Origin: Natrialba sp. SSL1
GTDB taxonomy: Archaea; Halobacteriota; Halobacteria; Halobacteriales; Natrialbaceae
NCBI RefSeq assembly: GCF_001861355.1
Contig: NZ_MASN01000060.1
Location: 248,001-312,000 of the forward strand
Reading direction: 5' to 3'
DNA length: 64,000 bases
Part shown: piece after piece, positions 1 to 64,000 of the stretch
Position numbering within the stretch: the first letter of the stretch is position 1
Layout: every line of letters starts with the position of its first letter
Notes under the pieces: generated by a model
The model's database searches: none
The model's input: the letters and a program-made list of their open reading frames with translations, nothing else
Told to the model about the DNA's origin: nothing
Made by a program: the position numbers and the translations under genes

Positions 1-621
1 GACGCCGTCGTCGGTGACCTCGATGTCCTGATCGGCAGCGATTTCGCGGACCTGCGCCTCGATAGCGGTCTCGGTGAGCTGCGTAAAGCGGAACACCGCG
101 CATCGAGACTGGATCGGATCGATGATCTGACTCGAGTAGTTACACGAGAGAATAAAGCGGGTGTTGTTCGAGAACTGCTCCATCGTCCGGCGCAGGGCGG
201 ACTGGGCGTCGGAGGTGAGTGCGTCGGCCTCGTCCAGGAAGATGATGCGGTGGTCGTAGCCGCCGAAGGAGGCGCGCGCGAAGTCCTTGATGCGGTCGCG
301 GACGACGTCGATGCCGCGCTGGTCGGAGGCGTTGAGTTCGAGGAAGTTCTCGCGCCAGTCGTCGTCGTAGACCTCGCGGGCGATGGCCTGTGCGGCGGTC
401 GTCTTCCCGGTGCCGGCCGGCCCCGCAAACATGAGGTGGGGTAGGTCGTCCTGTTCGACGTATCGCTGGAGTCGCGGGACGATGTTCTCGTGGCCCTTGA
501 TCTCGCCTAAGTACTCCGGCCGATACTTCTCGATCCAGACCTCGGTCCGGCCGGCAGTCGACTCGGCGACCTCGGTGTCGGTATTGGTCTCGGCCTCAGT
601 CGCGCCGTCGGCGTCGCTCAT
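1..621 (-). CDS. rfcS: Replication factor C small subunit, 3' part off the window
   Basis: This AAA+ ATPase is the small subunit of the clamp loader, which opens the PCNA ring and places it on primed DNA. The 207 codons present cover the N-terminus and ATPase core; the C-terminus lies before base 1. Walker A GPAGTGKT is at residues 67-74, the Walker B DEAD box at 130-133 and the arginine-finger SRC at 172-174, so every core motif of the family is intact. The ATG at 621-619 is followed by an acidic 25-residue leader before the conserved WIEKYRP segment, which is usual for haloarchaeal RFC. Some haloarchaeal RfcS genes contain inteins further downstream; none is present in the part seen here. 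Family assignment is firm. Confidence 0.96.
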
Positions 622-699
622 ATCGGGTCAAGGGACGGGCCGAAGATAAATCGACCGAACGATTCCATCGAGAGGGCTGCGGGGGAGCGGTTCACAGAT

Positions 700-777
700 C
701 TGTTTCCACCGAACGGCGACGGTAAACGCCGTTTCCACTGAGCAACCACGCTGAACGCTGTTTCCACCGAACGGCCA
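700..777. repeat. Short direct repeats of a GTTTCCACC-type motif
   Basis: The gap between rfcS and the next gene carries CTGTTTCCACCGAACGGC twice, near 700 and 759, and a related CCGTTTCCACTGAGC near 729. The spacing is about 30 bp. The core recalls the GTTTCNACTGG core of the ORB-like sequences found elsewhere in this window but has no G-string. Whether these are regulatory sites or decayed repeat elements cannot be decided from the sequence. Confidence 0.45.
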
Positions 778-878
778 TGGTGAAGCCGAGCTCATCGATC
801 CGGAAGCGTCCCGGAAACGGACTGGTACAGAAGTTGACCGAATGACAATTTTTTCACCGATTGCAGCCAACAGTCAGT

Positions 879-2045
879 ATGGAACGTACTACCAGTAGCC
901 GGTCGACCGCCTCGACCGCGTTCGTCCTCCTCGTCGTGATTCTCCTCGCCTGTAGCGCGTTTGCGGCACCAGTCGCCGCCCAGTCTGAGTCGCGCACCGG
1001 CGGGACAATCACCGTCGGCCCCGACGAGACCGTCAGCAGTCTCAACGCCTTCGGCGGCACTGTCGTCGTCGAGGGAACGGTCACTGGAGACGTCAGCGCC
1101 GCTGCGGGCGACGTTCGAATCGATGGCGACGTCGGCGGCGACGTCGAGGCCGGTGCCGGAAGTGTCACGATCACCGGTGATGTCGGCGGTGACGTCAACG
1201 CTGCAACTGGCGGACTGGAAATCGCCGAGGGCGCAACGATCGGTGGCAGCCTCGCGGCCGGCGCGGGGAGCGTAACCATCGACGGAACGATCGACGGCGA
1301 CGCAGAGGTCGGTGCCGAAACGACTACGCTCGGTGAGGAGGCCGCCATCGGCGGCGATCTGCGCTACGGTGGCGACCTCGTCGGCAACACCGACGCTGTC
1401 GCGGGCGAAATCGAGTACGACTCCACGCTCGGCAGTGAGTGGGTCCCGACGTTCGAACCGATCGGATCGCTGCTCGCCTCGGCGTACATCCTCGCCCTGA
1501 ACCTCCTCCTCGGGGCCGCACTGCTCGCTATCTTCCCGCGGTTCTCCGATAGTGTGGCGGGTCAGGTTTCCCAGAAGCCGGTCCGCTCCGGCCTGGTCGG
1601 GCTCGGCGTCCTCATCGGCGTCCCGCTCTTGCTGATCGCGCTCGCGATCACGATCGTCGGCATCCCGTTCTCGCTCGTCGGCGGGCTCCTGTTCGCGCTG
1701 ATCGTCTGGATCGGCGTCATCTACGGCCGCTTCGCCGTCGCGGCGTGGCTGCTCTCCGCTGGCGGGATCGACAACCGGTGGCTCGCCCTCGTCGTGGGCC
1801 TGGTCGGCGGCGCACTCCTCGCGCAGATCCCCTGGATCGGCGGGCTGTTGAACTTCCTGTTCTTCCTGCTCGGGCTGGGTGCGCTCACCCTCGCGCTGGT
1901 CCAGCACCGGCGAACGAGTCGCAAGCAGCGCCACGGGCAAGAGCCACAGCCGTACTCTCATCCCGGCCCGCAGCGCGACCAGCCACGCCGAAGCGATCCG
2001 GACGGCCGTGACGGGTTCGATCAGGACGACCCGACGACGGACTAG
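879..2045 (+). CDS. Bactofilin-like polymer-forming membrane protein
   Basis: The predicted protein has 388 residues. An N-terminal hydrophobic signal (VLLVVILLACSAFAAPVAA) is followed by about 140 residues rich in short G-D-V and G-S-V repeats (GDVGGDV, GSVTITGDV), typical of the right-handed beta-helix of polymer-forming cytoskeletal (bactofilin) proteins. Four or more hydrophobic segments fill the second half, with a basic, acidic tail at the end. The repeat domain should lie outside the membrane, anchored by the C-terminal helices; that is inferred from the signal peptide. The ATG at 879 is preferred to a TTG 18 nt upstream. Related haloarchaeal proteins are annotated as polymer-forming cytoskeletal proteins, but no function is established. 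Confidence 0.8.
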   Translation: MERTTSSRSTASTAFVLLVVILLACSAFAAPVAAQSESRTGGTITVGPDETVSSLNAFGGTVVVEGTVTGDVSAAAGDVRIDGDVGGDVEAGAGSVTITGDVGGDVNAATGGLEIAEGATIGGSLAAGAGSVTIDGTIDGDAEVGAETTTLGEEAAIGGDLRYGGDLVGNTDAVAGEIEYDSTLGSEWVPTFEPIGSLLASAYILALNLLLGAALLAIFPRFSDSVAGQVSQKPVRSGLVGLGVLIGVPLLLIALAITIVGIPFSLVGGLLFALIVWIGVIYGRFAVAAWLLSAGGIDNRWLALVVGLVGGALLAQIPWIGGLLNFLFFLLGLGALTLALVQHRRTSRKQRHGQEPQPYSHPGPQRDQPRRSDPDGRDGFDQDDPTTD

Positions 2046-2096
2046 CGCGACGAACCCTCACCGACGCTGAGAAGCGAGCACGACGGTCATGAACAG

Positions 2097-2141
2097 CGAA
2101 CAACGAACGACGAACAACGACCGGCGAACAACGAACGACGT
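2097..2141. repeat. Direct repeat GAACAACGAACGACG
   Basis: The unit GAACAACGAACGACG occurs at 2097-2111 and again at 2127-2141, with a related unit between them. It lies just upstream of the SAMP2 gene. No known binding-site family is recognised; it may be simple slippage-derived repeat DNA. Confidence 0.5.
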
Positions 2142-2171
2142 GCTCAAGTTTCACCCGCCGCAACACCGCCT

Positions 2172-2432
2172 ATGCGCGTCACCGTCGACGTCAAGGGCGA
2201 GGAGACACACGAGATTTCGCTCGCAGACCTCCGTGAAGAGAGCGGTGGCGACTCGAGTGCAGACACTACTGAAGACAAAGAAGGACCAACGTACGCCGAC
2301 CTCCTTCGGGAGATCGACCTGAGTCCCCACGAGGTGAGCGTGCTGGTCGACGGACGGCCAGTACCGGAGGATCAGCCGGTCGAGAGCGAGCAGGTGACGG
2401 TGTTGCGGTTGATTAAGGGTGGGAGTCGGTAG
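2172..2432 (+). CDS. samp2: Ubiquitin-like small archaeal modifier protein, SAMP2 type
   Basis: This is a beta-grasp, ubiquitin-like protein of 86 residues. The second half (YADLLREIDLSPHEVSVLVD, then GRPVPEDQPV and VLRLIKGG) matches the Haloferax SAMP2 family, which is conjugated to lysines by the E1-like UbaA and also supplies sulfur for tRNA thiolation. Two things are odd. There is an acidic insertion at about residues 20-39, and two extra residues, Ser-Arg, follow the Gly83-Gly84 pair, so the diglycine is not C-terminal. If the protein works as a modifier, a peptidase would have to trim it. The ATG is the first in frame after the upstream repeats. The family call is firm; maturation is inferred. 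Confidence 0.88.
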   Translation: MRVTVDVKGEETHEISLADLREESGGDSSADTTEDKEGPTYADLLREIDLSPHEVSVLVDGRPVPEDQPVESEQVTVLRLIKGGSR

Positions 2433-2479
2433 CCGTAGCCGGTTGCTGATAGCCAACAGCACCGCGAGACGACCGCCCC

Positions 2480-3715
2480 TCAAGCGTTGACGTGCGTTAC
2501 CTCGTAACCGTGATCGCGAATCGAGCGGATAATTGCCCGCGCCTGCCCCGCGCCGCTGGTCTCGATCTGGAAGTCGAGGTGCGCCTCGCCGACGTCGAGT
2601 TCCGGTGCCGAGCGGTCGTGGCGAACCGTCTGAATGTTAGCGTTGTGGTCGGCGATCACGCCCGAAATTTCCTCCATCTTGCCGGACTGATCGTCGATCC
2701 GCACGCGAAGTCGCAGCAGTTGTTCCCGATCGGAGAGCGCGTGGACGAGCACCGTCTGGAGCATCGTCATATCGAGGTTCCCCCCACAGAGTAGGGCCAT
2801 CACCGTCTCGCCTTCGACGTCGAGTTCGTCGCTGATGATCGCTGCAACTGAGGCCGCGCCGGCCCCTTCGACGACCTGCTTTGCGCGCTCGAGAAGGAGC
2901 AAAATCGCTCGTGCAATTTCGCCGTCGGTCACCGTCACCACGTCGTCGACGTACTCCTCGATGAGCGAGAGCGTCAACTCCGAGACGCCGCCGGTCGCGA
3001 TGCCGTCCGCGATCGTGTTCACCGACTCGAGTGAGATCGGTGCACCCTTCTGGAGGCTATCGGGAACGGTGGCTGCGTCGGTCGCCTGCACACCCACGAC
3101 GCGAGTCTCAGGCGAACGCTCGGCGAACGCGGTGGCGATGCCAGCGATGAGACCGCCGCCACCGATTGGGACAACGACGGTGTCGACCTCCGGTAGATCC
3201 TCGTACATCTCGAGACCGAGGGTACCCTGGCCGGCGACGATCGCCGGGTCGTCGTAGGCGTGGACGAATTCGGCGTCAGTGCCGGAAACGAGCTCTTCCG
3301 CGAAGTCCATGGCCTCGCGGAAGTCGGTGCCGACGAGTTCGACGTCCGCGCCGTACGATCGCGTCGCGTCGACCTTCGCCTGTGGTGCGGTGCGGGGCAT
3401 GACGATGGTCGAGTCGATACCGAGTTTCGTCGCGGCGAGTGCGACGCCCTGTGCGTGATTGCCGGCGCTCGCGGCGACGACGCGGTCGGTGTCGTCCTCG
3501 GCGACACACTGGGCGATCTTGTTGTACGCGCCGCGAGTTTTGAACGAGCCTGTCCACTGGAGATGCTCCATCTTGAGGAACACCTCCCCGCCGGTCAGTT
3601 CGTCGAGCGACGTGCTGCGCTCGACGGGTGTCCGTTTGACGACCGACTCGTCATCAAACCGGTCGCGAGCGCCCTCGATATCGGAGATGTCGACGGAATC
3701 TGAATGTTGCACCAT
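2480..3715 (-). CDS. ilvA: Threonine ammonia-lyase with C-terminal ACT domain
   Basis: This PLP enzyme deaminates threonine to 2-oxobutanoate, the first step toward isoleucine or of threonine breakdown. The 411-residue protein has the PLP lysine motif GSFKTRGA (Lys59), the glycine-rich phosphate loop PIGGGGLIAG near residue 183, and an ACT domain from about residue 335 (LRLRVRIDDQSGKMEEISGV). Length and single ACT domain resemble the biodegradative TdcB-like archaeal enzymes more than the long bacterial IlvA with two ACT-like domains. The ATG at 3715 gives the expected N-terminus. A serine-racemase-like activity is possible in this fold, but the ACT domain favours threonine ammonia-lyase. Confidence 0.93.
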   Translation of the reverse strand: MVQHSDSVDISDIEGARDRFDDESVVKRTPVERSTSLDELTGGEVFLKMEHLQWTGSFKTRGAYNKIAQCVAEDDTDRVVAASAGNHAQGVALAATKLGIDSTIVMPRTAPQAKVDATRSYGADVELVGTDFREAMDFAEELVSGTDAEFVHAYDDPAIVAGQGTLGLEMYEDLPEVDTVVVPIGGGGLIAGIATAFAERSPETRVVGVQATDAATVPDSLQKGAPISLESVNTIADGIATGGVSELTLSLIEEYVDDVVTVTDGEIARAILLLLERAKQVVEGAGAASVAAIISDELDVEGETVMALLCGGNLDMTMLQTVLVHALSDREQLLRLRVRIDDQSGKMEEISGVIADHNANIQTVRHDRSAPELDVGEAHLDFQIETSGAGQARAIIRSIRDHGYEVTHVNA

Positions 3716-3884
3716 TGTACAGCGTTAAGTACCTCATCCCAGCAATCGGGAATAATAGTTCGGGTTGCATTCCGACGTTCGCGACACGGGCCGCGATTCA
3801 CGATCTCAACTTAGAGGTCCGAGACCAGTGACTACAGACTCACCAACCAACGCACTGTTGACGCCCGCCGGCGAACACGACCAC

Positions 3885-4580
3885 ATGGCCGGCGATATCC
3901 ACGTCCGTACCGCCACAGCCGCGGACGAACTCGAGATCCGTCGCATTCTCGACGCCGCGATGCTCACGTTCGAGAACCTCGAGGAACGACTCGCAGCGGG
4001 AGACGCACTCGTTGCCGGCGACCAACAGGGTGGTTCGACTGACTCCGACCACACTCCAGAATCCGAGGACTCTAGCGCGCGAGCCGACGAACGAATTCTC
4101 GGCACACTCGTTCTGGCTCAAGTTCCACCTGAAACGGACGGGTACAGAACTGGAACAAAGGGGGCTAACAGGCCAGACGAGCCCACAGAACCGGTCCGCG
4201 AGAGCGCACACATCGCTGCAATCGCCGTCCGGCGACGCCACCGCGGGCAGGGAATCGGACGTGCGCTCGTCATGGACGTACTCGAGTCCGAGTCTGAATC
4301 CCAGTTCGAGTCCGAATCTAAGTCCGAACCCAAGCGACGAGTGACGGCACACTTCGATGCGGATGTGCGGCTCTTTTACGAGTCGCTTGGGTTCGCGATC
4401 GAGCCGCTCGAGGCAGCCCAGGCAACCGAGGCGGGCAAATCAGTCGAGGCCGACAACGTGACCGGAGCTGATCGGTTCCGCGGTATCGCCGTCGTCGCCG
4501 ACGACGAGTCAGACGCCGACACTGAAACTAACGGCGAAACAAACACCGACAGTGAAACCGACCTCACGACTGGTCGATAG
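3885..4580 (+). CDS. GNAT-family N-acetyltransferase with acidic linkers
   Basis: The conserved acetyl-CoA motif A is visible as HIAAIAVRRRHRGQGIGRALVMDVLE near residues 108-133, followed by FYESLGF, the usual strand-helix at the end of a GNAT domain. The N-terminus HVRTATAADELEIRRILD is a typical GNAT first strand. The fold is interrupted by an acidic insertion after residue 47 and by a Ser-Glu repeat region (ESESESQFESESKSE) after motif A; a Thr/Asp/Glu tail ends the protein. The substrate is unknown. ATG 3885 is chosen because the GNAT fold begins there; a GTG at 3828 and a TTG at 3765 are in frame upstream. Divergent from ilvA, with a short shared promoter region. Confidence 0.78.
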   Translation: MAGDIHVRTATAADELEIRRILDAAMLTFENLEERLAAGDALVAGDQQGGSTDSDHTPESEDSSARADERILGTLVLAQVPPETDGYRTGTKGANRPDEPTEPVRESAHIAAIAVRRRHRGQGIGRALVMDVLESESESQFESESKSEPKRRVTAHFDADVRLFYESLGFAIEPLEAAQATEAGKSVEADNVTGADRFRGIAVVADDESDADTETNGETNTDSETDLTTGR

Positions 4581-4682
4581 TACTCGAGTTCGTCGAGTCT
4601 AGTCAAGAGTAGACGACTCAATCGATCCCGGTCGCTGTGAGAAACAGTTGGAACTAATACGTCGGCTCGCTGTCGTAACGGT

Positions 4683-5288
4683 ATGGCTCCCCGTCGACCC
4701 GGTTCGAACTCGCGTTCTCGGGAGTGGCACGCGCTCGTCGAACAGTATACACCGGATGGATCGCTCGGCCGATTCCTCCTCGGTGCACCGATTGGGACGA
4801 TCGGATTCTGGTTTCTGTTGATTGCGCTCCTCGAGATACCACGCGGCGGGATCACACTCGGGGTGCTGTTCTGGACACCGGCATTACTCGGTACATCAGT
4901 TGCGATGATGCTGTTCGCCCTACTGATGCTCTGGCCGATCTATCTCTCGCTCATCGGCAACGTCGAGTCGACGGACGCGTACGCGGAGTCAGTAACCGGC
5001 GAGTCGAAATCAGCGGGGACTACGCCCGTGAGTGGTTCGACCATGGGACGCACTACGTCACCGGCCGAAACGACGACGGCGGGCACTCGTTCTCGGTCAA
5101 CTCGAGACGCGACCCGCTCGGAGTCCGGATCGAGTGATCCATTCGAAGAACTCAAGCGGCAGTACACAGCCGGCGAGATCAGCGAAGAGGAGTTCGAGCG
5201 ACGACTCGAGGCACAGCTCGACGGCGATACCGGGGCCAGCACAGACCGAGCGAGCGATGACGACACCGAACTCACGGAACGTCGCTGA
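4683..5288 (+). CDS. Membrane protein with C-terminal SHOCT domain
   Basis: The protein has 201 residues. Two long hydrophobic segments (about residues 30-52 and 60-90) are followed by a Ser/Thr-rich linker and a short helical SHOCT module, DPFEELKRQYTAGEISEEEFERRLE, near residues 153-177. SHOCT modules are thought to mediate oligomerisation or protein contacts and usually sit at the end of small membrane proteins. An acidic tail ends the protein. No neighbour suggests a pathway. The ATG lies 100 nt after the acetyltransferase stop. Confidence 0.8.
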   Translation: MAPRRPGSNSRSREWHALVEQYTPDGSLGRFLLGAPIGTIGFWFLLIALLEIPRGGITLGVLFWTPALLGTSVAMMLFALLMLWPIYLSLIGNVESTDAYAESVTGESKSAGTTPVSGSTMGRTTSPAETTTAGTRSRSTRDATRSESGSSDPFEELKRQYTAGEISEEEFERRLEAQLDGDTGASTDRASDDDTELTERR

Positions 5289-5358
5289 ACAGTCGGCCTG
5301 CACACACCGAACCAAGCGTCCTGAACAGCCGGCAAACACACCACACTGGCGTCGCTGA

Positions 5359-7746
5359 TCAGGACAGCTTCGACTGGAACCGATCCAGCCCGAACTCGAG
5401 CATGTCCGGACTCACAGTCTGGAATTCGTCGTCGTCCGGGAGGAAGGGAACGACGGAGTCCCAGCTATCGCGAGCGTAGCGCTCGTCCAACAGCACGCGG
5501 ACGCCCGTATCCTCGGGTGAGCGGATGACCCGACCGATCGCCTGCCGGGCCTTGCGAACCGCGGGAATCGTTAGCGCGTAGGTGAAGCCATCCTCGAACG
5601 CGTCGTCGTAGGCTCGGCGCACTGCTTTCGTCCGCGGACTCGAGGTGTTGACGATCGGAACCCCACAGACAACCGCAGCGGAGAGGCGGTCACCGCTGTA
5701 GTCGACCCCCTCCGTCAGCGTCCCGCGGAGACTCGTCACGAGCACCTTCCCCTCGCCCGCGAAGAACTCGCTCTTGAGCGACTCCGTCGCCTCGTCGTCG
5801 CTCGAGGCGTCGCGGAGCACGGGTTTCTCGAGACGGTCCTTGAGTACGTCGGCGATCCACTCGGCCTCGGCGTAGCTCGGCATGCCGACGAGCACGTTGC
5901 CGGGAAGGCGGCCGACCTGCGTGATGGCGTCGGCGTAGTGGGTTCGCGTCGGGTTCTCGTCGCCGGTTCTGCCGCGGTTGTCGTACGTGAACTTCGGTGC
6001 AGCGACTGCGAAGCTCTCGCGGTTCTCCTCGGGGAAGTGCAGTCCGTAGCGGCGTTCGACGACCGGTCGATCCTCCTCGCGGGCGAGGTACTGCAGCCCC
6101 GTAACCTCGGTGAAGGCGTCCATCGGCTCCAGCGTCGCGCTCATCAGAATGCCGCCACCGAAGGCTGCGAGACGGTCGCCGATCGCGTCGCTGGGAACGC
6201 AGTTGTGCAGCGCGATACGAGCGGTGTAGGCCCGTCGCCAGGAGTCCGCCGGCTCCGTATCGTTCCAGGTGCGCTCGAGTTCGATCTCACGGAAGTACTC
6301 CGTATGGCCACAGCGGTACCACTCACCCAGCACGCGACCGACGCCGGGTGCCGCACGGGTTCGGTCCTCGTCTTCGGCCTCGTTCAAAATCCGTGCAGCG
6401 ACAGCGCCGACCGCCTCGACACGCACCCAGTCGGCGTCGCCGTAGCCCGCCTCTCTTGCCCACTCCGAAAGTTCGTCCTCGGCCGGTTCACCGGGGTCGC
6501 GGAGTGGAATTTCTTCATCTGGGAGGTCGGTGAGATCCGACCTCCACCCCCTGTGTTTCCGGTCGAGATGAGCGGTCACGCGGCGGTCGAGTTCCTCCCT
6601 GAGATCTCGGATGAACTCGAGTGTCCGGTTGAGTTCGTCGTAGGTGACGTCGCTGTCCTGGAGTTCGGCGCGGACGAGGTCGGCGTCGGCGGTCTGGGAG
6701 CCGCCGGTCGCCTGGCGGCCCTCGCGTTCGAACTTGATTGGCTGGATGACACGCGAGAGTTCGGTTTCGGCGTCTCGCAGCGTGGTGTCGGCGACCCCGT
6801 CGCTGACGAGGTCGCGCACGCGCGGTTCGAGCATGTGGGCCTCGTCGCAGACGACGAACGTGGAGTCGTCAAGCAGTGCGCCGGTGAACGAACCGGTCGT
6901 TCGTGGGTCGAACGCGTGGTAGTAGTTTCCGATGACGACCTCGGTGTGGGCGAGCGCAGCGCCCATGACCGAGTGCGGGCAGGTGCCGTTGCGGACCGAG
7001 CGCGCAACGAGGTCCTCCGGCGTGATCATCCCCGCGTCGGTGAAGTCGTAGGGGACTGCCTCGCTTGCGTCGCCGTCACTCCCTTCGTCCGGCAGGTCGT
7101 CCAGGTACTGTGCGTAGAACGGACAGAACTCGGTCTCGGCGCTCACCGGACCTCCGTCGGAGTAGGTCGGCATCTCCGGCGGGTAGGCAGCCGTCTCGCC
7201 CGCAGTTTCGAGGAATCGTCCCAGAGAACCGGAGCGGCCGCTGTCGGCGAGGCCGGTCTGTTGCTGGCGTGCGTTCGCGGTCAGCGCGGCGGCGGTCGTC
7301 TCGCCGCCCTCGCCGGTCAGGTCCCGCGTTCGATCGCGGAGCGTCTCGCAGCGGTCGTAGACGTTGCTGTCGTCTATATCGCCCGCATTGGCCCGGTTGT
7401 ACGGGCAGACATCGGCTTTCCCGACGAGTGTGAGCCCCGAAACGGGGTCCCAGTCGTCGGGCAAGTTCTCGTTGATCGTTTCGAGATCCGCTTCGAACTG
7501 GCGCAGTTGCTGCTTGACGCTGGTGAGGACGAAGACGCGCTCGTAGTCGGTGTCCGGGTCCCGCACGAGGTCGATGCCGGCGGTGAGTGCGATCATCGTC
7601 TTCCCCGTCCCGCAGGCTCCTTCGATCACGGTGTAGCCACCGTCACGGGCCGCGTCAGCGGCGGTTTCGATGCCGTCGACCTGCTCGTCGTAGGGCTCGG
7701 CGTGACCGAAGATCGGTCGCCAGTCCGTCATTCTTCCCGTACTCAT
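5359..7746 (-). CDS. XPD/Rad3-like superfamily 2 DNA helicase with iron-sulfur cysteines
   Basis: This is a 5'-3' DNA helicase of the XPD/DinG group, expected to act in DNA repair. The 795-residue protein has Walker A GACGTGKT at 43-50 and the DEAH box at 301-304. Between them sit four cysteines at 114, 133, 208 and 256, placed like the iron-sulfur cluster ligands of XPD. C-terminal helicase motifs include VLVTSLRGTLTEGVDYSG and the motif VI segment QAIGRVIRSPEDTGVRVLLD. The 75-residue stretch between Cys133 and Cys208 is long and low in conservation. ATG 7746 is chosen over a longer upstream frame; MTDWRPIFGH (7731) is an alternative start. Its exact paralogue class (XPD or DinG) is not resolved. 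Confidence 0.9.
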   Translation of the reverse strand: MSTGRMTDWRPIFGHAEPYDEQVDGIETAADAARDGGYTVIEGACGTGKTMIALTAGIDLVRDPDTDYERVFVLTSVKQQLRQFEADLETINENLPDDWDPVSGLTLVGKADVCPYNRANAGDIDDSNVYDRCETLRDRTRDLTGEGGETTAAALTANARQQQTGLADSGRSGSLGRFLETAGETAAYPPEMPTYSDGGPVSAETEFCPFYAQYLDDLPDEGSDGDASEAVPYDFTDAGMITPEDLVARSVRNGTCPHSVMGAALAHTEVVIGNYYHAFDPRTTGSFTGALLDDSTFVVCDEAHMLEPRVRDLVSDGVADTTLRDAETELSRVIQPIKFEREGRQATGGSQTADADLVRAELQDSDVTYDELNRTLEFIRDLREELDRRVTAHLDRKHRGWRSDLTDLPDEEIPLRDPGEPAEDELSEWAREAGYGDADWVRVEAVGAVAARILNEAEDEDRTRAAPGVGRVLGEWYRCGHTEYFREIELERTWNDTEPADSWRRAYTARIALHNCVPSDAIGDRLAAFGGGILMSATLEPMDAFTEVTGLQYLAREEDRPVVERRYGLHFPEENRESFAVAAPKFTYDNRGRTGDENPTRTHYADAITQVGRLPGNVLVGMPSYAEAEWIADVLKDRLEKPVLRDASSDDEATESLKSEFFAGEGKVLVTSLRGTLTEGVDYSGDRLSAAVVCGVPIVNTSSPRTKAVRRAYDDAFEDGFTYALTIPAVRKARQAIGRVIRSPEDTGVRVLLDERYARDSWDSVVPFLPDDDEFQTVSPDMLEFGLDRFQSKLS

Positions 7747-7839
7747 GGTCGGGTAGTCAAAGCGTTGACGGACCACTCTCGGTGCGCGATCGGATATAAA
7801 CCTCCGCACAGCCGGTCAGCACAGTTCAACGGGTGGGTT

Positions 7840-8910
7840 TCAATGCCCGCTGTCGGACCCGTTGGATTCTGGCTCTGGTTCTGGTTCTGATTCGGTTTCG
7901 AACGAGGAGTTAACGTCGGTGTCGAGGTCGCCGTGTTCGGCGTCCGCATCCTCGACGAGCGCCCACTCGCGCGTGAGCGACGGCGTTCCGCGGACCGCAA
8001 TGCCGACCGCAGCGAGTCCGAAGACCGCGATGCCGACCGCGCCGACCGGGTTGACCACGAGTTCGGAGCCCCCCTGTGCGAAGACGATCAGCGTCGTGCC
8101 GAAGGCGTTGAACGTGCCGTGGAAGATCGCCGGTGCGATGACCGATTTGGCGCGAATCGTGACGTAGGTGTACACCGGGGACATCGCGAGACAGGCCGCG
8201 GTCATGACGGCGACGCCGACGAGCGGATCCGTCGTCGGATAGTTGTACCCCTCGAGAATCACCGGCGCGTGCCAGAGTCCCCAGACGACGCCGATCGCGG
8301 CCGACGCCGGCCAGAAGCCGTAGGGTGACAGCTCCGTCAGGAAGACGCCGCGCCAGCCGAACTCCTCGCCGAACGCGAGGACGGCGTTGATCGTCGCACC
8401 GGTGATGAGCGCGGCGACGATCGTCACGAGCAAGTTGAACGGCCAGTCGGGAAGCGACGGCCCCTCGGGCTGGTCTGCGGGGTCGGCCGGTGCGAACTCC
8501 GTTCCCTCACCCGTGAACGGGTTCGCGTCGGGGACGAACTCGACGCCGGGCAGCGCGAGCGCGATGGCGATGCCGAGCAGGACGAGCGCGATCGGGACGA
8601 TTGCGGCGATCGCGAGCCAGCGCAGTCGTTGCCAGGGGAATCGAAGGCCAGCAGCCTCGAACGACGGCGAGCCAACGATACAGGTAGCGATCCCGGCGAG
8701 CATCGGTGTGAACATGTACGCGGGCGCGAGCGCGACCATGCTCACGTCGAGTGCCTGCGAGACGAGGACGAACGCTCCCGAGAGCACGACGAGCGAGGCG
8801 AGGAAGACGGCGATCGGCCGCCGTCCGGGATCAGGAGCGGGGTCAGATCCAGGTCCAGGTCCAGATTCAGAATCAGAACCAGGGCCGCCATCGCGCTCGG
8901 TCACAGCCAT
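7840..8910 (-). CDS. CPBP-family intramembrane metalloprotease
   Basis: The protein has 356 residues and about eight membrane segments. The three CPBP (CAAX protease and bacteriocin-processing) motifs are present: EEFGWRGVFL with the paired glutamates and arginine, HAPVILEGYNY, and HGTFNAFGT. These give the conserved Glu/His metal site of Rce1-like proteases. The substrate is unknown. The N-terminus is a Gly/Pro/Asp-rich tract and the C-terminus a Glu/Pro/Ser tract encoded by short repeats. ATG 8910 is preferred; the longer frame to 9030 adds an unlikely leader. Confidence 0.87.
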   Translation of the reverse strand: MAVTERDGGPGSDSESGPGPGSDPAPDPGRRPIAVFLASLVVLSGAFVLVSQALDVSMVALAPAYMFTPMLAGIATCIVGSPSFEAAGLRFPWQRLRWLAIAAIVPIALVLLGIAIALALPGVEFVPDANPFTGEGTEFAPADPADQPEGPSLPDWPFNLLVTIVAALITGATINAVLAFGEEFGWRGVFLTELSPYGFWPASAAIGVVWGLWHAPVILEGYNYPTTDPLVGVAVMTAACLAMSPVYTYVTIRAKSVIAPAIFHGTFNAFGTTLIVFAQGGSELVVNPVGAVGIAVFGLAAVGIAVRGTPSLTREWALVEDADAEHGDLDTDVNSSFETESEPEPEPESNGSDSGH

Positions 8911-9069
8911 CCCTCCTGTGTCTGCGTCGAACCGTCGGCGTGCTGTAACATGGCTGAACTGTACGTCCCGTGAGAATAAGTATTGCACCGTCTCCCCCGC
9001 TCGGAAACAGGTGACGAGAGCCAGATTCACTGTTCGGCGTACGCACTCTCACGAGACAAACAGTACGCA

Positions 9070-9205
9070 TACTCACCACGGGACACAAACGCTACACCTC
9101 CTTCACGGAACACTACCACGGGACACCTCCACCACGGAACACAAACGCTACACCCCCACCACGAACCACAGAGCACAACACACACCCGTCACCACCCCGA
9201 ACACC
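9070..9205. repeat. Degenerate tandem repeats of an ACCACGGGACAC unit
   Basis: Upstream of the DUF1684 gene a C/A-rich strand carries imperfect repeats such as CACCACGGGACACAAACGCT, CCACGGGACACCTCC and CACCACGGAACACAAACGCT. Periods vary between about 30 and 56 bp. It looks like a decayed minisatellite in the 5' region of the gene; no regulator site family is recognised. Confidence 0.5.
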
Positions 9206-9210
9206 ACCCC

Positions 9211-9804
9211 ATGAGCGACACGAGCGATTCGACCCACAACGTCGACACCGAGCAATGGCGCACCGAACTCCAGGAGAAGCGCGCGGAGAAAAACGAGTTC
9301 TTCGCCAGCCACCCCCAGTCACCCGTCCCACCCGAGGAGCGCGATGAATTCGAGGCACTCGAGTACTTCGACCCAGATCCGGAGTACCGCGTCACCGCGA
9401 GCGCCGAGGTCCACGACGACCCCGAAGTCGTGCTCATGGACACGACGACGGGCCGCGAGATGCGATACCTGCGCGTGGCGACACTCGAGTTCGATCTGGA
9501 GCGCACGGACGAGGAACTCGAGGATGTCAGTACGTCGCTCGCGGCGTACCAACTCGAGAGTCCGAACCAGGAGCCGTACTTCATTCCGTTCCGCGATAAG
9601 ACGACGGGCCAGCAGACCTACGAGGGCGGTCGGTACATGGAGTTGTCGGCGGATCGTGATCTGGAAACGGGTGACGAGTTGGTCGTCGACTTCAACCTGG
9701 CGTACACGCCGTTCTGTGCGTTCAGCGAGACGTACGACTGCCCGCTTCCGCCGAAGGAGAACTGGCTCGACGTGACGGTTCCGGCGGGCGAGCGGTTCGA
9801 GTAG
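9211..9804 (+). CDS. DUF1684 family protein
   Basis: The 197-residue soluble protein matches the DUF1684 pattern: an N-terminal helix with WRTELQEKRAEKNEFFASHPQSP, an internal beta-rich domain, and the C-terminal signature FNLAYTPFCAFSETYDCPLPPKENWL. The family occurs in bacteria and haloarchaea, and its biochemical role is not established. ATG 9211 follows the repeat tract and starts the conserved region; an in-frame extension upstream is encoded by the repeats and is not credible. Confidence 0.85.
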   Translation: MSDTSDSTHNVDTEQWRTELQEKRAEKNEFFASHPQSPVPPEERDEFEALEYFDPDPEYRVTASAEVHDDPEVVLMDTTTGREMRYLRVATLEFDLERTDEELEDVSTSLAAYQLESPNQEPYFIPFRDKTTGQQTYEGGRYMELSADRDLETGDELVVDFNLAYTPFCAFSETYDCPLPPKENWLDVTVPAGERFE

Positions 9805-9895
9805 CTGAATCGATGCCGACCGGTATTGTGGTGCCGGCCAGTGCTGTAGTGTCGATCAGTGTTGTGCTGCTGAAAGTTGGCTGGACAACACGAAC

Positions 9896-9980
9896 AGGCA
9901 CGTTTCCACTGGAACGGAAGCACTGTTTCCAGCGTGCTGGTGGGGTGAGACAGACTTCGAGTGGAAATAGAGGGGTTTTG
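9896..9980. repeat. Weak ORB-like inverted pair between genes
   Basis: GTTTCCACTGGAACG near 9902 and the inverse TTCGAGTGGAAATAGAGGGG near 9956-9974 face each other about 50 bp apart in the gap between two genes. Arrangement and size match the better preserved pairs inside orc1 and the PolD small-subunit gene, but the left G-string is missing. The surrounding 240 bp hold no convincing gene. Confidence 0.45.
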
Positions 9981-10044
9981 GTCTCGGCGGGTTTGTCGGC
10001 GACAGTTGTGACGGTGATGTAGTTATGATGCGGCGTCGACGTAG

Positions 10045-10725
10045 TTACGGTGCGACGCCAACAGTGAGCAACGTCCCGAACTCGCGGTAGCGTTCGACCA
10101 TCTCCGCGCGGGTGTCCCAGTTCTCCGTCGGGAACTCGGCTTCGGCAGGAATTGTGATCTCACGGTCTGGAACGTTGTCCTGCTCGGCGACGTGCAGTCC
10201 GGCGTTACGGAAGGCCTCGCGGTACTGGTCGCGGTCCCAGCGAGTCATCTCGATCGAGATCTTCTCCTGCCACTCGTGGGAATGGACGTTCTCCTCGTAG
10301 TAGTTCACGGCGCAGTAGAACGTGCCGCCGGGGCGGAGCACGCGAGCGATTTCGGCGAGCGTTTCGTGGGGATCGGCGGCGTAGTAGAACGCCTCCATCG
10401 ACCAGACGTGGTCAATCGTGTCGTCACCGAAGGGGAGCGAACCGAAGTCGCCGACGACGTACGAAACCTGCGGGTCCTGTGTGTAGCCCGCGGCGTTGTG
10501 TGCCATTTCGGGTGAGCCGTCGAGCCCGTAGATTCGTCTCGCATCCTTGGTGTCTCGGAGTGCGCGGCCGGCGTAGCCGCTTCCACAGCCGAGGTCGAGG
10601 ACGGTGTCGCCGGCCTCCACCGGCATCCGTGCGAGCGCGTGCTTTGCCGTGTGCCAGTGGCGTTCTTCCATCCCTCGGTCACGACCGCTCGTCGCCCAGT
10701 CGTCGAACTCCTCGCGTACGCTCAT
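10045..10725 (-). CDS. Class I SAM-dependent methyltransferase
   Basis: The protein has 226 residues. The SAM-binding loop is VLDLGCGSGYAGRAL near residues 50-64 and the motif II acid is in IYGLDGSPEM. The pattern DTIDHVWSMEAFYYAADPHETLAEIARVLRPGGTFY is that of small-molecule (UbiE/sterol-type) methyltransferases. The substrate is unknown. It is transcribed away from the iron-type ABC importer, and two palindromes at 10804 and 10838 lie between them, so it might be iron-controlled; that is an inference from position. ATG 10725 is chosen because the conserved N-terminus begins there. Confidence 0.86.
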   Translation of the reverse strand: MSVREEFDDWATSGRDRGMEERHWHTAKHALARMPVEAGDTVLDLGCGSGYAGRALRDTKDARRIYGLDGSPEMAHNAAGYTQDPQVSYVVGDFGSLPFGDDTIDHVWSMEAFYYAADPHETLAEIARVLRPGGTFYCAVNYYEENVHSHEWQEKISIEMTRWDRDQYREAFRNAGLHVAEQDNVPDREITIPAEAEFPTENWDTRAEMVERYREFGTLLTVGVAP

Positions 10726-10803
10726 ACTGGACGCGTCGGCCTCCGTGAGCAAAACCGGTTCGACTTCCAGTGGGACGAACGTGGGGGCGTCGGCGACAGA
10801 TAC

Positions 10804-10819
10804 TTTAGGATGGCCTAAA
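10804..10819. promoter_or_regulatory. Iron-box-like palindrome 1
   Basis: TTTAGG-ATGG-CCTAAA is a perfect 6+6 inverted repeat with a 4-bp centre, in the gap between the methyltransferase and the importer. The same architecture recurs three more times nearby. DtxR/IdeR-type metalloregulators bind TTAGG...CCTAA palindromes in bacteria and related sites occur in haloarchaea; assignment to that family is inferred. Confidence 0.7.
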
Positions 10820-10837
10820 AAGAGTAGTGTAGAGAGG

Positions 10838-10853
10838 TTTAGGCTGGCCGAAA
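10838..10853. promoter_or_regulatory. Iron-box-like palindrome 2
   Basis: TTTAGG-CTGG-CCGAAA is the same palindrome with one mismatch, 34 bp downstream of site 1. The two together suggest cooperative binding or control of the divergent methyltransferase. Confidence 0.62.
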
Positions 10854-10935
10854 TACCGTGGGCATCGGTGTCGGCCGAAGAGACAGCAACCGCTGTCTCT
10901 GCCTCTCGTCCGTTCTCTCGGCACTAATCGGAAGG

Positions 10936-10961
10936 TATAAGTGTTTTAGGTCGGCCTAAAA
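10936..10961 (+). promoter_or_regulatory. Promoter and operator of the iron-type importer
   Basis: A TATA box (TATAA, 10936-10940) lies about 30 nt before the ATG at 10968. The strongest palindrome of the set, TTTTAGG-TCGG-CCTAAAA (10944-10961), fills the space between TATA box and start codon. A protein bound there would block transcription, the expected layout for an iron-dependent repressor. Confidence 0.75.
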
Positions 10962-10967
10962 CCAAAT

Positions 10968-12131
10968 ATGCAACAGCGAAGCAGCGAGCAGATGGGCCGG
11001 TTTGGTCGACGAACGTATCTTGCCGCCGCAGGCGGCGCTGTGGCCGGTCTCGCCGGCCTCGCGGGCTGTCTCGGTGACGACGGTGACAGCACGCCAATCG
11101 CAGAGGTCGACCCGATGACACAGGGTGTCGATTCGGGTACGCTATCCTGGGACGACCTCGGTGACCTCGAGGGCGAAATCACTATTTACTCCGGTCGAAC
11201 GCCCGATCAGATTTCCGGCGTCTTCGAAGCGCTCGAGCAGGAGTACGACGATCTCACCGTCAGTGTTGATTACGACGACAACGACGTGCAGGTCAACCAG
11301 ATCCTCGAAGAGGAGACCCACCCGGCAGACCTCATGTACTCACAGGATCCCGGTGCACTGAACGCACTTCACAACGACGGAGTCCTGCAGGAACTCCCTT
11401 CGGACGTTCTCGACGCTGTCCCTACCAGCTACCAGCACAACGACGGATACTGGACTGGCGTGACCGGACGTACCCGTTCGATTCAGTACAACAGTGACCG
11501 GCTGGACGAAACCGACTTCGATAGCTGGGATGAGCTGCCGACGGATATTACGGAGTACGCCACCGACGAACGATTCGAGGGCATCATTTCGACTCGACCG
11601 AACTCCGGAACGTTCCGCGGATTCATCCAGGCGATGGTCGAACGGAAAGGCGAAGAAGAAACCCGCGACTGGGTCCGCCAGATGGCCGAGGACCAGGACG
11701 CCCAGCTTTTCGAGGGCGGCTCCGCCCAGGCAGAGGCCGTCAACAGAGGTGGCGACGACGACCCGATCGTTGGTCTCGGAAACAGCTACTACGCTGCTCG
11801 TATCCTCAACGAGGACCCCGACGCCCCGATCAGGACCACGTTTACCGAAAACGACGCTGGGTGTCTGTTCAGCGTCGCCGGTGTCGGCGTCCTCGACCAG
11901 GTCGGAGACGCCGAACTCGTCGCGGAGTTCGTTCGCCACCTGATCGCCGAGGAGGGACAGGAACTCATGATGGAAGACAACGGCGAGTACCCGGTCGTCG
12001 AAGACATCGAGTACGTCGGTCCACTGTCAGATCTCGACGAGATCAACCCGCCAGAGTTCGACCTCAGCGGCTTCGATATGGACCTGCAGGAAGCAGGCGA
12101 CCTCATCGAAGAAGAAGGGATGTTCTCGTAA
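10968..12131 (+). CDS. Iron(III)-type ABC transporter substrate-binding lipoprotein
   Basis: The protein has 387 residues. It starts with a twin-arginine lipoprotein signal (GRRTYLAAAGG, lipobox LAGC) and should be anchored outside the membrane by the cysteine. The mature part follows the ferric-binding (FbpA/SfuA) pattern: ITIYSGRTPDQ, PADLMYSQDPGAL, RTRSIQYNSDRL and a C-terminal YPVV. It should deliver Fe3+ or a ferric chelate to the permease encoded downstream. A palindromic operator sits in its promoter, consistent with iron control. Exact ligand is not provable from sequence. Confidence 0.9.
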   Translation: MQQRSSEQMGRFGRRTYLAAAGGAVAGLAGLAGCLGDDGDSTPIAEVDPMTQGVDSGTLSWDDLGDLEGEITIYSGRTPDQISGVFEALEQEYDDLTVSVDYDDNDVQVNQILEEETHPADLMYSQDPGALNALHNDGVLQELPSDVLDAVPTSYQHNDGYWTGVTGRTRSIQYNSDRLDETDFDSWDELPTDITEYATDERFEGIISTRPNSGTFRGFIQAMVERKGEEETRDWVRQMAEDQDAQLFEGGSAQAEAVNRGGDDDPIVGLGNSYYAARILNEDPDAPIRTTFTENDAGCLFSVAGVGVLDQVGDAELVAEFVRHLIAEEGQELMMEDNGEYPVVEDIEYVGPLSDLDEINPPEFDLSGFDMDLQEAGDLIEEEGMFS

Positions 12132-12175
12132 CGACCGATCTGCACGAGTGAGCGCTGGTCGAGCCCGAACCGGCG

Positions 12176-12199
12176 GCTTTCACGTACCTGCTTTTTGTG
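12176..12199 (+). terminator. Possible terminator after the binding-protein gene
   Basis: A short inverted repeat TTTCAC...GTGAA surrounds a T-run (CTTTTTG) about 55 nt after the stop codon. If functional it would separate the binding-protein transcript from the permease, which would then need its own promoter. Confidence 0.35.
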
Positions 12200-12242
12200 A
12201 ACCGTTCGGCTGCATTGCCAGACGGTGGGACGCTTCGGAGGA

Positions 12243-12258
12243 TTTAGGAGCACCTAAC
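12243..12258. promoter_or_regulatory. Iron-box-like palindrome 4, upstream of the permease
   Basis: TTTAGG-AGCA-CCTAAC repeats the TTAGG-N4-CCTAA architecture of the sites upstream of the binding protein. It lies about 120 bp before the permease start, suggesting a separately regulated transcript. Confidence 0.6.
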
Positions 12259-12329
12259 TCAAAGTGACCAACCAGATTCGCGCCGCCGCCGACCTGCTCG
12301 GCTCAGAGACGGGAGGCGACAGACGACAG

Positions 12330-12362
12330 CGATTGACGATTGACGATTGACGATTGACGATC
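12330..12362. repeat. 7-bp tandem repeat GATTGAC
   Basis: The unit GATTGAC is repeated four times and then decays into GATCGTC. It ends about 20 bp before the permease ATG. It may be simple slippage DNA; its position in the leader of a probably regulated gene is noted. Confidence 0.7.
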
Positions 12363-12379
12363 GTCGACACCCGACTATA

Positions 12380-14002
12380 ATGAAACCACTTACGGACTAT
12401 CTCGATCTCTCACAGCAGTTTCCCCTGACCCGCCAACAACTCCGAGAGACCGATCGATCCACGGCTGCACTGGTGCTCTCGAGTGCCATCGTCGCCTTCC
12501 TGGTCATGTCCCCGATGCTCTGGTTGGTCTTTCGGGCGACTGAGGTTGATCCCGCTCGTGCCTACAGCCTCATCGTCTCCTCGCAGACGGGCTGGATTAC
12601 ACTCAACAGCATCGTTCTCATGGCTGTCGTGATGCTGTGTTCGATTCTTCTCGGAGTTCCACTTGCCGTCCTAACGGCCCGAACAGATCTTCCTCACCCC
12701 CGTTTCTGGACTATCGTGGCCGCACTCCCGCTCGTCATCCCCAGCTACATCGGTGCAATCGCGTTCGTGGGTATGTTCGGCTCTGGCGGCGAGATTGACT
12801 CGGTTCTCGGAACCACGATCCCCGCAATCGACGGTCTCTCCGGATCGATATTCATCATCACGCTGTATACGTACCCCTACGTGTTCCTGACGACCCGAGC
12901 GGCACTGCTGTCGATGGATAGCTCGATTGTCGACGCCGCTCGCACACTGAACGCCAGCCCGTTCGAGGCGTTCAAACGGGTCACGTTCCCCCAGATCAGA
13001 CCCGGGATCGCCGCCGGCGCACTGCTCGCCGGACTCTATGCAATTTCGGACTTCGGAACACCGGCGTTCATGGGTGCAAACGTCTTTACAAGTCGAATCT
13101 ACTGGGAAACCACTGGCTTTGGCCGTGAGTACGCCGCCTTACTCGCACTGCAGTTGATCGCGATCGTTGCCGTCGTCCTGGTCATCGAGGCCGGAATCGG
13201 GCGCGACGAAGACGCTACGAGCAGCGGCGACGGCGAGGGGAGTACGATTCGACTCGGAAACTGGAAGTGGCCCGCGATGGGATTCGTCTCACTCCTCGGC
13301 GTACTCACCCTCGTCATCCCCGTTGCGATCTTCACCCGCTGGCTCTTCCGCAGCGAGGGCGATCGAATCCCGGCCTACGAGTTCCAACTCGAGTTCGCGT
13401 TCAACTCGGTCTACCTCGCGCTGTTGGCCGCACTCGTCGCATGTCTGTTTGCCCTGCCGGTCGCCTACTACTCTGGTCGAGTGAACTCGCTCACCTCACG
13501 GATTCTCGAACGGGCGACCTACGTCGGATTCGCCGTTCCCGGCGTCGTCATCGGACTTGCACTGGTGTTCCTCGGAAACAGGATGCTTCCGTCGCTGTAC
13601 AGACAGGGCGTCTGGCTGCTCGTCTTCGCGTACGTCGTTCGATTCCTCCCACAGGCAGTCGGGACCATTCGGTCGTCCGTGCTGCAGGTCGACGAGAAAA
13701 CGATCGAGGCTGCCCGGACGCTCAACGCCGGTCGACTCGAGACGTTCCGTCGCGTGACCTTGCCGCTGATCATGCCCGGCGTTGTCGCCGGCAGCGTCCT
13801 CGTCTTCTTGACGACGATGAAGGAGCTACCGGTTACGCTGATGCTCAGGCCGATCGGGATGGAGACGCTCGTCAGTCTGATCTGGAACGCCCAGGATTCG
13901 CTGGCCTACCGCTATGCCGCCATCCCCGCGCTGTTTCTCATCCTCATTTCGGGGCTCTCGATGCTGCTCTTGCTCCGACAGGAAGGCGGCAAACTGAGCT
14001 AG
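12380..14002 (+). CDS. Iron(III)-type ABC transporter permease, fused two-domain form
   Basis: The protein has 540 residues and about twelve membrane segments, formed of two BPD-type permease domains. Each carries an EAA loop that contacts the ATPase: AARTLNASPFEAFKRVTFPQIRPGIAAG in the first half and AARTLNAGRLETFRRVTLPLIMPGVVAG in the second. This is the FbpB/SfuB arrangement. It pairs with the binding protein at 10968. No ATPase gene follows; the next gene is unrelated, so the ATPase must be encoded elsewhere. ATG 12380 is chosen because the first credible residues follow it; the upstream frame is encoded by the tandem repeat. Confidence 0.9.
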   Translation: MKPLTDYLDLSQQFPLTRQQLRETDRSTAALVLSSAIVAFLVMSPMLWLVFRATEVDPARAYSLIVSSQTGWITLNSIVLMAVVMLCSILLGVPLAVLTARTDLPHPRFWTIVAALPLVIPSYIGAIAFVGMFGSGGEIDSVLGTTIPAIDGLSGSIFIITLYTYPYVFLTTRAALLSMDSSIVDAARTLNASPFEAFKRVTFPQIRPGIAAGALLAGLYAISDFGTPAFMGANVFTSRIYWETTGFGREYAALLALQLIAIVAVVLVIEAGIGRDEDATSSGDGEGSTIRLGNWKWPAMGFVSLLGVLTLVIPVAIFTRWLFRSEGDRIPAYEFQLEFAFNSVYLALLAALVACLFALPVAYYSGRVNSLTSRILERATYVGFAVPGVVIGLALVFLGNRMLPSLYRQGVWLLVFAYVVRFLPQAVGTIRSSVLQVDEKTIEAARTLNAGRLETFRRVTLPLIMPGVVAGSVLVFLTTMKELPVTLMLRPIGMETLVSLIWNAQDSLAYRYAAIPALFLILISGLSMLLLLRQEGGKLS

Positions 14003-14152
14003 GGGTTGCGCTGGTGCTCATACTCTCCCGGCTGCTCGGCAACGAAGTGAGTCACCGCGAACGCTGCGAGGTCCGCAACAGAGACGCTGGGCCAGCAAAT
14101 ACCCCGGTAGATCCTCACTATTAAGTCCGTTCCAGCAGTTGTTCACTCCAGT

Positions 14153-14731
14153 ATGGATTACACGCTCGAGATCGAGGAGACACCGGACAGCGTACCAGGT
14201 GGGACAGGCATTCTCTTGCTCCACCCGAGCACCGGCGAAACGGACCGCATCGACACCGACTTCCTCAAAACCGACACCGATCACTTCCTCGTCGTCTCCA
14301 CGCGAACCACTGCCCGCGAAGTCAAGCAGAAACTCGAGTACTACGACGTCGACGAGGAGCGCGCCGAAATTTTAGACACCCTGAGCATCGAACACGGCTA
14401 CTCTCGTCGCAAGAGTGACACCGTCCACTACGTCGCCGCTCCCGACGACGTCGACGGCATCATCGAACACATCGACGGCTTCCTCGACACTCACGACGGC
14501 AAACTGCGACTCAGTTTCGACTCGATCACCGAACTCGCCTACTACGCCGGCGACGACGAAGCACTCGAAGCAGTCGACCGGATTCTCGACCTACTCGAGT
14601 CCTACGACGCAGTCGGGCTCTTTCACGTCTCGGAAGACCCACACGATCCGGAACTAGTCGAGGCGTTCCGCGACCGCTTCGAGGGCGTGATCGATCTCGA
14701 CGAAGACGGCGACGTCGACGCGGAGTTCTAG
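14153..14731 (+). CDS. Conserved haloarchaeal protein, RecA/KaiC-like fold suspected
   Basis: The acidic 192-residue soluble protein has a pattern seen in haloarchaeal families of unknown function next to signal-transduction genes. GGTGILLLHPSTGETDRIDTDF resembles a degenerate KaiC/RecA-like nucleotide-binding core in which the Walker A lysine is absent, and the order of predicted strands fits. There is no signal peptide and no membrane segment. The function is not known and ATP binding seems unlikely. It is followed at 110 nt by a convergent unknown gene. Confidence 0.72.
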   Translation: MDYTLEIEETPDSVPGGTGILLLHPSTGETDRIDTDFLKTDTDHFLVVSTRTTAREVKQKLEYYDVDEERAEILDTLSIEHGYSRRKSDTVHYVAAPDDVDGIIEHIDGFLDTHDGKLRLSFDSITELAYYAGDDEALEAVDRILDLLESYDAVGLFHVSEDPHDPELVEAFRDRFEGVIDLDEDGDVDAEF

Positions 14732-14837
14732 CGCCCATTCTGGACGAACAAGCGAACAGGTCAACAAGTTAACAATCGAACAAGCAGCAGTCGGTTTGAG
14801 AATCGATACAGTAAGCGCTATTTGGAGAGCGAATCCA

Positions 14838-15626
14838 TCACTCTGCGAGCGCGTCGAACGTCTTCTCCGCCCACCGGATCGCGTACTCGGGGCCGTGATC
14901 CCGGTAGGCGCTCGTATCCAGTGCTGCAAACGGTGCCGGCAACTCGATCGCGTGCTTGATCGACGCACAGGCGAGTTCGGTCGCGTCCGCGAAATCCGTC
15001 TCGCCGCGTGCGACCGCACGCGGGAGTCCAGCAACCCGATCCTCGAGTCGTGTTCCCGCGTCCTGCCAGGCGTCACCGAGTTCTGCGCGGTCTGCGTGGT
15101 CGTGCCACTCGGCAAAGACCGCCCTGGTCTGGAGCCCGAGCCAGCCGTCGTACAGCGCTGCCGCGATCTGGTAGGTGCTGTTCGGGTCGAGATCGACCGC
15201 CTGATCGAGCTTCGAATACTCGTCCTCGAAAAAGCCGATGAAGTGCTCGGGGGCATCGAGCCCGAGTTCGACGAACGCCTCCGCAAGAAGGAAATCGACG
15301 AACGACTCCGGCGACCCCTCGACTCGGGGCTTGACGAGGACGAGCGGCGGCTCAGTCTGGCGCGTCCAGACGACGCTGCCGTCACCGGGCATCCCGATCG
15401 TCAGATCGGAACTCGCGTATCGCGACAGCAGCGTGGGTGTCTCTTCGGGCAGCCACGCCGCCGGATAGCTCGCCGGCTCGAGTGTGTCGACCACGAGCCC
15501 GAGATCCTCGGCGAGCGCCGGCGGGAGTGTCTCGAAGTCGCGCTCGCAGTCGAAGACGAGCGCGTCAGGCGCGTGCTCGTCTCGAACTGCCTCGACCGGG
15601 CGTGAGAGGTCACGAGCCTCGAACAT
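14838..15626 (-). CDS. Conserved haloarchaeal protein of unknown function
   Basis: The protein has 262 residues, is soluble and acidic, with Trp/Tyr-rich stretches in the second half (YQIAAALYDGWLGLQTRAVFAEWHDHAD). No catalytic motif is recognised. The ATG overlaps the stop codon of a 29-residue membrane peptide by one base (TGATG), so the two are very likely translated from one mRNA. The first half (VEAVRDEHAPDALVFDCERDFETLPP) suggests an alpha/beta domain, but no family function can be given. Confidence 0.75.
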   Translation of the reverse strand: MFEARDLSRPVEAVRDEHAPDALVFDCERDFETLPPALAEDLGLVVDTLEPASYPAAWLPEETPTLLSRYASSDLTIGMPGDGSVVWTRQTEPPLVLVKPRVEGSPESFVDFLLAEAFVELGLDAPEHFIGFFEDEYSKLDQAVDLDPNSTYQIAAALYDGWLGLQTRAVFAEWHDHADRAELGDAWQDAGTRLEDRVAGLPRAVARGETDFADATELACASIKHAIELPAPFAALDTSAYRDHGPEYAIRWAEKTFDALAE

Positions 15627-15715
15627 CAGACGAAAACGTTCTGGAAGATCAGCAGGATCGACAGCAGCGCCGATACAGCGACCGTCGTGACGACGACCTT
15701 GGTTGCAGTGCTCAT
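15626..15715 (-). CDS. 29-residue single-span membrane peptide
   Basis: The small ORF encodes MSTATKVVVTTVAVSALLSI and a further nine residues (LLIFQNVFV). One hydrophobic helix occupies almost the whole length. The stop codon overlaps the ATG of the downstream gene by one base, a sign of translational coupling. Codon use and the tight junction support a real gene although it is far below the usual length limit. Its function is unknown; a subunit or anchor for the downstream protein is possible. Confidence 0.7.
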   Translation of the reverse strand: MSTATKVVVTTVAVSALLSILLIFQNVFV

Positions 15716-15798
15716 GGTCGGGAACTGTCGCCCGCGTCGCTTAAATCCATCTGTCCCGGCCGAACAGTGGGTTCACTCTGCTCGGCCGACCGATGTGC

Positions 15799-17145
15799 TC
15801 ACTCTTCGCCGCCATCTCGCCAGGAATCAGGAACGTCGATCACGTACCGGCCGTCCTCCTGTAACGAGATAATGTACTCCTCGCGGTTGTAGAGCTCCAT
15901 CAGATTGAGTTCGTACTGACCGGGACGAACGATCCGAATGCTCTCGAACTGCTTGTTGAGTTCTTCCCGGAGTTCTTCCATCGACGGGTTCTCACCGCTT
16001 GGCTCACTGACGACGCGACCGTGGTCCGGCGGACTGTCGTCGGCTGGCTGCTCCGACTCGCCACCGGGCTCTGCGTTCGCAGACGCCGCTGGCTCACCAG
16101 ACTCGCGCTCGACAGAGGCCTGACGTTCCGCAGCACTCTCTCCGTGCTCATCACTCGTCGGTGTCGACTGCGACGAGGCGCTGGTCGCCGTCCCCGTTGG
16201 CAACTCGTCCGACGGGACGAACTCGCTTCGTGCATCCGACTGCGCCGTGTTCTCGCTGTTCGCCATCGTCGTCGACCGCGATGTCGCAGTCTCCGAACTC
16301 GAGTCCGACCGCTGCTGGCGTGAGCGTGGTCCACTCGAAGCAGACCCCTCGCTGCTGGCAGCCTCGTCCGTGTCGGGAGACGAACGAGCGGACGAAGATG
16401 CCTGTTCCCAGGAAGAGGAGGCAGCTTCGCCGGCAGACGACCGATCCTCCGGACGCCGGGCGCTGTCCGGCCACTCCTTGAAGGAGCCGAACTCATCCGA
16501 CTGTGATTCCGACTCCGGTCCTGTCGCTGCCTCCGAACTCGCGTCTACGTCGGATCCGCGCGCAGGGTTGGCGTTCGAGTCGAGGGTGCCTGCGGTATCG
16601 GCAGTATTGTCAGTGGTGGTATCGGAGGTACCAGTAGTTTCAGCGGCATCGGTGCCACCGGTAGTTTCGGTGGTTTCAGCAGCATCAGCAGTACCGGTAG
16701 TTTCAGTAGCACCACCAGCATCAGCTGACGATGGATTCGAATCCGTCTCCGACGCCGGCGACGTTGGCCACGCCGTCGAGGGATCCGGTGCATCCTCGGT
16801 GTCGTCTCGAGTGACCCAGTCGCGGACCGTTTCGGCTGCGCGGCTCGTGACACCACTCGAGTCCGTGCCCTGATCCGGGGGTGAGTTGGAGCTAGGGTCG
16901 GAGTCGGAACGCTGTGTTCCAGATCCGTCACGGGAGTCGGCTGAACCGGGCGAGTTGGGCGAATCGGACGAACCAGCACTAGCACCAGCACCACCAGACG
17001 CATCCGACGCTGACGTTGCATCCGCGTTCGTCGCAGACGACGGCGTGAACTGGAACTTGTTCCCGTTGCAGTCAGGACAGCCCGAAAGCATCTCTTTGGA
17101 GCCATCCGGGAACGTCCGACCGCAGTTCGTGCATTCGTGTGGCAT
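15799..17145 (-). CDS. oapC: OapC/ArvC-type zinc-ribbon protein
   Basis: The protein has 448 residues. The N-terminus holds a zinc ribbon, CTNCGRTFPDGSKEMLSGCPDC, followed by NKFQF. About 300 residues of Ser/Thr/Asp/Glu-rich, low-complexity sequence follow, and the C-terminus is a conserved domain (ELREELNKQFESIRIVRPGQYELNLMELYNREEYIISL). This is the layout of OapC, encoded with OapA and OapB beside haloarchaeal origins; the same trio has been linked to extracellular vesicle formation (ArvABC). It is the third gene of the cluster, 30 nt after oapB. The linker is probably disordered. Confidence 0.87.
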   Translation of the reverse strand: MPHECTNCGRTFPDGSKEMLSGCPDCNGNKFQFTPSSATNADATSASDASGGAGASAGSSDSPNSPGSADSRDGSGTQRSDSDPSSNSPPDQGTDSSGVTSRAAETVRDWVTRDDTEDAPDPSTAWPTSPASETDSNPSSADAGGATETTGTADAAETTETTGGTDAAETTGTSDTTTDNTADTAGTLDSNANPARGSDVDASSEAATGPESESQSDEFGSFKEWPDSARRPEDRSSAGEAASSSWEQASSSARSSPDTDEAASSEGSASSGPRSRQQRSDSSSETATSRSTTMANSENTAQSDARSEFVPSDELPTGTATSASSQSTPTSDEHGESAAERQASVERESGEPAASANAEPGGESEQPADDSPPDHGRVVSEPSGENPSMEELREELNKQFESIRIVRPGQYELNLMELYNREEYIISLQEDGRYVIDVPDSWRDGGEE

Positions 17146-17175
17146 TAGTCTCTCACTCTCCTCACTGACTGTGCG

Positions 17176-17583
17176 CTAATCACGGGAGACGAGTGCGCTG
17201 ATGAGTGTTTCGTCCTTGTGGAGTGTCTCGATCTGGTTCGCTGGTCCGATCACGGTCAGTTTCGCCTCGGTCTCGTCCGACCCCATGAGTCGACCAAGCA
17301 GCGAGGAATCGCGCGTCTCCGACTTGGGATAGGTCTCGATTTCGATCCCGTTGAACTCGTCCGGGCTGATCTCGGACATCGTCACCTCGATGAGTCGACT
17401 CTCCTCGTCCGGAGTCAGCCCCTCCTCGAGGATGACGATATTCCCGTCGTGGACGCCGTCTAAGATCATCCGGATCTTCTCCATCGTCGCCATGCTATCC
17501 ATGCGCTCACCGCTGATGAGATCGATCTGGACACCGTCGGAGTCCGGCGGATCGGAGTCGTCCGCGTTAGTTGCTGTTGGCAT
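17176..17583 (-). CDS. oapB: OapB/ArvB family protein (DUF2073)
   Basis: The 135-residue protein matches DUF2073: QIDLISGERMDSMATMEKIRMILDGVHDGNIVILEEGLTPDEES and a C-terminal segment AKLTVIGPANQIETLHKDETLISALVSRD. It lies 6 nt after oapA and 30 nt before oapC, an evident operon. OapB is a partner of the small GTPase OapA; the cluster has been connected to origin neighbourhoods and to vesicle production in haloarchaea. The biochemical role of this subunit is unknown. Confidence 0.9.
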   Translation of the reverse strand: MPTATNADDSDPPDSDGVQIDLISGERMDSMATMEKIRMILDGVHDGNIVILEEGLTPDEESRLIEVTMSEISPDEFNGIEIETYPKSETRDSSLLGRLMGSDETEAKLTVIGPANQIETLHKDETLISALVSRD

Positions 17584-17589
17584 CGGTGC

Positions 17590-18228
17590 TCACCCGAAGT
17601 ACTCCGCAATATTCTCGTAGACTTCGTCCATGTTCTCACCCTCCTTTGCGGACAGCGGGATCGTTTTGTGCTGCGGGAACGCGTCCTCGATGCGCTTGAC
17701 ACTCGAGTCGTCCAGGTCGATCTTGTTCGCGAAGATGAGAACGGGCAGGTCCCGAGACTCGATGATGCCAATCAACATCGTGTTGACCTGCGTGATCGGA
17801 TCCTCTGCGCTGTCGAGGACGTAGATGACGCCGTCGACGTCTTCGCGAAGCCAGTGCATGGCCTCGGCGACGCCTTCGGTCGCCTCACGAGAGCGACGGA
17901 TTGCGTCGTCCTCCTCCATTTCGTCGGTGAACTCCTCGTAGTCGACTTTCGTCGTGACACCCGGTGTGTCGACGATGTCGATCGTCACCGTCTTGCCGTT
18001 GCGCTCGATCTCAACATCTTCTTTCCTGCGCGCGCGCCGCGTTTCGTGTGGAACGTGGCTTTCAGTCCCGATCGCATCGCCAGTCCAGTCGCGAGCGATC
18101 CGGTTCGCGAGCGTCGTCTTTCCAGCGTTCGGTGGACCATAGATACCGATTCGTTTGGGTTCCTGTTCGGAGAACAGGCGGTCCGTAACCCGAGAGATAC
18201 TATCTTTGAGTTCTGTGAACAGTCCCAT
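17590..18228 (-). CDS. oapA: Era-like small GTPase OapA/ArvA
   Basis: The protein has 212 residues. GTPase motifs are complete: G1 GPPNAGKTT near residue 31, G3 DTPG near 83, and G4 NKID near 167, with LSAKEG as G5. The first residues MGLFTELKDSISRVTDRLFS form an amphipathic helix that could bind the membrane. OapA is the first gene of the oapABC operon and is transcribed away from the origin. In haloarchaea this GTPase drives extracellular vesicle formation (ArvA); an effect on replication was suggested from its position. ATG 18228 is chosen because the conserved N-terminus starts there. Confidence 0.92.
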   Translation of the reverse strand: MGLFTELKDSISRVTDRLFSEQEPKRIGIYGPPNAGKTTLANRIARDWTGDAIGTESHVPHETRRARRKEDVEIERNGKTVTIDIVDTPGVTTKVDYEEFTDEMEEDDAIRRSREATEGVAEAMHWLREDVDGVIYVLDSAEDPITQVNTMLIGIIESRDLPVLIFANKIDLDDSSVKRIEDAFPQHKTIPLSAKEGENMDEVYENIAEYFG

Positions 18229-18570
18229 CTGTAGGGCCCTCCAGCACCGCGGGGTGCATCTGCGCGTACTACTGACTGAACTCACTTAAGCCTACGTCAA
18301 ACGTGTTGATTTTCAGATGAAAAAGCATAGATTCCTGTCAGGTTCGTCGGCACAATCGAACTGTGGTGTTGCTGCGACGGTGCGGATTACCGAAATACAG
18401 GGTGAGCGTGCTTCAGAGACCAAGCGACACCGATAGGTCTGAGCAGTATCTGGAGACTGAAACCTGAACTCCAGTTGAAGATTGAAATCTAAGCTGTATC
18501 TGTGGCGTGAGAGTGAGATCGGAGGTGTATAGAAATCCAGAGGGATTGATAGAGGTCGATAACGGTTCGG

Positions 18571-18630
18571 TAGAAGCTGGGAGAGGTTAGTAGAAGTTGG
18601 TAGGAATTGGTAGAAGTTGATAGAGATTGT
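18571..18630. repeat. 10-bp periodic repeat TAGAAGTTGG
   Basis: Six consecutive 10-bp units related to TAGAAGTTGG run through this stretch, the best ones at 18571, 18591 and 18611. One strand is almost pure purine plus T. It lies on the oapA side of the left ORB. A period close to one helical turn suggests either protein binding on one face or a flexible, easily melted region. Confidence 0.65.
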
Positions 18631-18735
18631 ATTTCTCATAGAGTACTAGATGTAACAAATGTGGACTAGAATACGCTAGATCAATATAAGGTAGTCAGAT
18701 TTCAGAGGTGTTGTCGAAACATAGCGCGTTCTGAA

Positions 18736-18765
18736 CACCCCCACCCCTTCGTTTCAACTGGAGAG
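18736..18765 (-). other. Origin recognition box, left copy
   Basis: On the minus strand this reads CTCTCCAGTTGAAAC followed by GAAGGGGTGGGGGTG, the haloarchaeal ORB core with its G-string. It is inverted relative to the copy at 19043, so the two G-strings point outward from the AT-rich centre. Orc1/Cdc6 binding is expected. Confidence 0.85.
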
Positions 18766-18876
18766 TGACGAGGTTGTGGGGTGGAACAGTGGCAGATGAT
18801 CGGTTGTGATGGCCCTTGTTTCGTCTCGAACGCGAATACAGAGGGTCTGTCGGGAGAAAACAGGGAGTACGGATGG

Positions 18877-18985
18877 TCTAGTAACAGATCTCTCTGAAAG
18901 GAGCAGATCTAGTAACAGCTAGCAATAAAACCAACAGCTCTAGTAAAAATATCAATCTGCTAGTGGTACGGACCGTATTTCTCAC
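18877..18985. other. Probable DNA unwinding element with 31-bp-spaced repeats
   Basis: TCTAGTAACAG occurs at 18877 and 18908 and its shorter form TCTAGTAA at 18939, that is, at exact 31-bp steps. The stretch continues as AT-rich sequence. It lies midway between the two inverted ORBs, where the duplex should open first. Three helical turns per repeat would put the units on one face. Confidence 0.7.
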
Positions 18986-19042
18986 CCATCATTATAAATC
19001 CATTCGTTCTAGAAGTCGTCCCTCCCCACCCCTCTCTCACAG

Positions 19043-19072
19043 CTCTCCAGTTGAAACAAGGGGGTGGGGGGC
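19043..19072 (+). other. Origin recognition box, right copy
   Basis: CTCTCCAGTTGAAAC followed by AAGGGGGTGGGGGGC is almost identical to the left copy and in opposite orientation. It is preceded by a separate C-rich tract (CCCTCCCCACCCC). Confidence 0.85.
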
Positions 19073-19275
19073 ATCGATCCATCGCGCTACAGAGTTCTTG
19101 ATTCGCTGCTGGTATGACTCGTGGCAACAGTTCACATCCGAATTCACATTCTCAGACCCACGCATTCTCCACACCTATGCCTCAGATCGACGCATACGTG
19201 TGACTCTCACTCACAACTGCTACTCACAGTCCGATGCCGATTCAACCGTCGATGAGCTCGTTACTACTTCACGTC

Positions 19276-19343
19276 GTATACGTACGCACACGCTGTATAC
19301 GTACGCACATACGCACATACTGTAACTACACACGTACGCACAC
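19276..19343. repeat. GTATACGTACGCACA direct repeats in the origin
   Basis: GTATACGTACGCACA is present at 19276-19290 and 19295-19309 (19-bp step), followed by degenerate units ending in CACGTACGCACA at 19331. The array lies on the orc1 side of the right ORB. The palindromic core GTATACGTAC suggests binding of a dimeric protein, but none is identified. Confidence 0.65.
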
Positions 19344-19791
19344 GTTACACTCTATAAGTGCTGGTATACTGCGACTGTCGTTCCACAGCCTCTTCGGCCA
19401 CTCTCGTCTCTCACGGTCTTCGTATCCCTCTCCGTACAGACTATCGACACCCTCCTGAAATCGGTCCCAGATACTCTCACGGACCACCCGAATAGACAAA
19501 AAGACGAATCGCTCGATTAGGCTGGTCACCGATCACCACATGAAGGATCACCGACCACAACACGAACTGTACCACCCGCTTGAGTGCCAACTCTATCCGA
19601 AAGTCGGGTAGTGCGTTCTGACTGTTCTGTTCCGTGAATCACTCACCGTCCGTGAATGGAAGGGAAGAATTTAATATCACCGTCTTCCTCTGTTTCGTTT
19701 GCATCAACTGGATCCGAACCGGGTCGTTAGGAGAGTAGACCAGCCTCGTTGGCTCGCCTACACCGTTATATCCTCGCCGTCGGGTTTGGAT

Positions 19792-19815
19792 CTGCACTCG
19801 AAACAAGGGGGTACG
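19792..19815 (+). other. Weak ORB next to the orc1 start codon
   Basis: CTCGAAACAAGGGGGTACG keeps the GAAACAAGGGGG part of the origin boxes and lies 10 nt before the orc1 ATG. Binding of Orc1 here would be suited to autoregulation; that is inferred. Confidence 0.55.
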
Positions 19816-19825
19816 TGTACGACGA

Positions 19826-21877
19826 ATGTCAGACGACGAAACGGAACAAACAGGTTCGAACACGGACACAGGAATGGGGTCAGAGGAGAACGATTCCACA
19901 GCCGACGACCGTTCCTCTCAACAGACCGACCCGTCTTCGTCCACGAGTTCGGACCACGACTCGAGTTCGGCTACAGAGGCGGCTGATGGATCGCCAAACC
20001 CACCAGCCCAGAACACATCCACAGCGGAGACTACGCCTACTGCGAGCGAGTCAGCATCCAGTGACTCCGATCCAGTATCGACTACCCACACTCTCGATTC
20101 CGAAACCGTCGATACTGAGGGTTCTGTCGGGACTGAGACGTCCGTCGAGAGTGGTGGTACTGCCGCCGATACCGATTCGGAGATCGACGCTGGGGCAGGC
20201 ACCGATACTCAAACCACCACTGGCGGTACACTCTCCAACACGGACAACACACACGGCTTCTCGACCGATTTCGGCGACACCGACCTCGGAAGTAGTGACG
20301 AGGACTCGAACCAGGGCCTGTTCGATGACCTCCTGAGCGGCGAACCGATCTTCGAGAACAAGGAAGTCCTTCGCCCGTCGTACACACCACACGAACTCCC
20401 CCACCGAAGCGACCAGATCAACAAGATGGCAACCATTCTGGTCGCCGCGCTGCGTGGCGAAACACCATCGAACATCCTCATCTACGGGAAGACCGGGACG
20501 GGAAAGACCGCGAGCGCGAAGTTCGTCAGCAAGGAACTCGAGAGCACCTCCCAGAAGTACAGCGTCCCGTGTGACGTCGAGTACATCAATTGCGAGGTCA
20601 CCGACACACAGTATCGCGTGCTCGCACAGCTCGCGAACAAGTTCATCGAGAAGAACAAGGCGCGAATCGACGACCAGATCGAGTCGCTGCAGGCGCTTCG
20701 TGACGATGTCACGGCATACGAGGAGGCGTCCGCACAATCCGAACACGAGGACGCTGCGGGCTCACCGTCGACCCAGCCAGAATCCGAACACCACCGCAAC
20801 GTTTCGACTGGAAACGACCCTGGACAGAGAGGATCTGTGGGTGTAGACGGTTCACAGTCTCCAGTCGAACAAGAGGGGTATAGTAGTAGCCCCTCGAATC
20901 GGCCATCGCATCCACTCGAGGAGACCGCCTTCGAATCGGTTGCCGACATCGACGCACGGATCGAGTCCCTTCGCGAGGACAAGGATTCGTTCGAAGAGGT
21001 ACCGATGACCGGGTGGCCGACGGATCGCGTCTACAGCGTCTTTTTCGACGCTGTCGACTACGACGAGCGGGTGGTTGTCATCATGCTCGACGAAATCGAC
21101 AAACTCGTCGAGAAGAGCGGTGACGACACGCTCTACAATCTCTCGCGGATGAACTCCGAACTCGAGAACTCTCGCGTCTCGATCATCGGCATTTCGAACG
21201 ACCTCAAATTCACTGACTTCCTCGACCCGCGCGTCAAGTCCAGTTTGGGTGAGGAGGAGATTGTTTTCCCGCCGTACGACGCCAATCAGCTCCGGGATAT
21301 TCTCCAGCACCGTTCCGAGGTCGCGTTCAAGGAGGGCGCACTGTCCGCGGATGTCATCCCGCTGTGTGCGGCCTTCGCTGCACAGGAACACGGGGACGCG
21401 CGTCGTGCACTTGATCTCCTTCGGACGGCGGGCGAACTCGCGGAGCGCTCGCAGGCCGAAACCATCGTCGAGGAACACGTTCGCCAGGCGCAGGACAAGA
21501 TCGAACTCGATCGCGTCGTCGAGGTCGTCCGCACCCTCCCGACCCAGAGCAAACTGGTCCTGTTCGCGATTATCCTCCTCGAGAAGAACGGCGTTCACAG
21601 CATCAACACGGGCGAGGTGTTCAACATTTACAAGCGTCTCTGTGAAGAGATCGACGCTGATGTTCTCACGCAGCGCCGGGTCACGGATCTGATTAGCGAA
21701 CTCGACATGCTCGGGATCGTCAACGCCGTCGTCGTTTCCAAGGGTCGCTACGGCCGAACCAAGGAGATCAGCCTCTCGGTACCGATCGACGAGACGGAGG
21801 CTGTGTTGCTCTCTGACTCCCGGCTTTCGGATATCGACGACATTCAGCCGTTCGTGCAGGCGCGCTTCGAGAACTGA
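19826..21877 (+). CDS. orc1: Orc1/Cdc6 replication initiator with long acidic N-terminus
   Basis: This AAA+ initiator binds ORB elements and loads the MCM helicase. Of 683 residues, the first 170 or so are disordered Ser/Thr/Asp/Glu-rich sequence with no conserved motif. Walker A GKTGTGKT is at 221-228 and Walker B VVVIMLDEID near 415-424; the C-terminal winged helix that contacts DNA covers about residues 570-683 (INTGEVFNIYKRLCEEIDAD, VTDLISELDMLGIVNAVVV). A variable insertion near residues 295-365 contains, at DNA level, an inverted pair of ORB-like sequences (20794-20878). Family members are usually 400-550 residues, so the protein is long. Position beside the origin and oapABC marks it as the main-origin initiator. 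The start codon is the ATG just after the weak ORB. Confidence 0.95.
   Translation: MSDDETEQTGSNTDTGMGSEENDSTADDRSSQQTDPSSSTSSDHDSSSATEAADGSPNPPAQNTSTAETTPTASESASSDSDPVSTTHTLDSETVDTEGSVGTETSVESGGTAADTDSEIDAGAGTDTQTTTGGTLSNTDNTHGFSTDFGDTDLGSSDEDSNQGLFDDLLSGEPIFENKEVLRPSYTPHELPHRSDQINKMATILVAALRGETPSNILIYGKTGTGKTASAKFVSKELESTSQKYSVPCDVEYINCEVTDTQYRVLAQLANKFIEKNKARIDDQIESLQALRDDVTAYEEASAQSEHEDAAGSPSTQPESEHHRNVSTGNDPGQRGSVGVDGSQSPVEQEGYSSSPSNRPSHPLEETAFESVADIDARIESLREDKDSFEEVPMTGWPTDRVYSVFFDAVDYDERVVVIMLDEIDKLVEKSGDDTLYNLSRMNSELENSRVSIIGISNDLKFTDFLDPRVKSSLGEEEIVFPPYDANQLRDILQHRSEVAFKEGALSADVIPLCAAFAAQEHGDARRALDLLRTAGELAERSQAETIVEEHVRQAQDKIELDRVVEVVRTLPTQSKLVLFAIILLEKNGVHSINTGEVFNIYKRLCEEIDADVLTQRRVTDLISELDMLGIVNAVVVSKGRYGRTKEISLSVPIDETEAVLLSDSRLSDIDDIQPFVQARFEN
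20794..20878. repeat. ORB-like inverted pair inside orc1
   Basis: The left arm carries CGTTTCGACTGGAAAC (20800-20815) and the right arm its inverse TCTCCAGTCGAACAAGAGGGG (20858-20878). The arms are about 40 bp apart and lie in frame in a low-complexity linker of the initiator. Arms and spacing match the pair in the PolD small-subunit gene. Confidence 0.7.
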
Positions 21878-21950
21878 CTGCAAGCGTGTCCCCGCCTGTT
21901 CTGCTCTGTTCTGTTGTTCCCTGTCCTATTCTCCCTATTCTCCCTATTCT

Positions 21951-22005
21951 GCCCTGCCCTGCCCTGCCCTGCCCTGCCCTGCCCTGCCCTGCCCTGCCCT
22001 GCCCT
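21951..22005. repeat. Pentanucleotide microsatellite (GCCCT)11
   Basis: Eleven uninterrupted copies of GCCCT fill the gap between orc1 and the next gene, flanked by degenerate CTGTTC/TTCTCCC units. Such perfect arrays mutate by slippage. It sits about 85 bp before a lipoprotein gene, so copy number could alter promoter spacing. Confidence 0.95.
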
Positions 22006-22090
22006 TCCTTGCCCTTTCCTGTTCAGTTCTGGTTCCCGCTCGCTCGGACCGTCCGAAGAACGCATAACTGCAGACTCGCTTTCCTCCAGT

Positions 22091-22555
22091 ATGCAGCGAC
22101 GAACGGTCCTCGCGGGACTCGGTAGCCTTCCCGGATTCCTCGCGCTGAGCGGCTGTCTCTCCGACGATCACGGCGGTGAGATCGAGGAGTTCGAACGCGG
22201 CGAGATTGAGATCACCATCGACGGCGAGTCGATCGAGTCGATGGACAAGATCCAGGCCGAACACGCCGACAACGACTCGATAGACTTCCACCTCCACGAG
22301 TTCGACGACTACTGGTACATGGAGGGCGAGGAACGAGCGACCGTCGCGGAAGGACTCGACCTTCTCCCCCATTTCGAGTACGAGCGCGTCGACGACTCGA
22401 ACGTGGTAACGTTCGACGGAACGGTGTATGACGAACGCGATTCGGAGACAACGATTACGGTCGAAGTCGACGGCGAGTCAGTTGATCCAACAGTCCACGA
22501 ACTCGCCGATCGTGAGTCGCTGGTACTCGAGATCGAGTCCGGCGAGAACGACTGA
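22091..22555 (+). CDS. Small secreted lipoprotein of unknown function
   Basis: The protein has 154 residues. The N-terminus MQRRTVLAGLGSLPGFLALS is a twin-arginine type signal with lipobox ALSGC, so the mature protein should be a cell-surface lipoprotein. The rest is very acidic and beta-rich (EIEITIDGESIESMDKIQAE, DFHLHEFDDYWYMEGEERAT). No family with a known function is recognised. ATG 22091 follows the microsatellite directly; a longer frame upstream is encoded by the repeat. Confidence 0.8.
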   Translation: MQRRTVLAGLGSLPGFLALSGCLSDDHGGEIEEFERGEIEITIDGESIESMDKIQAEHADNDSIDFHLHEFDDYWYMEGEERATVAEGLDLLPHFEYERVDDSNVVTFDGTVYDERDSETTITVEVDGESVDPTVHELADRESLVLEIESGEND

Positions 22556-22643
22556 CTGCGTCTTGGTTTGACAGACCGGCTGTGGTCTGTTCCTGGTTGG
22601 CTGTACCTGTCTGGATGTTCCTAACCGGATACTCCCGACCGAA

Positions 22644-23714
22644 CTACGCCCTGAATCGGTGTGCTGCAGCAGCGACTCCAAGCCCAGCGCTGGCACCAAC
22701 ACCGATTCCGGCAGTACTCATGAGATTGAGCAGTTCGCCGTCGATCAGTCCCGTCGCGCCGGGTGCGATCGGTCCGAGCATGCCGCCGAAGAACTCGTCG
22801 AACGCGAGGCGAATGTGGCCGAGCCACGGGATACGGAACATCGCCTTGCCGGTCACCCAGTCGGGATGGACGATCGTCGTCGCGGCTCCGCCCTGGTACT
22901 GGTCGTAGCCGTTATTGTTGTCTCCCATCGTGACGAACCCGTCGTGTGGCGCTGGACAGGTCCGAACCTGGTCACAGGTTGCGCCGCCGACGATTTCCTC
23001 GTTTGCCTTCGTGTCGACCCAGTTTTCACCCTCGTCGACCCAGAAGTGTGCCCGGTGTATCACCGGCGTCTGTCCGGTGTCGCCATCAGGCATGAAGACG
23101 ATCACGTCTCCAGGCTCGCCGAACTTTTCGTGGCCGCCGTCCTGGCCGTTCTCAAGTGTCACCACGCCGGTCTCGTCGGCGGGATCGTCGCCGACGAAGC
23201 GGTCGTCGTCGACGACGAAGATGAGGTCGCCGCGTTCCATGTTGGGTTCCATGCTGCCGCTCTCGACGGCAACCAGCGGTGGCCAGATCCCACTCACAGC
23301 GAACAACAGGAGACCGATCGCGGCGACGATCGCAACACTGCTCAGAATGTCTCTGACGATGACGACCGTTCCGTCGTTCGAGCGCAGAAACCAGCGGATG
23401 ACGCCGTCGTCTTCGATGGTCACGCGGTCGCCATGGTCGCCGCGGTCGCTGCGGTCGTCGCGGCCGCTGCGGTTGCTGCGGTCGTCGCGTGGGTTCGGTC
23501 CGGCTTCCCGTCCCTGTTCGCGTTCGCGTTCCCGTTCGTGGTCACGGTCACGATCGGATTCGGTCCCGATTTCGGACCCGGATTCGTGTTCGTATTCGTG
23601 CTCGTGCTCGTGATCATGCGCTCGCTCACTGTCGCTGTCGCTCTCGTGATCACGCTCACGACGCCGATCGCCAACATCGTCGTCAGTCCCACCGGGATCA
23701 GGGCCGCTCATCAT
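22644..23714 (-). CDS. Archaeal signal peptidase I (S26B, Sec11-like), His/Glu-rich N-terminus
   Basis: This membrane serine protease removes Sec signal peptides on the outer face of the membrane. The catalytic serine is in ESGSMEPNMERGDLIFV near residues 177-180. Conserved HDGFVTMGDNN follows near 263, where eukaryotic-type Sec11 enzymes use Ser/His/Asp rather than the bacterial Ser/Lys pair. One membrane helix precedes the serine and another is at the C-terminus. The first 95 residues are a low-complexity His/Glu/Asp/Arg tract (HDHEHEHEYEHE and RDRDHERERE), of unknown role. A second signal peptidase gene is at 39254. The second ATG, 23711, is an equally good start. Confidence 0.9.
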   Translation of the reverse strand: MMSGPDPGGTDDDVGDRRRERDHESDSDSERAHDHEHEHEYEHESGSEIGTESDRDRDHEREREREQGREAGPNPRDDRSNRSGRDDRSDRGDHGDRVTIEDDGVIRWFLRSNDGTVVIVRDILSSVAIVAAIGLLLFAVSGIWPPLVAVESGSMEPNMERGDLIFVVDDDRFVGDDPADETGVVTLENGQDGGHEKFGEPGDVIVFMPDGDTGQTPVIHRAHFWVDEGENWVDTKANEEIVGGATCDQVRTCPAPHDGFVTMGDNNNGYDQYQGGAATTIVHPDWVTGKAMFRIPWLGHIRLAFDEFFGGMLGPIAPGATGLIDGELLNLMSTAGIGVGASAGLGVAAAAHRFRA

Positions 23715-23839
23715 CCCGCTTTTTGCTGGGGGCTACAATCAACCTTCTGCTCAGTCGAATCACGTGAAGTCGCCCAGATCACGTCCCGAGTCGTTCTTGA
23801 TTCGCTATCCTTTTGCCCCAGGTCACGAATACGATTGGT

Positions 23840-25384
23840 GTGCCACTCGAGGGGCCGGCCCGGATCGTCAGCGAACTCACGAGCCGCGGCTACAACGCTG
23901 AACGCGAAGCGGTGACCCATATCGCCGCGGCGGACCAACCCGCGGCCGTCCTCGAACAGGTCGTCGAAGGGATGCCCGACGATGCGCTGGTCGTTCGAAC
24001 GGATCACGTCGAGGCGGTGCTCGCGGCTGGCGAAGACCCCTCCGTTTCGACTGGAACTCGTCCCGCAGATCAGCACGACTCGGCAGGGTCAGTTCCAGCT
24101 GAAACAGGGGGGTCTGTACCGGCCCCAACTACCGACTCGGAGCCCAACGCGCAGATCGAACGCAACAGCGATCCCTCGCTTCGCTCGCTCGAGATCGCTG
24201 GCGACATGACCGGTGACAGTACGGGAACCGGCGAGTACGAGGACTTCGTCGCCGTCTTCCGTGACCGACTCGAGCGTCTCGGCGGAAAGCTCCGCGGGCG
24301 GGTCAACCACCGGCCCGCGACGGCTATTCAGTCGATGCCGGGCGGCAGCGAGGCGGGAATGGTCGGCCTGGTCAACGACATCCGCTCGACGGCGAGCGGC
24401 CACTGGCTGATCGAACTCGAGGACGCCACGGGCACGTTCCCGTGGCTGGTGATGAAAGACCGCGAATTCGCCGATATGGTCGACCAACTGCTCTGTGATG
24501 AGGTGCTGGCGATGGAGGGTACCCTCTCGGACGACGCGGGGATCGCCTTCGTCGACTCGATGTACTTCCCGGACGTACCACGCACGCACGAGCCGTCGAC
24601 GGCGGACCGTCACGTGCAGGCGGCGCTGATCAGCGACGTCCACGTCGGCAGCCAGGAGTTCATGGCGGATGCCTGGAACGCATTTGCGGACTGGCTCTAC
24701 ACGGAACAGGCCCAGCACGTCGAGTACCTGCTGATCGCGGGCGATATGGTCGAGGGCGTCGGTATCTACCCGAATCAGGACGAGGAACTCGACGTGGTCG
24801 ACATTTACGAGCAGTACGAGGCTTTTAACGAGCGCCTCAAGCAAGTTCCCGGTGATATCGACATCGTCATGATTCCGGGTAACCACGACGCGGTTCGGCT
24901 CGCAGAGCCCCAGCCAGGGTTCGACGACCGGCTTCGCGATATCATGTCCGCTCACGACCCACAGATCGTGAGTAATCCCTCTACTATTACCGTCGAGGGC
25001 GTTTCTATTCTCATGTACCACGGCGTCTCGCTGGACGAGGTCATCGCCGAACTCCCCGAGGAGAAGGCGAGCTACGACGAGCCGCACAAGGCGATGTACC
25101 AACTCCTGAAGAAGCGCCACGTTGCGCCGCAGTTCGGGGGCCACACCCGCCTTGCACCCGAAGAGGAGGACTTCCTCGTGATGGACGAGGTGCCGGACAT
25201 CTTCCACACCGGCCACGTCCACAAGCTCGGCTTCGGAAAGTACCACAACGTGCTCGCGATCAACTCGGGTTGTTGGCAGGCCCAGACGGACTTCCAGAAG
25301 AGCGTCAACATCAATCCTGATTCAGGGTTCGCACCGATCGTCGACCTCGACACGCTGGACGTAACGGTACAGAAATTCAGCTAA
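23840..25384 (+). CDS. polD1: DNA polymerase D (family D) small subunit DP1
   Basis: DP1 is the proofreading 3'-5' exonuclease subunit of the archaeal replicative polymerase D. The protein has 514 residues. After an N-terminal helical domain and an OB fold comes the calcineurin-like phosphoesterase domain with all metal motifs: DVHVGSQEF, AGDMVEGVG, PGNHDAVR, GGHTRL and GHVHKLGF. The start is taken as GTG 23840 (PLEGPARIVSELTSRGYN follows), not the TTG at 23813. A variable linker at about residues 66-91 is encoded by an inverted ORB-like pair (24037-24112). Replication proteins this close to the origin fit early, high gene dosage. Confidence 0.93.
   Translation: MPLEGPARIVSELTSRGYNAEREAVTHIAAADQPAAVLEQVVEGMPDDALVVRTDHVEAVLAAGEDPSVSTGTRPADQHDSAGSVPAETGGSVPAPTTDSEPNAQIERNSDPSLRSLEIAGDMTGDSTGTGEYEDFVAVFRDRLERLGGKLRGRVNHRPATAIQSMPGGSEAGMVGLVNDIRSTASGHWLIELEDATGTFPWLVMKDREFADMVDQLLCDEVLAMEGTLSDDAGIAFVDSMYFPDVPRTHEPSTADRHVQAALISDVHVGSQEFMADAWNAFADWLYTEQAQHVEYLLIAGDMVEGVGIYPNQDEELDVVDIYEQYEAFNERLKQVPGDIDIVMIPGNHDAVRLAEPQPGFDDRLRDIMSAHDPQIVSNPSTITVEGVSILMYHGVSLDEVIAELPEEKASYDEPHKAMYQLLKKRHVAPQFGGHTRLAPEEEDFLVMDEVPDIFHTGHVHKLGFGKYHNVLAINSGCWQAQTDFQKSVNINPDSGFAPIVDLDTLDVTVQKFS
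24037..24112. repeat. ORB-like inverted pair inside the PolD small-subunit gene
   Basis: The left arm (24037-24058, CCCCTCCGTTTCGACTGG core) and right arm (24091-24112, CCAGCTGAAACAGGGGGG core) match at 18 of 22 positions as an inverted repeat with a 32-bp centre. Both G-strings point outward, as at the origin. The insertion keeps the reading frame and codes for a Ser/Thr/Gly linker. Confidence 0.75.
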
Positions 25385-25439
25385 CGGCTCGTTCCGGCGC
25401 GCGTGGCGCAGTCGACGACACGTACACCGCCAGCATCAG

Positions 25440-25886
25440 CTACGACGGCTCCAGTCGAAACCGAACTGTCTGCGAGCCGTCGAAGCGCGGTCCGCGCCCC
25501 TCCCTCGTGAATCCGAGTTCGTCGGCCGCCGATTCGATCGACTCGTTTTCTGGGGGCGCAAGTACCTCGACCGCCATCGACTCGCGCTCTGCGAACCGGA
25601 CCGGCTCCGCCAGCAACTGCCGACAGGCCTCGCCCGTCCCATCGAGTTGTGTCACGTGCACCGTGTTCTCGCGCGCATCGAAGCTAATGAAGCCGAGCAG
25701 GTCCTCCGGATCCGAGCCGCCGTACTGCGAGCCCGAACTCGAGACGTCGGCGTTCGGGTCGTGGCTGCCGTCCTCGGCGACGCGGACGGTACGATCGTGG
25801 ACGAGGTTTCGCATCACGTCGGTTGGCGAGTCGGCGATTGCCGCCAGCGCGTCCGCGTCGGCCTCGAGTGCGTCCCGTACGTTCAT
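25440..25886 (-). CDS. GNAT-like protein of unknown substrate
   Basis: The 148-residue protein has a weak acetyltransferase pattern: an N-terminal NVRDALEADADALAAIADSP, central strands (DLLGFISFDARENTVHVTQLDG), a helix after a G-rich turn (TGEACRQLLAEPVRFAERES) and a final strand with ELGFTREGRGPRF. The usual R/Q-x-x-G-x-G/A acetyl-CoA loop is replaced by DGTGEACR. The domain may not bind acetyl-CoA in the standard way. Convergent with the polymerase gene. Confidence 0.68.
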   Translation of the reverse strand: MNVRDALEADADALAAIADSPTDVMRNLVHDRTVRVAEDGSHDPNADVSSSGSQYGGSDPEDLLGFISFDARENTVHVTQLDGTGEACRQLLAEPVRFAERESMAVEVLAPPENESIESAADELGFTREGRGPRFDGSQTVRFRLEPS

Positions 25887-26174
25887 CGGTGTGTGGTAAA
25901 GACACGCACAAATATAAATCCGTCCGCAATTCGGCGCCGACTTGCCCGGGTTCTCCCATATCCCGACTGGCTGATCGGCTCACAACAACCGGCTCAATAG
26001 CGTGGACAGTGGTCGGTATCGTTGATGGTTGAAAATGTGCATTCGCCGACGACAGGGGACAGAACACCGGAAAAATACGTGGAAGGGAACACAGTTATCT
26101 GCTCGCTCTGGTAACGGACCCAGTATGAGCCACGCCACCGGTATTCGCTCGATTGGACGAACTGAGGTGTCCCT

Positions 26175-27353
26175 ATGCGCGTTGTAGCCAAGTTCGGGGG
26201 GACGAGCCTCGGTAGCGGTGACCGTATCAATCGAGCCGCAAACTCGATCGCAGCCGCCGTCGAAGACGGCCACGAAATCGCCGTCGTCGCGAGCGCGATG
26301 GGGTCGACCACTGACGAACTGCTCGACGAGATTTCGTTCGAGACGGACGAAGCCGACCGCGCCCAGATCGTGAGCATGGGCGAACGGACCTCCGTTCGGA
26401 TGCTCAAGGCCGCGCTTTCGGCCCGCGACATCGACGCCAAATTCTTAGAACCCGGCAGCGAGGGCTGGCCGGTCGTCACCGACGAGTACGGTGAAGTCGA
26501 CGTCGAGGAGACGAACGAGCGCGCTCGAGCAGTCGCTGCGGAAATGGACGAAACCGTCCCGGTCATCACCGGCTTCCTCGCCGAAGGGCCGGACGGCTCG
26601 ATCACGACGCTCGGCCGCGGCGGCAGCGACACGACCGCCGTGATGATGGGCAAGTACATGGACGCCGACGAGGTCGTCATCGTCACCGACGTCGAGGGTG
26701 TCATGACCGGCGACCCGCGAGTCGTCGAAGGCGCGCGAAACGTCGGCGAGATCTCCGTCGACGAACTGCGAAATCTCTCGTTTCGCGGTGCCGAAGTCGT
26801 CGCCCCCTCCGCGCTCTCCTACAAAGACGAGATGCTCAACGTCCGCGTTGTCCACTACCAGCACGGCGACCTCCTCTCGGGCGGCACGAGCATTGAAGGC
26901 GAGTTCGAGAACCTCGTCGACCTTCGCGAGCGCCCCCTCGCCTGCCTCACCGTCGCCGGCCGTGCGATCCGCAACGAACCCGGCATCTTCCACCACCTCT
27001 CGGCCGCACTGAGCGAGAGCGACGTCAACATCGACGCCGTCGCCAGTGGCATGGACTCGGTCACGTTCTACATCGACGAGGACGAAGCCGAACGCGCCGA
27101 GAACATTCTCCACCGCGAGGTCATCGCCCGCGACGAGCTCTCGAGTGTCACCGTCGACTCGCCGGTGGCAGTCATCCGCGTGACGGGCGGCGAACTCCCC
27201 AATCAGCCCGGCGTCATCAGTGAGATCGTCAACCCGCTCGCCGAGGAGCGCATCCACCTGCAGGACGTTATCACGAGTGCGACCAGCGTCGCGCTGTTCG
27301 TCGACTGGGACGACCGCGAGAAGACACTCGAGTTGACGCAGGATCTGTTCTGA
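26175..27353 (+). CDS. lysC: Aspartate kinase
   Basis: The enzyme phosphorylates aspartate, the first step toward lysine, threonine, methionine and isoleucine. The 392-residue protein starts with the nucleotide-binding KFGGTSLG, has the substrate motif FLAEGPDGSITTLGRGGSDT near residue 134, and ends with two ACT domains (LTVAGRAIRNEPGIFHHLSA and IRVTGGELPNQPGVISEIVN) that bind feedback inhibitors. Length and monofunctional layout are those of archaeal aspartate kinases. No other gene of the pathway is adjacent. Confidence 0.95.
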   Translation: MRVVAKFGGTSLGSGDRINRAANSIAAAVEDGHEIAVVASAMGSTTDELLDEISFETDEADRAQIVSMGERTSVRMLKAALSARDIDAKFLEPGSEGWPVVTDEYGEVDVEETNERARAVAAEMDETVPVITGFLAEGPDGSITTLGRGGSDTTAVMMGKYMDADEVVIVTDVEGVMTGDPRVVEGARNVGEISVDELRNLSFRGAEVVAPSALSYKDEMLNVRVVHYQHGDLLSGGTSIEGEFENLVDLRERPLACLTVAGRAIRNEPGIFHHLSAALSESDVNIDAVASGMDSVTFYIDEDEAERAENILHREVIARDELSSVTVDSPVAVIRVTGGELPNQPGVISEIVNPLAEERIHLQDVITSATSVALFVDWDDREKTLELTQDLF

Positions 27354-27396
27354 AGGCGTCGACTAGTTTTGCTTTCGCGTTCCAAGTTGTCCTAGC

Positions 27397-27418
27397 GTTT
27401 CGAACAGTTGTTACTATA
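27397..27418. repeat. Half copy of the TATAGTA-ended repeat family
   Basis: ACAGTTGTTACTATA matches the right end of the 86-bp repeat at 57541. No left end is found at the expected distance. It sits between the stop codon of lysC and the stop of the small gene on the other strand. Confidence 0.55.
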
Positions 27419-27430
27419 CCATAGTGACCG

Positions 27431-27598
27431 CTACTGGGTTGTGTTGCTGAGTTGCTGTAGCGAGTCTTCAGGCCCTACGAGGAGGCCAACGATCGAGAGC
27501 GCAAGTCCTGCGTACACCAGCAACCCAGTCGAGGGACCGAAAAAGGTTGCTGCCAGTACGAGATTTATTCCAACGAGTACGAATTTCAAACCTAACAT
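27431..27598 (-). CDS. 55-residue membrane protein of unknown function
   Basis: This minus-strand ORF starts MLGLKFVLVGINLVLAATFF and continues with a second hydrophobic helix (LLVYAGLALSIVGLLVGP), ending in a short polar tail EDSLQQLSNTTQ. Two membrane helices joined by a GPSTG turn form a hairpin. The pattern of hydrophobic residues and the ATG followed by strong coding bias support a real gene, with no homologue that I can name. It lies convergent to lysC. Confidence 0.66.
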   Translation of the reverse strand: MLGLKFVLVGINLVLAATFFGPSTGLLVYAGLALSIVGLLVGPEDSLQQLSNTTQ

Positions 27599-27785
27599 AC
27601 AACACCTATTGGCATAATTGACAATAATTTATTCATTCGTTATCGTACTCTTCGTGCCCGCTCTCTGTAGCACGCTCGCGATTCCGTCCATCAATGTCCC
27701 TGTCTGGCCGTAAACGCACTCCTCGAGACGAAAGCGAACACGAGGTTCCAGCTAGACTGAACACGCGTGGCGTTCTCGAGTCCCT

Positions 27786-29138
27786 ATGGTCGCATACAAG
27801 TCGAAGATGGTCGAGCGAATCCGGCTCCCCTCTCGAGAACAACGCGAGCGAAATCTCGAGGCTGCCGGCTACAATCTCTTCAATCTTTCCTCGAAGGAGG
27901 TCTTCGTCGATCTGCTCACGGACAGCGGCACCGGCGCGATGAGCGACGCCCAGTGGGCCGCCCTGATCCGCGGCGACGAGTCCTACGCCGGCTCTCGCAG
28001 TTTCGAGGAACTTGAGGCGGCCGTCGCAGACGTGATGGGCTTTTCGAACGTCGTCCCGACGCACCAGGGTCGCGGTGCCGAAAACGTCCTCTACGGGTCG
28101 CTTCTCTCGGCTGGCGACGTCGTTCCGAACAACACGCACTTCGACACGACGCGTGCGCATATCTCGAATCAGGACGCTGACCCGGTCGACTGCCCGGTCG
28201 AGTTTGCGCACGATCCGGACGCCGACGAGCCGTTCAAGGGGAACTTCTCGCTCGAGCGCGCCCGTGCCGTGGTTGAGGAACACGGTGCCGAGCGCATCCC
28301 GGTCGTCGTTCAGACGATCACGAACAACTCGGCAGCGGGCCAGGCGGTCAGCGTCGAAAACACCCGGAAGGTCCGCGAGTTCGCCGACGAGATCGACGCC
28401 ACGTTCGTCATCGACGCCTGCCGATTCGCGGAGAACGCCTACTTCGTCAGCCAGCGCGAGGAGGAGTTCGCCGACGCCTCGATCGCCGACATCGCCCGCG
28501 AACAGCTCGGCTATGCCGACGCACTCGTGATGAGCGGCAAGAAGGACGGGCTGGTCAACGCCGGCGGCTTCGTCGCCACCGACGACGATGCGCTGTTCGA
28601 GCAGTGCAAGCAGCGCGCGATCCTCTACGAGGGGTTCCCGACCTACGGCGGGATGGCCGGCCGCGACGTGGCCGCGATGGCAGTGGGCCTCCGCGAGGCC
28701 GTCGAGGACGCCTATCTCGAGGACCGCATCGAGCAGGTCCGCGAGTTCGGCGCACAGCTCGCCGCCGTGGGGGTACCGGTCTACACGCCGACCAGCGGCC
28801 ACGCGGTGTACATCGACGCGGGCGAACTCTTCCCCCACCTCGACGCCGCGGAGTTCCCCGGTCAAGTGCTCGCCTGCGAACTCTACCGTGAGGGCGGCGT
28901 TCGCGGCGTCGAACTCGGCAGCTTCGCGTTCCCAGACACCGACCGGCCGGAACTCGTTCGTCTCGCCGTCCCGCGGCGCACGTATCACCGCGAGCACTTC
29001 GATCACGTCGTCGAGACTGCCGAGGCCGTCCTCGAGAAGCGCGAGACGGTCTCCGGACTCCAGCTCGCGAGCGACCCAGTGATGCCCGAGATTCGACACT
29101 TTACGGCAGAACTCGAGCCGGTTCCGTCCTCACAGTAG
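27786..29138 (+). CDS. tnaA: Tryptophanase / beta-eliminating PLP lyase
   Basis: This aminotransferase-fold PLP enzyme of 450 residues follows the tryptophanase/tyrosine phenol-lyase pattern: NLFNLSSKEVFVDLLTDSGTGAM at the N-terminus, THQGRGAEN, DACRFAENAYF and the PLP-lysine site MSGKKDGLVNAGGF near residue 250. The likely reaction is cleavage of tryptophan to indole, pyruvate and ammonia. Tyrosine phenol-lyase activity cannot be excluded from these motifs. There is no neighbouring permease. ATG 27786 starts the family N-terminus. Confidence 0.9.
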   Translation: MVAYKSKMVERIRLPSREQRERNLEAAGYNLFNLSSKEVFVDLLTDSGTGAMSDAQWAALIRGDESYAGSRSFEELEAAVADVMGFSNVVPTHQGRGAENVLYGSLLSAGDVVPNNTHFDTTRAHISNQDADPVDCPVEFAHDPDADEPFKGNFSLERARAVVEEHGAERIPVVVQTITNNSAAGQAVSVENTRKVREFADEIDATFVIDACRFAENAYFVSQREEEFADASIADIAREQLGYADALVMSGKKDGLVNAGGFVATDDDALFEQCKQRAILYEGFPTYGGMAGRDVAAMAVGLREAVEDAYLEDRIEQVREFGAQLAAVGVPVYTPTSGHAVYIDAGELFPHLDAAEFPGQVLACELYREGGVRGVELGSFAFPDTDRPELVRLAVPRRTYHREHFDHVVETAEAVLEKRETVSGLQLASDPVMPEIRHFTAELEPVPSSQ

Positions 29139-29226
29139 CCGACTCGGTCTCGGTGCGTTTCGCTTTCCCGTTTCGCAGTAACTGGTCGACTACCTATAGA
29201 GAACTCAATACTTCTCGCAAAAGTTA

Positions 29227-29235
29227 CTTATAATT
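29227..29235 (+). promoter_or_regulatory. TATA box of the secreted peptidase gene
   Basis: CTTATAATT is centred about 25 nt before the ATG at 29256, implying a leaderless transcript. Confidence 0.65.
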
Positions 29236-29255
29236 GTCCGTGATTATCTCTGGCG

Positions 29256-31190
29256 ATGTTCGGAGATGACATACCACACGACGGGGAGTCGAGCGAGAAC
29301 GGCCTCACACGCCGTGAGGCACTCGGAACGTACGCCGCTGCCGGAATCGGTGCGGCGGTGGTTCCCGGAGCAGCCACCGCAACTACGGCGACGGACGCCG
29401 ATGGTCCGGTCTTCGAGGACGGGCGCGCCCAACCCGTCTTCGCCGAGGACGATGTCCTCCGCGAGGAGTTCTGGGTCGAAACGGAGACCGACACGACCGG
29501 CACCGGTGATCTGGACCGGATTCACGTCGAAATTGCCAGGCCGGAATCGACCGTAGACAGTGACCTCGCGCTGCCGGTGATTATGGAACCCAGTCCGTAC
29601 TTCGGCGGGTTGGATATGAGTACGGCCGACCTCTACGATGTCGACGTATCGCTGTACGAACCCGATAAACCGGGTCGCGATAATCGGCCCCGAAGCGATA
29701 CGTCGACCGAGCAGACGGTCGACACCGACGACCTGACGGCGTTCAGCGGCAGTGCAACCGACTGGATCGGACCGAGCACGTACGAGGAGTACTTCGTTCC
29801 CAGAGGATTCGTCTTCGCGTACGCCTCCTCGCGCGGCACGCACAAGTCGACCGGTGCGAACACCTGTGGCGACGAACACGAGGTGAACGGCATCAAAGCC
29901 GTCGTCGACTGGCTGAACGGCCGTGCGACGGCCTACGACTCCCGCTCCGGCGGCGACCCAGTCGAGGCCGAGTGGACCACCGGCAAGACCGGCATGATCG
30001 GCGCGTCGTACAATGGCACGCTGCCGAACGGCGTCGCAGCGACCGGCGTCGACGGCCTCGAGGCCATCGTCCCCGAAGTCGCAATTTCGAGCTGGTACGA
30101 CTACTTTAGAGCGAACGGCCACGTCGTCGCCCCCGGCGGCTGGCAGGGCGAGGACGCCTATCAGCTCGCCGCCTGGGTCACGACAAGAGAGGACCGGGAG
30201 GTCGCCGAACCGATCCTCGAACAGATCGAAGCCGATCAGGGGCGCGAGACTGGCAACTACAACGAGTTCTGGGACGCCCGCAACTACGTCCACGACGCCG
30301 ACAACGTCGAGGCCGCCGTCCTCGTTACCCACGGGCTCAACGACGACAACGTCAAAACCAAGCAGTTCGCCCAGTGGTACGACGCACTGCGCGAGGCCGG
30401 CGTCTCGCGCAAAATCTGGCTCCACCAGGGCGGGCACTCGAGTCCACTCAGCCATCGGCCGGATGACTGGCTCGACGAGTTGAACCTGTGGTGGACGCGC
30501 TGGCTCTTCGGCGTCGAGAACGACGTGATGGACGGGCCGACGGCGACGGTCCAGCGGGAGGGCGACTCCTGGACCACGTACGACGAGTGGCCGGTTCCGG
30601 GGACGAGCGAGGCCGAACTCAACTTCACGCCGGGTGGCCGAACGTCGGGCGGGCTCACACTCGAGCACACGCGTGGCCGGCCGGTCACCGAGACGGTCGT
30701 TGATCCAGCGGAGCCGGACACGCCGGCGGATGAGCTGATCGCGGCCGAGGAGTCCGAAAACAGGCTGCTGTATACGACGGCGCAACTCGCGGAGGAGGTT
30801 CACCTGAGCGGTACAGTCGAACTCGACGTACGGCTCTCGTTCGACTCGGAGTCGGCGAACGTGACGGGTGTTCTGGTCGACGTTGGGCCGGACGGGGAGA
30901 CCGAAATCATCAACCGCGGGTGGATGAACCCGCAGAACCGTAAGTCGGACTCGGAGACGTTCGCCATCCAGCCCGGCACGCCGTACCGGCTTTCGTTCGA
31001 CCTCCAGCCGGACGACCACGTCTTCGCGTCGGACCACCGGATCGGTATCGCCGTCCTCTCGACGGACTACGACTTCACGCAGCGGCCGCCGGAGGAGAAA
31101 GAACTCACGCTCGACGTGAAACAGAGCGCCGCTCGGCTTCCGATCGTCGGCGGTACGGGTGCGCTGAGTGACGCGCTTTCAGACGACTGA
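29256..31190 (+). CDS. Secreted X-Pro dipeptidyl-peptidase / CocE-NonD family hydrolase
   Basis: The protein has 644 residues with a twin-arginine signal (LTRREALGTYAAAGIGAAVV) and probable cleavage after TATA. The alpha/beta-hydrolase domain has the serine motif GASYNG near residues 249-254 in GMIGASYNGTLPNG, the acid in LVTHGLNDDNV, and the histidine in WLHQGGHSSPL. The C-terminal part is the beta-sandwich (jellyroll) of the X-Pro/CocE family, ending FDLQPDDHVFASDHRIGIAV. It should act outside the cell on proline-containing peptides or esters; substrate is inferred from the family. Confidence 0.9.
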   Translation: MFGDDIPHDGESSENGLTRREALGTYAAAGIGAAVVPGAATATTATDADGPVFEDGRAQPVFAEDDVLREEFWVETETDTTGTGDLDRIHVEIARPESTVDSDLALPVIMEPSPYFGGLDMSTADLYDVDVSLYEPDKPGRDNRPRSDTSTEQTVDTDDLTAFSGSATDWIGPSTYEEYFVPRGFVFAYASSRGTHKSTGANTCGDEHEVNGIKAVVDWLNGRATAYDSRSGGDPVEAEWTTGKTGMIGASYNGTLPNGVAATGVDGLEAIVPEVAISSWYDYFRANGHVVAPGGWQGEDAYQLAAWVTTREDREVAEPILEQIEADQGRETGNYNEFWDARNYVHDADNVEAAVLVTHGLNDDNVKTKQFAQWYDALREAGVSRKIWLHQGGHSSPLSHRPDDWLDELNLWWTRWLFGVENDVMDGPTATVQREGDSWTTYDEWPVPGTSEAELNFTPGGRTSGGLTLEHTRGRPVTETVVDPAEPDTPADELIAAEESENRLLYTTAQLAEEVHLSGTVELDVRLSFDSESANVTGVLVDVGPDGETEIINRGWMNPQNRKSDSETFAIQPGTPYRLSFDLQPDDHVFASDHRIGIAVLSTDYDFTQRPPEEKELTLDVKQSAARLPIVGGTGALSDALSDD

Positions 31191-31296
31191 CGAAGTCGAT
31201 AGTTACCAGTCCGACGGCTGGATTTCTGGTTCCCTGGTTCTGATTTCCCGTGTTCCCGATTCCTTGCTCCGCCGATTTTTCATCGGTCCCGTCCGC

Positions 31297-31665
31297 TTAC
31301 CAACTCGAGAGCAGTCCGCGCGCTCGATCACGGATACCCGGCTCCGGTTCCGGCTGGGAGCGACTCCGCAGTCCGCGTTCCGCCGCGCTTTGGACCGCTT
31401 GCTTCGCTGCTGCGGATTCGGCGACATCGAACGCCCAGTCGGGAACCTGGGACTCGATCTCCGAGCGCTTCTCCGCTTTGAGCTGACTGTACTTTCTGAG
31501 CGCGAGACCGACGCCGATGAAGAGCCCGGCGTCCGTCAACTCCTGTCTGAACCGATTCTTGTCGTCTCGCACTGCAATCGCTTTGATCAGCGAGAGGGCG
31601 CCGATCGCGAGGTAGAGCTTCGACGTCTTCGAGGGGTCACCGCTGAGTATCCGTTGTAGGGCCAT
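31297..31665 (-). CDS. Conserved haloarchaeal small protein
   Basis: The 122-residue protein has hydrophobic stretches near residues 17-30 and 45-57 (LYLAIGALSLIKAIAV, DAGLFIGVGLALRKYSQL) in a mostly helical sequence, then a charged tail with a PEPEP segment. It may associate with the membrane. No family function is known. Convergent with the secreted peptidase gene. Confidence 0.72.
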   Translation of the reverse strand: MALQRILSGDPSKTSKLYLAIGALSLIKAIAVRDDKNRFRQELTDAGLFIGVGLALRKYSQLKAEKRSEIESQVPDWAFDVAESAAAKQAVQSAAERGLRSRSQPEPEPGIRDRARGLLSSW

Positions 31666-31728
31666 GCGCGGCGACGTACCACGTTCGCCGTCTTAAAACT
31701 GCACCGAGTTCTCACTGCCTTCTGTGGC

Positions 31729-32886
31729 TCAATCTGCGATTTCGTCGGTCCAGGTCTCGAGCCAGGTCGCGAACTCTCCCTCCAGGTCGTCGTAGGTGAG
31801 CGTTACTGCCTCGGCTGGCTCCTGTGCGTTCTCGAGGAACGTCGCATCGAGGTCGACGTACTCGTCTTCGACGGCGGGGAACTGCGCGTTTCGCGTCGCG
31901 AGCTCCCCCTGCGCCGGCCGCGATAACAGGAGATCGACGAACTCGTAGGCGAGCTCCGGCTGCGCCGTGTCCGCGAAGATTGCAGCGCCCTCCGTACTCT
32001 GATATCCTGTGTCGTCGAGCGACGCGATTTGGTGGCGTTGCATGTCTCGGTCAGTCGCCGCCGCAACCACCTGATCTGTCGAGTAGGAGACCACCATCGG
32101 CCGATCGCCCTCGAGATAGGCGTCCCGGTAGGCGTCCGTCCAGCGCTCCTCGATGCGAACGCCGTTCGCCTGCAACTCCTCCCAGAAGGAGAGCATGTCA
32201 GAGCCCGATCCGAACTCCGCGACCGTCCACAGGAAAAACGCCTGCCCCGGATTCGACACGCGCGGATCCTGTGCGAGCAACGTATTCGCATACGTCGGCT
32301 CGAGAAGGTCCTCGAACGTCTCGGGTTGGGACTCGAGTACCGCCTCGTCGTAGACGAGCGAGAGGTAGCTGGTGCCCACGGGGAGTACGCGGTCGCGCGG
32401 GTCGTCGAAGGCAAGATCGGACTGAATTCGGTCGGCGTGCTCTAAGCGGTCGCGCTCGAGCGATTCGAACAGTCGCGTGTCGCCGTGGGCGTCGAGCACG
32501 GAGTCGACGAGTGCGAGTTCGCTCGCGGTGAGGCCGAGGATGACGTCGGTGTCGATGTCGGCGTCGAGGCGGGCGCGCTGGATGTAGTGTTCGATGCCGG
32601 ATTCGGGGACGGTCCACTCGATTTCCTCCTCGAACTCGTCTTCGACGGTTTCTCGGAACCAGTCGCCGGCGGGGGTGGGGGCCTGCTCGGGATTGGGACC
32701 GGTATCAGTATCGGTATCGGTATCAGGTCCGTGGTCTGAGCCGGTTGCGAAGGAGGTGTAGGTCGCGACCCGCAGCGGGCCCGTTTCGGCGGCGTGTTCT
32801 TCGTTCTCGCCGTTGCGGGTCAGACAGCCGGCGAGTGTGGCGACCGAGCCGCCGCCGACGCCGCGGACGAACGTCCGTCGGTCCAT
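31729..32886 (-). CDS. Thiamine-type ABC transporter substrate-binding lipoprotein
   Basis: The mature protein resembles TbpA/ThiB, the periplasmic thiamine-binding protein: RVATYTSFA, VPESGIEHYIQRARLDADIDTDVILGLT, PVGTSYLSLVYDE and GQAFFLWTVAEFG. The N-terminus MDRRTFVRGVGGGSVATLAG with lipobox AGC is a twin-arginine lipoprotein signal. An Asp-Thr repeat (TDTDTDTDTG) follows. ATG 32886 is chosen because a TATA box (CCTTAAG) lies 28 nt upstream, giving a leaderless mRNA; an ATG 9 nt upstream is possible. Permease and ATPase genes do not adjoin. Exact ligand is not certain. Confidence 0.88.
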   Translation of the reverse strand: MDRRTFVRGVGGGSVATLAGCLTRNGENEEHAAETGPLRVATYTSFATGSDHGPDTDTDTDTGPNPEQAPTPAGDWFRETVEDEFEEEIEWTVPESGIEHYIQRARLDADIDTDVILGLTASELALVDSVLDAHGDTRLFESLERDRLEHADRIQSDLAFDDPRDRVLPVGTSYLSLVYDEAVLESQPETFEDLLEPTYANTLLAQDPRVSNPGQAFFLWTVAEFGSGSDMLSFWEELQANGVRIEERWTDAYRDAYLEGDRPMVVSYSTDQVVAAATDRDMQRHQIASLDDTGYQSTEGAAIFADTAQPELAYEFVDLLLSRPAQGELATRNAQFPAVEDEYVDLDATFLENAQEPAEAVTLTYDDLEGEFATWLETWTDEIAD

Positions 32887-32910
32887 TAGTCGCATATTAT
32901 GCCGCGCGGG

Positions 32911-32917
32911 CTTAAGG
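32911..32917 (-). promoter_or_regulatory. TATA box of the thiamine-binding lipoprotein gene
   Basis: CCTTAAG (minus strand) is centred 28 nt before the ATG at 32886 and decides that start over the upstream ATG. Confidence 0.55.
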
Positions 32918-33059
32918 TCCCTGCCCAGTCACAGGACTCGGTTGGCAGTAGTCGTTGCTTTCTGCGTGTGTGCACGCAGCAGTAGGTGCGTTCAGTCGGA
33001 AGTGGTTCCGTATGGACAGTGACAATCTAAACGAAAAGCAGCGCGAGTTCCCCGCCCTT

Positions 33060-33103
33060 CCGAAAACCTACGGTTTTCGGCTTTCGCAAATCTCCGATTT
33101 GCG
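33060..33103. repeat. Double-hairpin module at the IS left end
   Basis: CCGAAAACC-tac-GGTTTTCGG (9-bp stem, 33060-33080) is followed after 4 nt by CGCAAATC-tcc-GATTTGCG (8-bp stem, 33085-33103). The module is inserted between the two arms of the GC palindrome of the element. A module of the same design lies inside tnpA. Confidence 0.7.
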
Positions 33104-33131
33104 TCAACACCATGGGCGGGGGTGAAGCGCG

Positions 33132-33590
33132 TCACTCCGGCGCGTGTTCCGTCTCTTCGATATACCGTTCAACCACTTCCTCCGACACCGCACCTGTCGT
33201 TCCCACGTAGTATCCGACCTTCCAGAATCCACCGCCCCAGAAATTCGACTCTCGAATCTCGGGATACCGCTCCAGCAAGTGCTTTCCAGAGTACGACTTG
33301 AATTGCCGAGCGATGTCTGCTGGACTGTGCTTCGGGTCTGTTTGTACGAACAGGTGTATGTGGTCGTCTGCAATCTCCAACGCCAAAATCTCGTGTCCGA
33401 AGTGGTCAGCGGTCTCACCAAATAACTTCCGCACGTCCTTTTGCACCACACCGAGAACAGGATGGCGGTACTGAGCGGGATCAAAGATCCCGCGAGGTAC
33501 GCAAAGCTTCGCTTTGCTTGACTTTGGACACCACACGAAGTGATACTTGCAGGAACTAACCGAATGCGCATGAATGCGGTACTCCTCCAT
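33132..33590 (-). CDS. tnpA: IS200/IS605 transposase TnpA (Y1, HUH)
   Basis: The single-strand transposase nicks and joins the ends of the element. Of 152 residues, the HUH pair is in DDHIHLFVQTD and the catalytic tyrosine in GYYVGTTG, near the C-terminus. After WCPK a 17-residue stretch from SSKAKLC to DPAQ precedes YRHPVL; I judge it an in-frame insertion of 51 nt because related proteins read WCPKYR directly. The 51 nt form two hairpins (33475-33517). The insertion lies before the HUH site, so activity might survive. ATG 33590 is chosen; 33605 is also in frame. Confidence 0.85.
   Translation of the reverse strand: MEEYRIHAHSVSSCKYHFVWCPKSSKAKLCVPRGIFDPAQYRHPVLGVVQKDVRKLFGETADHFGHEILALEIADDHIHLFVQTDPKHSPADIARQFKSYSGKHLLERYPEIRESNFWGGGFWKVGYYVGTTGAVSEEVVERYIEETEHAPE
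33471..33521. repeat. 51-bp double-hairpin module inserted in tnpA
   Basis: GCGGGATC-aaa-GATCCCGC (33475-33493) and GCAAAGC-ttc-GCTTTGC (33501-33517) are separated by 7 nt. The module keeps the tnpA frame (17 codons). Design and spacing match the module at the left end of the element. Confidence 0.7.
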
Positions 33591-33602
33591 CCTGAATCCC
33601 CA

Positions 33603-33611
33603 CATTTATGA
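33603..33611 (+). promoter_or_regulatory. TATA box of tnpB
   Basis: CATTTATGA is centred about 28 nt before the tnpB ATG at 33635, giving a nearly leaderless transcript. It lies in the 44-bp gap shared with tnpA. Confidence 0.5.
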
Positions 33612-33634
33612 TTGGTTAGAACGATTGTCAAAGT

Positions 33635-34939
33635 ATGGGTCAGGAAGCCACGAAGACAATTCAGACGCGCCTTCACATAGCGTCTGGTGAACGGTCGTGG
33701 CTTCACGACGCCCGCCTCGCGTCACGTGAGATATTCAACGACACCATCCGTCTCAAACGACAGGGATACAATCGCACCGAGATACAGAGAGAGGTTGACC
33801 GCGACGACTTCTTGCGAAACAACAAGTGCGCGGTCGTCGGCAAAGCCCTCCAAACGTGGGGGTCCTACCAATCGCTCAAAGAGTGGTGGGAGAACCAAGA
33901 CGACCCTAACGGAGGGAAGCCGACGCCGCCGAGTACGGACAAATCTGGTGCATACCCGCTCGTGATGGCTCACACGGAAGGTTATCGTCTCACTGTGGAC
34001 GACAACACGAACCGCGTCCAAGTTCGAATCAGTCCGAAACCCTACAAGAAGGTGAAAGGCCACCTGCGCGGTGAGCCGGATGCGATGGATGACCTGCGAG
34101 ACGCGATCACGTCGGATGAGGTGGATGTGGGGCAGGCTGAACTCTTGTACCGCGATGGCGTGTACTACCTACACGTCACGGTCACACGCGAGTTCGACGT
34201 GCCCGAACCCGACACCGCTGAGACTGTGGTCGGCGTAGACATCAACGAGCGTAACGTCGCTCTCACCGCCTTTGACCGCGAGACGATGCGGACGAAGGGC
34301 ACACTCGTCCTCGACTACGGACGAGTCAAACAGGAACGCCAACGCTACCACACCATAACTACCCGCTGTCAGGAACACGGCAAGACGAGCATCCACCGGA
34401 AACTCGGTGACAAGGAGGTGCGGTTCACCGAGTGGGTGCTTCATCGTCTCTCCCGTGCTGTCGTGGAGTTCGCAGCGCAGTTCTCGGACCCGGTCATCGT
34501 GTTCGAGGATATGAGCGGCATCCGCCACGAAATGCAGTACGGGACGTATATGAACCGTCGATTGCACAAACTGCCGTTTCACAAGTTCGAGACGTTCGTC
34601 TCGTACAAGGCGACATGGCGGGAGGTTCCTACGGACACGGTTGATGCCTACTACAACTCGAAGACGTGTTCGTGCTGTGGTGAGCGTGGGTATCGGCAAG
34701 GACGGCGGTTCCGCTGTACGAACGACGAGTGTAATCTGGCGCAAGATCACGCTGACCGGAATGCGTCGGTGAACATCGCGTGGCGCGAAAAGGCGAAGCT
34801 CGACGGTAATACGACGAATTACCGGACTCACAAAACCCAACCGCAGGTGCGGGTGGTGCGTCTGTCCGGGTCGGGGCGCGTAAGCCGCCCAACCTCATCC
34901 CGTTCCCTCGCGGAACAGGGAGTGCTAGCGCACAGCTGA
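33635..34939 (+). CDS. tnpB: RNA-guided nuclease TnpB of the IS200/IS605 element
   Basis: TnpB is a programmable nuclease that cuts the empty donor site under the guidance of a right-end (omega) RNA and so helps the element to persist. The 434-residue protein has all RuvC residues: the first Asp in VVGVDINERNVALTAF (near 200), Glu in VIVFEDMSG (near 292) and the last Asp in DHADRNASVNIAW. The zinc finger is C-x2-C...C-x4-C in TCSCCGERGYRQGRRFRCTN. No truncation or frameshift is seen. The guide RNA would start within its 3' end and run to the right hairpin. Confidence 0.92.
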   Translation: MGQEATKTIQTRLHIASGERSWLHDARLASREIFNDTIRLKRQGYNRTEIQREVDRDDFLRNNKCAVVGKALQTWGSYQSLKEWWENQDDPNGGKPTPPSTDKSGAYPLVMAHTEGYRLTVDDNTNRVQVRISPKPYKKVKGHLRGEPDAMDDLRDAITSDEVDVGQAELLYRDGVYYLHVTVTREFDVPEPDTAETVVGVDINERNVALTAFDRETMRTKGTLVLDYGRVKQERQRYHTITTRCQEHGKTSIHRKLGDKEVRFTEWVLHRLSRAVVEFAAQFSDPVIVFEDMSGIRHEMQYGTYMNRRLHKLPFHKFETFVSYKATWREVPTDTVDAYYNSKTCSCCGERGYRQGRRFRCTNDECNLAQDHADRNASVNIAWREKAKLDGNTTNYRTHKTQPQVRVVRLSGSGRVSRPTSSRSLAEQGVLAHS

Positions 34940-34985
34940 GGGAACCTAGAAAAGCCTCGGGCCACCGTGCCCGAGGCTGTTTACG
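34800..34985 (+). ncRNA. Predicted omega (reRNA) guide RNA of TnpB
   Basis: In this family the guide RNA overlaps the 3' end of tnpB and ends at the right end of the element. Here it should end at or just past the hairpin AGCCTCGGGC/GCCCGAGGCT (34953-34978). Sense overlapping transcripts of such genes are known in haloarchaea. Ends are estimates. Confidence 0.5.
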
Positions 34986-35000
34986 TTCCTTCACACAGAT

Positions 35001-35381
35001 ATGACGACTATGCATGTGCGATCGTGGAGCTTCACCAATCTTTCAGGATTGACAACCCCTCCTAGTATTCTTTCAGGCGAGACATCTACCGACGTACGTT
35101 GGCTGGAGCCCTCTAACGAAATCGTCGTTGAGGGCGTCTTCCCAACGGGGGACGAAACGCATCAAGTCGTCTTGGAAAATATGATCATAGAAGATGGCGA
35201 AATAACGATCATAATCTGTATCAACAAAGTAGATTCTGAAATTGTCTCGGATGTTGGCCGTAATGTTCCCTATCAAGTCACGCTCGAATTGATGTCTGGG
35301 TTCCCTGAGCGCCTGACTATCATCCACAAAAACGAGCGATCTGAAGAGGTCCACTCAAAAACAGTCGCTAACCCTGGGTGA
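35001..35381 (+). CDS. Haloarchaeal lipoprotein-like domain, possibly 5'-truncated
   Basis: The 126-residue protein is beta-rich and lower in GC than its neighbours. The pattern EIVVEGVFPTGDETHQVVLE, DGEITIIICINKV, NVPYQVTLELMSGFPERLTII resembles the C-terminal domain of small haloarchaeal lipoproteins, but there is no signal peptide or lipobox. The IS element ends about 20 nt upstream, so its insertion may have removed the 5' part. It could also be a cytosolic variant. No function known. Confidence 0.5.
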   Translation: MTTMHVRSWSFTNLSGLTTPPSILSGETSTDVRWLEPSNEIVVEGVFPTGDETHQVVLENMIIEDGEITIIICINKVDSEIVSDVGRNVPYQVTLELMSGFPERLTIIHKNERSEEVHSKTVANPG

Positions 35382-35400
35382 GTTGCTACTGGCATTCCCA

Positions 35401-35485
35401 CCACCGTACCGACTGAAACGGTTCTCACGGTGGTCCACAGCCCTCGTACAATCTGGTGTCTCGTGATTTTCAGCGGCTACTATAG
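35401..35485. repeat. 85-bp TATAGTA-ended repeat, decayed copy
   Basis: The right end TTTTCAGCGGCTACTATAG (35467-35485) is the inverse of the left terminus of the copy at 57541. At 85 bp distance lies GTACCGACTGAAACGGTT, matching the other end except for the outermost bases. It follows the stop codon of the preceding gene by 20 nt. Confidence 0.6.
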
Positions 35486-35577
35486 ACCGTGCCTAGAAAA
35501 GGAGTGAACTGGACAGCGCTCGGAAACGAGTCGTTTCGACCACGGGCACTTTTCTCGCTGCCCGTCGTTGGTTGCCT

Positions 35578-36363
35578 ATGAGTCGTGGCCGAACCGTCAT
35601 CAACGCGCTCATCGGGGCGGTCGTCGCCGTCGTCCTCTCGTTCATCCCCTTCTCGACGATAATCGGGGGCGCAGTCGCCGGCTTTCTCGAGGGGCCGGAG
35701 ACGAGAGACGGCGCGCTCGTCGGCGCACTCGCCGGTGCGGTTATGTTCGTTCCGATTATCGGAATCGCCTTCGTCTTCCTCGGGTTCTTCGGCTTTGGCT
35801 TCGGCGTCGCTGCCGTCCCGCTCGAGGGCTTTGTCGTCGTGCTCGCCTTCTTCGGACTGCTCTCGACGGTCGTCTTGCTCTACACCGTCGGCCTCTCGCT
35901 GCTCGGGGGCGTCCTCGGGTCGTACCTCGCCCGCGAGTTCCCGTCGGCGCGACACCGGACGAATCAGACGATCGGGACGGAGCCGTCACGGCGCGAGGGG
36001 CCACGCGGCCGCCGCGTGCGCGCGCCACGGTCCTCACGTGCTCCCGGCTCGACAGAGTCGTCTACGACGCACCACGACCGCGCTGACCGCTCGCGATCGC
36101 CTCCCAATGGGCCACCTTCGTCCGATCGATCGGATCGCTCTACTCGTCCCGACCGCTACGGGTCTCCAGCGGCTGACCGCCGTCTTCGCTCGGAGACGGA
36201 CCGCGATCACGACGCCGAAACCGATTCTTCCACCGACATGACGGCACCAGACCGTTCCGATCGAGAGGCGACACGATGGCGCGAGACCGACGAGGACACC
36301 GACGCTGATCCCTCGGAGACCGACGATTCAGGAGCCGATGGCGACGGCCGGAATCAGCCGTAA
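35578..36363 (+). CDS. DUF5518-type membrane protein with disordered tail
   Basis: The 261-residue protein has four hydrophobic segments in the first 115 residues, rich in Gly and Phe (IIGGAVAGFLEG, GALVGALAGAVMFVPIIG, FLGFFGFGFGVAAVPLEGF), the DUF5518 pattern. The C-terminal half is a charged Ser/Arg/Asp-rich tail likely to be disordered. A second gene of this type is at 44443. Function unknown. ATG 35578 is chosen over a TTG 6 nt upstream. Confidence 0.8.
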   Translation: MSRGRTVINALIGAVVAVVLSFIPFSTIIGGAVAGFLEGPETRDGALVGALAGAVMFVPIIGIAFVFLGFFGFGFGVAAVPLEGFVVVLAFFGLLSTVVLLYTVGLSLLGGVLGSYLAREFPSARHRTNQTIGTEPSRREGPRGRRVRAPRSSRAPGSTESSTTHHDRADRSRSPPNGPPSSDRSDRSTRPDRYGSPAADRRLRSETDRDHDAETDSSTDMTAPDRSDREATRWRETDEDTDADPSETDDSGADGDGRNQP

Positions 36364-36517
36364 CTCGGTTCTTCCCGTTTGTCTCCCAGTAGGTGTAGAT
36401 GTGGACTATTGTCTTCTGGAAACAAGCCTGAGTCATTTTCTTTTACGACAAACGACTTTCATTGACCGTTCGTCTTTATTGCGGATTTGTTTATGTTTAC
36501 CGGTGACATATGTATAG

Positions 36518-36535
36518 CTGCCTCAGGGGAGGCAG
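36518..36535 (+). promoter_or_regulatory. Hairpin in the leader of the secreted peptide gene
   Basis: CTGCCTC-AGGG-GAGGCAG forms a 7-bp stem with a 4-nt loop, about 55 nt before the GTG start. An upstream ATG-led frame of 18 codons (36495-36551) overlaps it. It might control translation of the downstream gene; that is speculation. Confidence 0.35.
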
Positions 36536-36587
36536 ACGAAGTCGCATGAGCACCGACAGATAACAACAGAAACAGGACGAGCACGCA

Positions 36588-36923
36588 GTGCTCGACCGAC
36601 GAACAGCCCTCCGAGCGGCCGGTGTGACGGCTGCGGCCGTTGCCGTTCCGACAGCGTTCACGGGGTCAGTTGCGGCACGTCGTAGCTGGCTCAAAGCAAA
36701 GAAATCGAAGCCCTCGGCTACCCAGACGAGCCGGGTCAAACAGTCAAACAGTGCTACGGTGTCAGGAACCGATTCGGGATCCGTCTCGATCAGACAATCG
36801 AACCGCAGTAAGCAGTTCCCAGGTGGTAACTGTAAGTCGACCTCGTCGACGACGGTGAACGGCGTGACCGAGAAGACGACGAGCACCGACTGCAAGACCA
36901 ACCAGGAGAACACGTACCCGTAG
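36588..36923 (+). CDS. Small secreted Tat protein of unknown function
   Basis: The 111-residue protein has a twin-arginine signal LDRRTALRAAGVTAAAVAVP and a probable cleavage site after AFTGSVAA. The mature part is basic and Ser/Thr/Asn-rich with two cysteines (GGNCKSTSS and STDCKTNQ) that could form a disulfide. A basic mature protein is unusual among acidic haloarchaeal proteins. No family is recognised. The start is a GTG, since no ATG in frame precedes the signal. Confidence 0.68.
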   Translation: MLDRRTALRAAGVTAAAVAVPTAFTGSVAARRSWLKAKKSKPSATQTSRVKQSNSATVSGTDSGSVSIRQSNRSKQFPGGNCKSTSSTTVNGVTEKTTSTDCKTNQENTYP

Positions 36924-36965
36924 TCGTACCGGCATCGGGACGTCCAGTGACACGTCGTCCGTACG

Positions 36966-36982
36966 ACGGTCGCTTCTTTTTG
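36966..36982 (+). terminator. T-run terminator between convergent genes
   Basis: CTTCTTTTTGCC lies 50 nt after the stop of the secreted peptide gene and just before the end of the exporter permease gene. T-runs of this type are the usual archaeal termination signal. Confidence 0.4.
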
Positions 36983-36987
36983 CCACC

Positions 36988-38319
36988 TCACTCGTACCGG
37001 AGCGCGTCGATCGGATCCGTTCGAGCGGCTCGCCAGGCGGGATAGAGCCCCGAGAGAACGCCGACGAGAATTCCTACGGCGACCGCGAGCGCGACGTACT
37101 CGTAGGGATAGACGAGCGGAATATCGATGTACCACGCCCCGGCATAGCCCACGGCGAGTCCGAGTACCGTCCCGAGGATAGCACCGATAATTCCCAGCAC
37201 TACCGCCTCCGTCAGGAACAGCCCCAGTACGTCCCGGTTCTGTGCACCAACGGCCTTCATAATCCCGATCTCACGGGTGCGCTCGGTGACGCTGACCAGC
37301 ATGATGTTCGCGATGCCGATCGACCCGACGACGAGCGAGATAGCCGCGATGCCGACGATGAAGTTTTGCAGCAGGTCGAGTACGTCCTGTAGCTGCTGGA
37401 GCAACTCGGTACTCGTCTGCATGGTGATCTCGAGGTCGTCGCCGAGCAACTCACTCGCGTCGGAGTCGCCGCTCTCGAGTACGGCCAGTGCGCTGTCGCG
37501 AGCCTGATCGATATCTCCCTCGTCGGCGGAGGGTGCCTCGACGACGATTGCGAGGAATCTGGCGTCCTCGGCGGTTGCCGGTTCGTCGTTATCGTCGTCG
37601 GCTGGCTCTGCCTCGCCCGCTTCGTCTTCAGCTGCTTCGCCATCTTCAAATCCGGCACCGATCCCGTCTACCTCCTCCGTGTAGTACGGATCCGTCGGCA
37701 CGTACACCCGCGGCGACGGCTCGAATCCTTCGAACGGACTCAGTCCCTCCGAACTGTCGGTGATGCCGACGACGGTCACCGAGGTTTGCTCGCCGCCCTG
37801 CCTGACGATGGTCAACTCGTCGCCGACGGAGACGTTCTCCTCGAACTGGCCGGCCACCGCTGGGTTGATCACTGCCTCGCGTTCGCCCATCTCGAACTGC
37901 CGGCCCTCGTCGATCGTTGCCGGTCTGATGTACGGCGGCCCCGCCGCTATCAACGCATCGCTCTGTGGCGTGAGCTCACCGTCGTAGGCCAGCGCCTGCG
38001 TCGAAATCGGCATATAGCCATAAGCCGCGTCGACGTCCTCGAGTTCGTCGACCCGCTCGAGATCGTCCTGCGTGAACACCGGCTGTGCACCCGCGAGCGG
38101 CCCACCTTCTGTGTCCGGATCGGCGGCCCACCCGTAGAGATTCCGCTGATCGTCCGGGCTGATGTCACCGAGCAAGCCAGCCTGCAGGCTCGCACCCAGC
38201 GTGACGAACGCGATCACCGCCGCGATACCGATGATAATCCCCAGCGTCGTCAGCGCCGAGCGCAACCGGTGGCTCCCGATCGAGCGCCAGGCAAGTCGGC
38301 CGAACTCGAGTGGTCGCAT
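36988..38319 (-). CDS. MacB/FtsX-like ABC exporter permease
   Basis: The 443-residue protein has the FtsX/MacB layout: one N-terminal membrane helix (LRSALTTLGIIIGIAAVIAF), a large extracellular domain of about 240 residues with an acidic insertion, and three C-terminal helices (IVGIAAISLVVGSIGIANIML, VVLGIIGAILGTVLGLAVGY, YVALAVAVGILVGVLSGLYP). It works with the ATPase encoded just upstream, whose stop codon overlaps its ATG. The system should export a lipoprotein, peptide or small molecule; the substrate is unknown. No membrane-fusion partner adjoins. Confidence 0.92.
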   Translation of the reverse strand: MRPLEFGRLAWRSIGSHRLRSALTTLGIIIGIAAVIAFVTLGASLQAGLLGDISPDDQRNLYGWAADPDTEGGPLAGAQPVFTQDDLERVDELEDVDAAYGYMPISTQALAYDGELTPQSDALIAAGPPYIRPATIDEGRQFEMGEREAVINPAVAGQFEENVSVGDELTIVRQGGEQTSVTVVGITDSSEGLSPFEGFEPSPRVYVPTDPYYTEEVDGIGAGFEDGEAAEDEAGEAEPADDDNDEPATAEDARFLAIVVEAPSADEGDIDQARDSALAVLESGDSDASELLGDDLEITMQTSTELLQQLQDVLDLLQNFIVGIAAISLVVGSIGIANIMLVSVTERTREIGIMKAVGAQNRDVLGLFLTEAVVLGIIGAILGTVLGLAVGYAGAWYIDIPLVYPYEYVALAVAVGILVGVLSGLYPAWRAARTDPIDALRYE

Positions 38320-39128
38320 CAGCCGTTTGCTCCGCTTGCGGGTCCTGTGCGCTCGTCGTGATCGGGGTCGTGGTCGTGGCCGTGGTCACGATCGTGACCA
38401 GTAGTCTGTCCAGCGCTCGACCGCGGACTCGTCTCACTGCCATCGAGCTCTTCGATCCGCTCGATCTGCCCGTCCAGCAGGTGGACGATCCGCTCTGCGC
38501 GCGAGGCGACGTGACGCTCGTGGGTCACGACGAGCATGGTGGTGCCGGCGTCGTGGAATTCGTCGAAGAGGTCGAGCACGTCGGCCTCGGTTTCGGTGTC
38601 GAGATTCCCCGAGGGTTCGTCTGCCAGCACGATCGTCGGATCGTTCACTAGCGCACGAGCGAGCGCGACGCGCTGGCGTTGGCCGCCGGAGAGTTCGTTC
38701 GGCATGTGATCCATTCGGTCGCCGAGCCCGACGCGCTCGAGTAACTCGCGTGCGCGATCGTTTCGCTCGCCGCGGCTGATCCCCTGAAAGAGCTGTGGCA
38801 GGGCGACGTTCTCGAGTGCGGTGAGCCGCGGCATCAGGTTGAACGTCTGGAAGACGAAGCCGACCGTCGTCCCGCGGAGGGTGGTCCGCTCGCGGTCGTC
38901 GAGGTCGCCGACGTCCTGCCCGCCGACGACGACGGTGCCGTCGGTGGGGGTGTCGAGACAGCCGACGAGATTCATCAGCGTCGACTTGCCGGAGCCGCTG
39001 GGTCCCATGATCGCAGTGTAAGAGCCCTCCGGAATCTCGAGGTCGACACCGTCGAGCGCGTGGACGGGTTCGGCCAGCTGGTAGGTTTTACGAACGTGTT
39101 TGAGGCTGACTGCAGTCCCCGTCGCCAT
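38319..39128 (-). CDS. MacB/LolD-like ABC exporter ATP-binding protein
   Basis: The 269-residue ATPase has Walker A GPSGSGKST near residue 45, signature LSGGQRQRVALARAL near 147 and Walker B IVLADEPSGNLD near 171. It belongs to the MacB/LolD/FtsE group. The C-terminus carries a His/Asp-rich tail (GHDRDHGHDHDPDHDERTG) not needed for the ATPase, of unknown role; metal binding is conceivable. It overlaps the permease gene by 1 nt (TGATG), so the two are co-translated. ATG 39128 is preferred to the longer frame. Confidence 0.93.
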   Translation of the reverse strand: MATGTAVSLKHVRKTYQLAEPVHALDGVDLEIPEGSYTAIMGPSGSGKSTLMNLVGCLDTPTDGTVVVGGQDVGDLDDRERTTLRGTTVGFVFQTFNLMPRLTALENVALPQLFQGISRGERNDRARELLERVGLGDRMDHMPNELSGGQRQRVALARALVNDPTIVLADEPSGNLDTETEADVLDLFDEFHDAGTTMLVVTHERHVASRAERIVHLLDGQIERIEELDGSETSPRSSAGQTTGHDRDHGHDHDPDHDERTGPASGANG

Positions 39129-39253
39129 GGGATGTCCGACCACGGTGGGTGTGAAAAAGGTTCGCGGCGGTTGCAGCGCCCCAGGACGCATGTTCCACTG
39201 ATGGTGTTGAAAATACAAAACGTTGACTTGCCGTGGTCTCGGAGAGTGCCTCG

Positions 39254-40039
39254 ATGAGCGACCGTCCCCGCTCCGACTCGCCCTCCGATTCCCTCTCCCG
39301 TTCGGCAGCCGACACCGACGAGTCGTCGGCTGCTCCCGACTCCGACCCCACCGACGGACTCGGCCGCTGGCTCCTCCGCTCGGACGACGCCCGCGCCGTC
39401 GCGTGTAGAGACATCGCGAGCGTCGTCGCCGTCGTCGGACTGGCCGGCCTGCTGCTCGTCGCGTTTAGCGGCGTCTGGCCGCCGCTGGCCGCAGTCGAGA
39501 GCGGGAGTATGGAGCCGAACGTTGCCACCGGTGACCTCGTTTTCGTCACCGACAGTGACCGGTTCGTCGGTAGCGAGGCCGTCGGCGAGACCGGCGTCGT
39601 CACTCGCGAAGCCGCACTGAGCGGTGATGGCACTCACCTCCGGTTCGGCGAACCCGGCGACGTCATCGTCTTTGCGCCCGACGGCGACCCGAGCGCCACG
39701 CCAGTCATCCACCGCGCACACTTCTGGGTCGAGGAGGGCGAAAACTGGGTCGAGACGACGGCAGACGCCGACGCGCTCGGCGACAGAACGTGTGCGGCGC
39801 TGCACTCGTGTCCGGCACCCCACGACGGCTTCGTCACGAAGGGCGATGCGAACAGCCTGTACGACCAGGTCGGCGGCCAGTACGCGGAGACGACCGTCGT
39901 CAAGTCCGACTGGGTCACCAGCAAGTCCGTCGTCCGACTCCCGTGGCTCGGCCAGGTTCGCGTCGTACTCGAGTCCCTGTTCGCGGTGACGACCCCGCCG
40001 CCGCTCGCTGGCTCCCAGTTCGTGGCGGCGTTTGGGTAG
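39254..40039 (+). CDS. Archaeal signal peptidase I (S26B), second copy
   Basis: The protein has 261 residues and is a paralogue of the signal peptidase at 22644. The catalytic serine is in ESGSMEPNVATGDLVFV near residue 86 and the second motif is PAPHDGFVTKGDANSLYDQ. The shared insert RVHFWVEEGENWVET-like segment (HRAHFWVEEGENWVET) between them is nearly identical in both. The N-terminus is short and Ser/Asp-rich rather than His/Glu-rich. It lies divergent from the MacB exporter genes, 125 bp apart. Confidence 0.91.
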   Translation: MSDRPRSDSPSDSLSRSAADTDESSAAPDSDPTDGLGRWLLRSDDARAVACRDIASVVAVVGLAGLLLVAFSGVWPPLAAVESGSMEPNVATGDLVFVTDSDRFVGSEAVGETGVVTREAALSGDGTHLRFGEPGDVIVFAPDGDPSATPVIHRAHFWVEEGENWVETTADADALGDRTCAALHSCPAPHDGFVTKGDANSLYDQVGGQYAETTVVKSDWVTSKSVVRLPWLGQVRVVLESLFAVTTPPPLAGSQFVAAFG

Positions 40040-40172
40040 TATAAAACCAGTCTGGGGCTGATCGTGAGTTGTCTGCTCCGCTTCGGTCGCACTTCTCGCA
40101 CGGCCAACGCGACCAGCGCGACACGAGATGTACAACGTTTTTCTCCTCGCCGCTCGCCTGACGAACCAGACC

Positions 40173-40880
40173 ATGAAGACCGAGGGCGGGAGCGACACGG
40201 CGAAGCGACACGCAGGCGAGCGCGCGGCCGACGCCGTCGAGGACGGCACCGTCGTCGGCCTCGGCACCGGCTCGACGGCCGCCTACGCGATCGAAGCCAT
40301 CGGACAGGCCGTCGCCGACGGCCTCGACGTTCGGGCCATCCCCACGTCGTTCCAGTCGCGCCAGTTGGCACTCGAGTACGACATTCCACTGACGACCCTC
40401 GATGCGGTCGACGGCGTGGATCTCGCGATCGACGGCGCGGATCAGGTGGTCGACGATCCCGAGTCGGCCGCACACGGCGCGCTCATCAAAGGCGGCGGCG
40501 GTGCACACGCGCGCGAAAAACTTGTCGACGCGGCCGCAGACCGCTTTTTGGTCGTCGCCGATCCGTCGAAGCTCACTGCCGAACTCGATCGCTCGGTTCC
40601 ACTCGAAGTGCTACCAGACGCTCACACCGTCGTCGCCGAGCGCGTTCGCGAACTGGACGGTGAGCCAACGCTTCGCGACGCCGAGCACAAGGACGGCCCG
40701 GTCGTCACCGACAACGGAAATCTGCTTTTCGACTGCGAGTTCGGTTCGATCGAGGAACCAGACGCGCTCGCGACCACACTCGCTTCGATTCCAGGCGTCG
40801 TCGAACACGGCCTGTTCGTCGGACTGGCCGACGAGACGTACGTCGGCACGGCCGACGGTGTGGACGTTCGGACGTACTGA
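40173..40880 (+). CDS. rpiA: Ribose-5-phosphate isomerase A
   Basis: This enzyme interconverts ribose 5-phosphate and ribulose 5-phosphate. The 235-residue protein has the RpiA motifs VVGLGTGSTA (phosphate binding), IDGADQV (catalytic Asp) and LIKGGGGAHAREKLVD (catalytic Glu/Lys). Length is standard. ATG 40173 begins the family N-terminus; a longer upstream frame is rejected. A hairpin follows the stop codon. Confidence 0.94.
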   Translation: MKTEGGSDTAKRHAGERAADAVEDGTVVGLGTGSTAAYAIEAIGQAVADGLDVRAIPTSFQSRQLALEYDIPLTTLDAVDGVDLAIDGADQVVDDPESAAHGALIKGGGGAHAREKLVDAAADRFLVVADPSKLTAELDRSVPLEVLPDAHTVVAERVRELDGEPTLRDAEHKDGPVVTDNGNLLFDCEFGSIEEPDALATTLASIPGVVEHGLFVGLADETYVGTADGVDVRTY

Positions 40881-40906
40881 TCTGAGCGGTCTTTTGCTGC
40901 TCAGAT
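40880..40906. terminator. Hairpin shared by two convergent genes
   Basis: ATCTGAGC and GCTCAGAT (8-bp stem, 11-nt loop with a T-run) start at the last base of the rpiA stop codon and reach over the stop codon of the minus-strand gene. It could serve as a two-way terminator. Confidence 0.45.
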
Positions 40907-41326
40907 GGTGTCTTCGCCCTCCTGTTTCTCAGTAGCCGCTGGCGCATCCGCCCGCCCAGTAGCCAGCGCAGCCACCAGATAGACCACACCCAGTGCGCGC
41001 GTGAGCGGCCCCACCCACGGCTTCACCTCGAGATCGTCCGGATTTTCGTAGGTCACTCTGAGACCGAACTCGAGTGCCGACCGTGGCGCGAGCGCCATCG
41101 CGAGGCCGAGGCCGGCCAGCAGCGGGCGAGCGAGTGCGGGCGGACCGCGTTTGCGGACGGCGGCCCAGGTGAACACGAGCGCCTCGAGCCGAGCCATCGG
41201 GATCGTCCACCGTCTGAGCCGTCCCTCACCGGGGTTTTCGAAGGCGATTCGCTCTGCGGCGCGGACGATGCGCCGCGGTGCAGCGAACTCGAGGATGCCG
41301 ATCCCGGTCAGGATATGTCGGAGCAT
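40901..41326 (-). CDS. Conserved haloarchaeal membrane-associated protein
   Basis: The 141-residue protein has an N-terminal segment MLRHILTGIGILEFAAPRRI and two or three moderate hydrophobic helices (LARPLLAGLGLAMALAP, RALGVVYLVAALATG). Short motifs of the type F/Y-E-N-P appear twice (AFENPGEGRLRRW, TYENPDDLEVKPW), suggesting an internal duplication. No function known. ATG 41326 is chosen because the upstream extension overlaps the promoter of fni. Confidence 0.7.
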   Translation of the reverse strand: MLRHILTGIGILEFAAPRRIVRAAERIAFENPGEGRLRRWTIPMARLEALVFTWAAVRKRGPPALARPLLAGLGLAMALAPRSALEFGLRVTYENPDDLEVKPWVGPLTRALGVVYLVAALATGRADAPAATEKQEGEDTI

Positions 41327-41466
41327 AGGCGGGATTCGACGGGGAACGCCAAAAGCGTGTGTCCGATCTGAGATGCTGAGAAGTCGGGAGGAGAACCCGC
41401 ACCTGCGCACTGAGAATGGACACCTTTTCAATACCGACTCCCCCACCTTCGGATGGAGACGATTCG

Positions 41467-42534
41467 ATGCCCGAAACATCCGACAGGAAAGACGACCACA
41501 TCCGCATCATCGAGGAGGAAGACGTCGAGACGGCAGGCACCGGCTTTGCCGACATCGACCTCGTCCACGAGGCACTGCCGGAGATTCACCGCGACGAAAT
41601 CGATACCACGATCGAGCTGTTCGGGCACGAGTTAGCGGCCCCGATCGTCATCGAGAGCATGACCGGCGGCCACCCAAACACGACGAAGATCAACCGCGCA
41701 CTCGCCGAAGCCGCCCAGGAGACCAACATCGCCATGGGTGTCGGCAGCCAGCGCGCCGGCCTCGAACTCGACGACGAAGACCTGATCGAGTCCTACACCG
41801 TCGTCCGCGACGTCGCCCCCGACGCCTTTCTCTACGGCAACGTCGGCGCGGCACAGCTACTCGAGTACGATGTCGAGGACGTCGAGGCGGCCGTCGACAT
41901 GATCGACGCCGACGCGATGGCGATCCACCTCAACTTCTTGCAGGAAGCCGTCCAGCCGGAGGGTGACGTCGACGCCCGAGGCTGTCTCGCCGAAATCGGC
42001 CACGTCGCGAGCGACCTCTCCGTGCCGGTCGTCGTCAAGGAGACGGGCAACGGTATCTCGCGCAAGACCGCGAGTCGCCTCACCGACGCCGGTGTCGACG
42101 CAATCGACGTGGCTGGCCAGGGCGGCACCACGTGGTCCGGCATCGAATCCTATCGCGCCGCCGCCGTCGGCGCGTCCCGTCAGGAGAAGATCGGCCAACT
42201 GTTCCGCGCCTGGGGCGTCCCGACTGCAGTGAGTACACTCGAATCCGCGTCGATGCACGACTGCGTGATCGCGAGCGGTGGCGTCCGCTCGGGACTCGAC
42301 ATCGCGAAGGCGATCGCCCTCGGCGCTCGGGCGGGTGGCCTCGCCAAGCCGTTCCTCGGCCCGGCAGGCCGGGGAACCGACGCAGTCGTCGATCTGATCG
42401 AACAGCTCGAACTCGAGTTGCGGACGGCGATGTTCGTCACGGGGTCGGCCTCCGTCGCCGACTTGCAGGAGGCAGACTACGTCGTTGGCGGCCGAACGAA
42501 GCAGTATCTCGACGAGCGCCAGCGTCGCCGGTAA
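41467..42534 (+). CDS. fni: Type 2 isopentenyl-diphosphate delta-isomerase
   Basis: This FMN/NADPH-dependent enzyme interconverts isopentenyl and dimethylallyl diphosphate, the starting units of archaeal ether lipids and carotenoids. The 355-residue TIM-barrel protein has RKDDHIRI at the N-terminus, [37 protein letters not shown] (metal-binding region) and [11 protein letters not shown]. All family motifs are intact. ATG 41467 is chosen; an upstream in-frame ATG would add an unlikely leader. Confidence 0.94.
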
Positions 42535-42787
42535 GCGCTGACTCCTTTCCTTTCCTCCCCTCTCGCGTTGTTCTCTTGCTGGTTACTGACGGCCGTTTTC
42601 GGAACGTGAGCGTTCAGTTGGAACTGGTGCAGTGCCCAGTGTCAATGCTAGTGCCGCTATTCGTTCTCGTGTCAATGGCCATCAGTCGACAGAAGTCAGC
42701 GACTGTTACTGACAGCGATTCCAATACCGATAGCAATAGCTGTCGCTCACCAGTGTAACGTACGAAAGAATTGTGGTAAACGCTACC

Positions 42788-42955
42788 TTACAGGTCGCGC
42801 GGCTGGACCGTCTTTCGGTCGTTTGCCTCTGCGCGACGGGCAGCGTCTTCGAGGAGTTCGTCGACTTCCTCGTCGAGTGCGTCGTAGAAGTCCGAGGCGA
42901 CGTTCTTGTCATCGAGCGCTTCCTTCACAGCAGCTTTGACGATAAGGTCTGCCAT
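42788..42955 (-). CDS. Histone-fold (DUF1931-like) 55-residue protein
   Basis: This minus-strand gene encodes MADLIVKAAVKEALDDKNVA and SDFYDALDEEVDELLEDAAR, ending RAEANDRKTVQPRDL. It has the length and helix-strand-helix order of a single histone-fold half and matches the small DUF1931-type proteins of haloarchaea: the long middle helix and the final RKTVQPRDL loop are typical. It probably dimerises; DNA binding is not shown because the surface is acidic. A TATA box 28 nt upstream of the ATG supports a leaderless transcript. Confidence 0.83.
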   Translation of the reverse strand: MADLIVKAAVKEALDDKNVASDFYDALDEEVDELLEDAARRAEANDRKTVQPRDL

Positions 42956-42981
42956 ACGATGTAGCGATTTCCCTTTCCACC

Positions 42982-42988
42982 ATATAAA
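42982..42988 (-). promoter_or_regulatory. TATA box of the histone-fold gene
   Basis: TTTATAT (minus strand) lies about 28 nt before the ATG at 42955, the spacing of a leaderless haloarchaeal promoter. Confidence 0.7.
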
Positions 42989-43213
42989 TGCTTTGGTTAT
43001 TTACGGAAATACCGGGCCGTCAGGGGTTGCGACGCCCATTTCGGGGGGTCGACCCACCGGAAAGTATATGACTTATGAGTCACGCGAACGGTCTTTCACC
43101 CGTTCGAGCGCGTCGATTCTGCTCGCGCGCGCCGCTGGGTCCTCTCGCGCGCGGTTTCGACACCTCCCTCGTCGGTCCGACGGATTCGAGTATCGCGGTC
43201 CCCCATCGAACGT

Positions 43214-43972
43214 ATGCGCGAACTCCTCGACGCCGTCGCCGACGGCACCCTCTCTCCCGAACAGGCCGAGGCCGAACTCAACGGCTACGTCACCGGCGAG
43301 GCCGGTCGCTTCGACGCAGCCAGACAGTCACGACGGGGCATTCCCGAGGCGATCCTCGCCGAGGGCAAGTCCGACGCACAGGTCGTCGCGCTCGCAGAGA
43401 CCGCACTCGAGACGACCGATCGAGCGCTGCTCACTCGGATCAGTGACGACCAGATCGACGCGCTCCGAACGGCACTGGCCGAGTCTGCACCCGACGCGAC
43501 GATCGAGCGCCGCGGTTCGACCGTCCGCGTGCTTGGGCCCGACTTCGACCAGCCGACACTCGAGGCGACCGTCGGTATCGTGACGGCCGGTACGGTCGAC
43601 AAGCCAGTCGCCGACGAGGCCGAAATCGTCTGCGCCGACGCCGGCGCAACGATCGACCGGGTGGACGACGTTGGCGTTGCGGCCCTCGCGCGGACGCTCG
43701 ACCAGGTCGAGCGCTTTCGCGACGCGGATGTCTTGATCGTCGCCGCAGGACGGGAGGGCGCGTTGCCGACCGTCATCGCCGGCCTCGTCGATACGCCGGT
43801 CATCGCGGTTCCCGTCTCGAGTGGCTACGGCCACGGCGGCGACGGTGAGGCTGCCCTGGCGGGCCTGCTCCAGTCCTGTACGGTGCTCTCGGTCGTCAAC
43901 ATCGACGCTGGTTTCGTCGCCGGCGCACAAGCTACCCTGATTTCGCGCGCGATCCATGGGGCTCAAGACTAA
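43214..43972 (+). CDS. larB: LarB-type nickel-pincer cofactor biosynthesis carboxylase
   Basis: LarB carboxylates and hydrolyses nicotinic acid adenine dinucleotide, the first step to the nickel-pincer nucleotide used by lactate racemase-like enzymes. The 252-residue protein has the PurE-like core GIVTAGTVDKPVADEAE, ADVLIVAAGREGALPTVIAGLVDTPVIAVPVSSGYG and the C-terminal LLQSCTVLSVVNIDAGFVAGAQA. The N-terminal domain (VADGTLSPEQAEAELNGY) is typical. LarC and LarE are not adjacent, so the rest of the pathway must lie elsewhere or be absent. Confidence 0.9.
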   Translation: MRELLDAVADGTLSPEQAEAELNGYVTGEAGRFDAARQSRRGIPEAILAEGKSDAQVVALAETALETTDRALLTRISDDQIDALRTALAESAPDATIERRGSTVRVLGPDFDQPTLEATVGIVTAGTVDKPVADEAEIVCADAGATIDRVDDVGVAALARTLDQVERFRDADVLIVAAGREGALPTVIAGLVDTPVIAVPVSSGYGHGGDGEAALAGLLQSCTVLSVVNIDAGFVAGAQATLISRAIHGAQD

Positions 43973-44092
43973 TACTGTTGTTCGTATCAAAAGATAATCT
44001 CAGTAGTGACAAACTGCATAACTCGTTCTAGGAAGGATTTTTATTTCTTCCACGAATAGTACTGGGTGCCGGCAAACTCGCCGGTGTAACCC

Positions 44093-44242
44093 ATGCCCAA
44101 GTGTGACCACTGCGACGCGCACGTTTCCGAACGGTTCGCGCGTGTCTTCGCCGACGCACACGGCGAAATCCGCGCGTGCATTAGCTGCTCGGCCAATGCA
44201 GGGATCGCTGAAGCCTCACGTGAGCGTGCCCGTCAATTATAG
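44093..44242 (+). CDS. 49-residue zinc-ribbon protein
   Basis: The small protein begins MPKCDHCDAHVSERFARVFA and has a second pair ACISCS, so two C-x2-C pairs could hold one zinc ion. It ends in a helix (AEASRERARQL-like, SRERARQL). Such small zinc proteins are common and often conserved in haloarchaea, of unknown role. Its stop codon TAG lies inside TTATAGCACAAACTG, which resembles a terminus of the TATAGTA repeat family. Confidence 0.76.
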   Translation: MPKCDHCDAHVSERFARVFADAHGEIRACISCSANAGIAEASRERARQL

Positions 44243-44442
44243 CACAAACTGACCCGACCCGCTACGAACTGTACACCCCAACTGACAACCCCGTACCCGG
44301 ACGAGGCCTTTTTGTCGCGTGTTGTCATCTCCTGTGGGGTATTTGCCCAGCGTTCCCGACCCCATCGTTCTCGGCCCTATCGTTGACCTCGCTACTCACG
44401 TCACAGAAATGTTTATTCACCGACTGGACGAACCCTCTCGAA

Positions 44443-44865
44443 ATGAGGCAGACAGTCGACCCCGACTTCGAGTTCGACCGCGGACCCGTGCTCTGGGGCG
44501 CGATTGCAGTCGTGATCTTGGGGTTCACCGTGAACTTTCTCCTGAATCGACCGCTATGGCTCGTTCTGGTCGCACTGGTCGGCGGTGGCGTTGCGGCCGC
44601 CCGAAGTGACTTCTACGAGGTCCCGGCCAACAACGGTGCCGTCGCAGCGGTCCTCGGGACGCTCGCGCTGATTCCGTTTCTGGCGTTCGCACGCGTCTCC
44701 TGGCTGTTCGGAATCGAGGGCAGCGGTGATACGCTGTTTCTCTCGGCCGTTCTCGGTCTCGCCTGGGTCGCCATCGTCCTCATCGTGCTCGCACCGCTCG
44801 GGTACGTCGGCGGGATGCTCGTCGATATGATCCGTCGCCGGGTCGGCGGACCGATCGGGTACTGA
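44443..44865 (+). CDS. DUF5518-type membrane protein
   Basis: The 140-residue protein has four membrane segments: WGAIAVVILGFTVNFLLN, LWLVLVALVGGGVAAA, GAVAAVLGTLALIPFLAFA and LGLAWVAIVLIVLAPLGYVGG. The compact Gly/Ala-rich four-helix layout matches DUF5518, as in the longer gene at 35578 but without its tail. ATG 44443 precedes the conserved start. Function unknown. Confidence 0.78.
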   Translation: MRQTVDPDFEFDRGPVLWGAIAVVILGFTVNFLLNRPLWLVLVALVGGGVAAARSDFYEVPANNGAVAAVLGTLALIPFLAFARVSWLFGIEGSGDTLFLSAVLGLAWVAIVLIVLAPLGYVGGMLVDMIRRRVGGPIGY

Positions 44866-44966
44866 TCACGACGTGGTCGGTCCACTCCGGTCACCGCTTA
44901 TCCTCCGTCGCTCCCCGCTCAATTCGATAGCATCCTTTTTCGGCCCCGTTTCCGTACATCCGTCCG

Positions 44967-45302
44967 ATGTCGGAGTCAGACGCCGCGGGCGACCCGTCCG
45001 ATGACGGCAAGCCGGATAGCAACGGCACCAAATCCGAACCCGAACCCGAACCCATCGACGGCCGCCACGTCGTCTACGTACTCGAGTGCACCGACGGCTC
45101 GCTTTACACCGGCTACACGACCGACCTCGAGCGACGCGTGGCCGAACACAACGCGGGTGAGGGCGCGAAGTACACCCGCGGCCGGACACCGGTCGAGGTT
45201 CGCTATCACGAGCGCTACGAGACGCGCTCGGCGGCGATGTCACGGGAGTACGAAATCAAACAGCTAACGCGGGCTCAAAAGGAGCGGCTGGTCGGATTAT
45301 AG
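44967..45302 (+). CDS. GIY-YIG nuclease-domain protein
   Basis: The 111-residue protein has a single GIY-YIG domain of the UPF0213/YhbQ type: [28 protein letters not shown] with the YV and YTG pair, the catalytic Arg, then [17 protein letters not shown] and [19 protein letters not shown] 25-residue disordered leader (EPEPEPIDG) precedes it. Such stand-alone proteins are thought to act in DNA metabolism. The stop codon lies in the first bases of the 85-bp repeat that follows. Confidence 0.88.
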
Positions 45303-45381
45303 TACAACTGCAACTATTCACACACTGATCGCCGAACTGTCTGGCGATCAGGTGTGCAGTGACTTGCAGTGGCTACTATAG
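45297..45381. repeat. 85-bp TATAGTA-ended palindromic repeat
   Basis: TTATAGTACAACTGCAACT at one end and the inverse of CTATAGTAGCCACTGCAAGT at the other form imperfect terminal repeats. In reverse it aligns along its whole length with the element at 57541. It provides the stop codon (TAG) of the GIY-YIG gene. Confidence 0.75.
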
Positions 45382-45454
45382 CGTAAGCGAGTACGGTGGC
45401 TTGATTCGATCAGTCCGGTTCGTGCCCGCCTGAGACGGTTCGGTACTCGAGTCC

Positions 45455-46054
45455 CTACTCGGTTGACTCACTGCGTGGCGAGCTAACGTCCGGTTCGATG
45501 AACGCGTACTCGGTGAGCATTCGGCCGAGCTTTTCGACGCGTTCCTGGAGTTTCGGCTCCTCGAACTGGCGGCCGTCGATCGCCTCCGGTTTGTCGCCCT
45601 CGACGAATCGACTCGAGGCGTTTCGAATGCCGACTTGGTGTGGCAGAACCCAGCCGTGGACGCCTCGCACCGTGATCCGCAGATGGTCGAGCGTCGAGCC
45701 GTAGCTACCGCCGCCGGCGGTCGCGAGCAGGCCGACGGTAGTGTCCTCGTACTCGTCCCAGCCGCAGTAGTCGTGAAAGTTCTTCAGCGTGCCCGAGTAC
45801 GAGCCGTGGTAGACCGGCGTTCCGAGGGCGACGGCGTCTGCCTCTCGCACGAGGGCTTTCACCTCCTGTTCGTCGCCCTGTTCGTCGGCGTCGGGGTCGT
45901 AAAGCGGCAGGTCGTACTCGCGGAGGTCGAGCAGCGTCGTCTCGGCGCCGGCCTCGGCGGCCGCTCGCAGGGCGTACTGCAGCGCGGTTCGCGTGTAACT
46001 CTCGTCGCGGAGGCTCCCGCTCACCGCGAGGACCGTTGGGGTGGGGCGGCTCAT
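45455..46054 (-). CDS. NADPH-dependent FMN reductase family protein
   Basis: The 199-residue flavodoxin-like protein has VLAVSGSLRDESYTR, the phosphate-binding start of the family, then ADAVALGTPVYHGSYSGTLKNFHDYCG and GLLATAGGGSYG, which bind FMN. Family members reduce FMN, azo compounds or quinones; the substrate here is unknown. It lies divergent from the phosphohexomutase gene. ATG 46054 begins the conserved fold; the longer frame is on the complement of the neighbour gene's leader. Confidence 0.9.
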   Translation of the reverse strand: MSRPTPTVLAVSGSLRDESYTRTALQYALRAAAEAGAETTLLDLREYDLPLYDPDADEQGDEQEVKALVREADAVALGTPVYHGSYSGTLKNFHDYCGWDEYEDTTVGLLATAGGGSYGSTLDHLRITVRGVHGWVLPHQVGIRNASSRFVEGDKPEAIDGRQFEEPKLQERVEKLGRMLTEYAFIEPDVSSPRSESTE

Positions 46055-46211
46055 TGGTCGACCTAATGTGAACTGGCCCAATGTGCGTGTCGCTTCGATG
46101 CGCGTGCGGCCCTCGTTTGGAACCTGCGCACGGATGGTCTCTCCCACTCCACCGTCTCGACCAGTGGACTGCAGCGTCGCTTTTTTCGCACCCGGCGGTG
46201 AGTCCACGCCT

Positions 46212-47717
46212 ATGGACGCCATCACGTTCGGCACCGACGGCTGGCGAGCGACACTCGAGACGTTCACGACGCCGCGCGTCCGCATGGTCGGCCAGGGGGT
46301 CGCGACGTATCTCGCCGACGAGGGTCGAGACGCCCCCGTCGTGGTTGGCTACGACGCCCGCGAGAGCTCCCGCGGATTTGCTGAAGAACTCGCCAGAGTG
46401 CTGTGTGCGAACGGTTTCGACGTGTTGCTCCCCGAGCGCGACTGCCCGACGCCGCTCGTCGCCCACGCGATCGTCGAGCGCGATCTCGCCGGCGGCCTCG
46501 CGATTACGGCCTCGCACAATCCGCCGGAGTACAACGGCGTGAAGTTCATTCCACACACCGGCGCGCCGGCGCTTCCAGAAGTCACGGACGCGATCGCCGA
46601 CCATCTTGCAGAACCGGACCCGCTCCCCGAGTCCGAGCATGGCACCGTTCGGAAGGTCGACCTCGAGACGCCACACGCCGACGCGGTGTTCGATCTCGTT
46701 GCGTCAATCACTGCGGGCGATGTCAGTGAGGCCGGCGACAGCGAGGATGACGACGGTGATGCCGGTGACAGCGATACCAGTGACAGCAATGGCAATGACA
46801 GCGACACCGACGAGACAATCATTAAACCGGACTTCACCGTCGCCTACGACGCCATGCACGGCAGCGGCCGCGGCGTCACGGACGCCGCCCTCGAGCGCGC
46901 CGGCCTCTCCGTCGAGCGCCTGCGCTGTGAGCGCGACCCCGACTTCGGCGGCGGCGCACCCGAGCCCGCCGCCGAGTACCTCACCGAACTGATCGACCGC
47001 GTCACCGACCCCGACAGCGCGCCCGTCCTCGGTCTCGCAAACGACGGCGACGCCGACCGCCTCGCCGTCGTCACACCCGCCCGCGGCTACCTCGACGAAA
47101 ACCTCTTTTTCGCCGCGCTGTACGACTTCCTTCTCGAGTCCGACGCTGGCTCGGCAGTCCGCTCGGTCTCGACGACGTACCTCATCGACCGCGTCGCCGA
47201 GGCACACGATGAGGCTGTCCACGAGGTCCCGGTCGGCTTCAAATGGGTCGCCCAGGCGATGGCCGACCACGACGCCCTCATCGGCGGCGAGGAGTCCGGC
47301 GGCTTCACCGTCCGCGGGCACGTCCGCGAGAAGGACGGCGTCCTCGTGGCGCTGCTCGCGGCCGCCATGCACGCCGCGGAACCGATCGACGACCGGGTGG
47401 ATCGACTGCTCGACGCCCACGGCACCGTCGTGCAGGACAAGACCAGCGTCGACTGCTCCGACGAGGAGAAGGCGCGCGTGCTCGGTGCACTCGAGTCCGA
47501 AATTCCCGAGACCGTCGCCGGCACGACGGTCGCAGACGTGAACACCGCGGACGGGTTCAAGTTGCTACTCGAGAACGGCTCGTGGCTGCTCGTTCGACCG
47601 AGCGGGACGGAGCCCGTGTTGCGTGTTTATGCAGAAGCGAAGACGGACGACCGCGTGGCGACACTGCTCGATGCCGGCGAGTCGTTGGTCGAGCCGCTCG
47701 TCGAGTCACACGGCTGA
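46212..47717 (+). CDS. Phosphoglucomutase / phosphomannomutase
   Basis: The enzyme moves phosphate between C1 and C6 of hexose phosphates. The 501-residue protein has the phosphoserine loop TASHNPPEYNG near residues 98-108, metal-binding GDADR, substrate motif GGEESGGFTVRGHVREKDG and the phosphate-binding RPSGTEPVLRVYAEA. An acidic insertion of about 30 residues (EAGDSEDDDGDAGDSDTSDS) lies near residue 177 between domains 1 and 2, beyond the usual length. It may instead be a phosphoglucosamine mutase; the motifs do not decide. Confidence 0.92.
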   Translation: MDAITFGTDGWRATLETFTTPRVRMVGQGVATYLADEGRDAPVVVGYDARESSRGFAEELARVLCANGFDVLLPERDCPTPLVAHAIVERDLAGGLAITASHNPPEYNGVKFIPHTGAPALPEVTDAIADHLAEPDPLPESEHGTVRKVDLETPHADAVFDLVASITAGDVSEAGDSEDDDGDAGDSDTSDSNGNDSDTDETIIKPDFTVAYDAMHGSGRGVTDAALERAGLSVERLRCERDPDFGGGAPEPAAEYLTELIDRVTDPDSAPVLGLANDGDADRLAVVTPARGYLDENLFFAALYDFLLESDAGSAVRSVSTTYLIDRVAEAHDEAVHEVPVGFKWVAQAMADHDALIGGEESGGFTVRGHVREKDGVLVALLAAAMHAAEPIDDRVDRLLDAHGTVVQDKTSVDCSDEEKARVLGALESEIPETVAGTTVADVNTADGFKLLLENGSWLLVRPSGTEPVLRVYAEAKTDDRVATLLDAGESLVEPLVESHG

Positions 47718-47803
47718 GTGGGTAGTCTGCTGACCAGTCAGTCGCCGGGCTGGTTGCGTGTTCCGGGCTTGCACTTACCGGCCTCGTCGTCGATGAGTCG
47801 GAC

Positions 47804-48214
47804 ATGGACAGTCGACGCGAGGATGCCGCCTACACCGAGCTGGATCCCGACACCTGGCACCAGAACGACGAGGGGAATTACTACATCGACTGCCCCGAGT
47901 GCGGTTCGGCGGCGACGCTGATGAACGTAGTCCAGCACGGCCGCTGTAATGGGTATCTCGACCAGCGAGAGGGAGAGACAAAACTCGACGAGGAGGCGAT
48001 GGGTTGTACGGCGAGGCTCTGGTTCGAACTCGGATACGTTTCGGATCCGGAGCCTGCGGACGAGACGACGGCCCCCGACGATGCAGCCGCTGGCGACGGC
48101 GAATCGGATGCTGACGACACAACGGAGACGAGCGTCGAGACAGACCAGGGTGTGCCGGCGGAAGGAGAACCCGCAGGTGCAGACGGAACGGTCGACGAGA
48201 GCCAGGAGAACTGA
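47804..48214 (+). CDS. Zinc-binding-type haloarchaeal protein with acidic tail
   Basis: The 136-residue protein carries the cysteines CPECGS (C-x2-C) and, after 16 and 22 residues, GRCNGYL and MGCTARLW. Four cysteines could form one zinc site. The second half is a disordered Asp/Glu/Thr/Ala tail. The family occurs in haloarchaea; no function known. ATG 47804 begins the conserved part. Confidence 0.72.
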   Translation: MDSRREDAAYTELDPDTWHQNDEGNYYIDCPECGSAATLMNVVQHGRCNGYLDQREGETKLDEEAMGCTARLWFELGYVSDPEPADETTAPDDAAAGDGESDADDTTETSVETDQGVPAEGEPAGADGTVDESQEN

Positions 48215-48259
48215 TCTACCTCTCCGTCAGCCGCCGCACTCGTCAGTCGCACCTGCCCG

Positions 48260-48772
48260 TCAGTCGTCAATTCGCCGCGCCGGGACGCCGACCACGGTCG
48301 CACCGGCCTCGACGTCGTCGGTGACGACCGAACCCGCACCGACGGCCGCGTCCTCGCCGACCGTGATGTCACCGAGCAGCGTCGCGTTCGCGCCGATTTT
48401 CACACCGTCTTCGACCGTCGGATGTCGCTTGACCGGCTCGTTCGTGTCGCCGCCGAGCGTGACGCCGTGGTACATGTGTACGTCGTCGCCGATTTCGGCG
48501 GTCTCGCCGATGACGACACCCATTCCGTGATCGATCGTGACCCGCCGTCCGATCGTCGCGGCGGGGTGGATCTCGACGCCCGTCAGGAGCCGCACGAGGT
48601 GCGACAGGAGGCGGGCGAGCAGCCGAAAGCCGTTGTTCCAGAGCCGGTGGGTGACTCTGTGCCCCCAGACGGCGTGGACGCCGGGATAGGTGAGCGCAAC
48701 CTCGAGACACCGGCGTGCGGCCGGATCCCGGTCGCACATCGCCCGGGTGTCCTCACGCAGTCGTCCGATCAT
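48260..48772 (-). CDS. cysE: Serine O-acetyltransferase
   Basis: CysE acetylates serine, committing it to cysteine synthesis. The short, 170-residue form has a helical start ([27 protein letters not shown]) and the left-handed beta-helix of hexapeptide repeats: [42 protein letters not shown], with catalytic Asp/His in [12 protein letters not shown] and [10 protein letters not shown], ending [22 protein letters not shown]. No cysK adjoins. Confidence 0.93.
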
Positions 48773-49077
48773 TTCCCAGTTGCCTCCGTACTGGTGCCGA
48801 GACGGCTCGGACGCCTGCTCTGGTGGTCAATCACTACCGCTGTCTGCGTGTTCCACCGACAACACCGGCGCTCGGCGTGTCGCGGTCGGTTCCTGCCGGT
48901 ACACGCGCGGTCGCCGGAGACAACCATACGCCACGATATATCGGTATCCCGCCTAAAAGGTTCGATTCGACTGCTCTTCGGGGCCGTGTACCGCTTCTCA
49001 CAGTTGGTCCATTCACCGACACGGTATTCACTCACCCGCTCACTCTCTCCTCTGCCGTGCCGATACGCACTCCCTTC
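48773..49077. other. 305-bp intergenic stretch without recognised features
   Basis: This gap upstream of cysE (minus strand) contains no credible reading frame. A T/A-rich stretch CGATATATCGG near 48935-48945 could be a TATA box or palindromic site for the minus strand but lies far from the cysE start. Nothing else is seen. Confidence 0.5.
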
Positions 49078-49746
49078 TCACTTCCCTCGCGCAAGTCGGC
49101 TCCCGATTCGCTCCGGCAGCTCTGCTTCCTCAACTGCCTCTTGCACCGCCGCGACGTCGTACTCGACGCGATGCGTCTCGACGGTCATCGCCGCGAGATC
49201 CACGACCGCGTAGCCCGCTCGCGGATCGCCGTCGCGAGGTTGGCCGACACTCCCCGGATTGACCACGATCCCCTCCGCGAAGCGTTCGGCCCCCTGTACG
49301 TGCGTGTGACCGAGCACCAGCACGTCCTCCTCGTCGAGCAACCGCGCCGAGAACTCCTCCGGATACGTGTACCGCGAGTACCGCTGTGGATCGTCGGGGT
49401 GCCCGTGGACCAGTTTGACGCGCCCGTCGCACTCGAGTCGCTCCGTCGGCAACCGCTCGAGCCATGCACACTGCCCTTCCGTCAGTTGGGAGCGGGCGTA
49501 CTCGACGCCTGCCTGCGCCATCCCGTTGAACCGGAACGGCGTCTCGCCGGCGACGGCGGCGTCGTGGTTTCCGAGCACGGTTGGGACGTCTCGCTCGCGC
49601 AGTTCGTCGACGCAGTCCCCCGGCCAGGGGTTGTAGCCGACGACGTCGCCGGCACAGCAGAGTTCGTCGACCGGTGGCATGTCCGCGAGGACCGTCTCGA
49701 GGGCGACCCGATTCCCGTGGACGTCTGAGATGAGACCAACCTTCAT
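49078..49746 (-). CDS. YfcE/Mj0936-type metallophosphoesterase
   Basis: The 222-residue calcineurin-like phosphoesterase has all metal motifs: GLISDVHGN, CCAGDVVGYNPW, VLGNHDAAV, LVHGHPDD and LGHTHVQ, followed by VNPGSVGQPRDGDPRAGYAV. Relatives hydrolyse phosphodiesters with two metal ions; the substrate is unknown. ATG 49746 is chosen so the protein begins MKVGLISDVHGN as in relatives. Confidence 0.91.
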   Translation of the reverse strand: MKVGLISDVHGNRVALETVLADMPPVDELCCAGDVVGYNPWPGDCVDELRERDVPTVLGNHDAAVAGETPFRFNGMAQAGVEYARSQLTEGQCAWLERLPTERLECDGRVKLVHGHPDDPQRYSRYTYPEEFSARLLDEEDVLVLGHTHVQGAERFAEGIVVNPGSVGQPRDGDPRAGYAVVDLAAMTVETHRVEYDVAAVQEAVEEAELPERIGSRLARGK

Positions 49747-49911
49747 GGCTGTCACTCAGTATTCACTGTCGCGAGACAGTTGTAGGTTGCTCACGCAGCC
49801 CACAATAGACAGCGTCGGGCAGCGCCGCTCATACGGTTTACTGTAAGTCATTTCCGGCGCAACCGCGATCCAGGCGGCATTTGCACCGGTAAATCGTTAC
49901 AGCAATCCGTA

Positions 49912-50508
49912 TCAGTCCCCGTTCTCGATCGCCGTCTCGAAGCCGTTCTCGGTTCGAACGACACCCGCCGCACACACTGCGTGTTCGTACTCGAGTGCGT
50001 AGCTCTCGCTGGCTGCTGCCGCAGCGCTCTCTGCGTCGAAGTCGATCGGCTCCGGTGCGTCCTTCTCGTAGGTCGCCACGAGCGTTGGCTCGTCGACGGT
50101 CTCGACCAGCAGCGCGTCCTTGCGGACGGTGCCGATCAGCGCCTCGCCATCGTCAGTAATCGTCGCCGCGATTCGCGGCGTGTCGTAGTTGTCCTTCTCG
50201 TAATCGAGCGCGAGCAGGCTCTCCGCGAGCGCGTCCCGCGCCGGGTAGCCCAACTCGAGTTTCTCTGCGATCGGATCGACGTGGGAGCCGTTGCCGAAGG
50301 CGACCGTCTCGCCGGTCGGCGTCTCGACGACGCGCAGGCAGTTGTAGGAGACGTACGGGTTGTCGGTGTCCGGCGCATCCTCGGTCGGGCCGACAGTCAG
50401 CGCCTCAGCATCGTCTCGCGCAGTAATCGCTCGGTTCGGGAACGACCGGGAGGAGACGCGATACGCACCACCCTCCGGGCCAACGACGACGAATCGTCCG
50501 ACGTACAT
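49912..50508 (-). CDS. purO: IMP cyclohydrolase, archaeal PurO type
   Basis: PurO closes the ring of FAICAR to make IMP, the last step of purine synthesis in many archaea. The 198-residue protein starts [20 protein letters not shown], followed by [20 protein letters not shown] and [20 protein letters not shown], all PurO motifs. Length is typical. It is divergent from a small gene with a homing-endonuclease repeat. Confidence 0.92.
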
Positions 50509-50596
50509 ACTCGAGTGTGCTCGGGTCGGGAGAATAGTGGTGTCGGTTCCGTCCGTTACGGAGGTGTCGTCGGCTGTTCGGCAGACTGTCCCGCAG

Positions 50597-50604
50597 TTTA
50601 TATA
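50597..50604 (+). promoter_or_regulatory. TATA box deciding a GTG start
   Basis: TTTATATA is centred 26 nt before GTG 50627. This supports a leaderless transcript starting at that codon. Confidence 0.7.
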
Positions 50605-50626
50605 CAAAGCCGAAGCCACACAGCGT

Positions 50627-50881
50627 GTGACGACGGAAGCAGCGTGCCTCGAGGCGCTGAAGCGGGCGGCCGAGGAGTTCGGCGAGTCTCCGACGAAAGC
50701 ACAGTACGAGGAGCTCGGGTTGACGCCCGCCTTTGCAACGATCATTCGAACGTGTGGTGGCTGGAACGACGCGAAGGAACGGGCCGGACTCGAGACATCG
50801 TACTCGAGAGGATCTCGAGGTAATCCGAAGCCAGATGAGATTGAACTTCTCAAGGAACGTCCTGGGATGCACTCTCTGTGA
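50627..50881 (+). CDS. Homing-endonuclease-associated repeat protein
   Basis: The 84-residue protein has one repeat of the type found beside homing endonucleases: [49 protein letters not shown]. The W of GGWNDAKE and the SPTKAQYE start are diagnostic. No nuclease motif is present. Such repeats act as DNA-binding helices, so the protein could be a small DNA-binding factor. It lies between purO and tRNA-Gln. The start GTG is set by the TATA box. Confidence 0.75.
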
Positions 50882-50980
50882 CTCACGCTGTCTCGCTCAT
50901 CTGAGTTCGTAACACTCTAATACGAACCCCAACTACAGACTGGTACGACGTTGGTAACCGACACCGGCGGCGTCATGTCA

Positions 50981-51053
50981 AGTCCATTGGGGTAGCGGCC
51001 AATCCTGAAGCCTTCTGGGGGCTTCGACCCTGGTTCGAATCCAGGATGGACTA
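50981..51053 (+). tRNA. tRNA-Gln (anticodon CTG)
   Basis: The 73 bases fold as a cloverleaf: acceptor AGTCCAT pairs with ATGGACT, the anticodon stem AAGCC/GGCTT closes the loop TTCTGGG with anticodon CTG, and the T arm CCTGG-TTCGAAT-CCAGG is perfect. No intron is seen, and CCA is not encoded. Haloarchaeal tRNA-Gln genes have the same D-arm (GGGGTAGCGGCCAATC). Confidence 0.93.
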
Positions 51054-51055
51054 CT

Positions 51056-51120
51056 TCTCACATTTCAACTCGAGTTCACTCGGAGTCTCTTCTCCGGGTC
51101 TCCAGTTGAAACGAAGGGGT
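51056..51120. repeat. ORB-like inverted pair after tRNA-Gln
   Basis: CTCCAGTTGAAACGAAGGGG (51100-51119) matches the origin boxes at almost every base. An inverse partner, ATTTCAACTCGAG (51062-51074), lies 25 bp upstream next to the tRNA 3' end. It is 32 kb from the origin. Confidence 0.6.
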
Positions 51121-51216
51121 CTGGTCAGGTATCTCACCCAGTGACGGCGAACCGACCTGTGAGTGATACTGGCGTCGACCCCAACGGCTATAATTCGTGG
51201 ACGTGTTCCCTAAATT

Positions 51217-51951
51217 ATGAAGAGACGAACGCTTCTCCGAGCGACTGGTGGCGCGGTTCTCGGTGGGTCGGTCGGTCTCGCCGGGTGTCTGGACCAGTTT
51301 TCGGATTCTGAGTCCGACAATACCGACTCTCACGACTTCCCGGCAGAATACGAAACCGAAACGTTCAACGGTCAGACCGTCCCGTTCGCGCCGCTCGAGG
51401 ATGTCGTCGACTGGTGGGAGAACGACTCGGCCCGATTTGTCGACGCGCGGACCCAGGCGCAGTACGACGAGGCACACATCGAGGGTGCCGTCTTCAGCCC
51501 GTCACCGGACGGATTGGAGTCGGCCGACCCGGTCTCCGACTGGGACACCGACACGCGAATCGTCACCTACTGCGTCTGTCCGATCCTGCAGGCAGGCGAG
51601 CGAGCGGGGACGCTCATCGAGAACGGCTACACGGATGTCTACGGCCTCGCGGACGGATTCAACCCCTGGCGCGACAACGGCCACCCCATCGAGAGCAACG
51701 ATGGCCAGGCGTCGCTGTCGACCTACGAAATCGAGGGCGAGACGGACCCCGCAGACGCTGGCGAGTACGCGCTCGCAGTCCACCCCGAGACCGGTCAGCG
51801 TGAAGCCAGTCGGATCGACGCGAACGGCGGGTACGAACTGTCGCTGCACTTCGTCGACGTCCCCGACTCGTCGCTCCTCGAGTTGCGAACGCCGAGCTAC
51901 GAACTCGAAGGGACGATCGAGGAGTTCTCGTCGGCAACTGTTCGCGCCTGA
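51217..51951 (+). CDS. Secreted rhodanese-domain lipoprotein
   Basis: The 244-residue protein has a twin-arginine lipoprotein signal (KRRTLLRATGGAVLGGSVGL, lipobox LAGC). The rhodanese domain covers residues 45-165: VVDWWENDSARFVDARTQAQYDEAHIEGAVF and the active-site loop TYCVCPILQAGERA, where the first cysteine is the expected sulfur carrier. A C-terminal beta domain of about 70 residues follows. Exposure on the outer face is inferred. No partner is adjacent. Confidence 0.85.
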   Translation: MKRRTLLRATGGAVLGGSVGLAGCLDQFSDSESDNTDSHDFPAEYETETFNGQTVPFAPLEDVVDWWENDSARFVDARTQAQYDEAHIEGAVFSPSPDGLESADPVSDWDTDTRIVTYCVCPILQAGERAGTLIENGYTDVYGLADGFNPWRDNGHPIESNDGQASLSTYEIEGETDPADAGEYALAVHPETGQREASRIDANGGYELSLHFVDVPDSSLLELRTPSYELEGTIEEFSSATVRA

Positions 51952-51978
51952 GTCGGTGGGTCAGTCGTCGCGTCGTTA

Positions 51979-53382
51979 CTATTCCGTTTCTGTTTCCTCA
52001 CCGGTCGCGTACGCACCTGCACGCTCGAGTACCCCTCGCTTTCGGAGCACGCTGGGTGTGCGACAGATGCCGGGTGCGCCGGTAGCCTGCGGAACGGTGC
52101 AGTTGTTGCAGCTGTCACAGAGGGCTCGCGGTGCGATATCTTCGGCAACGTGGGTGGGACCTTCGTCCGTCTCGAGCAGTCGCGCGCCGAGTCGCGGTTC
52201 GGCGTAGAACGGCCGAGCCATGCCGACCATATCGCACGCGGGACCTGTGTTCGTCTCCGATTCGGCGGTACCGTTCCCTTCACTCGCGCCGAGCAATCGG
52301 TCCATCTCCGCACGCTCGCGGATCCCGCCTTCTGCGAGCACCGGGATCGACACCGCCTCGCGAACCCGACGACAGAACTCCTCGTTCCAGGCTGACTCGA
52401 ACCCGTACTGCAGCGACTGGACCCAGTTTGCGAGCGAGACGAGCCGTCGTCGCGCCGGCCCGCCGAAAGCCGCGTCGTACGCCTCCTGTAAATTGTCGTT
52501 CGCCCACGCTCGCTCGGGGTACTCGCCGCGGATGATACTCATGTCCCAGACGACCGACGTCTGGACCGGCACCACGGCGTCGTAGCCGATCCGCTCGAGT
52601 CGGCGCGCAATTTCGACGCCGTCCGAGAGCGAGAGCTTTCGGCGGACGATCGGCGCAGGCGGCGCGGGTGTCTCCGCTGGCACCTTGGTTACGATTGGAA
52701 CGTCGCCCGCCCGCTCGCGAATTTCGTCGTGGACCAGCGCGAGGAACGCGAGTCGGGCCTCGGGCGAGCCGCCGAACTCGTCGTCGCGACGGTTGTAGAA
52801 CGGCGAGAGGAACTGCTGGATGATTCCCATGTTCGCCGCCGCGAGGTGGATGCCGTCGTAGCCTGCCTCGACAGCGGCTGCAGCTGCGCGGCCGAAATCC
52901 GCTGCGAGGTCGTACACCTCGTCAGTCGAGAGCACGTGCGGGGTGTACGAGAGAAACCCAAGTCGATCGAGCAGGCGAAGCTGCCACGGCGGCTGTGACA
53001 CCACCAACTGCTCGAGATCGGGATGGTCGGCGCGATACTCGGCGTTCCAGGTCTCCATACTCCGCAGGCCGCCGTGCTCGAGTTGGATGAAGATTCGACC
53101 ACCGTGGTCGTGGATCCGGTCGGTCAGCCGCGACAGCCGCGAGACGAACGCGGGGTCGTGCACGCGGGTCATACCGGGTGCGGCACAGCCGCCCTCGCCG
53201 CGGACGATGGTCGCACCCTGGAAAATGAGCCCCACTCCCGACGCTGCGGCCGGTTCGAGGTCGTCGATCAGCGCGTCGACTGCGTCGGGGCCGTTGCCCG
53301 CGCACTCGAGTAGCGGTGCGCGGTAGAGCCGGTTGGGGATCGTCACGCCGCCGATGGTGAGGGGGTCCTCGAGGGTGGCCAT
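51979..53382 (-). CDS. NADH:flavin oxidoreductase, Old Yellow Enzyme family
   Basis: The 467-residue protein is an FMN-binding TIM barrel: PNRLYRAPLLECAGN, IFIQLEHGG, HLAAANMGIIQQFLSPFYNRRDDEFGGS (proton-donor region) and VLAEGGIRERAEMDRLL. Near the C-terminus four cysteines, CDSCNNCTVPQATGAPGICRTP, match the iron-sulfur site of the 2,4-dienoyl-CoA reductase subgroup, but the FAD/NAD domain of those enzymes is missing. It may need a separate electron donor. Substrate unknown. ATG 53382 is preferred. Confidence 0.88.
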   Translation of the reverse strand: MATLEDPLTIGGVTIPNRLYRAPLLECAGNGPDAVDALIDDLEPAAASGVGLIFQGATIVRGEGGCAAPGMTRVHDPAFVSRLSRLTDRIHDHGGRIFIQLEHGGLRSMETWNAEYRADHPDLEQLVVSQPPWQLRLLDRLGFLSYTPHVLSTDEVYDLAADFGRAAAAAVEAGYDGIHLAAANMGIIQQFLSPFYNRRDDEFGGSPEARLAFLALVHDEIRERAGDVPIVTKVPAETPAPPAPIVRRKLSLSDGVEIARRLERIGYDAVVPVQTSVVWDMSIIRGEYPERAWANDNLQEAYDAAFGGPARRRLVSLANWVQSLQYGFESAWNEEFCRRVREAVSIPVLAEGGIRERAEMDRLLGASEGNGTAESETNTGPACDMVGMARPFYAEPRLGARLLETDEGPTHVAEDIAPRALCDSCNNCTVPQATGAPGICRTPSVLRKRGVLERAGAYATGEETETE

Positions 53383-53503
53383 CTGTGAGCTGTGCTGTTG
53401 GCGGCGGTTCAACGGGGATGGATAAGAGTGTGCTGCCGGGGTGTCGGTTTTCGGGTTGCGCGTATCGGTTGGGGACAGTCTTCGTGTGCTAGTGCTACCA
53501 GTG

Positions 53504-54031
53504 CTACTTCTCGACTTCGAGCAACGCCACCCGCTCACGAACCAGTGCCTCGAGTGAGGCGTCCGTCGCAGCGCGTTCGGCGTCGGTGATGTCGAAAAAC
53601 GACTGCAGGGTCTTCTCGTCGGTGTCGTCGAGTGTCGGTTCGGGTTCGACGAACGACTCGAGTTCGGTGATCGCTTCGCGGGCCGCTTCGAGGTCGCCGC
53701 GTTCGTTCTCCGTCGACCCAGCGTGGTCGATGAGGACGACGGCGTGAGTCTCGCCCTCGCTGACGCCCATATCGAGTGCCTGGTCGATCTGCCGTCGGCC
53801 CGCGGCGTAGAGCAGTATTTCGACTGCCCGGTCGCGAGCGACGTTCTTGCCGCGCTCGAGCGCGCGGTCGGCGAACTCGACGGCCCGCTGGAGGTGTTGC
53901 CCTCCAGCCACGTATCGTGCGTCGAAGGCCTGTATCGTCACGCCGTGGCGCTCGCCGATCTCGCCTACGTCGGTGACGAACGCATCGAGGTCCTCGACTG
54001 CGAGGCGGCACTCGAGTAGCTCCGGGGCCAT
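53504..54031 (-). CDS. cgi121: KEOPS complex subunit Cgi121
   Basis: Cgi121 binds the 3' end of tRNA and activates Bud32 in the KEOPS complex, which makes t6A37. The 175-residue protein has IQAFDARYVAGGQHLQRAVEFADRALERGKNVARDRAVEILLYAAGRRQIDQALDMGV, the core of the family. The start codon overlaps the stop of hel308 by one base (TAATG), so both come from one transcript. Other KEOPS genes are not nearby. Confidence 0.9.
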   Translation of the reverse strand: MAPELLECRLAVEDLDAFVTDVGEIGERHGVTIQAFDARYVAGGQHLQRAVEFADRALERGKNVARDRAVEILLYAAGRRQIDQALDMGVSEGETHAVVLIDHAGSTENERGDLEAAREAITELESFVEPEPTLDDTDEKTLQSFFDITDAERAATDASLEALVRERVALLEVEK

Positions 54032-56448
54032 TAGAAGTCACCCAGGCTGGATTGGTTGTCGTCGGCGTCCGCATCCGTCTCTTCTTCTGTGCCTGCGTTC
54101 GGACCGGCGCTTGCACTCCCGCTACTCGAGTCCGATGTCTCACCCGACCCGGAGCCATCTTCGACCGGAATCGGCTCGACGCCGTCCATCGACGGCTCCT
54201 CGCGGCCCGCGTTCTCGAGGATGTTCTCGGCCGTCTTCTCGCCCTTGAGGACGTGCAGGATGACGCCCTTGTCGGCGGTTCGGAGGGCTGCGGGCTCGTC
54301 GATGCCTGCCGCGTAGAGCCGCCGGGCGCGTTTGCGGCCAATACCGCTCACCGAGACGAGTTCGAGTAGCTCCTCGCCGACGCCGTGTTCGACGCGGGCG
54401 CGGGCCTCGCGGACCGCGACGGCCCACTCGCTGTCGATTTCGCTCGCGAGCGACTCTGCCGCACCGAGCAGCCACTCGGCGGTGTCGACCTTGCCGCGGA
54501 GGTCGCCGGGACCGATTTTGTACCGCTCGGTGATCTGCTCCTCGTCGTCCTCGGTCGCCCAGTCCTCGAGTAGCTTTCCTGTTTTGAGGGCGGCGAGCCA
54601 GTCTTCGAAGCGTTCTTCTTCGAACTCGCTGGGTGCGTCGCCGAGGAGTTCGCGCTCGCGTTCGTAGTAGAGTTCGCCGAACGTTTCGTCCTCGCCCGAG
54701 CGCAGGTAGAGTTCGTACATGTCTGGCGTGCGCGAGACGAGCTGGTAGAGCCCGAGGGCCGTCGGGCGCTCGTCGGCGTCCTCGAGCCCGTGGACGATTT
54801 CGGCGGCGCTCATCGGGTCGAGGTAGAGCCGCGAGACGGTGTGGCCGAGGCTGGTGGCCTCGAGGTCCTCTTCTTGACCGGTTGTGCCCCCGCTGTCACC
54901 GCCACCACCGCTATCGGCCAGGTCGGCCGCCGACGTGAACGCACTCGCCGCGTCGGCCTCGCTGTTGAGCGTGTCCTCGGGACCGCCGCTGCGTTCGATG
55001 AAATCGTTCCGTTCCAGGTAGCTCAACACGTCGTCGGTCACCCGCTCGAGCCGTCCCCCCTCGCTCGACTGACTCGCGTAGAGCGTGGCCTCGAGGAACT
55101 CGAGTAACCCCTCGCGTGTGCGGGCGAAGCCGGAAGCGATCGTAGCGAGCACGTGCGTCCGCAGCGCCGGCTCTGCGGCCAGCTTCGAGCGGACAGGTTC
55201 GGGGTCGGCCCAGACGTAGCGGTCGAACAGCTCCTGGCTCTCGTCGTGGCTCTTCGCGAGCAGGACGGCCTCGCCGTAGGGGTCGAGACCGGGGCGGCCG
55301 GCTCGGCCCATCATCTGGTGGACCTCGAGCACGTCGAGCGGTGCCATCCCACCTGCGCTCGGGTCGAAGCGCCGCCAGTCGCGGACGATCACGCGCCGGG
55401 CCGGCGTGTTGACTCCTGCGGCGAGCGTCGGCGTCGCGGAGATGACCTTCAGCAGGCGGTCACGGAAGGCGTCCTCGACCAGACTGCGCTGGGTACTCGA
55501 GAGCCCCGCGTGGTGGAACGCAGCGCCGCGCTCGACGCAGTCGGCGAGATCCTGACTCGTCTCGGTATCGCTGTCATCGCGGATCTCGGCGGCCAACTCT
55601 GCCAGGTCGTTTTGCTCCCCGTCAGTCAGTTCGCGGCTCGAGACCTGCCCGAGTCTGCGCGCCGCGGCCTCGGCGTTTCGTCTGGAGTTCACGAAGACGA
55701 GCGAGGAGCCGCCCTCTTGGAGGATGTCGCGGACGAGCGCGGCTTCCTGTTTTTCGCCGGCTTCGACGGGGACCTCTCGCGTCTCACCGTCGTCGAAATT
55801 GAGCGCGTTGCCGTAGTGGACGCCCATCTGGAGGTCGATCGGCCGCCAGTCGGTGTCGACCAGCTCGGCGTCGAGCCAGTCGGCGAGTTCGTCCGCGTTG
55901 CCGACGGTTGCGGAGAGTGCGACGACCTGCAGTTGCGGGTTGAGCCGCCGGAGTTTGGCGAGGGTGACCTCGAGCGTGGGCCCGCGGTTCCGGTCGTCGA
56001 TCAGGTGCACCTCGTCGCTGACGACGCAGGTGAGATCCGAGAGCCAGTCCGCGCCGTTTCGGACGAGCGAGTCGACCTTCTCGCTGGTCGCGACGATAAT
56101 GTCTTTCGTGGCGAGCCACTCGCTGGTCGACTCGTAGTTGCCGGTGGCGACGCCGGTCGTGACGCCGAACCCCTCGTAGGCGTCGAACTCGGCCTTCTTT
56201 TCGCTGGCCAGGGCTCGCAGCGGGACGATGTACAGCGCCTTCCCGCCGCGCTTTACGGCAGAGAGCATCGACAGCGCAGCGATCATGGTCTTGCCGCTGG
56301 CGGTGGGGACGGCCGCGACGAGGTTCTCGCCCTCGGTCGCGCCGGCCTCGACGGCTTCGGCCTGCGGCGGGTAGAGCTCCTCGATACCCTGCTCCTGGAA
56401 GTGCGAGCGGGCACCGGGCGGGAGCCCCGACAGCTCCTCGACGTTCAT
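54031..56448 (-). CDS. hel308: Hel308 DNA helicase
   Basis: Hel308 is a 3'-5' Ski2-like helicase that unwinds blocked replication forks. The 805-residue protein has motif [10 protein letters not shown] (46-54), DEVH in [11 protein letters not shown], and motifs V and [23 protein letters not shown] and [20 protein letters not shown]. The C-terminal HhH region reads [23 protein letters not shown]. An acidic tail ends with QSSLGDF, which matches a PIP-box-like ending (Q..L..F) and could bind PCNA. It is translationally coupled to cgi121. ATG 56448 begins the family N-terminus. Confidence 0.93.
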
Positions 56449-56533
56449 TACCCGTGATTGGCGCGTCTTTCGGTTTAAACTGTCGTCTCTGGTGCTCCAG
56501 TGTCTGAGAGACGGGCGGAAGAAACGACCCGCT

Positions 56534-57451
56534 TCAGAACCGGAGATACGGCCCCAGAATCGCAATTACGACCGCGAGCACGGCGACCACACCAGTCGTG
56601 TGAACGAGTCCTCGTCGTCGCCGCGCCGAAATCGGACGCGCGATCGACTCGCCGATCCACTCGAGTACCAGCGAGAGCACGCGGCCGCCGTCGAGTAGCG
56701 TTACCGGTAGCGCATTGAGCAACCCGAAGTTCGCACTCAGGAGGGCCGTCCAGAACGCGAGGTTCGTCACGAGACCCAGCGCGGCGATCGACTCTGCAGT
56801 TGGTGGCACACCGCCGGTGACCGCCCAGCCGAAGTACAGCATGTAGGCGTCCATCGCGGTTCCAGTGGCGGGCGCGAGCAACACTGCCAGTGCGACGGCG
56901 GCGACGACCAGATTGTTCGCCACGCCCGCGGCGAAGACGCGGAGCCGGCTCCGTCTCGAGGCTGTATCCAGTTTCTCACCGGGGAGGACGTACGCCGCGA
57001 GGGGGACGACGCCGAACAGGAGTGCGATGCCGGTCTCCTGCAACGGAATTTCCTCGCGCCGACAGGCGATTGCGTGTCCGAACTCGTGGGCCACCGTCGC
57101 GATCACGAGCGCGGCGATTACGGACGGCGCGGCGGCGAGCGGCATGAACGCGTTGGTGCCCGGAATCGCGATCGTGTTCACGGGTGCGTTCAACGCAGTG
57201 GGTGCTGACTGCTGGAGCGCCAGCCACGCACCCGTCAGGACGAGTCCGAGTACCGCGACCTGACACGCGAGCAGTAGTCCGATCGAACAGTCGTGCCACC
57301 GGTCCCAGCCCGGCCGTTCGGCTAGTGCGTCCAGTCGCTCGCTTCCGCCGCTTCGGTGGAGATACAACACCCCTGCACCGATCTTCACCTGTCGCGGGAG
57401 CCGCTCGTTGATCCGCTCCTCGAGACTATCGATCCTGGACCGTACTGACAT
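56534..57451 (-). CDS. Site-2 protease family (M50) membrane metalloprotease
   Basis: The 305-residue protein has six hydrophobic segments. The zinc motif HEFGH is at residues 122-126 in [17 protein letters not shown] and the third ligand in [15 protein letters not shown] near 268. These are the S2P signatures, which cut substrates inside the membrane. The substrate may be a membrane-bound regulator, but none adjoins. ATG 57451 begins the conserved part. Confidence 0.88.
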
Positions 57452-57540
57452 GTTTTGTGGTCGAACACTACGTTCTGAGCCACTCCATATAACAGTTGAC
57501 ATGATTCATCGCGCTTTTTGGACATGAGTACGTTCGATCA

Positions 57541-57626
57541 CTATAGTAGCCACTGAAAGTCAGTACATACCTGATTGCCGGCCAGGTCGTCGATCGACGT
57601 GTAAACAGTTTCAGTTGTTACTATAA
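57541..57626. repeat. 86-bp TATAGTA-ended palindromic repeat
   Basis: The left end CTATAGTAGCCACTGAAAGT and the inverse of the right end TTATAGTAACAACTGAAACT match at 15 or more of 20 bases. The centre forms further inverted repeats (TCGTCGATCGACG). It aligns with the copies at 45297 and 35401 in opposite orientation. Confidence 0.75.
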
Positions 57627-57700
57627 CCTCTATGGGCGTGCAGCCCTGACTATTCGATACCGACACTGCACCCGCGCTCGAATTTGCCTCTGATGCTGCT

Positions 57701-57928
57701 ATGAAACCGGTCTACTTCTGTGCCCGCTGTAGCGAGGAACTCTCACGCACCGTCGAGGAGTGCCCACACTGTGGTTACTGTCCAAAATCGATCGCCTGGC
57801 GGACCGGCGTGGGCGCACTGATCTTCGGCGGTGCGCTGACACTCGTCGCACCACCAGTCGGGCTTTTCGGCGTCTTCGCGGGTATTCTCGCGGTCTGCGG
57901 GAGTTATCTGCTCTCACCTGCGGAGTGA
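57701..57928 (+). CDS. Small zinc-ribbon membrane protein
   Basis: The 75-residue protein has two zinc knuckles, CARC and CPHCGYC, in KPVYFCARCSEELSRTVEECPHCGYCP, and then two membrane helices (GVGALIFGGALTLVAPPVGLF and GVFAGILAVCGSYLL). Architecture is common in haloarchaea; no function known. The 3' end overlaps the convergent methyltransferase gene by 15 nt. Confidence 0.77.
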   Translation: MKPVYFCARCSEELSRTVEECPHCGYCPKSIAWRTGVGALIFGGALTLVAPPVGLFGVFAGILAVCGSYLLSPAE

Positions 57929-58813
57929 CCGGCTGTCACTGTTCGCCACTGTCCGACCGTCATTGTTCGCCGGCCGCTTCTTCGTTTCCGCCCCTCTTCT
58001 GTTCACGTTCTTCAGAACCGCGCGGTAGTGTGCGCTCTCCGGCGATCTGAGTACGTCTGTCACCACCCACGGCGTCCCACCCGTCGCCTCCCGCAGCCGT
58101 TCCGGTGAACACAGCAGAAACTGCAGTGTTCGCCCGATTTCACGGCGTTCGTGGCGTGCCACCGGTTCATCGTCGGATTCACTTTCGCGCTCGAACTCGA
58201 GATGAAAGCATCGGTGGGCGATTCCCTCCCGCGGGTCCGATCTGTAGCCGAGGAACGACTCGTCGAGCCGCGTCGGGTCGTAATTGTCGACGACGGCGAT
58301 CCCTGACTCGTGGCTGACGCGATCGAATTCCTCGAGGATCGCACGAACGCCGGCGAGCGACCGACCGAGGCCGAGCTGGGTCCCCACGGCGTGTACCGCA
58401 CCCACCGAATCGGTGGCCACCGGCAGGGTGTGCATGTCCCCGACGCATACCCGCTCGCACCCGCGCTCACGGGCTGTGCTGATCGCGTTCGGACTCACGT
58501 CGACGCCGATCGCCTCGACGTCGCGGTCGGCCCACCACAGGAGGTGCGTTCCGGCACCGCAGCCCACGTCGAGAATCGGCTCGTGGTCGGTGAGCCGCTC
58601 GAGGATCTCGACTGTCTCAGTAGCCCACGAACTCGAGTCGCTGAAGTAGAACGAGGCGACGGATCCGTCTTGCACGTCTCCGCCGTCGCGATAGGTGAGC
58701 CGTCCTGGGTCATCGTGCAGGTGTGCGAGCATCGCGCGACCAAGCGGATCGGGTACCCCACGGCCCTGCTCACGTTCGTGAGCTGACCGCGACGATGAGT
58801 CGTCCCGTGACAT
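57914..58813 (-). CDS. Class I SAM-dependent methyltransferase
   Basis: The 299-residue protein has motif I ILDVGCGAGTHLLWWADRD near residues 79-97, motif II VEAIGVDVSPNAI and post-I GDMHTLPVATDSVGAVHAVGTQLGL. A later segment (VVDNYDPTRLDESFLGYRSDPREGIAHRCFHLEFE) suggests a small-molecule methylase. The N-terminal 35 residues and the C-terminus are disordered. Substrate unknown. Confidence 0.85.
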   Translation of the reverse strand: MSRDDSSSRSAHEREQGRGVPDPLGRAMLAHLHDDPGRLTYRDGGDVQDGSVASFYFSDSSSWATETVEILERLTDHEPILDVGCGAGTHLLWWADRDVEAIGVDVSPNAISTARERGCERVCVGDMHTLPVATDSVGAVHAVGTQLGLGRSLAGVRAILEEFDRVSHESGIAVVDNYDPTRLDESFLGYRSDPREGIAHRCFHLEFERESESDDEPVARHERREIGRTLQFLLCSPERLREATGGTPWVVTDVLRSPESAHYRAVLKNVNRRGAETKKRPANNDGRTVANSDSRSLRR

Positions 58814-58927
58814 ACAACAACTGACGCCACAACCGATACTAAATACACAATGACATATGGTCTCTGGTACCGCTAGTCATACTGGTCGACCGCTAACGAT
58901 TTATCACGATCCACCCAAGTGCCGTTC

Positions 58928-59173
58928 ATGAAAGTCGAATTCGACGAGGACACTTGTATTGGCATGTACCAGTGTGTCGCCGAGTGGGACGGCTTCACGA
59001 AAGACAAGTCGAAAGGAAAGGCGATTCTCGAGGACAGCGAGGAGGTCGAGGACGGTATCTTCGTCCGTGAGGTACCTGAGGACGCCGAACTCGACGCGAA
59101 GTTCGCCGCCCGCACGTGTCCCGTCGACGCAATTCGAATCTACGACGACGACGGCGAGCAACTCATTCCCTAA
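58928..59173 (+). CDS. Single-cluster ferredoxin of 3Fe-4S type
   Basis: The 81-residue acidic ferredoxin has cysteines C-x5-C (DTCIGMYQCVAEW) and a distant C-P (ARTCPVDAI). Only three cysteines are available for a cluster, so it is a [3Fe-4S] type, or [4Fe-4S] with a non-cysteine ligand. Ferredoxins of this kind commonly feed electrons to cytochrome P450, and a P450 remnant starts 31 nt after its stop codon, suggesting a former two-gene system. ATG 58928 is chosen over an in-frame start 9 nt upstream. Confidence 0.88.
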   Translation: MKVEFDEDTCIGMYQCVAEWDGFTKDKSKGKAILEDSEEVEDGIFVREVPEDAELDAKFAARTCPVDAIRIYDDDGEQLIP

Positions 59174-59203
59174 CCGGTCGCTTGGGTTCCAACGCTTCTA
59201 TCA

Positions 59204-59401
59204 TTGTACTGCAGCATCGACCCCTTCGGTGGCGGCCCGCGCCACTGTATCGGGATGCGGTTCGCGATGACCGAACTCCAGCTCTCGCTGGCGACGCTGG
59301 TCCAACGCGTCGATTTCGACCGAATCACAGAGTCGATCGACCCATCGTTCAGGGTGTCACTCGATCCCGGACCGCTCGAGATGCGGGTCCGAAAACGGTA
59401 G
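59204..59401 (+). pseudogene. Cytochrome P450 C-terminal remnant
   Basis: The 65 residues begin just before DPFGGGPRHCIGMRFAMTEL, the heme-binding loop with the axial cysteine, and go on with QLSLATLVQRVDFDR and the final strands of a P450. Everything upstream, normally about 330-400 residues including the I-helix and the ExxR motif, is missing. No upstream frame within 30 nt continues the homology. The fragment cannot hold heme in the P450 fold and is best taken as a deletion relic; the ferredoxin next to it survives. Confidence 0.82.
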
Positions 59402-59417
59402 GCCGTTTTCCGCTTCG

Positions 59418-60092
59418 TTACCCGTGGGCGAGTCGTCTCACTCCGTGCAGGTCTTCGACCTCGTACGTCGGTTCCACTCCCAGTTCGACCTCGCGACAGT
59501 GGGGGCGGCGAACGAAGACGGACTCGAGTCCCGCTCGTTCTGCGGCGAGGATATCGCTCTCACTGTCGCCGATGTAAAGTGATGACTCGGCGGAGACGGA
59601 CAGATCGTCCAGTGCACGCTCGAGGTAGTGCGTGTTCGGCTTCTTCAGGCGAAGGCTCTCGATGGTCATCTCGCGACCGTAGTAGGTATCGAAGAACGGA
59701 CCGAGTTCGAAGTGTTCCAGGACGAACTCGATGGTGCTGTGGTGGTTGTTGCTCACGACGCCGCAGCTCGCCTCCGTTGGAAGATCGGAAATCGCGGCGA
59801 CATCGTCGTATCGCGTTCGGGTGCCGTCCCTGAACTCGGCGAACTGAGAATCTTCGTCGTGGCGCTCGCGTGCCGCCCAGAACGCCGCTGGCTCGAGGTC
59901 GTACGCCGAGCAAATCTCGTGGAGCGCCTCGGTCGTCACGCCGTTGACGATGGCGTCGACGTGCTGGCGGTCCGGGTCCTCGACGCCGACCGCACGGAAG
60001 GCGGCCCGCGTAGCGTTCGTCTGGGTTTCCACCGGCGGCGGCTCGACGAGTACACCGTCGCTGTCGAAGAGCACGGCGTCGTATGCTGTCAC
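59418..60092 (-). CDS. HAD-family hydrolase
   Basis: The 224-residue protein has motif I VLFDSDGVLVEPPP with nucleophile and acid Asp residues, motif II VVSNNHH, motif III Lys in LKKPNTHYL and motif IV IGDSESDILAAERAG. The cap domain is the alpha type of phosphoglycolate phosphatase-like enzymes. Substrate unknown. Asp-Ser-Asp replaces the more common Asp-x-Asp-G-T variants in motif I (DSDGVLV), typical of this group. Confidence 0.9.
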   Translation of the reverse strand: MTAYDAVLFDSDGVLVEPPPVETQTNATRAAFRAVGVEDPDRQHVDAIVNGVTTEALHEICSAYDLEPAAFWAARERHDEDSQFAEFRDGTRTRYDDVAAISDLPTEASCGVVSNNHHSTIEFVLEHFELGPFFDTYYGREMTIESLRLKKPNTHYLERALDDLSVSAESSLYIGDSESDILAAERAGLESVFVRRPHCREVELGVEPTYEVEDLHGVRRLAHG

Positions 60093-60251
60093 GCACTAGT
60101 GGTATTCTAAACGGGTAGGTTACCGTTTCGGTCGGGAAGACGAACGCGGTGAGAAAATCGGTCGCGGTTGTCCGTGGTCCGATCCGGCTGATCCGAATCG
60201 AGAGCGGTTCGCAATTCTCGCAGCTCTCCAGATCTCGCCGTACTGCGCCGA

Positions 60252-61166
60252 TCAGGCGATCTTGTCGTACTGCTCCGAGAGCTTCTCGGCGGCCTCGCCG
60301 AGCTGATTCCGCTCGTACTCCGTGAGATCCCACTCGACGACTTCCTCGACGCCGTTCGAGCCGAGCTTGACGGGAACGCCGAAGGCAGTGTCCTCGTGGC
60401 CGAACTCGCCCTCGAGTGTAACGCTCGCCGGCAGCACTTCGCCGGTGTCGCGGAGGATGGCCTCGACCATGTGGCCGACGCCGGTCGCTGGTCCCCACTC
60501 CGTCGCGCCCTTCTTCTCGATGACGTTCATCGCGGAGGTCTGGAGTTCCTCGAGAAGTTCGTCCTTCTCGTCGTCGGTGAACTCGAGATCCTGGCCGTTG
60601 ACGCGGACCTTCGAGAAGACCGGGACCTGCGCGTCGCCGTGTTCGCCGAGAATCGTCGCCTCGACGTTCTGGATCGGGGCGTCGTAGCGCTGGGAGATCA
60701 CGTAGCGGAAGCGAGCGGAGTCGAGTCGCCCGCCGAAGCCGATCACCTTGTCGCGTGCGCGGTCGCCTGCCTCGTAGAGGTGGCGGTTGAGCAGGTCGAC
60801 TGGGTTCGACGTCGTGACGGTGATGAAGTCGTCGTTGTACTCCGCGATCGAGGAGCCGATGTCCTCCATGATCGGCGCGTTGTCGCCCGCGAGGTCGATC
60901 CGCGTCTGTCCGGGCTGGCGCGGGATGCCGGCCGTGATGACGACGACGTCCGAGCCCTCGGTGGCCTCGTAGCCGCCCTGGCGGATTGTGGTGTTCGAGT
61001 CGTAGGCTGCGCCGTGGTTCGCGTCGGCGGCCTGACCGATCGTGTCGTCTTCCTTGTCCGGGATGTCGACGAAGACGAGTTCGTCTGCGATGTCCCGAAG
61101 CGCGATGTTGTACCCTGCGGCGGCCCCGACCGTTCCGGCCGCGCCGACCACGCTAACTTTCGTCAT
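60252..61166 (-). CDS. mdh: Malate dehydrogenase, LDH-like haloarchaeal type
   Basis: The enzyme oxidises malate to oxaloacetate with NAD in the citric acid cycle. The 304-residue protein has the Rossmann start [23 protein letters not shown], the substrate arginine in [24 protein letters not shown] and the catalytic His in [14 protein letters not shown]. Arg at the substrate-specificity loop (RQPG) marks malate rather than lactate specificity. The ATG at 61166 begins the fold. A TATA-like TTAAAT (61195-61200, minus strand) lies 30 nt upstream. Confidence 0.95.
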
Positions 61167-61340
61167 ACCACGTAACGATCCGCTTGCCCCTGCGTTAAAT
61201 CCGTCGAATCCCGCTCTTCTCGCACGATATGACGATATTTCTATCGACAAATGTCGAACTCTTGCCGTTGGTGCGTTTCCACGTCACGCAGCACAGCCGC
61301 ATCCCGAACCGATATGAGCCAGCGCCGCCGTCTCACCCAC

Positions 61341-61790
61341 ATGCGAGTGAGCGTCATCGGCGGCGGAACGATCACGAACGACGAAGCCGACCGCGCCGAG
61401 GCAGTCGGCCGCGAACTTGGCCGGCGCGGCCACACGGTCGTCTGTGGCGGTCTCGGCGGGACGATGGAAGCCGTCTGCCGCGGTGCGAAAGAGGCTGGCG
61501 GGACCACCATCGGCATCCTCCCCGGCGACCGCCGGACCGCCGCAAACGAGCACGTCGACATCCCGATCGCAACCGGTCTCGCCCACGCCCGGAACGCACT
61601 CGTCCCGATGAACGGCGATGCAATCATCGCCCTTGCCGGCGGCGTCGGCACCCTCTCCGAAATCGGCTTCGCGGGCATCTACGACCGCCCCATCGTCGGT
61701 CTCGAGACCCACGACATCGCCGGCGTCGAGATCGAGACCGTCGAGACACCCACGGCCGCCGTCGATGCCGTGGAGGGGGCACTCGAGTAG
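61341..61790 (+). CDS. SLOG-superfamily (TIGR00725-type) protein
   Basis: The 149-residue protein has the nucleotide-binding Rossmann-like SLOG core: RVSVIGGGTITNDEADRAEAVGRELGRRGHTVVCGGLGGTMEAVCRGAKEAGG and the loop ALAGGVGTLSEIGFA. The family includes the cytokinin-activating LOG enzymes, but the PGGxGTxxE motif here is AGGVGTLSE, as in the TIGR00725 group of unknown role. ATG 61341 gives the family start MRVSVIGGG; ATG 61314 is also possible. Confidence 0.84.
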   Translation: MRVSVIGGGTITNDEADRAEAVGRELGRRGHTVVCGGLGGTMEAVCRGAKEAGGTTIGILPGDRRTAANEHVDIPIATGLAHARNALVPMNGDAIIALAGGVGTLSEIGFAGIYDRPIVGLETHDIAGVEIETVETPTAAVDAVEGALE

Positions 61791-61901
61791 CCCTGCCGCG
61801 ACCCGATTCCCGACTCGTTGTACGACAGCCGCTATCGGTACTTGCCACCGCCGCCACACCGAATCGGTACCGGCTTTGTGCACCCCCGCCTCGGCTCACC
61901 T

Positions 61902-62342
61902 ATGACTGATTCGAGCACTGTCGATGCCACTGCTGATTCGTACTCCATTCGTGAGGAACTCCCCGATCCTGAAACGTTCGCCGCACTGCGCGAGGCCGCC
62001 GATATGCCGCCGCGCTCTCTCGAGGGCATCGAACAGGGGCTCCCCAACTCCGTCTACGGCGTAATCGTCGTCCACGAACCAACCGGCGAAACGATTGGCA
62101 TGGGTCGCATCGTCGGCGACGGCGGCACCGTCTACCAGATTTCGGATATGGTTGTCCACCCCGACCATCAGCGCCAGGGACTCGGCACGCAAATTATGAC
62201 CCAACTCGAGTCCTACCTCGAGACGGAAGCGCCGCCGTCGGCGTACGTCAACCTCATGGCCGACATCGACGGCTTCTACGAGTCGTTCGGGTACGAGGAG
62301 ACGCGGCCGGCGTCGAAGGGGATGTATCGGCGGACGGAGTGA
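61902..62342 (+). CDS. GNAT-family N-acetyltransferase
   Basis: The 146-residue protein has motif A YQISDMVVHPDHQRQGLGTQIMTQLESYLE, with R/Q-x-x-G-L-G for acetyl-CoA, and a final FYESFGYEETRPASKGMYR typical of the YdfB/aminoalkylphosphonic-type GNAT group. Substrate unknown. It begins 110 nt after the SLOG gene, same strand, and may share its transcript. Confidence 0.86.
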   Translation: MTDSSTVDATADSYSIREELPDPETFAALREAADMPPRSLEGIEQGLPNSVYGVIVVHEPTGETIGMGRIVGDGGTVYQISDMVVHPDHQRQGLGTQIMTQLESYLETEAPPSAYVNLMADIDGFYESFGYEETRPASKGMYRRTE

Positions 62343-62403
62343 CACCAAATTCGGCGGGTCCGCCTTCGCAGCTTTTTCGACGGATGCCACCGTTCTAGTG
62401 GGT

Positions 62404-63147
62404 ATGAGTGACTTCGATAAGGAGGCCGAGCGCGAGAAGCTTCGGGAGAAGTACGAGCGCGACAAGGAAGAGCGACAGGCCACTCAGCGCATGAGCGACC
62501 TGCTGCTCAAGGGAGCGACGATGACGAACTCCCACTGTGGCACCTGCGGCGACCCGCTGTTTCAGGAGGGTGGTACGACGTTCTGTCCAAGCTGTCACGG
62601 GAATCCGGATGCCGTGCAGGGGACCGGACTCGAGGCAGACGCGGCCGAAGCGGATGCAGCCGATGATGCTGCAACCGAAGAGGGTGCACCCGAGGCCGGG
62701 GGCGGGACCGGGGCTGGAACCGAGACGGATGAACGAAACGCCGCCGCGGACTCGTCCGTGACGACTGACCGCGCCAACACTGACGCGACGACCGACCCCA
62801 AAACGACCTCTCAGCGATCGAGTGAGACTGGTTCGAACCGCGAGGAGAGTGGCCAGTCACAGCCAGCGCCGCGGTCGCAGCCTCAGCCACAGTCCCAGCC
62901 CCAGCCTCGGACCCAGTCCCACCCACAGTCACCACCCCGCCGCGAGGAACAGCCGACACCGTCCGGCAGTGTCGACACGAACGCCACCGACGACAGCGCC
63001 GGCGACCTCGCCGCTGCCCGCGACTCGCTGACGCGTGCACTCGAGAAGTTCGCCGCCGAGGCAGCCGCCACTGACGACCCGCGATATGCGAAGGAGTGTC
63101 TCGAGGCGGCCCGTGAAGCGAGCGAGGCGCTGGAGTCGCTTCGCTGA
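62404..63147 (+). CDS. Sjogren's/scleroderma autoantigen 1 (p27)-family zinc protein
   Basis: The 247-residue protein begins with a charged helix (DFDKEAEREKLREKYERDKEERQATQRMSDLLLKGATM) and then the zinc ribbon HCGTCGDPLFQEGGTTFCPSC, the archaeal/eukaryotic autoantigen p27 pattern. About 130 residues of low-complexity Ala/Glu/Gln/Pro sequence follow. The C-terminus is a helical region (RDSLTRALEKFAAEAAATDDPRYAKECLEAAREASEALES). Role unknown. ATG 62404 begins the family start; a GTG 6 nt upstream is in frame. Confidence 0.85.
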   Translation: MSDFDKEAEREKLREKYERDKEERQATQRMSDLLLKGATMTNSHCGTCGDPLFQEGGTTFCPSCHGNPDAVQGTGLEADAAEADAADDAATEEGAPEAGGGTGAGTETDERNAAADSSVTTDRANTDATTDPKTTSQRSSETGSNREESGQSQPAPRSQPQPQSQPQPRTQSHPQSPPRREEQPTPSGSVDTNATDDSAGDLAAARDSLTRALEKFAAEAAATDDPRYAKECLEAAREASEALESLR

Positions 63148-63249
63148 GTTCGTCCGTCGTCCCCTCGGTTCGCGGTTCGCGGCTCGTAGCTGTCGCGGCT
63201 CTGGCTGCCGCGACTCGTAACTCGCGACACCACCGTCGACAGACCGCGA

Positions 63250-64000
63250 TCAGGAGAACCGGAGGAACTGCCGATCGTCCGTTTGCTCTGTCACCGCCGG
63301 ATACAGTATCACGAAGTTCCCCTCGGTGAGCTGTGCGATTCGCGCCGGCAGTGTCTGTAGCTCCGGATGCCATCCCGTGTCCGTCCGGCGAGAGCTCAAA
63401 CAGACGATCAGGTCGCCCGCTTCTCCCGCGCTGCGAAGCGGTTCGGTCAGCTCATCCCAGCCCGCAACCGTGTCGAACTCGACTGGCTGTTCCGGTGCGA
63501 CGCCGTCCATCACCCGTTCGAACTGCGCCGACTCTTCGCCAACTACAACGCCGTGGATCGGCGCTCCCGTCTGCTCGGCGACGAGCGCCACCGTGTGCAA
63601 CGCTTCGGCGATGCCGTCGTTGCGAGCCACGTTCGGGGGGAGCACGAGCACGATCCGCTGAGTTGTGGTGAGTCGTTCGCGAATCCGCGCGACGAGCGCG
63701 AGCTGCGTCGTTCGCCGGAGCACCTGGTCGATCACGTGGCCGAACACCCGCTGTGTCCGCGCACGAGCGCCGTCCCAGCCGATTACCAGTGTCGTGATGC
63801 GATTGTCGACCGCCGAGCCGACGATGCCCGAGGCGATATTGTGGTTTACTCGAGTGTGCGTCTCGAGTGGTACCGCTGCAGCCGTGGTCTCGTCGGCTAG
63901 CGTCTCGAGTCGTGTCTCCGCGTCACCGACTGCAGCGGCGGTCTGCGTGACGGTCCCGGGGCGGACGACGGTGACCGCGTGAATCGGCTCGTCGGCTCGC
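63250..64000 (-). CDS. USP-like C-terminus of a probable membrane transporter, 5' part off the window
   Basis: The open frame continues to base 64000 without an obvious start. The 250 residues present read as two stretches of universal-stress-protein-like fold: ...IHAVTVVRPG and TTLVIGWDGARARTQRVFGHVIDQVLRRTTQLALVARI, then RIVLVLPPNVARNDGIAEALHTVALVAEQTGAPIHGVVVG. In haloarchaea this arrangement is found at the C-terminus of sodium/proton antiporters and amino-acid permeases. The membrane part would be encoded beyond the window. The short reading frame from 63747 is only its tail. Confidence 0.75.
   Translation of the reverse strand, partial: RADEPIHAVTVVRPGTVTQTAAAVGDAETRLETLADETTAAAVPLETHTRVNHNIASGIVGSAVDNRITTLVIGWDGARARTQRVFGHVIDQVLRRTTQLALVARIRERLTTTQRIVLVLPPNVARNDGIAEALHTVALVAEQTGAPIHGVVVGEESAQFERVMDGVAPEQPVEFDTVAGWDELTEPLRSAGEAGDLIVCLSSRRTDTGWHPELQTLPARIAQLTEGNFVILYPAVTEQTDDRQFLRFS

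Follow-up and report, generated by a model that had tools for sequence, protein, structure and literature searches.

Short paired-hairpin inserts in an IS200/IS605-type element and their superfamily in haloarchaea

Why does a single IS200/IS605-type element carry two pairs of short perfect hairpins, one at its left end and the other inside its transposase gene? The element lies at positions 33026–34984 of the window, that is, the whole 64-kb stretch of DNA analysed here, and was delimited by its similarity to copies elsewhere with unrelated flanks; comparison with copies in other genomes placed its edges at TCTAAACG (start, 33026) and GTTTAC (end, 34984). It contains two divergent genes. tnpA (33132–33605, minus strand) is an open reading frame for a Y1 (HUH) transposase of 157 amino acids (Pfam Y1_Tnp, E 3e-34), 17 of which are insert-derived, and tnpB (33635–34939, plus strand) encodes the Cas12f-like TNB domain (Pfam PF07282) and is free of modules in the window copy. 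The right-end hairpin, GCCTCGGGC(CACCGT)GCCCGAGGC (34954–34977, plus strand), is intact and lies within a match to the Rfam family sot2652 (sense overlapping transcript) at 34818–35003 (E 5e-38). This match spans the last part of tnpB together with the right IS end, and likely represents the TnpB guide-RNA region. It was the sole Rfam match; neither module matched any Rfam family.

The stem of the left-end hairpin (33050–33121, plus strand), formed by CCCCGCCC (33050–33057) and GGGCGGGG (33114–33121), is split by the first module; in other copies the palindrome without the insert reads CCCCGCCCCACCGTGGGCGGGG. This module is a 50-bp insert (type C; 33058–33107, plus strand) with the arrangement TT-hairpin-CTTT-hairpin-TCAA. 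Its hairpin pair at 33060–33103, CCGAAAACC(tac)GGTTTTCGG-CTTT-CGCAAATC(tcc)GATTTGCG, is composed of hairpin 1 with a 9-bp stem and the loop TAC (33060–33080, plus strand) and hairpin 2 with an 8-bp stem and the loop TCC (33085–33103, plus strand). The second module, a 51-bp insert in tnpA (type B; 33471–33521, minus strand), has the arrangement TCAA-hairpin-GTACCTC-hairpin-TCAG. On the plus strand, 33475–33517 reads GCGGGATC(aaa)GATCCCGC-GAGGTAC-GCAAAGC(ttc)GCTTTGC, with its two hairpins at 33475–33493 and 33501–33517. The module is located between the AAG and TAC codons (WCPK/YR), is in frame and open, and adds SSKAKLCVPRGIFDPAQ; the peptide expected from its read-through is SSKAKLCVPRGI. Sequence inspection and the hairpin scan thus confirmed what the original prediction had described, namely a module pair splitting the left-end palindrome and a 51-bp in-frame module after WCPK. 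The GCAAA...TTTGC motif that it noted in both second hairpins is real, but is typical of the whole superfamily described below and indicates no special link between the two modules. Perfect-hairpin pairs occurred three times in the 64-kb window and were absent from five dinucleotide shuffles. The third pair (40816–40857) is GC-rich and of another design than the modules, and is probably a chance occurrence in coding sequence.

Comparison with closely related IS copies revealed how the two modules came to be there, and empty sites defined the exact limits of both inserts. The same genome contains two more copies of the IS (in contigs C30 and C1), approximately 87% identical to the window IS; both lack the 51-bp tnpA module and carry a left-end module with different loops. 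One of these two sisters, L002/L037, contains a further, distinct double hairpin of 54 bp in its tnpB, after the position equivalent to 34147. A survey of 125 genomes from the same family showed close copies of the IS with neither, either or both of the window modules. The left-end module, an insertion of exactly 50 bp with a microhomology of 0, is present in about ten IS copies and precisely absent from others (L011, L013, L014, L015 and L017–L019). The proposed alignment with close copies therefore yielded clean absence of either module, and the 17 residues, whose presence in all related tnpA genes was to have marked them as ancestral, are missing from the two same-genome sisters and from most close relatives. 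Since close copies cleanly lack either module, both window modules are, as judged from these alignments, insertions and not ancestral parts of the IS. The opposite reading, in which they are ancestral and were lost from some copies, would account for the mixture of presence and absence among relatives, but the losses would need base precision, independently for each module, and foreign modules nested within modules and the same module in unrelated tnpA genes and at intergenic sites would be left unexplained; we regard it as scarcely credible. Filled and empty copies support the earlier proposal that the modules are small inserts that target, or hitchhike in, IS605-type elements, and we consider it very probable that they are mobile. 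The proposal drew on palindrome-associated non-autonomous elements related to IS200/IS605, which exist in haloarchaea; the modules themselves are not such palindrome-associated transposable elements (PATEs).

The retrieved loci contained 284 unique modules, and for 100 of these, at 66 distinct sites, a clean empty counterpart was found. A few filled/empty pairs that show partial arrays or extended microhomology are artefacts of the alignment. In most cases the empty site belongs to another copy of the same IS and is not an orthologous chromosomal locus, so that precise loss is possible in individual cases. At the 66 sites, both hairpins of a module were gained or lost jointly. Type A modules are exact 54-bp insertions with a microhomology of 0 and with neither duplication nor loss of the target, and their insertion point is mostly G|C (15 of 22 sites). 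The absence of a target-site duplication is at odds with a MITE of a DDE transposon. In several IS families the left-end hairpin is a recurrent target, as are three positions within tnpA and a number of positions within tnpB; a single target, CCTCGGGG|CTTGACCC, is occupied by different module designs. Hairpin loops as a general target rule were rejected: insertion sites within hairpins whose stem was 7 or longer were enriched (12/60 vs 71/1080 controls), but the enrichment was modest and came mostly from left-end sites. The modules also insert into each other, with type A within a hairpin of type B (L051) and type B at the centre of type A (L065 vs L066); type A modules with a nested type B form composites of 105–107 bp. 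Hairpin arrays reach up to seven or eight hairpins, and many composites are neither in nor beside tnpA or tnpB. Several loci (L173, L175, L186, L187 and G000:C30:70728–70915) contain 4–8 perfect hairpins in arrays outside tnpA/tnpB, made of type A and type B units and other hairpins; these arrays are possibly a larger composite element of their own.

These site data also bear on whether the modules still transpose. They might instead descend from a few origins and spread by hitchhiking with the IS and by gene conversion between IS copies, as the many copies at shared fixed positions within individual IS families would suggest, together with the left-end-module IS copies at several unrelated genomic sites. 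In contrast, the many distinct sites, the nesting, the different designs at one target and the copies outside tnpA/tnpB argue for movement of the modules themselves. Furthermore, the type B module is nearly identical across tnpA genes whose proteins share only 35–43% identity, which indicates recent, site-specific arrival in these strongly diverged genes. Spread by hitchhiking alone is therefore, in our estimation, improbable.

The window modules belong to a class-wide superfamily of paired-hairpin elements of 45–58 bp. Type A has the design TSGTY-hairpin-TSATSA-hairpin-RACSA and is typically 54 bp, and type B, which includes the module in the window tnpA, has the design TCAA-hairpin-GKACMTC-hairpin-TYAG and is 49–53 bp; type C denotes the left-end module of 50 bp and type D a 54-bp module in tnpB. 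Further designs of 45–46, 51 and 55–57 bp were recognised in a search that was seeded with IS copies and with models derived from these and that required near-perfect stems, so other designs are under-sampled. A 45-bp design with a 3-nt spacer between the two hairpins occurs at L356:13801–13841 (Haloquadratum J07HQW1) and L298:3593–3633; its insertion point in tnpA separates WC from PK and is two codons off the window site.

Covariance models built from five type A and eight type B sequences gave matches in 121 and 111, respectively, of the 125 family genomes. At the level of the class, the type A model matched 266 of 292 haloarchaeal genomes, representing 73 of 77 genera, and in a sample of the phylum it matched 40 of 43 haloarchaea vs 5 of approximately 204 other Halobacteriota at E <= 1e-6. 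When 84,980 species were scanned with a motif, 50 of the 58 haloarchaeal matches lay at double hairpins vs 1 of the 22 other matches inspected. The type A matches in the five non-haloarchaeal Halobacteriota (G367, G376, G383, G472 and G474) are weak (E 1e-7 to 2e-11) and, in four of these genomes, multiple; they are possibly distant relatives or chance palindromes.

What is conserved in these elements is the pairing. In 57 exact 54-mers, 98.7% of the stem positions were Watson-Crick paired vs 79% with shuffled partners, and the stems contained 154 double changes with G-T wobble almost absent. The loops are variable and are swapped with their own reverse complements above chance: among differing pairs of left-end hairpin 1 loops, 42 of 114 were reverse-complementary against 9.9 expected, a value reached in 0 of 2000 shuffles. 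When folded as single-stranded DNA, the modules formed two hairpins (z -3.1 to -5.5), and four of the five folded cases had a closing outer stem, the tnpA module being the exception; an outer inverted repeat of 5–6 bp is found in type A and none in types B and C. Stem covariation without wobble, together with loop inversion, indicates that the conserved object is a palindrome at the DNA level, whose stems stay perfect and which is occasionally inverted. In quasipalindrome mutagenesis, template switching or cruciform inversion can perfect stems and flip palindromes, and either process inside the palindromes may have generated the perfect stems and inverted loops of the modules.

The effect of the modules on their hosts differs between the two locations. 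IS copies with the left-end module occur at many unrelated genomic sites, three of them in this genome, indicating that this module does not abolish movement of the IS. Within tnpA and tnpB, 41 unique modules were analysed: 24 are in frame and contain a stop, 7 shift the frame and 10, including that of the window, are open. Open modules would be read through, and a stop or a frameshift would disable the gene. As a separate observation, a 49-bp type B module occupies one position near the start of an IS1341-type tnpB in several genomes (L057–L060, L141, L145, L146 and L152); it adds a TGA and shifts the frame, and long open frames follow downstream.

Alternatively, the modules in tnpA and tnpB might be mobile micro-introns or bypass elements that are removed from RNA or skipped by the ribosome, which would make a stop or frameshift harmless. 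The preponderance of stop-bearing and frame-breaking modules invites this explanation, as does the median pairwise dN/dS, which was 0.13 in 16 full-length tnpA genes with the module stop as the only lesion, similar to the 0.16 of 31 module-free copies. The stems of stop-bearing site-ii modules are common to several genera, and the tree of stop-bearing tnpA suggests that some modules are old. For a control, however, Y1 genes interrupted by internal stops were collected from 40 genomes; nearly all their stops lay outside modules, and these often replaced a Trp codon in a gene that was intact apart from it. Single-stop tnpA copies are thus common, probably being mobilised in trans, and the low dN/dS can be explained by recent inactivation. 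The covariation without G-U pairs also favours DNA rather than RNA as the conserved form. After this control, ribosome bypass or splicing of the modules is quite unlikely. Several haloarchaeal Y1 genes (L391–L396 and L404) are full-length but for one or two internal TAG or TGA codons, often at Trp, and TAA is rare; this suggests either that recent inactivation is frequent, with the copies being mobilised in trans, or that readthrough is tolerated. In Haloquadratum, nearly all IS200-type transposases were reported to be disrupted (PMC3119063).

We favour, as probably correct, a model in which the modules are non-autonomous, non-coding two-hairpin elements that move as single-stranded DNA in folded form, possibly through the action in trans of an IS200/IS605 TnpA. 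In this model the two hairpins, with the short outer stem in type A, would be recognised by a nuclease acting in trans, and modules located inside an IS would also ride along with it. Among candidate nucleases we rank first the Y1 (HUH) transposases of IS200/IS605 elements, since these enzymes act on single-stranded hairpins without leaving a duplication. We give mobilisation by a Y1 transposase slightly less than even chances. The number of Y1 genes per genome was higher in 20 module-rich genomes (mean 2.85) than in 20 module-free genomes (mean 0.70; p 2e-4), a comparison of gene counts that is confounded, as IS elements are also targets of the modules. At E <= 1e-10, no Y1 gene was found in the module-rich genomes G133 and G146, and a search for a parental IS whose ends match the modules found none. 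The type A target also extends little beyond G|C, in contrast to the tetranucleotide typical of IS200/IS605. A bolder version of the model, in which the modules are a separate, self-contained class of structure-defined micro-transposons that inherit a folded single-strand shape, with two hairpins whose sequence is largely free, rather than a sequence, home to conserved sites within transposase genes and are tolerated there through skipping during expression, appears to us highly doubtful.

Our study sets the exact boundaries, empty sites and anatomy of a family of very small elements present in most haloarchaea. How such repeats move, which was called "enigmatic" for one group in 2011, becomes directly testable with short oligonucleotides. 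It has been proposed that small repeats inactivate IS605 elements; the dispersed IS copies with a left-end module imply that such an insert need not be a defence. For genome annotation, the modules appear as odd in-frame insertions or seeming pseudogenes in tnpA and tnpB.

The literature search for comparable elements yielded one description, the SMR-A repeats of Haloquadratum walsbyi (HqIRS42, HqIRS43 and HqIRS55), which are approximately 110 bp long, have terminal inverted repeats, cause no target duplication and contain no transposase; their targets are palindromes near the ends of PATEs and IS605-type transposons, and their mobilisation was described as "enigmatic" (PMC3119063). The left-end module and the CCTCGGGG|CTTGACCC site are similarly located in palindromes close to the ends of IS605-type elements, and no target duplication accompanies the insertion of type A and left-end modules; the tnpA module occupies a coding site instead. 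We therefore considered that the modules are SMR-A, or direct members of that group, attacking such palindromes. Targets, absent target duplication, absent transposase and unexplained mobilisation are all alike, the nested composites of types A and B approach the size of SMR-A, and type A modules are present in Haloquadratum J07HQW1. In contrast, the window modules measure 50 and 51 bp, only nested composites come near the published length, and type B had no match in J07HQW1. As for the terminal inverted repeats prominent in SMR-A, a short outer repeat is present in type A and absent from types B and C. Repeats of approximately 85–130 bp in 400 kb of J07HQW1 have no hairpin pairs, and double hairpins form a separate set there. 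On balance, membership in SMR-A is unlikely, though it deserves more weight than the other alternatives. The repeats without hairpin pairs in J07HQW1 (G342:C1:195438–195561 and similar ones) are candidates for the published SMR-A. The published description of SMR-A does not include double-hairpin anatomy, units of 45–58 bp, unit nesting, coding-site targets or a class-wide range.

No known system agrees with the modules in every respect compared, and each of several others shares part of their properties. PATEs and IS200/IS605 elements reduced to approximately 52 bp, for which mobility has been suggested (PMC3119063), are IS605-derived and consist of terminal sequence only; they resemble the modules in their length of about 50 bp, their palindrome and the lack of target duplication, but keep the end sequence of the parental IS. 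A minimal IS200/IS605 element likewise has a hairpin near each end and makes no target duplication; it requires a fixed tetra- or pentanucleotide 5' of the insertion, whereas type A uses mainly G|C. The palindromic elements of Rickettsia (RPE; PMC10969869, PMC3733652) also lie in frame inside protein genes, and the window tnpA, open with its 17 extra residues, is RPE-like, yet 24 of the 41 gene modules hold an in-frame stop; moreover, RPE are approximately 150 bp and occupy unrelated host genes, whereas the modules are approximately 50 bp and reside in transposase genes. Mitochondrial double-hairpin or repetitive hairpin elements (PMC2800124) are short and mobile, have conserved stems and variable loops and occur also within genes, but they are organellar, differ in sequence and have no link to IS605. 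The tags of GTAG/CGTC-tagged REPs (PMC3733652) are absent from the modules, whose ends are TCGTC/TCGTT (type A) and TCAA/CTGA (type B). REPINs, the REP doublets moved by RAYT (PMC3116915), differ from the modules, which prefer IS elements and each other and have perfect stems and inverted loops; a comparison of Y1 gene counts brought up no cognate RAYT for the modules. In REPINs, too, two hairpins constitute one small mobile unit that can fold as single-stranded DNA, contains no transposase itself and is linked to Y1 tyrosine transposases; they are the best functional analogue of the modules.
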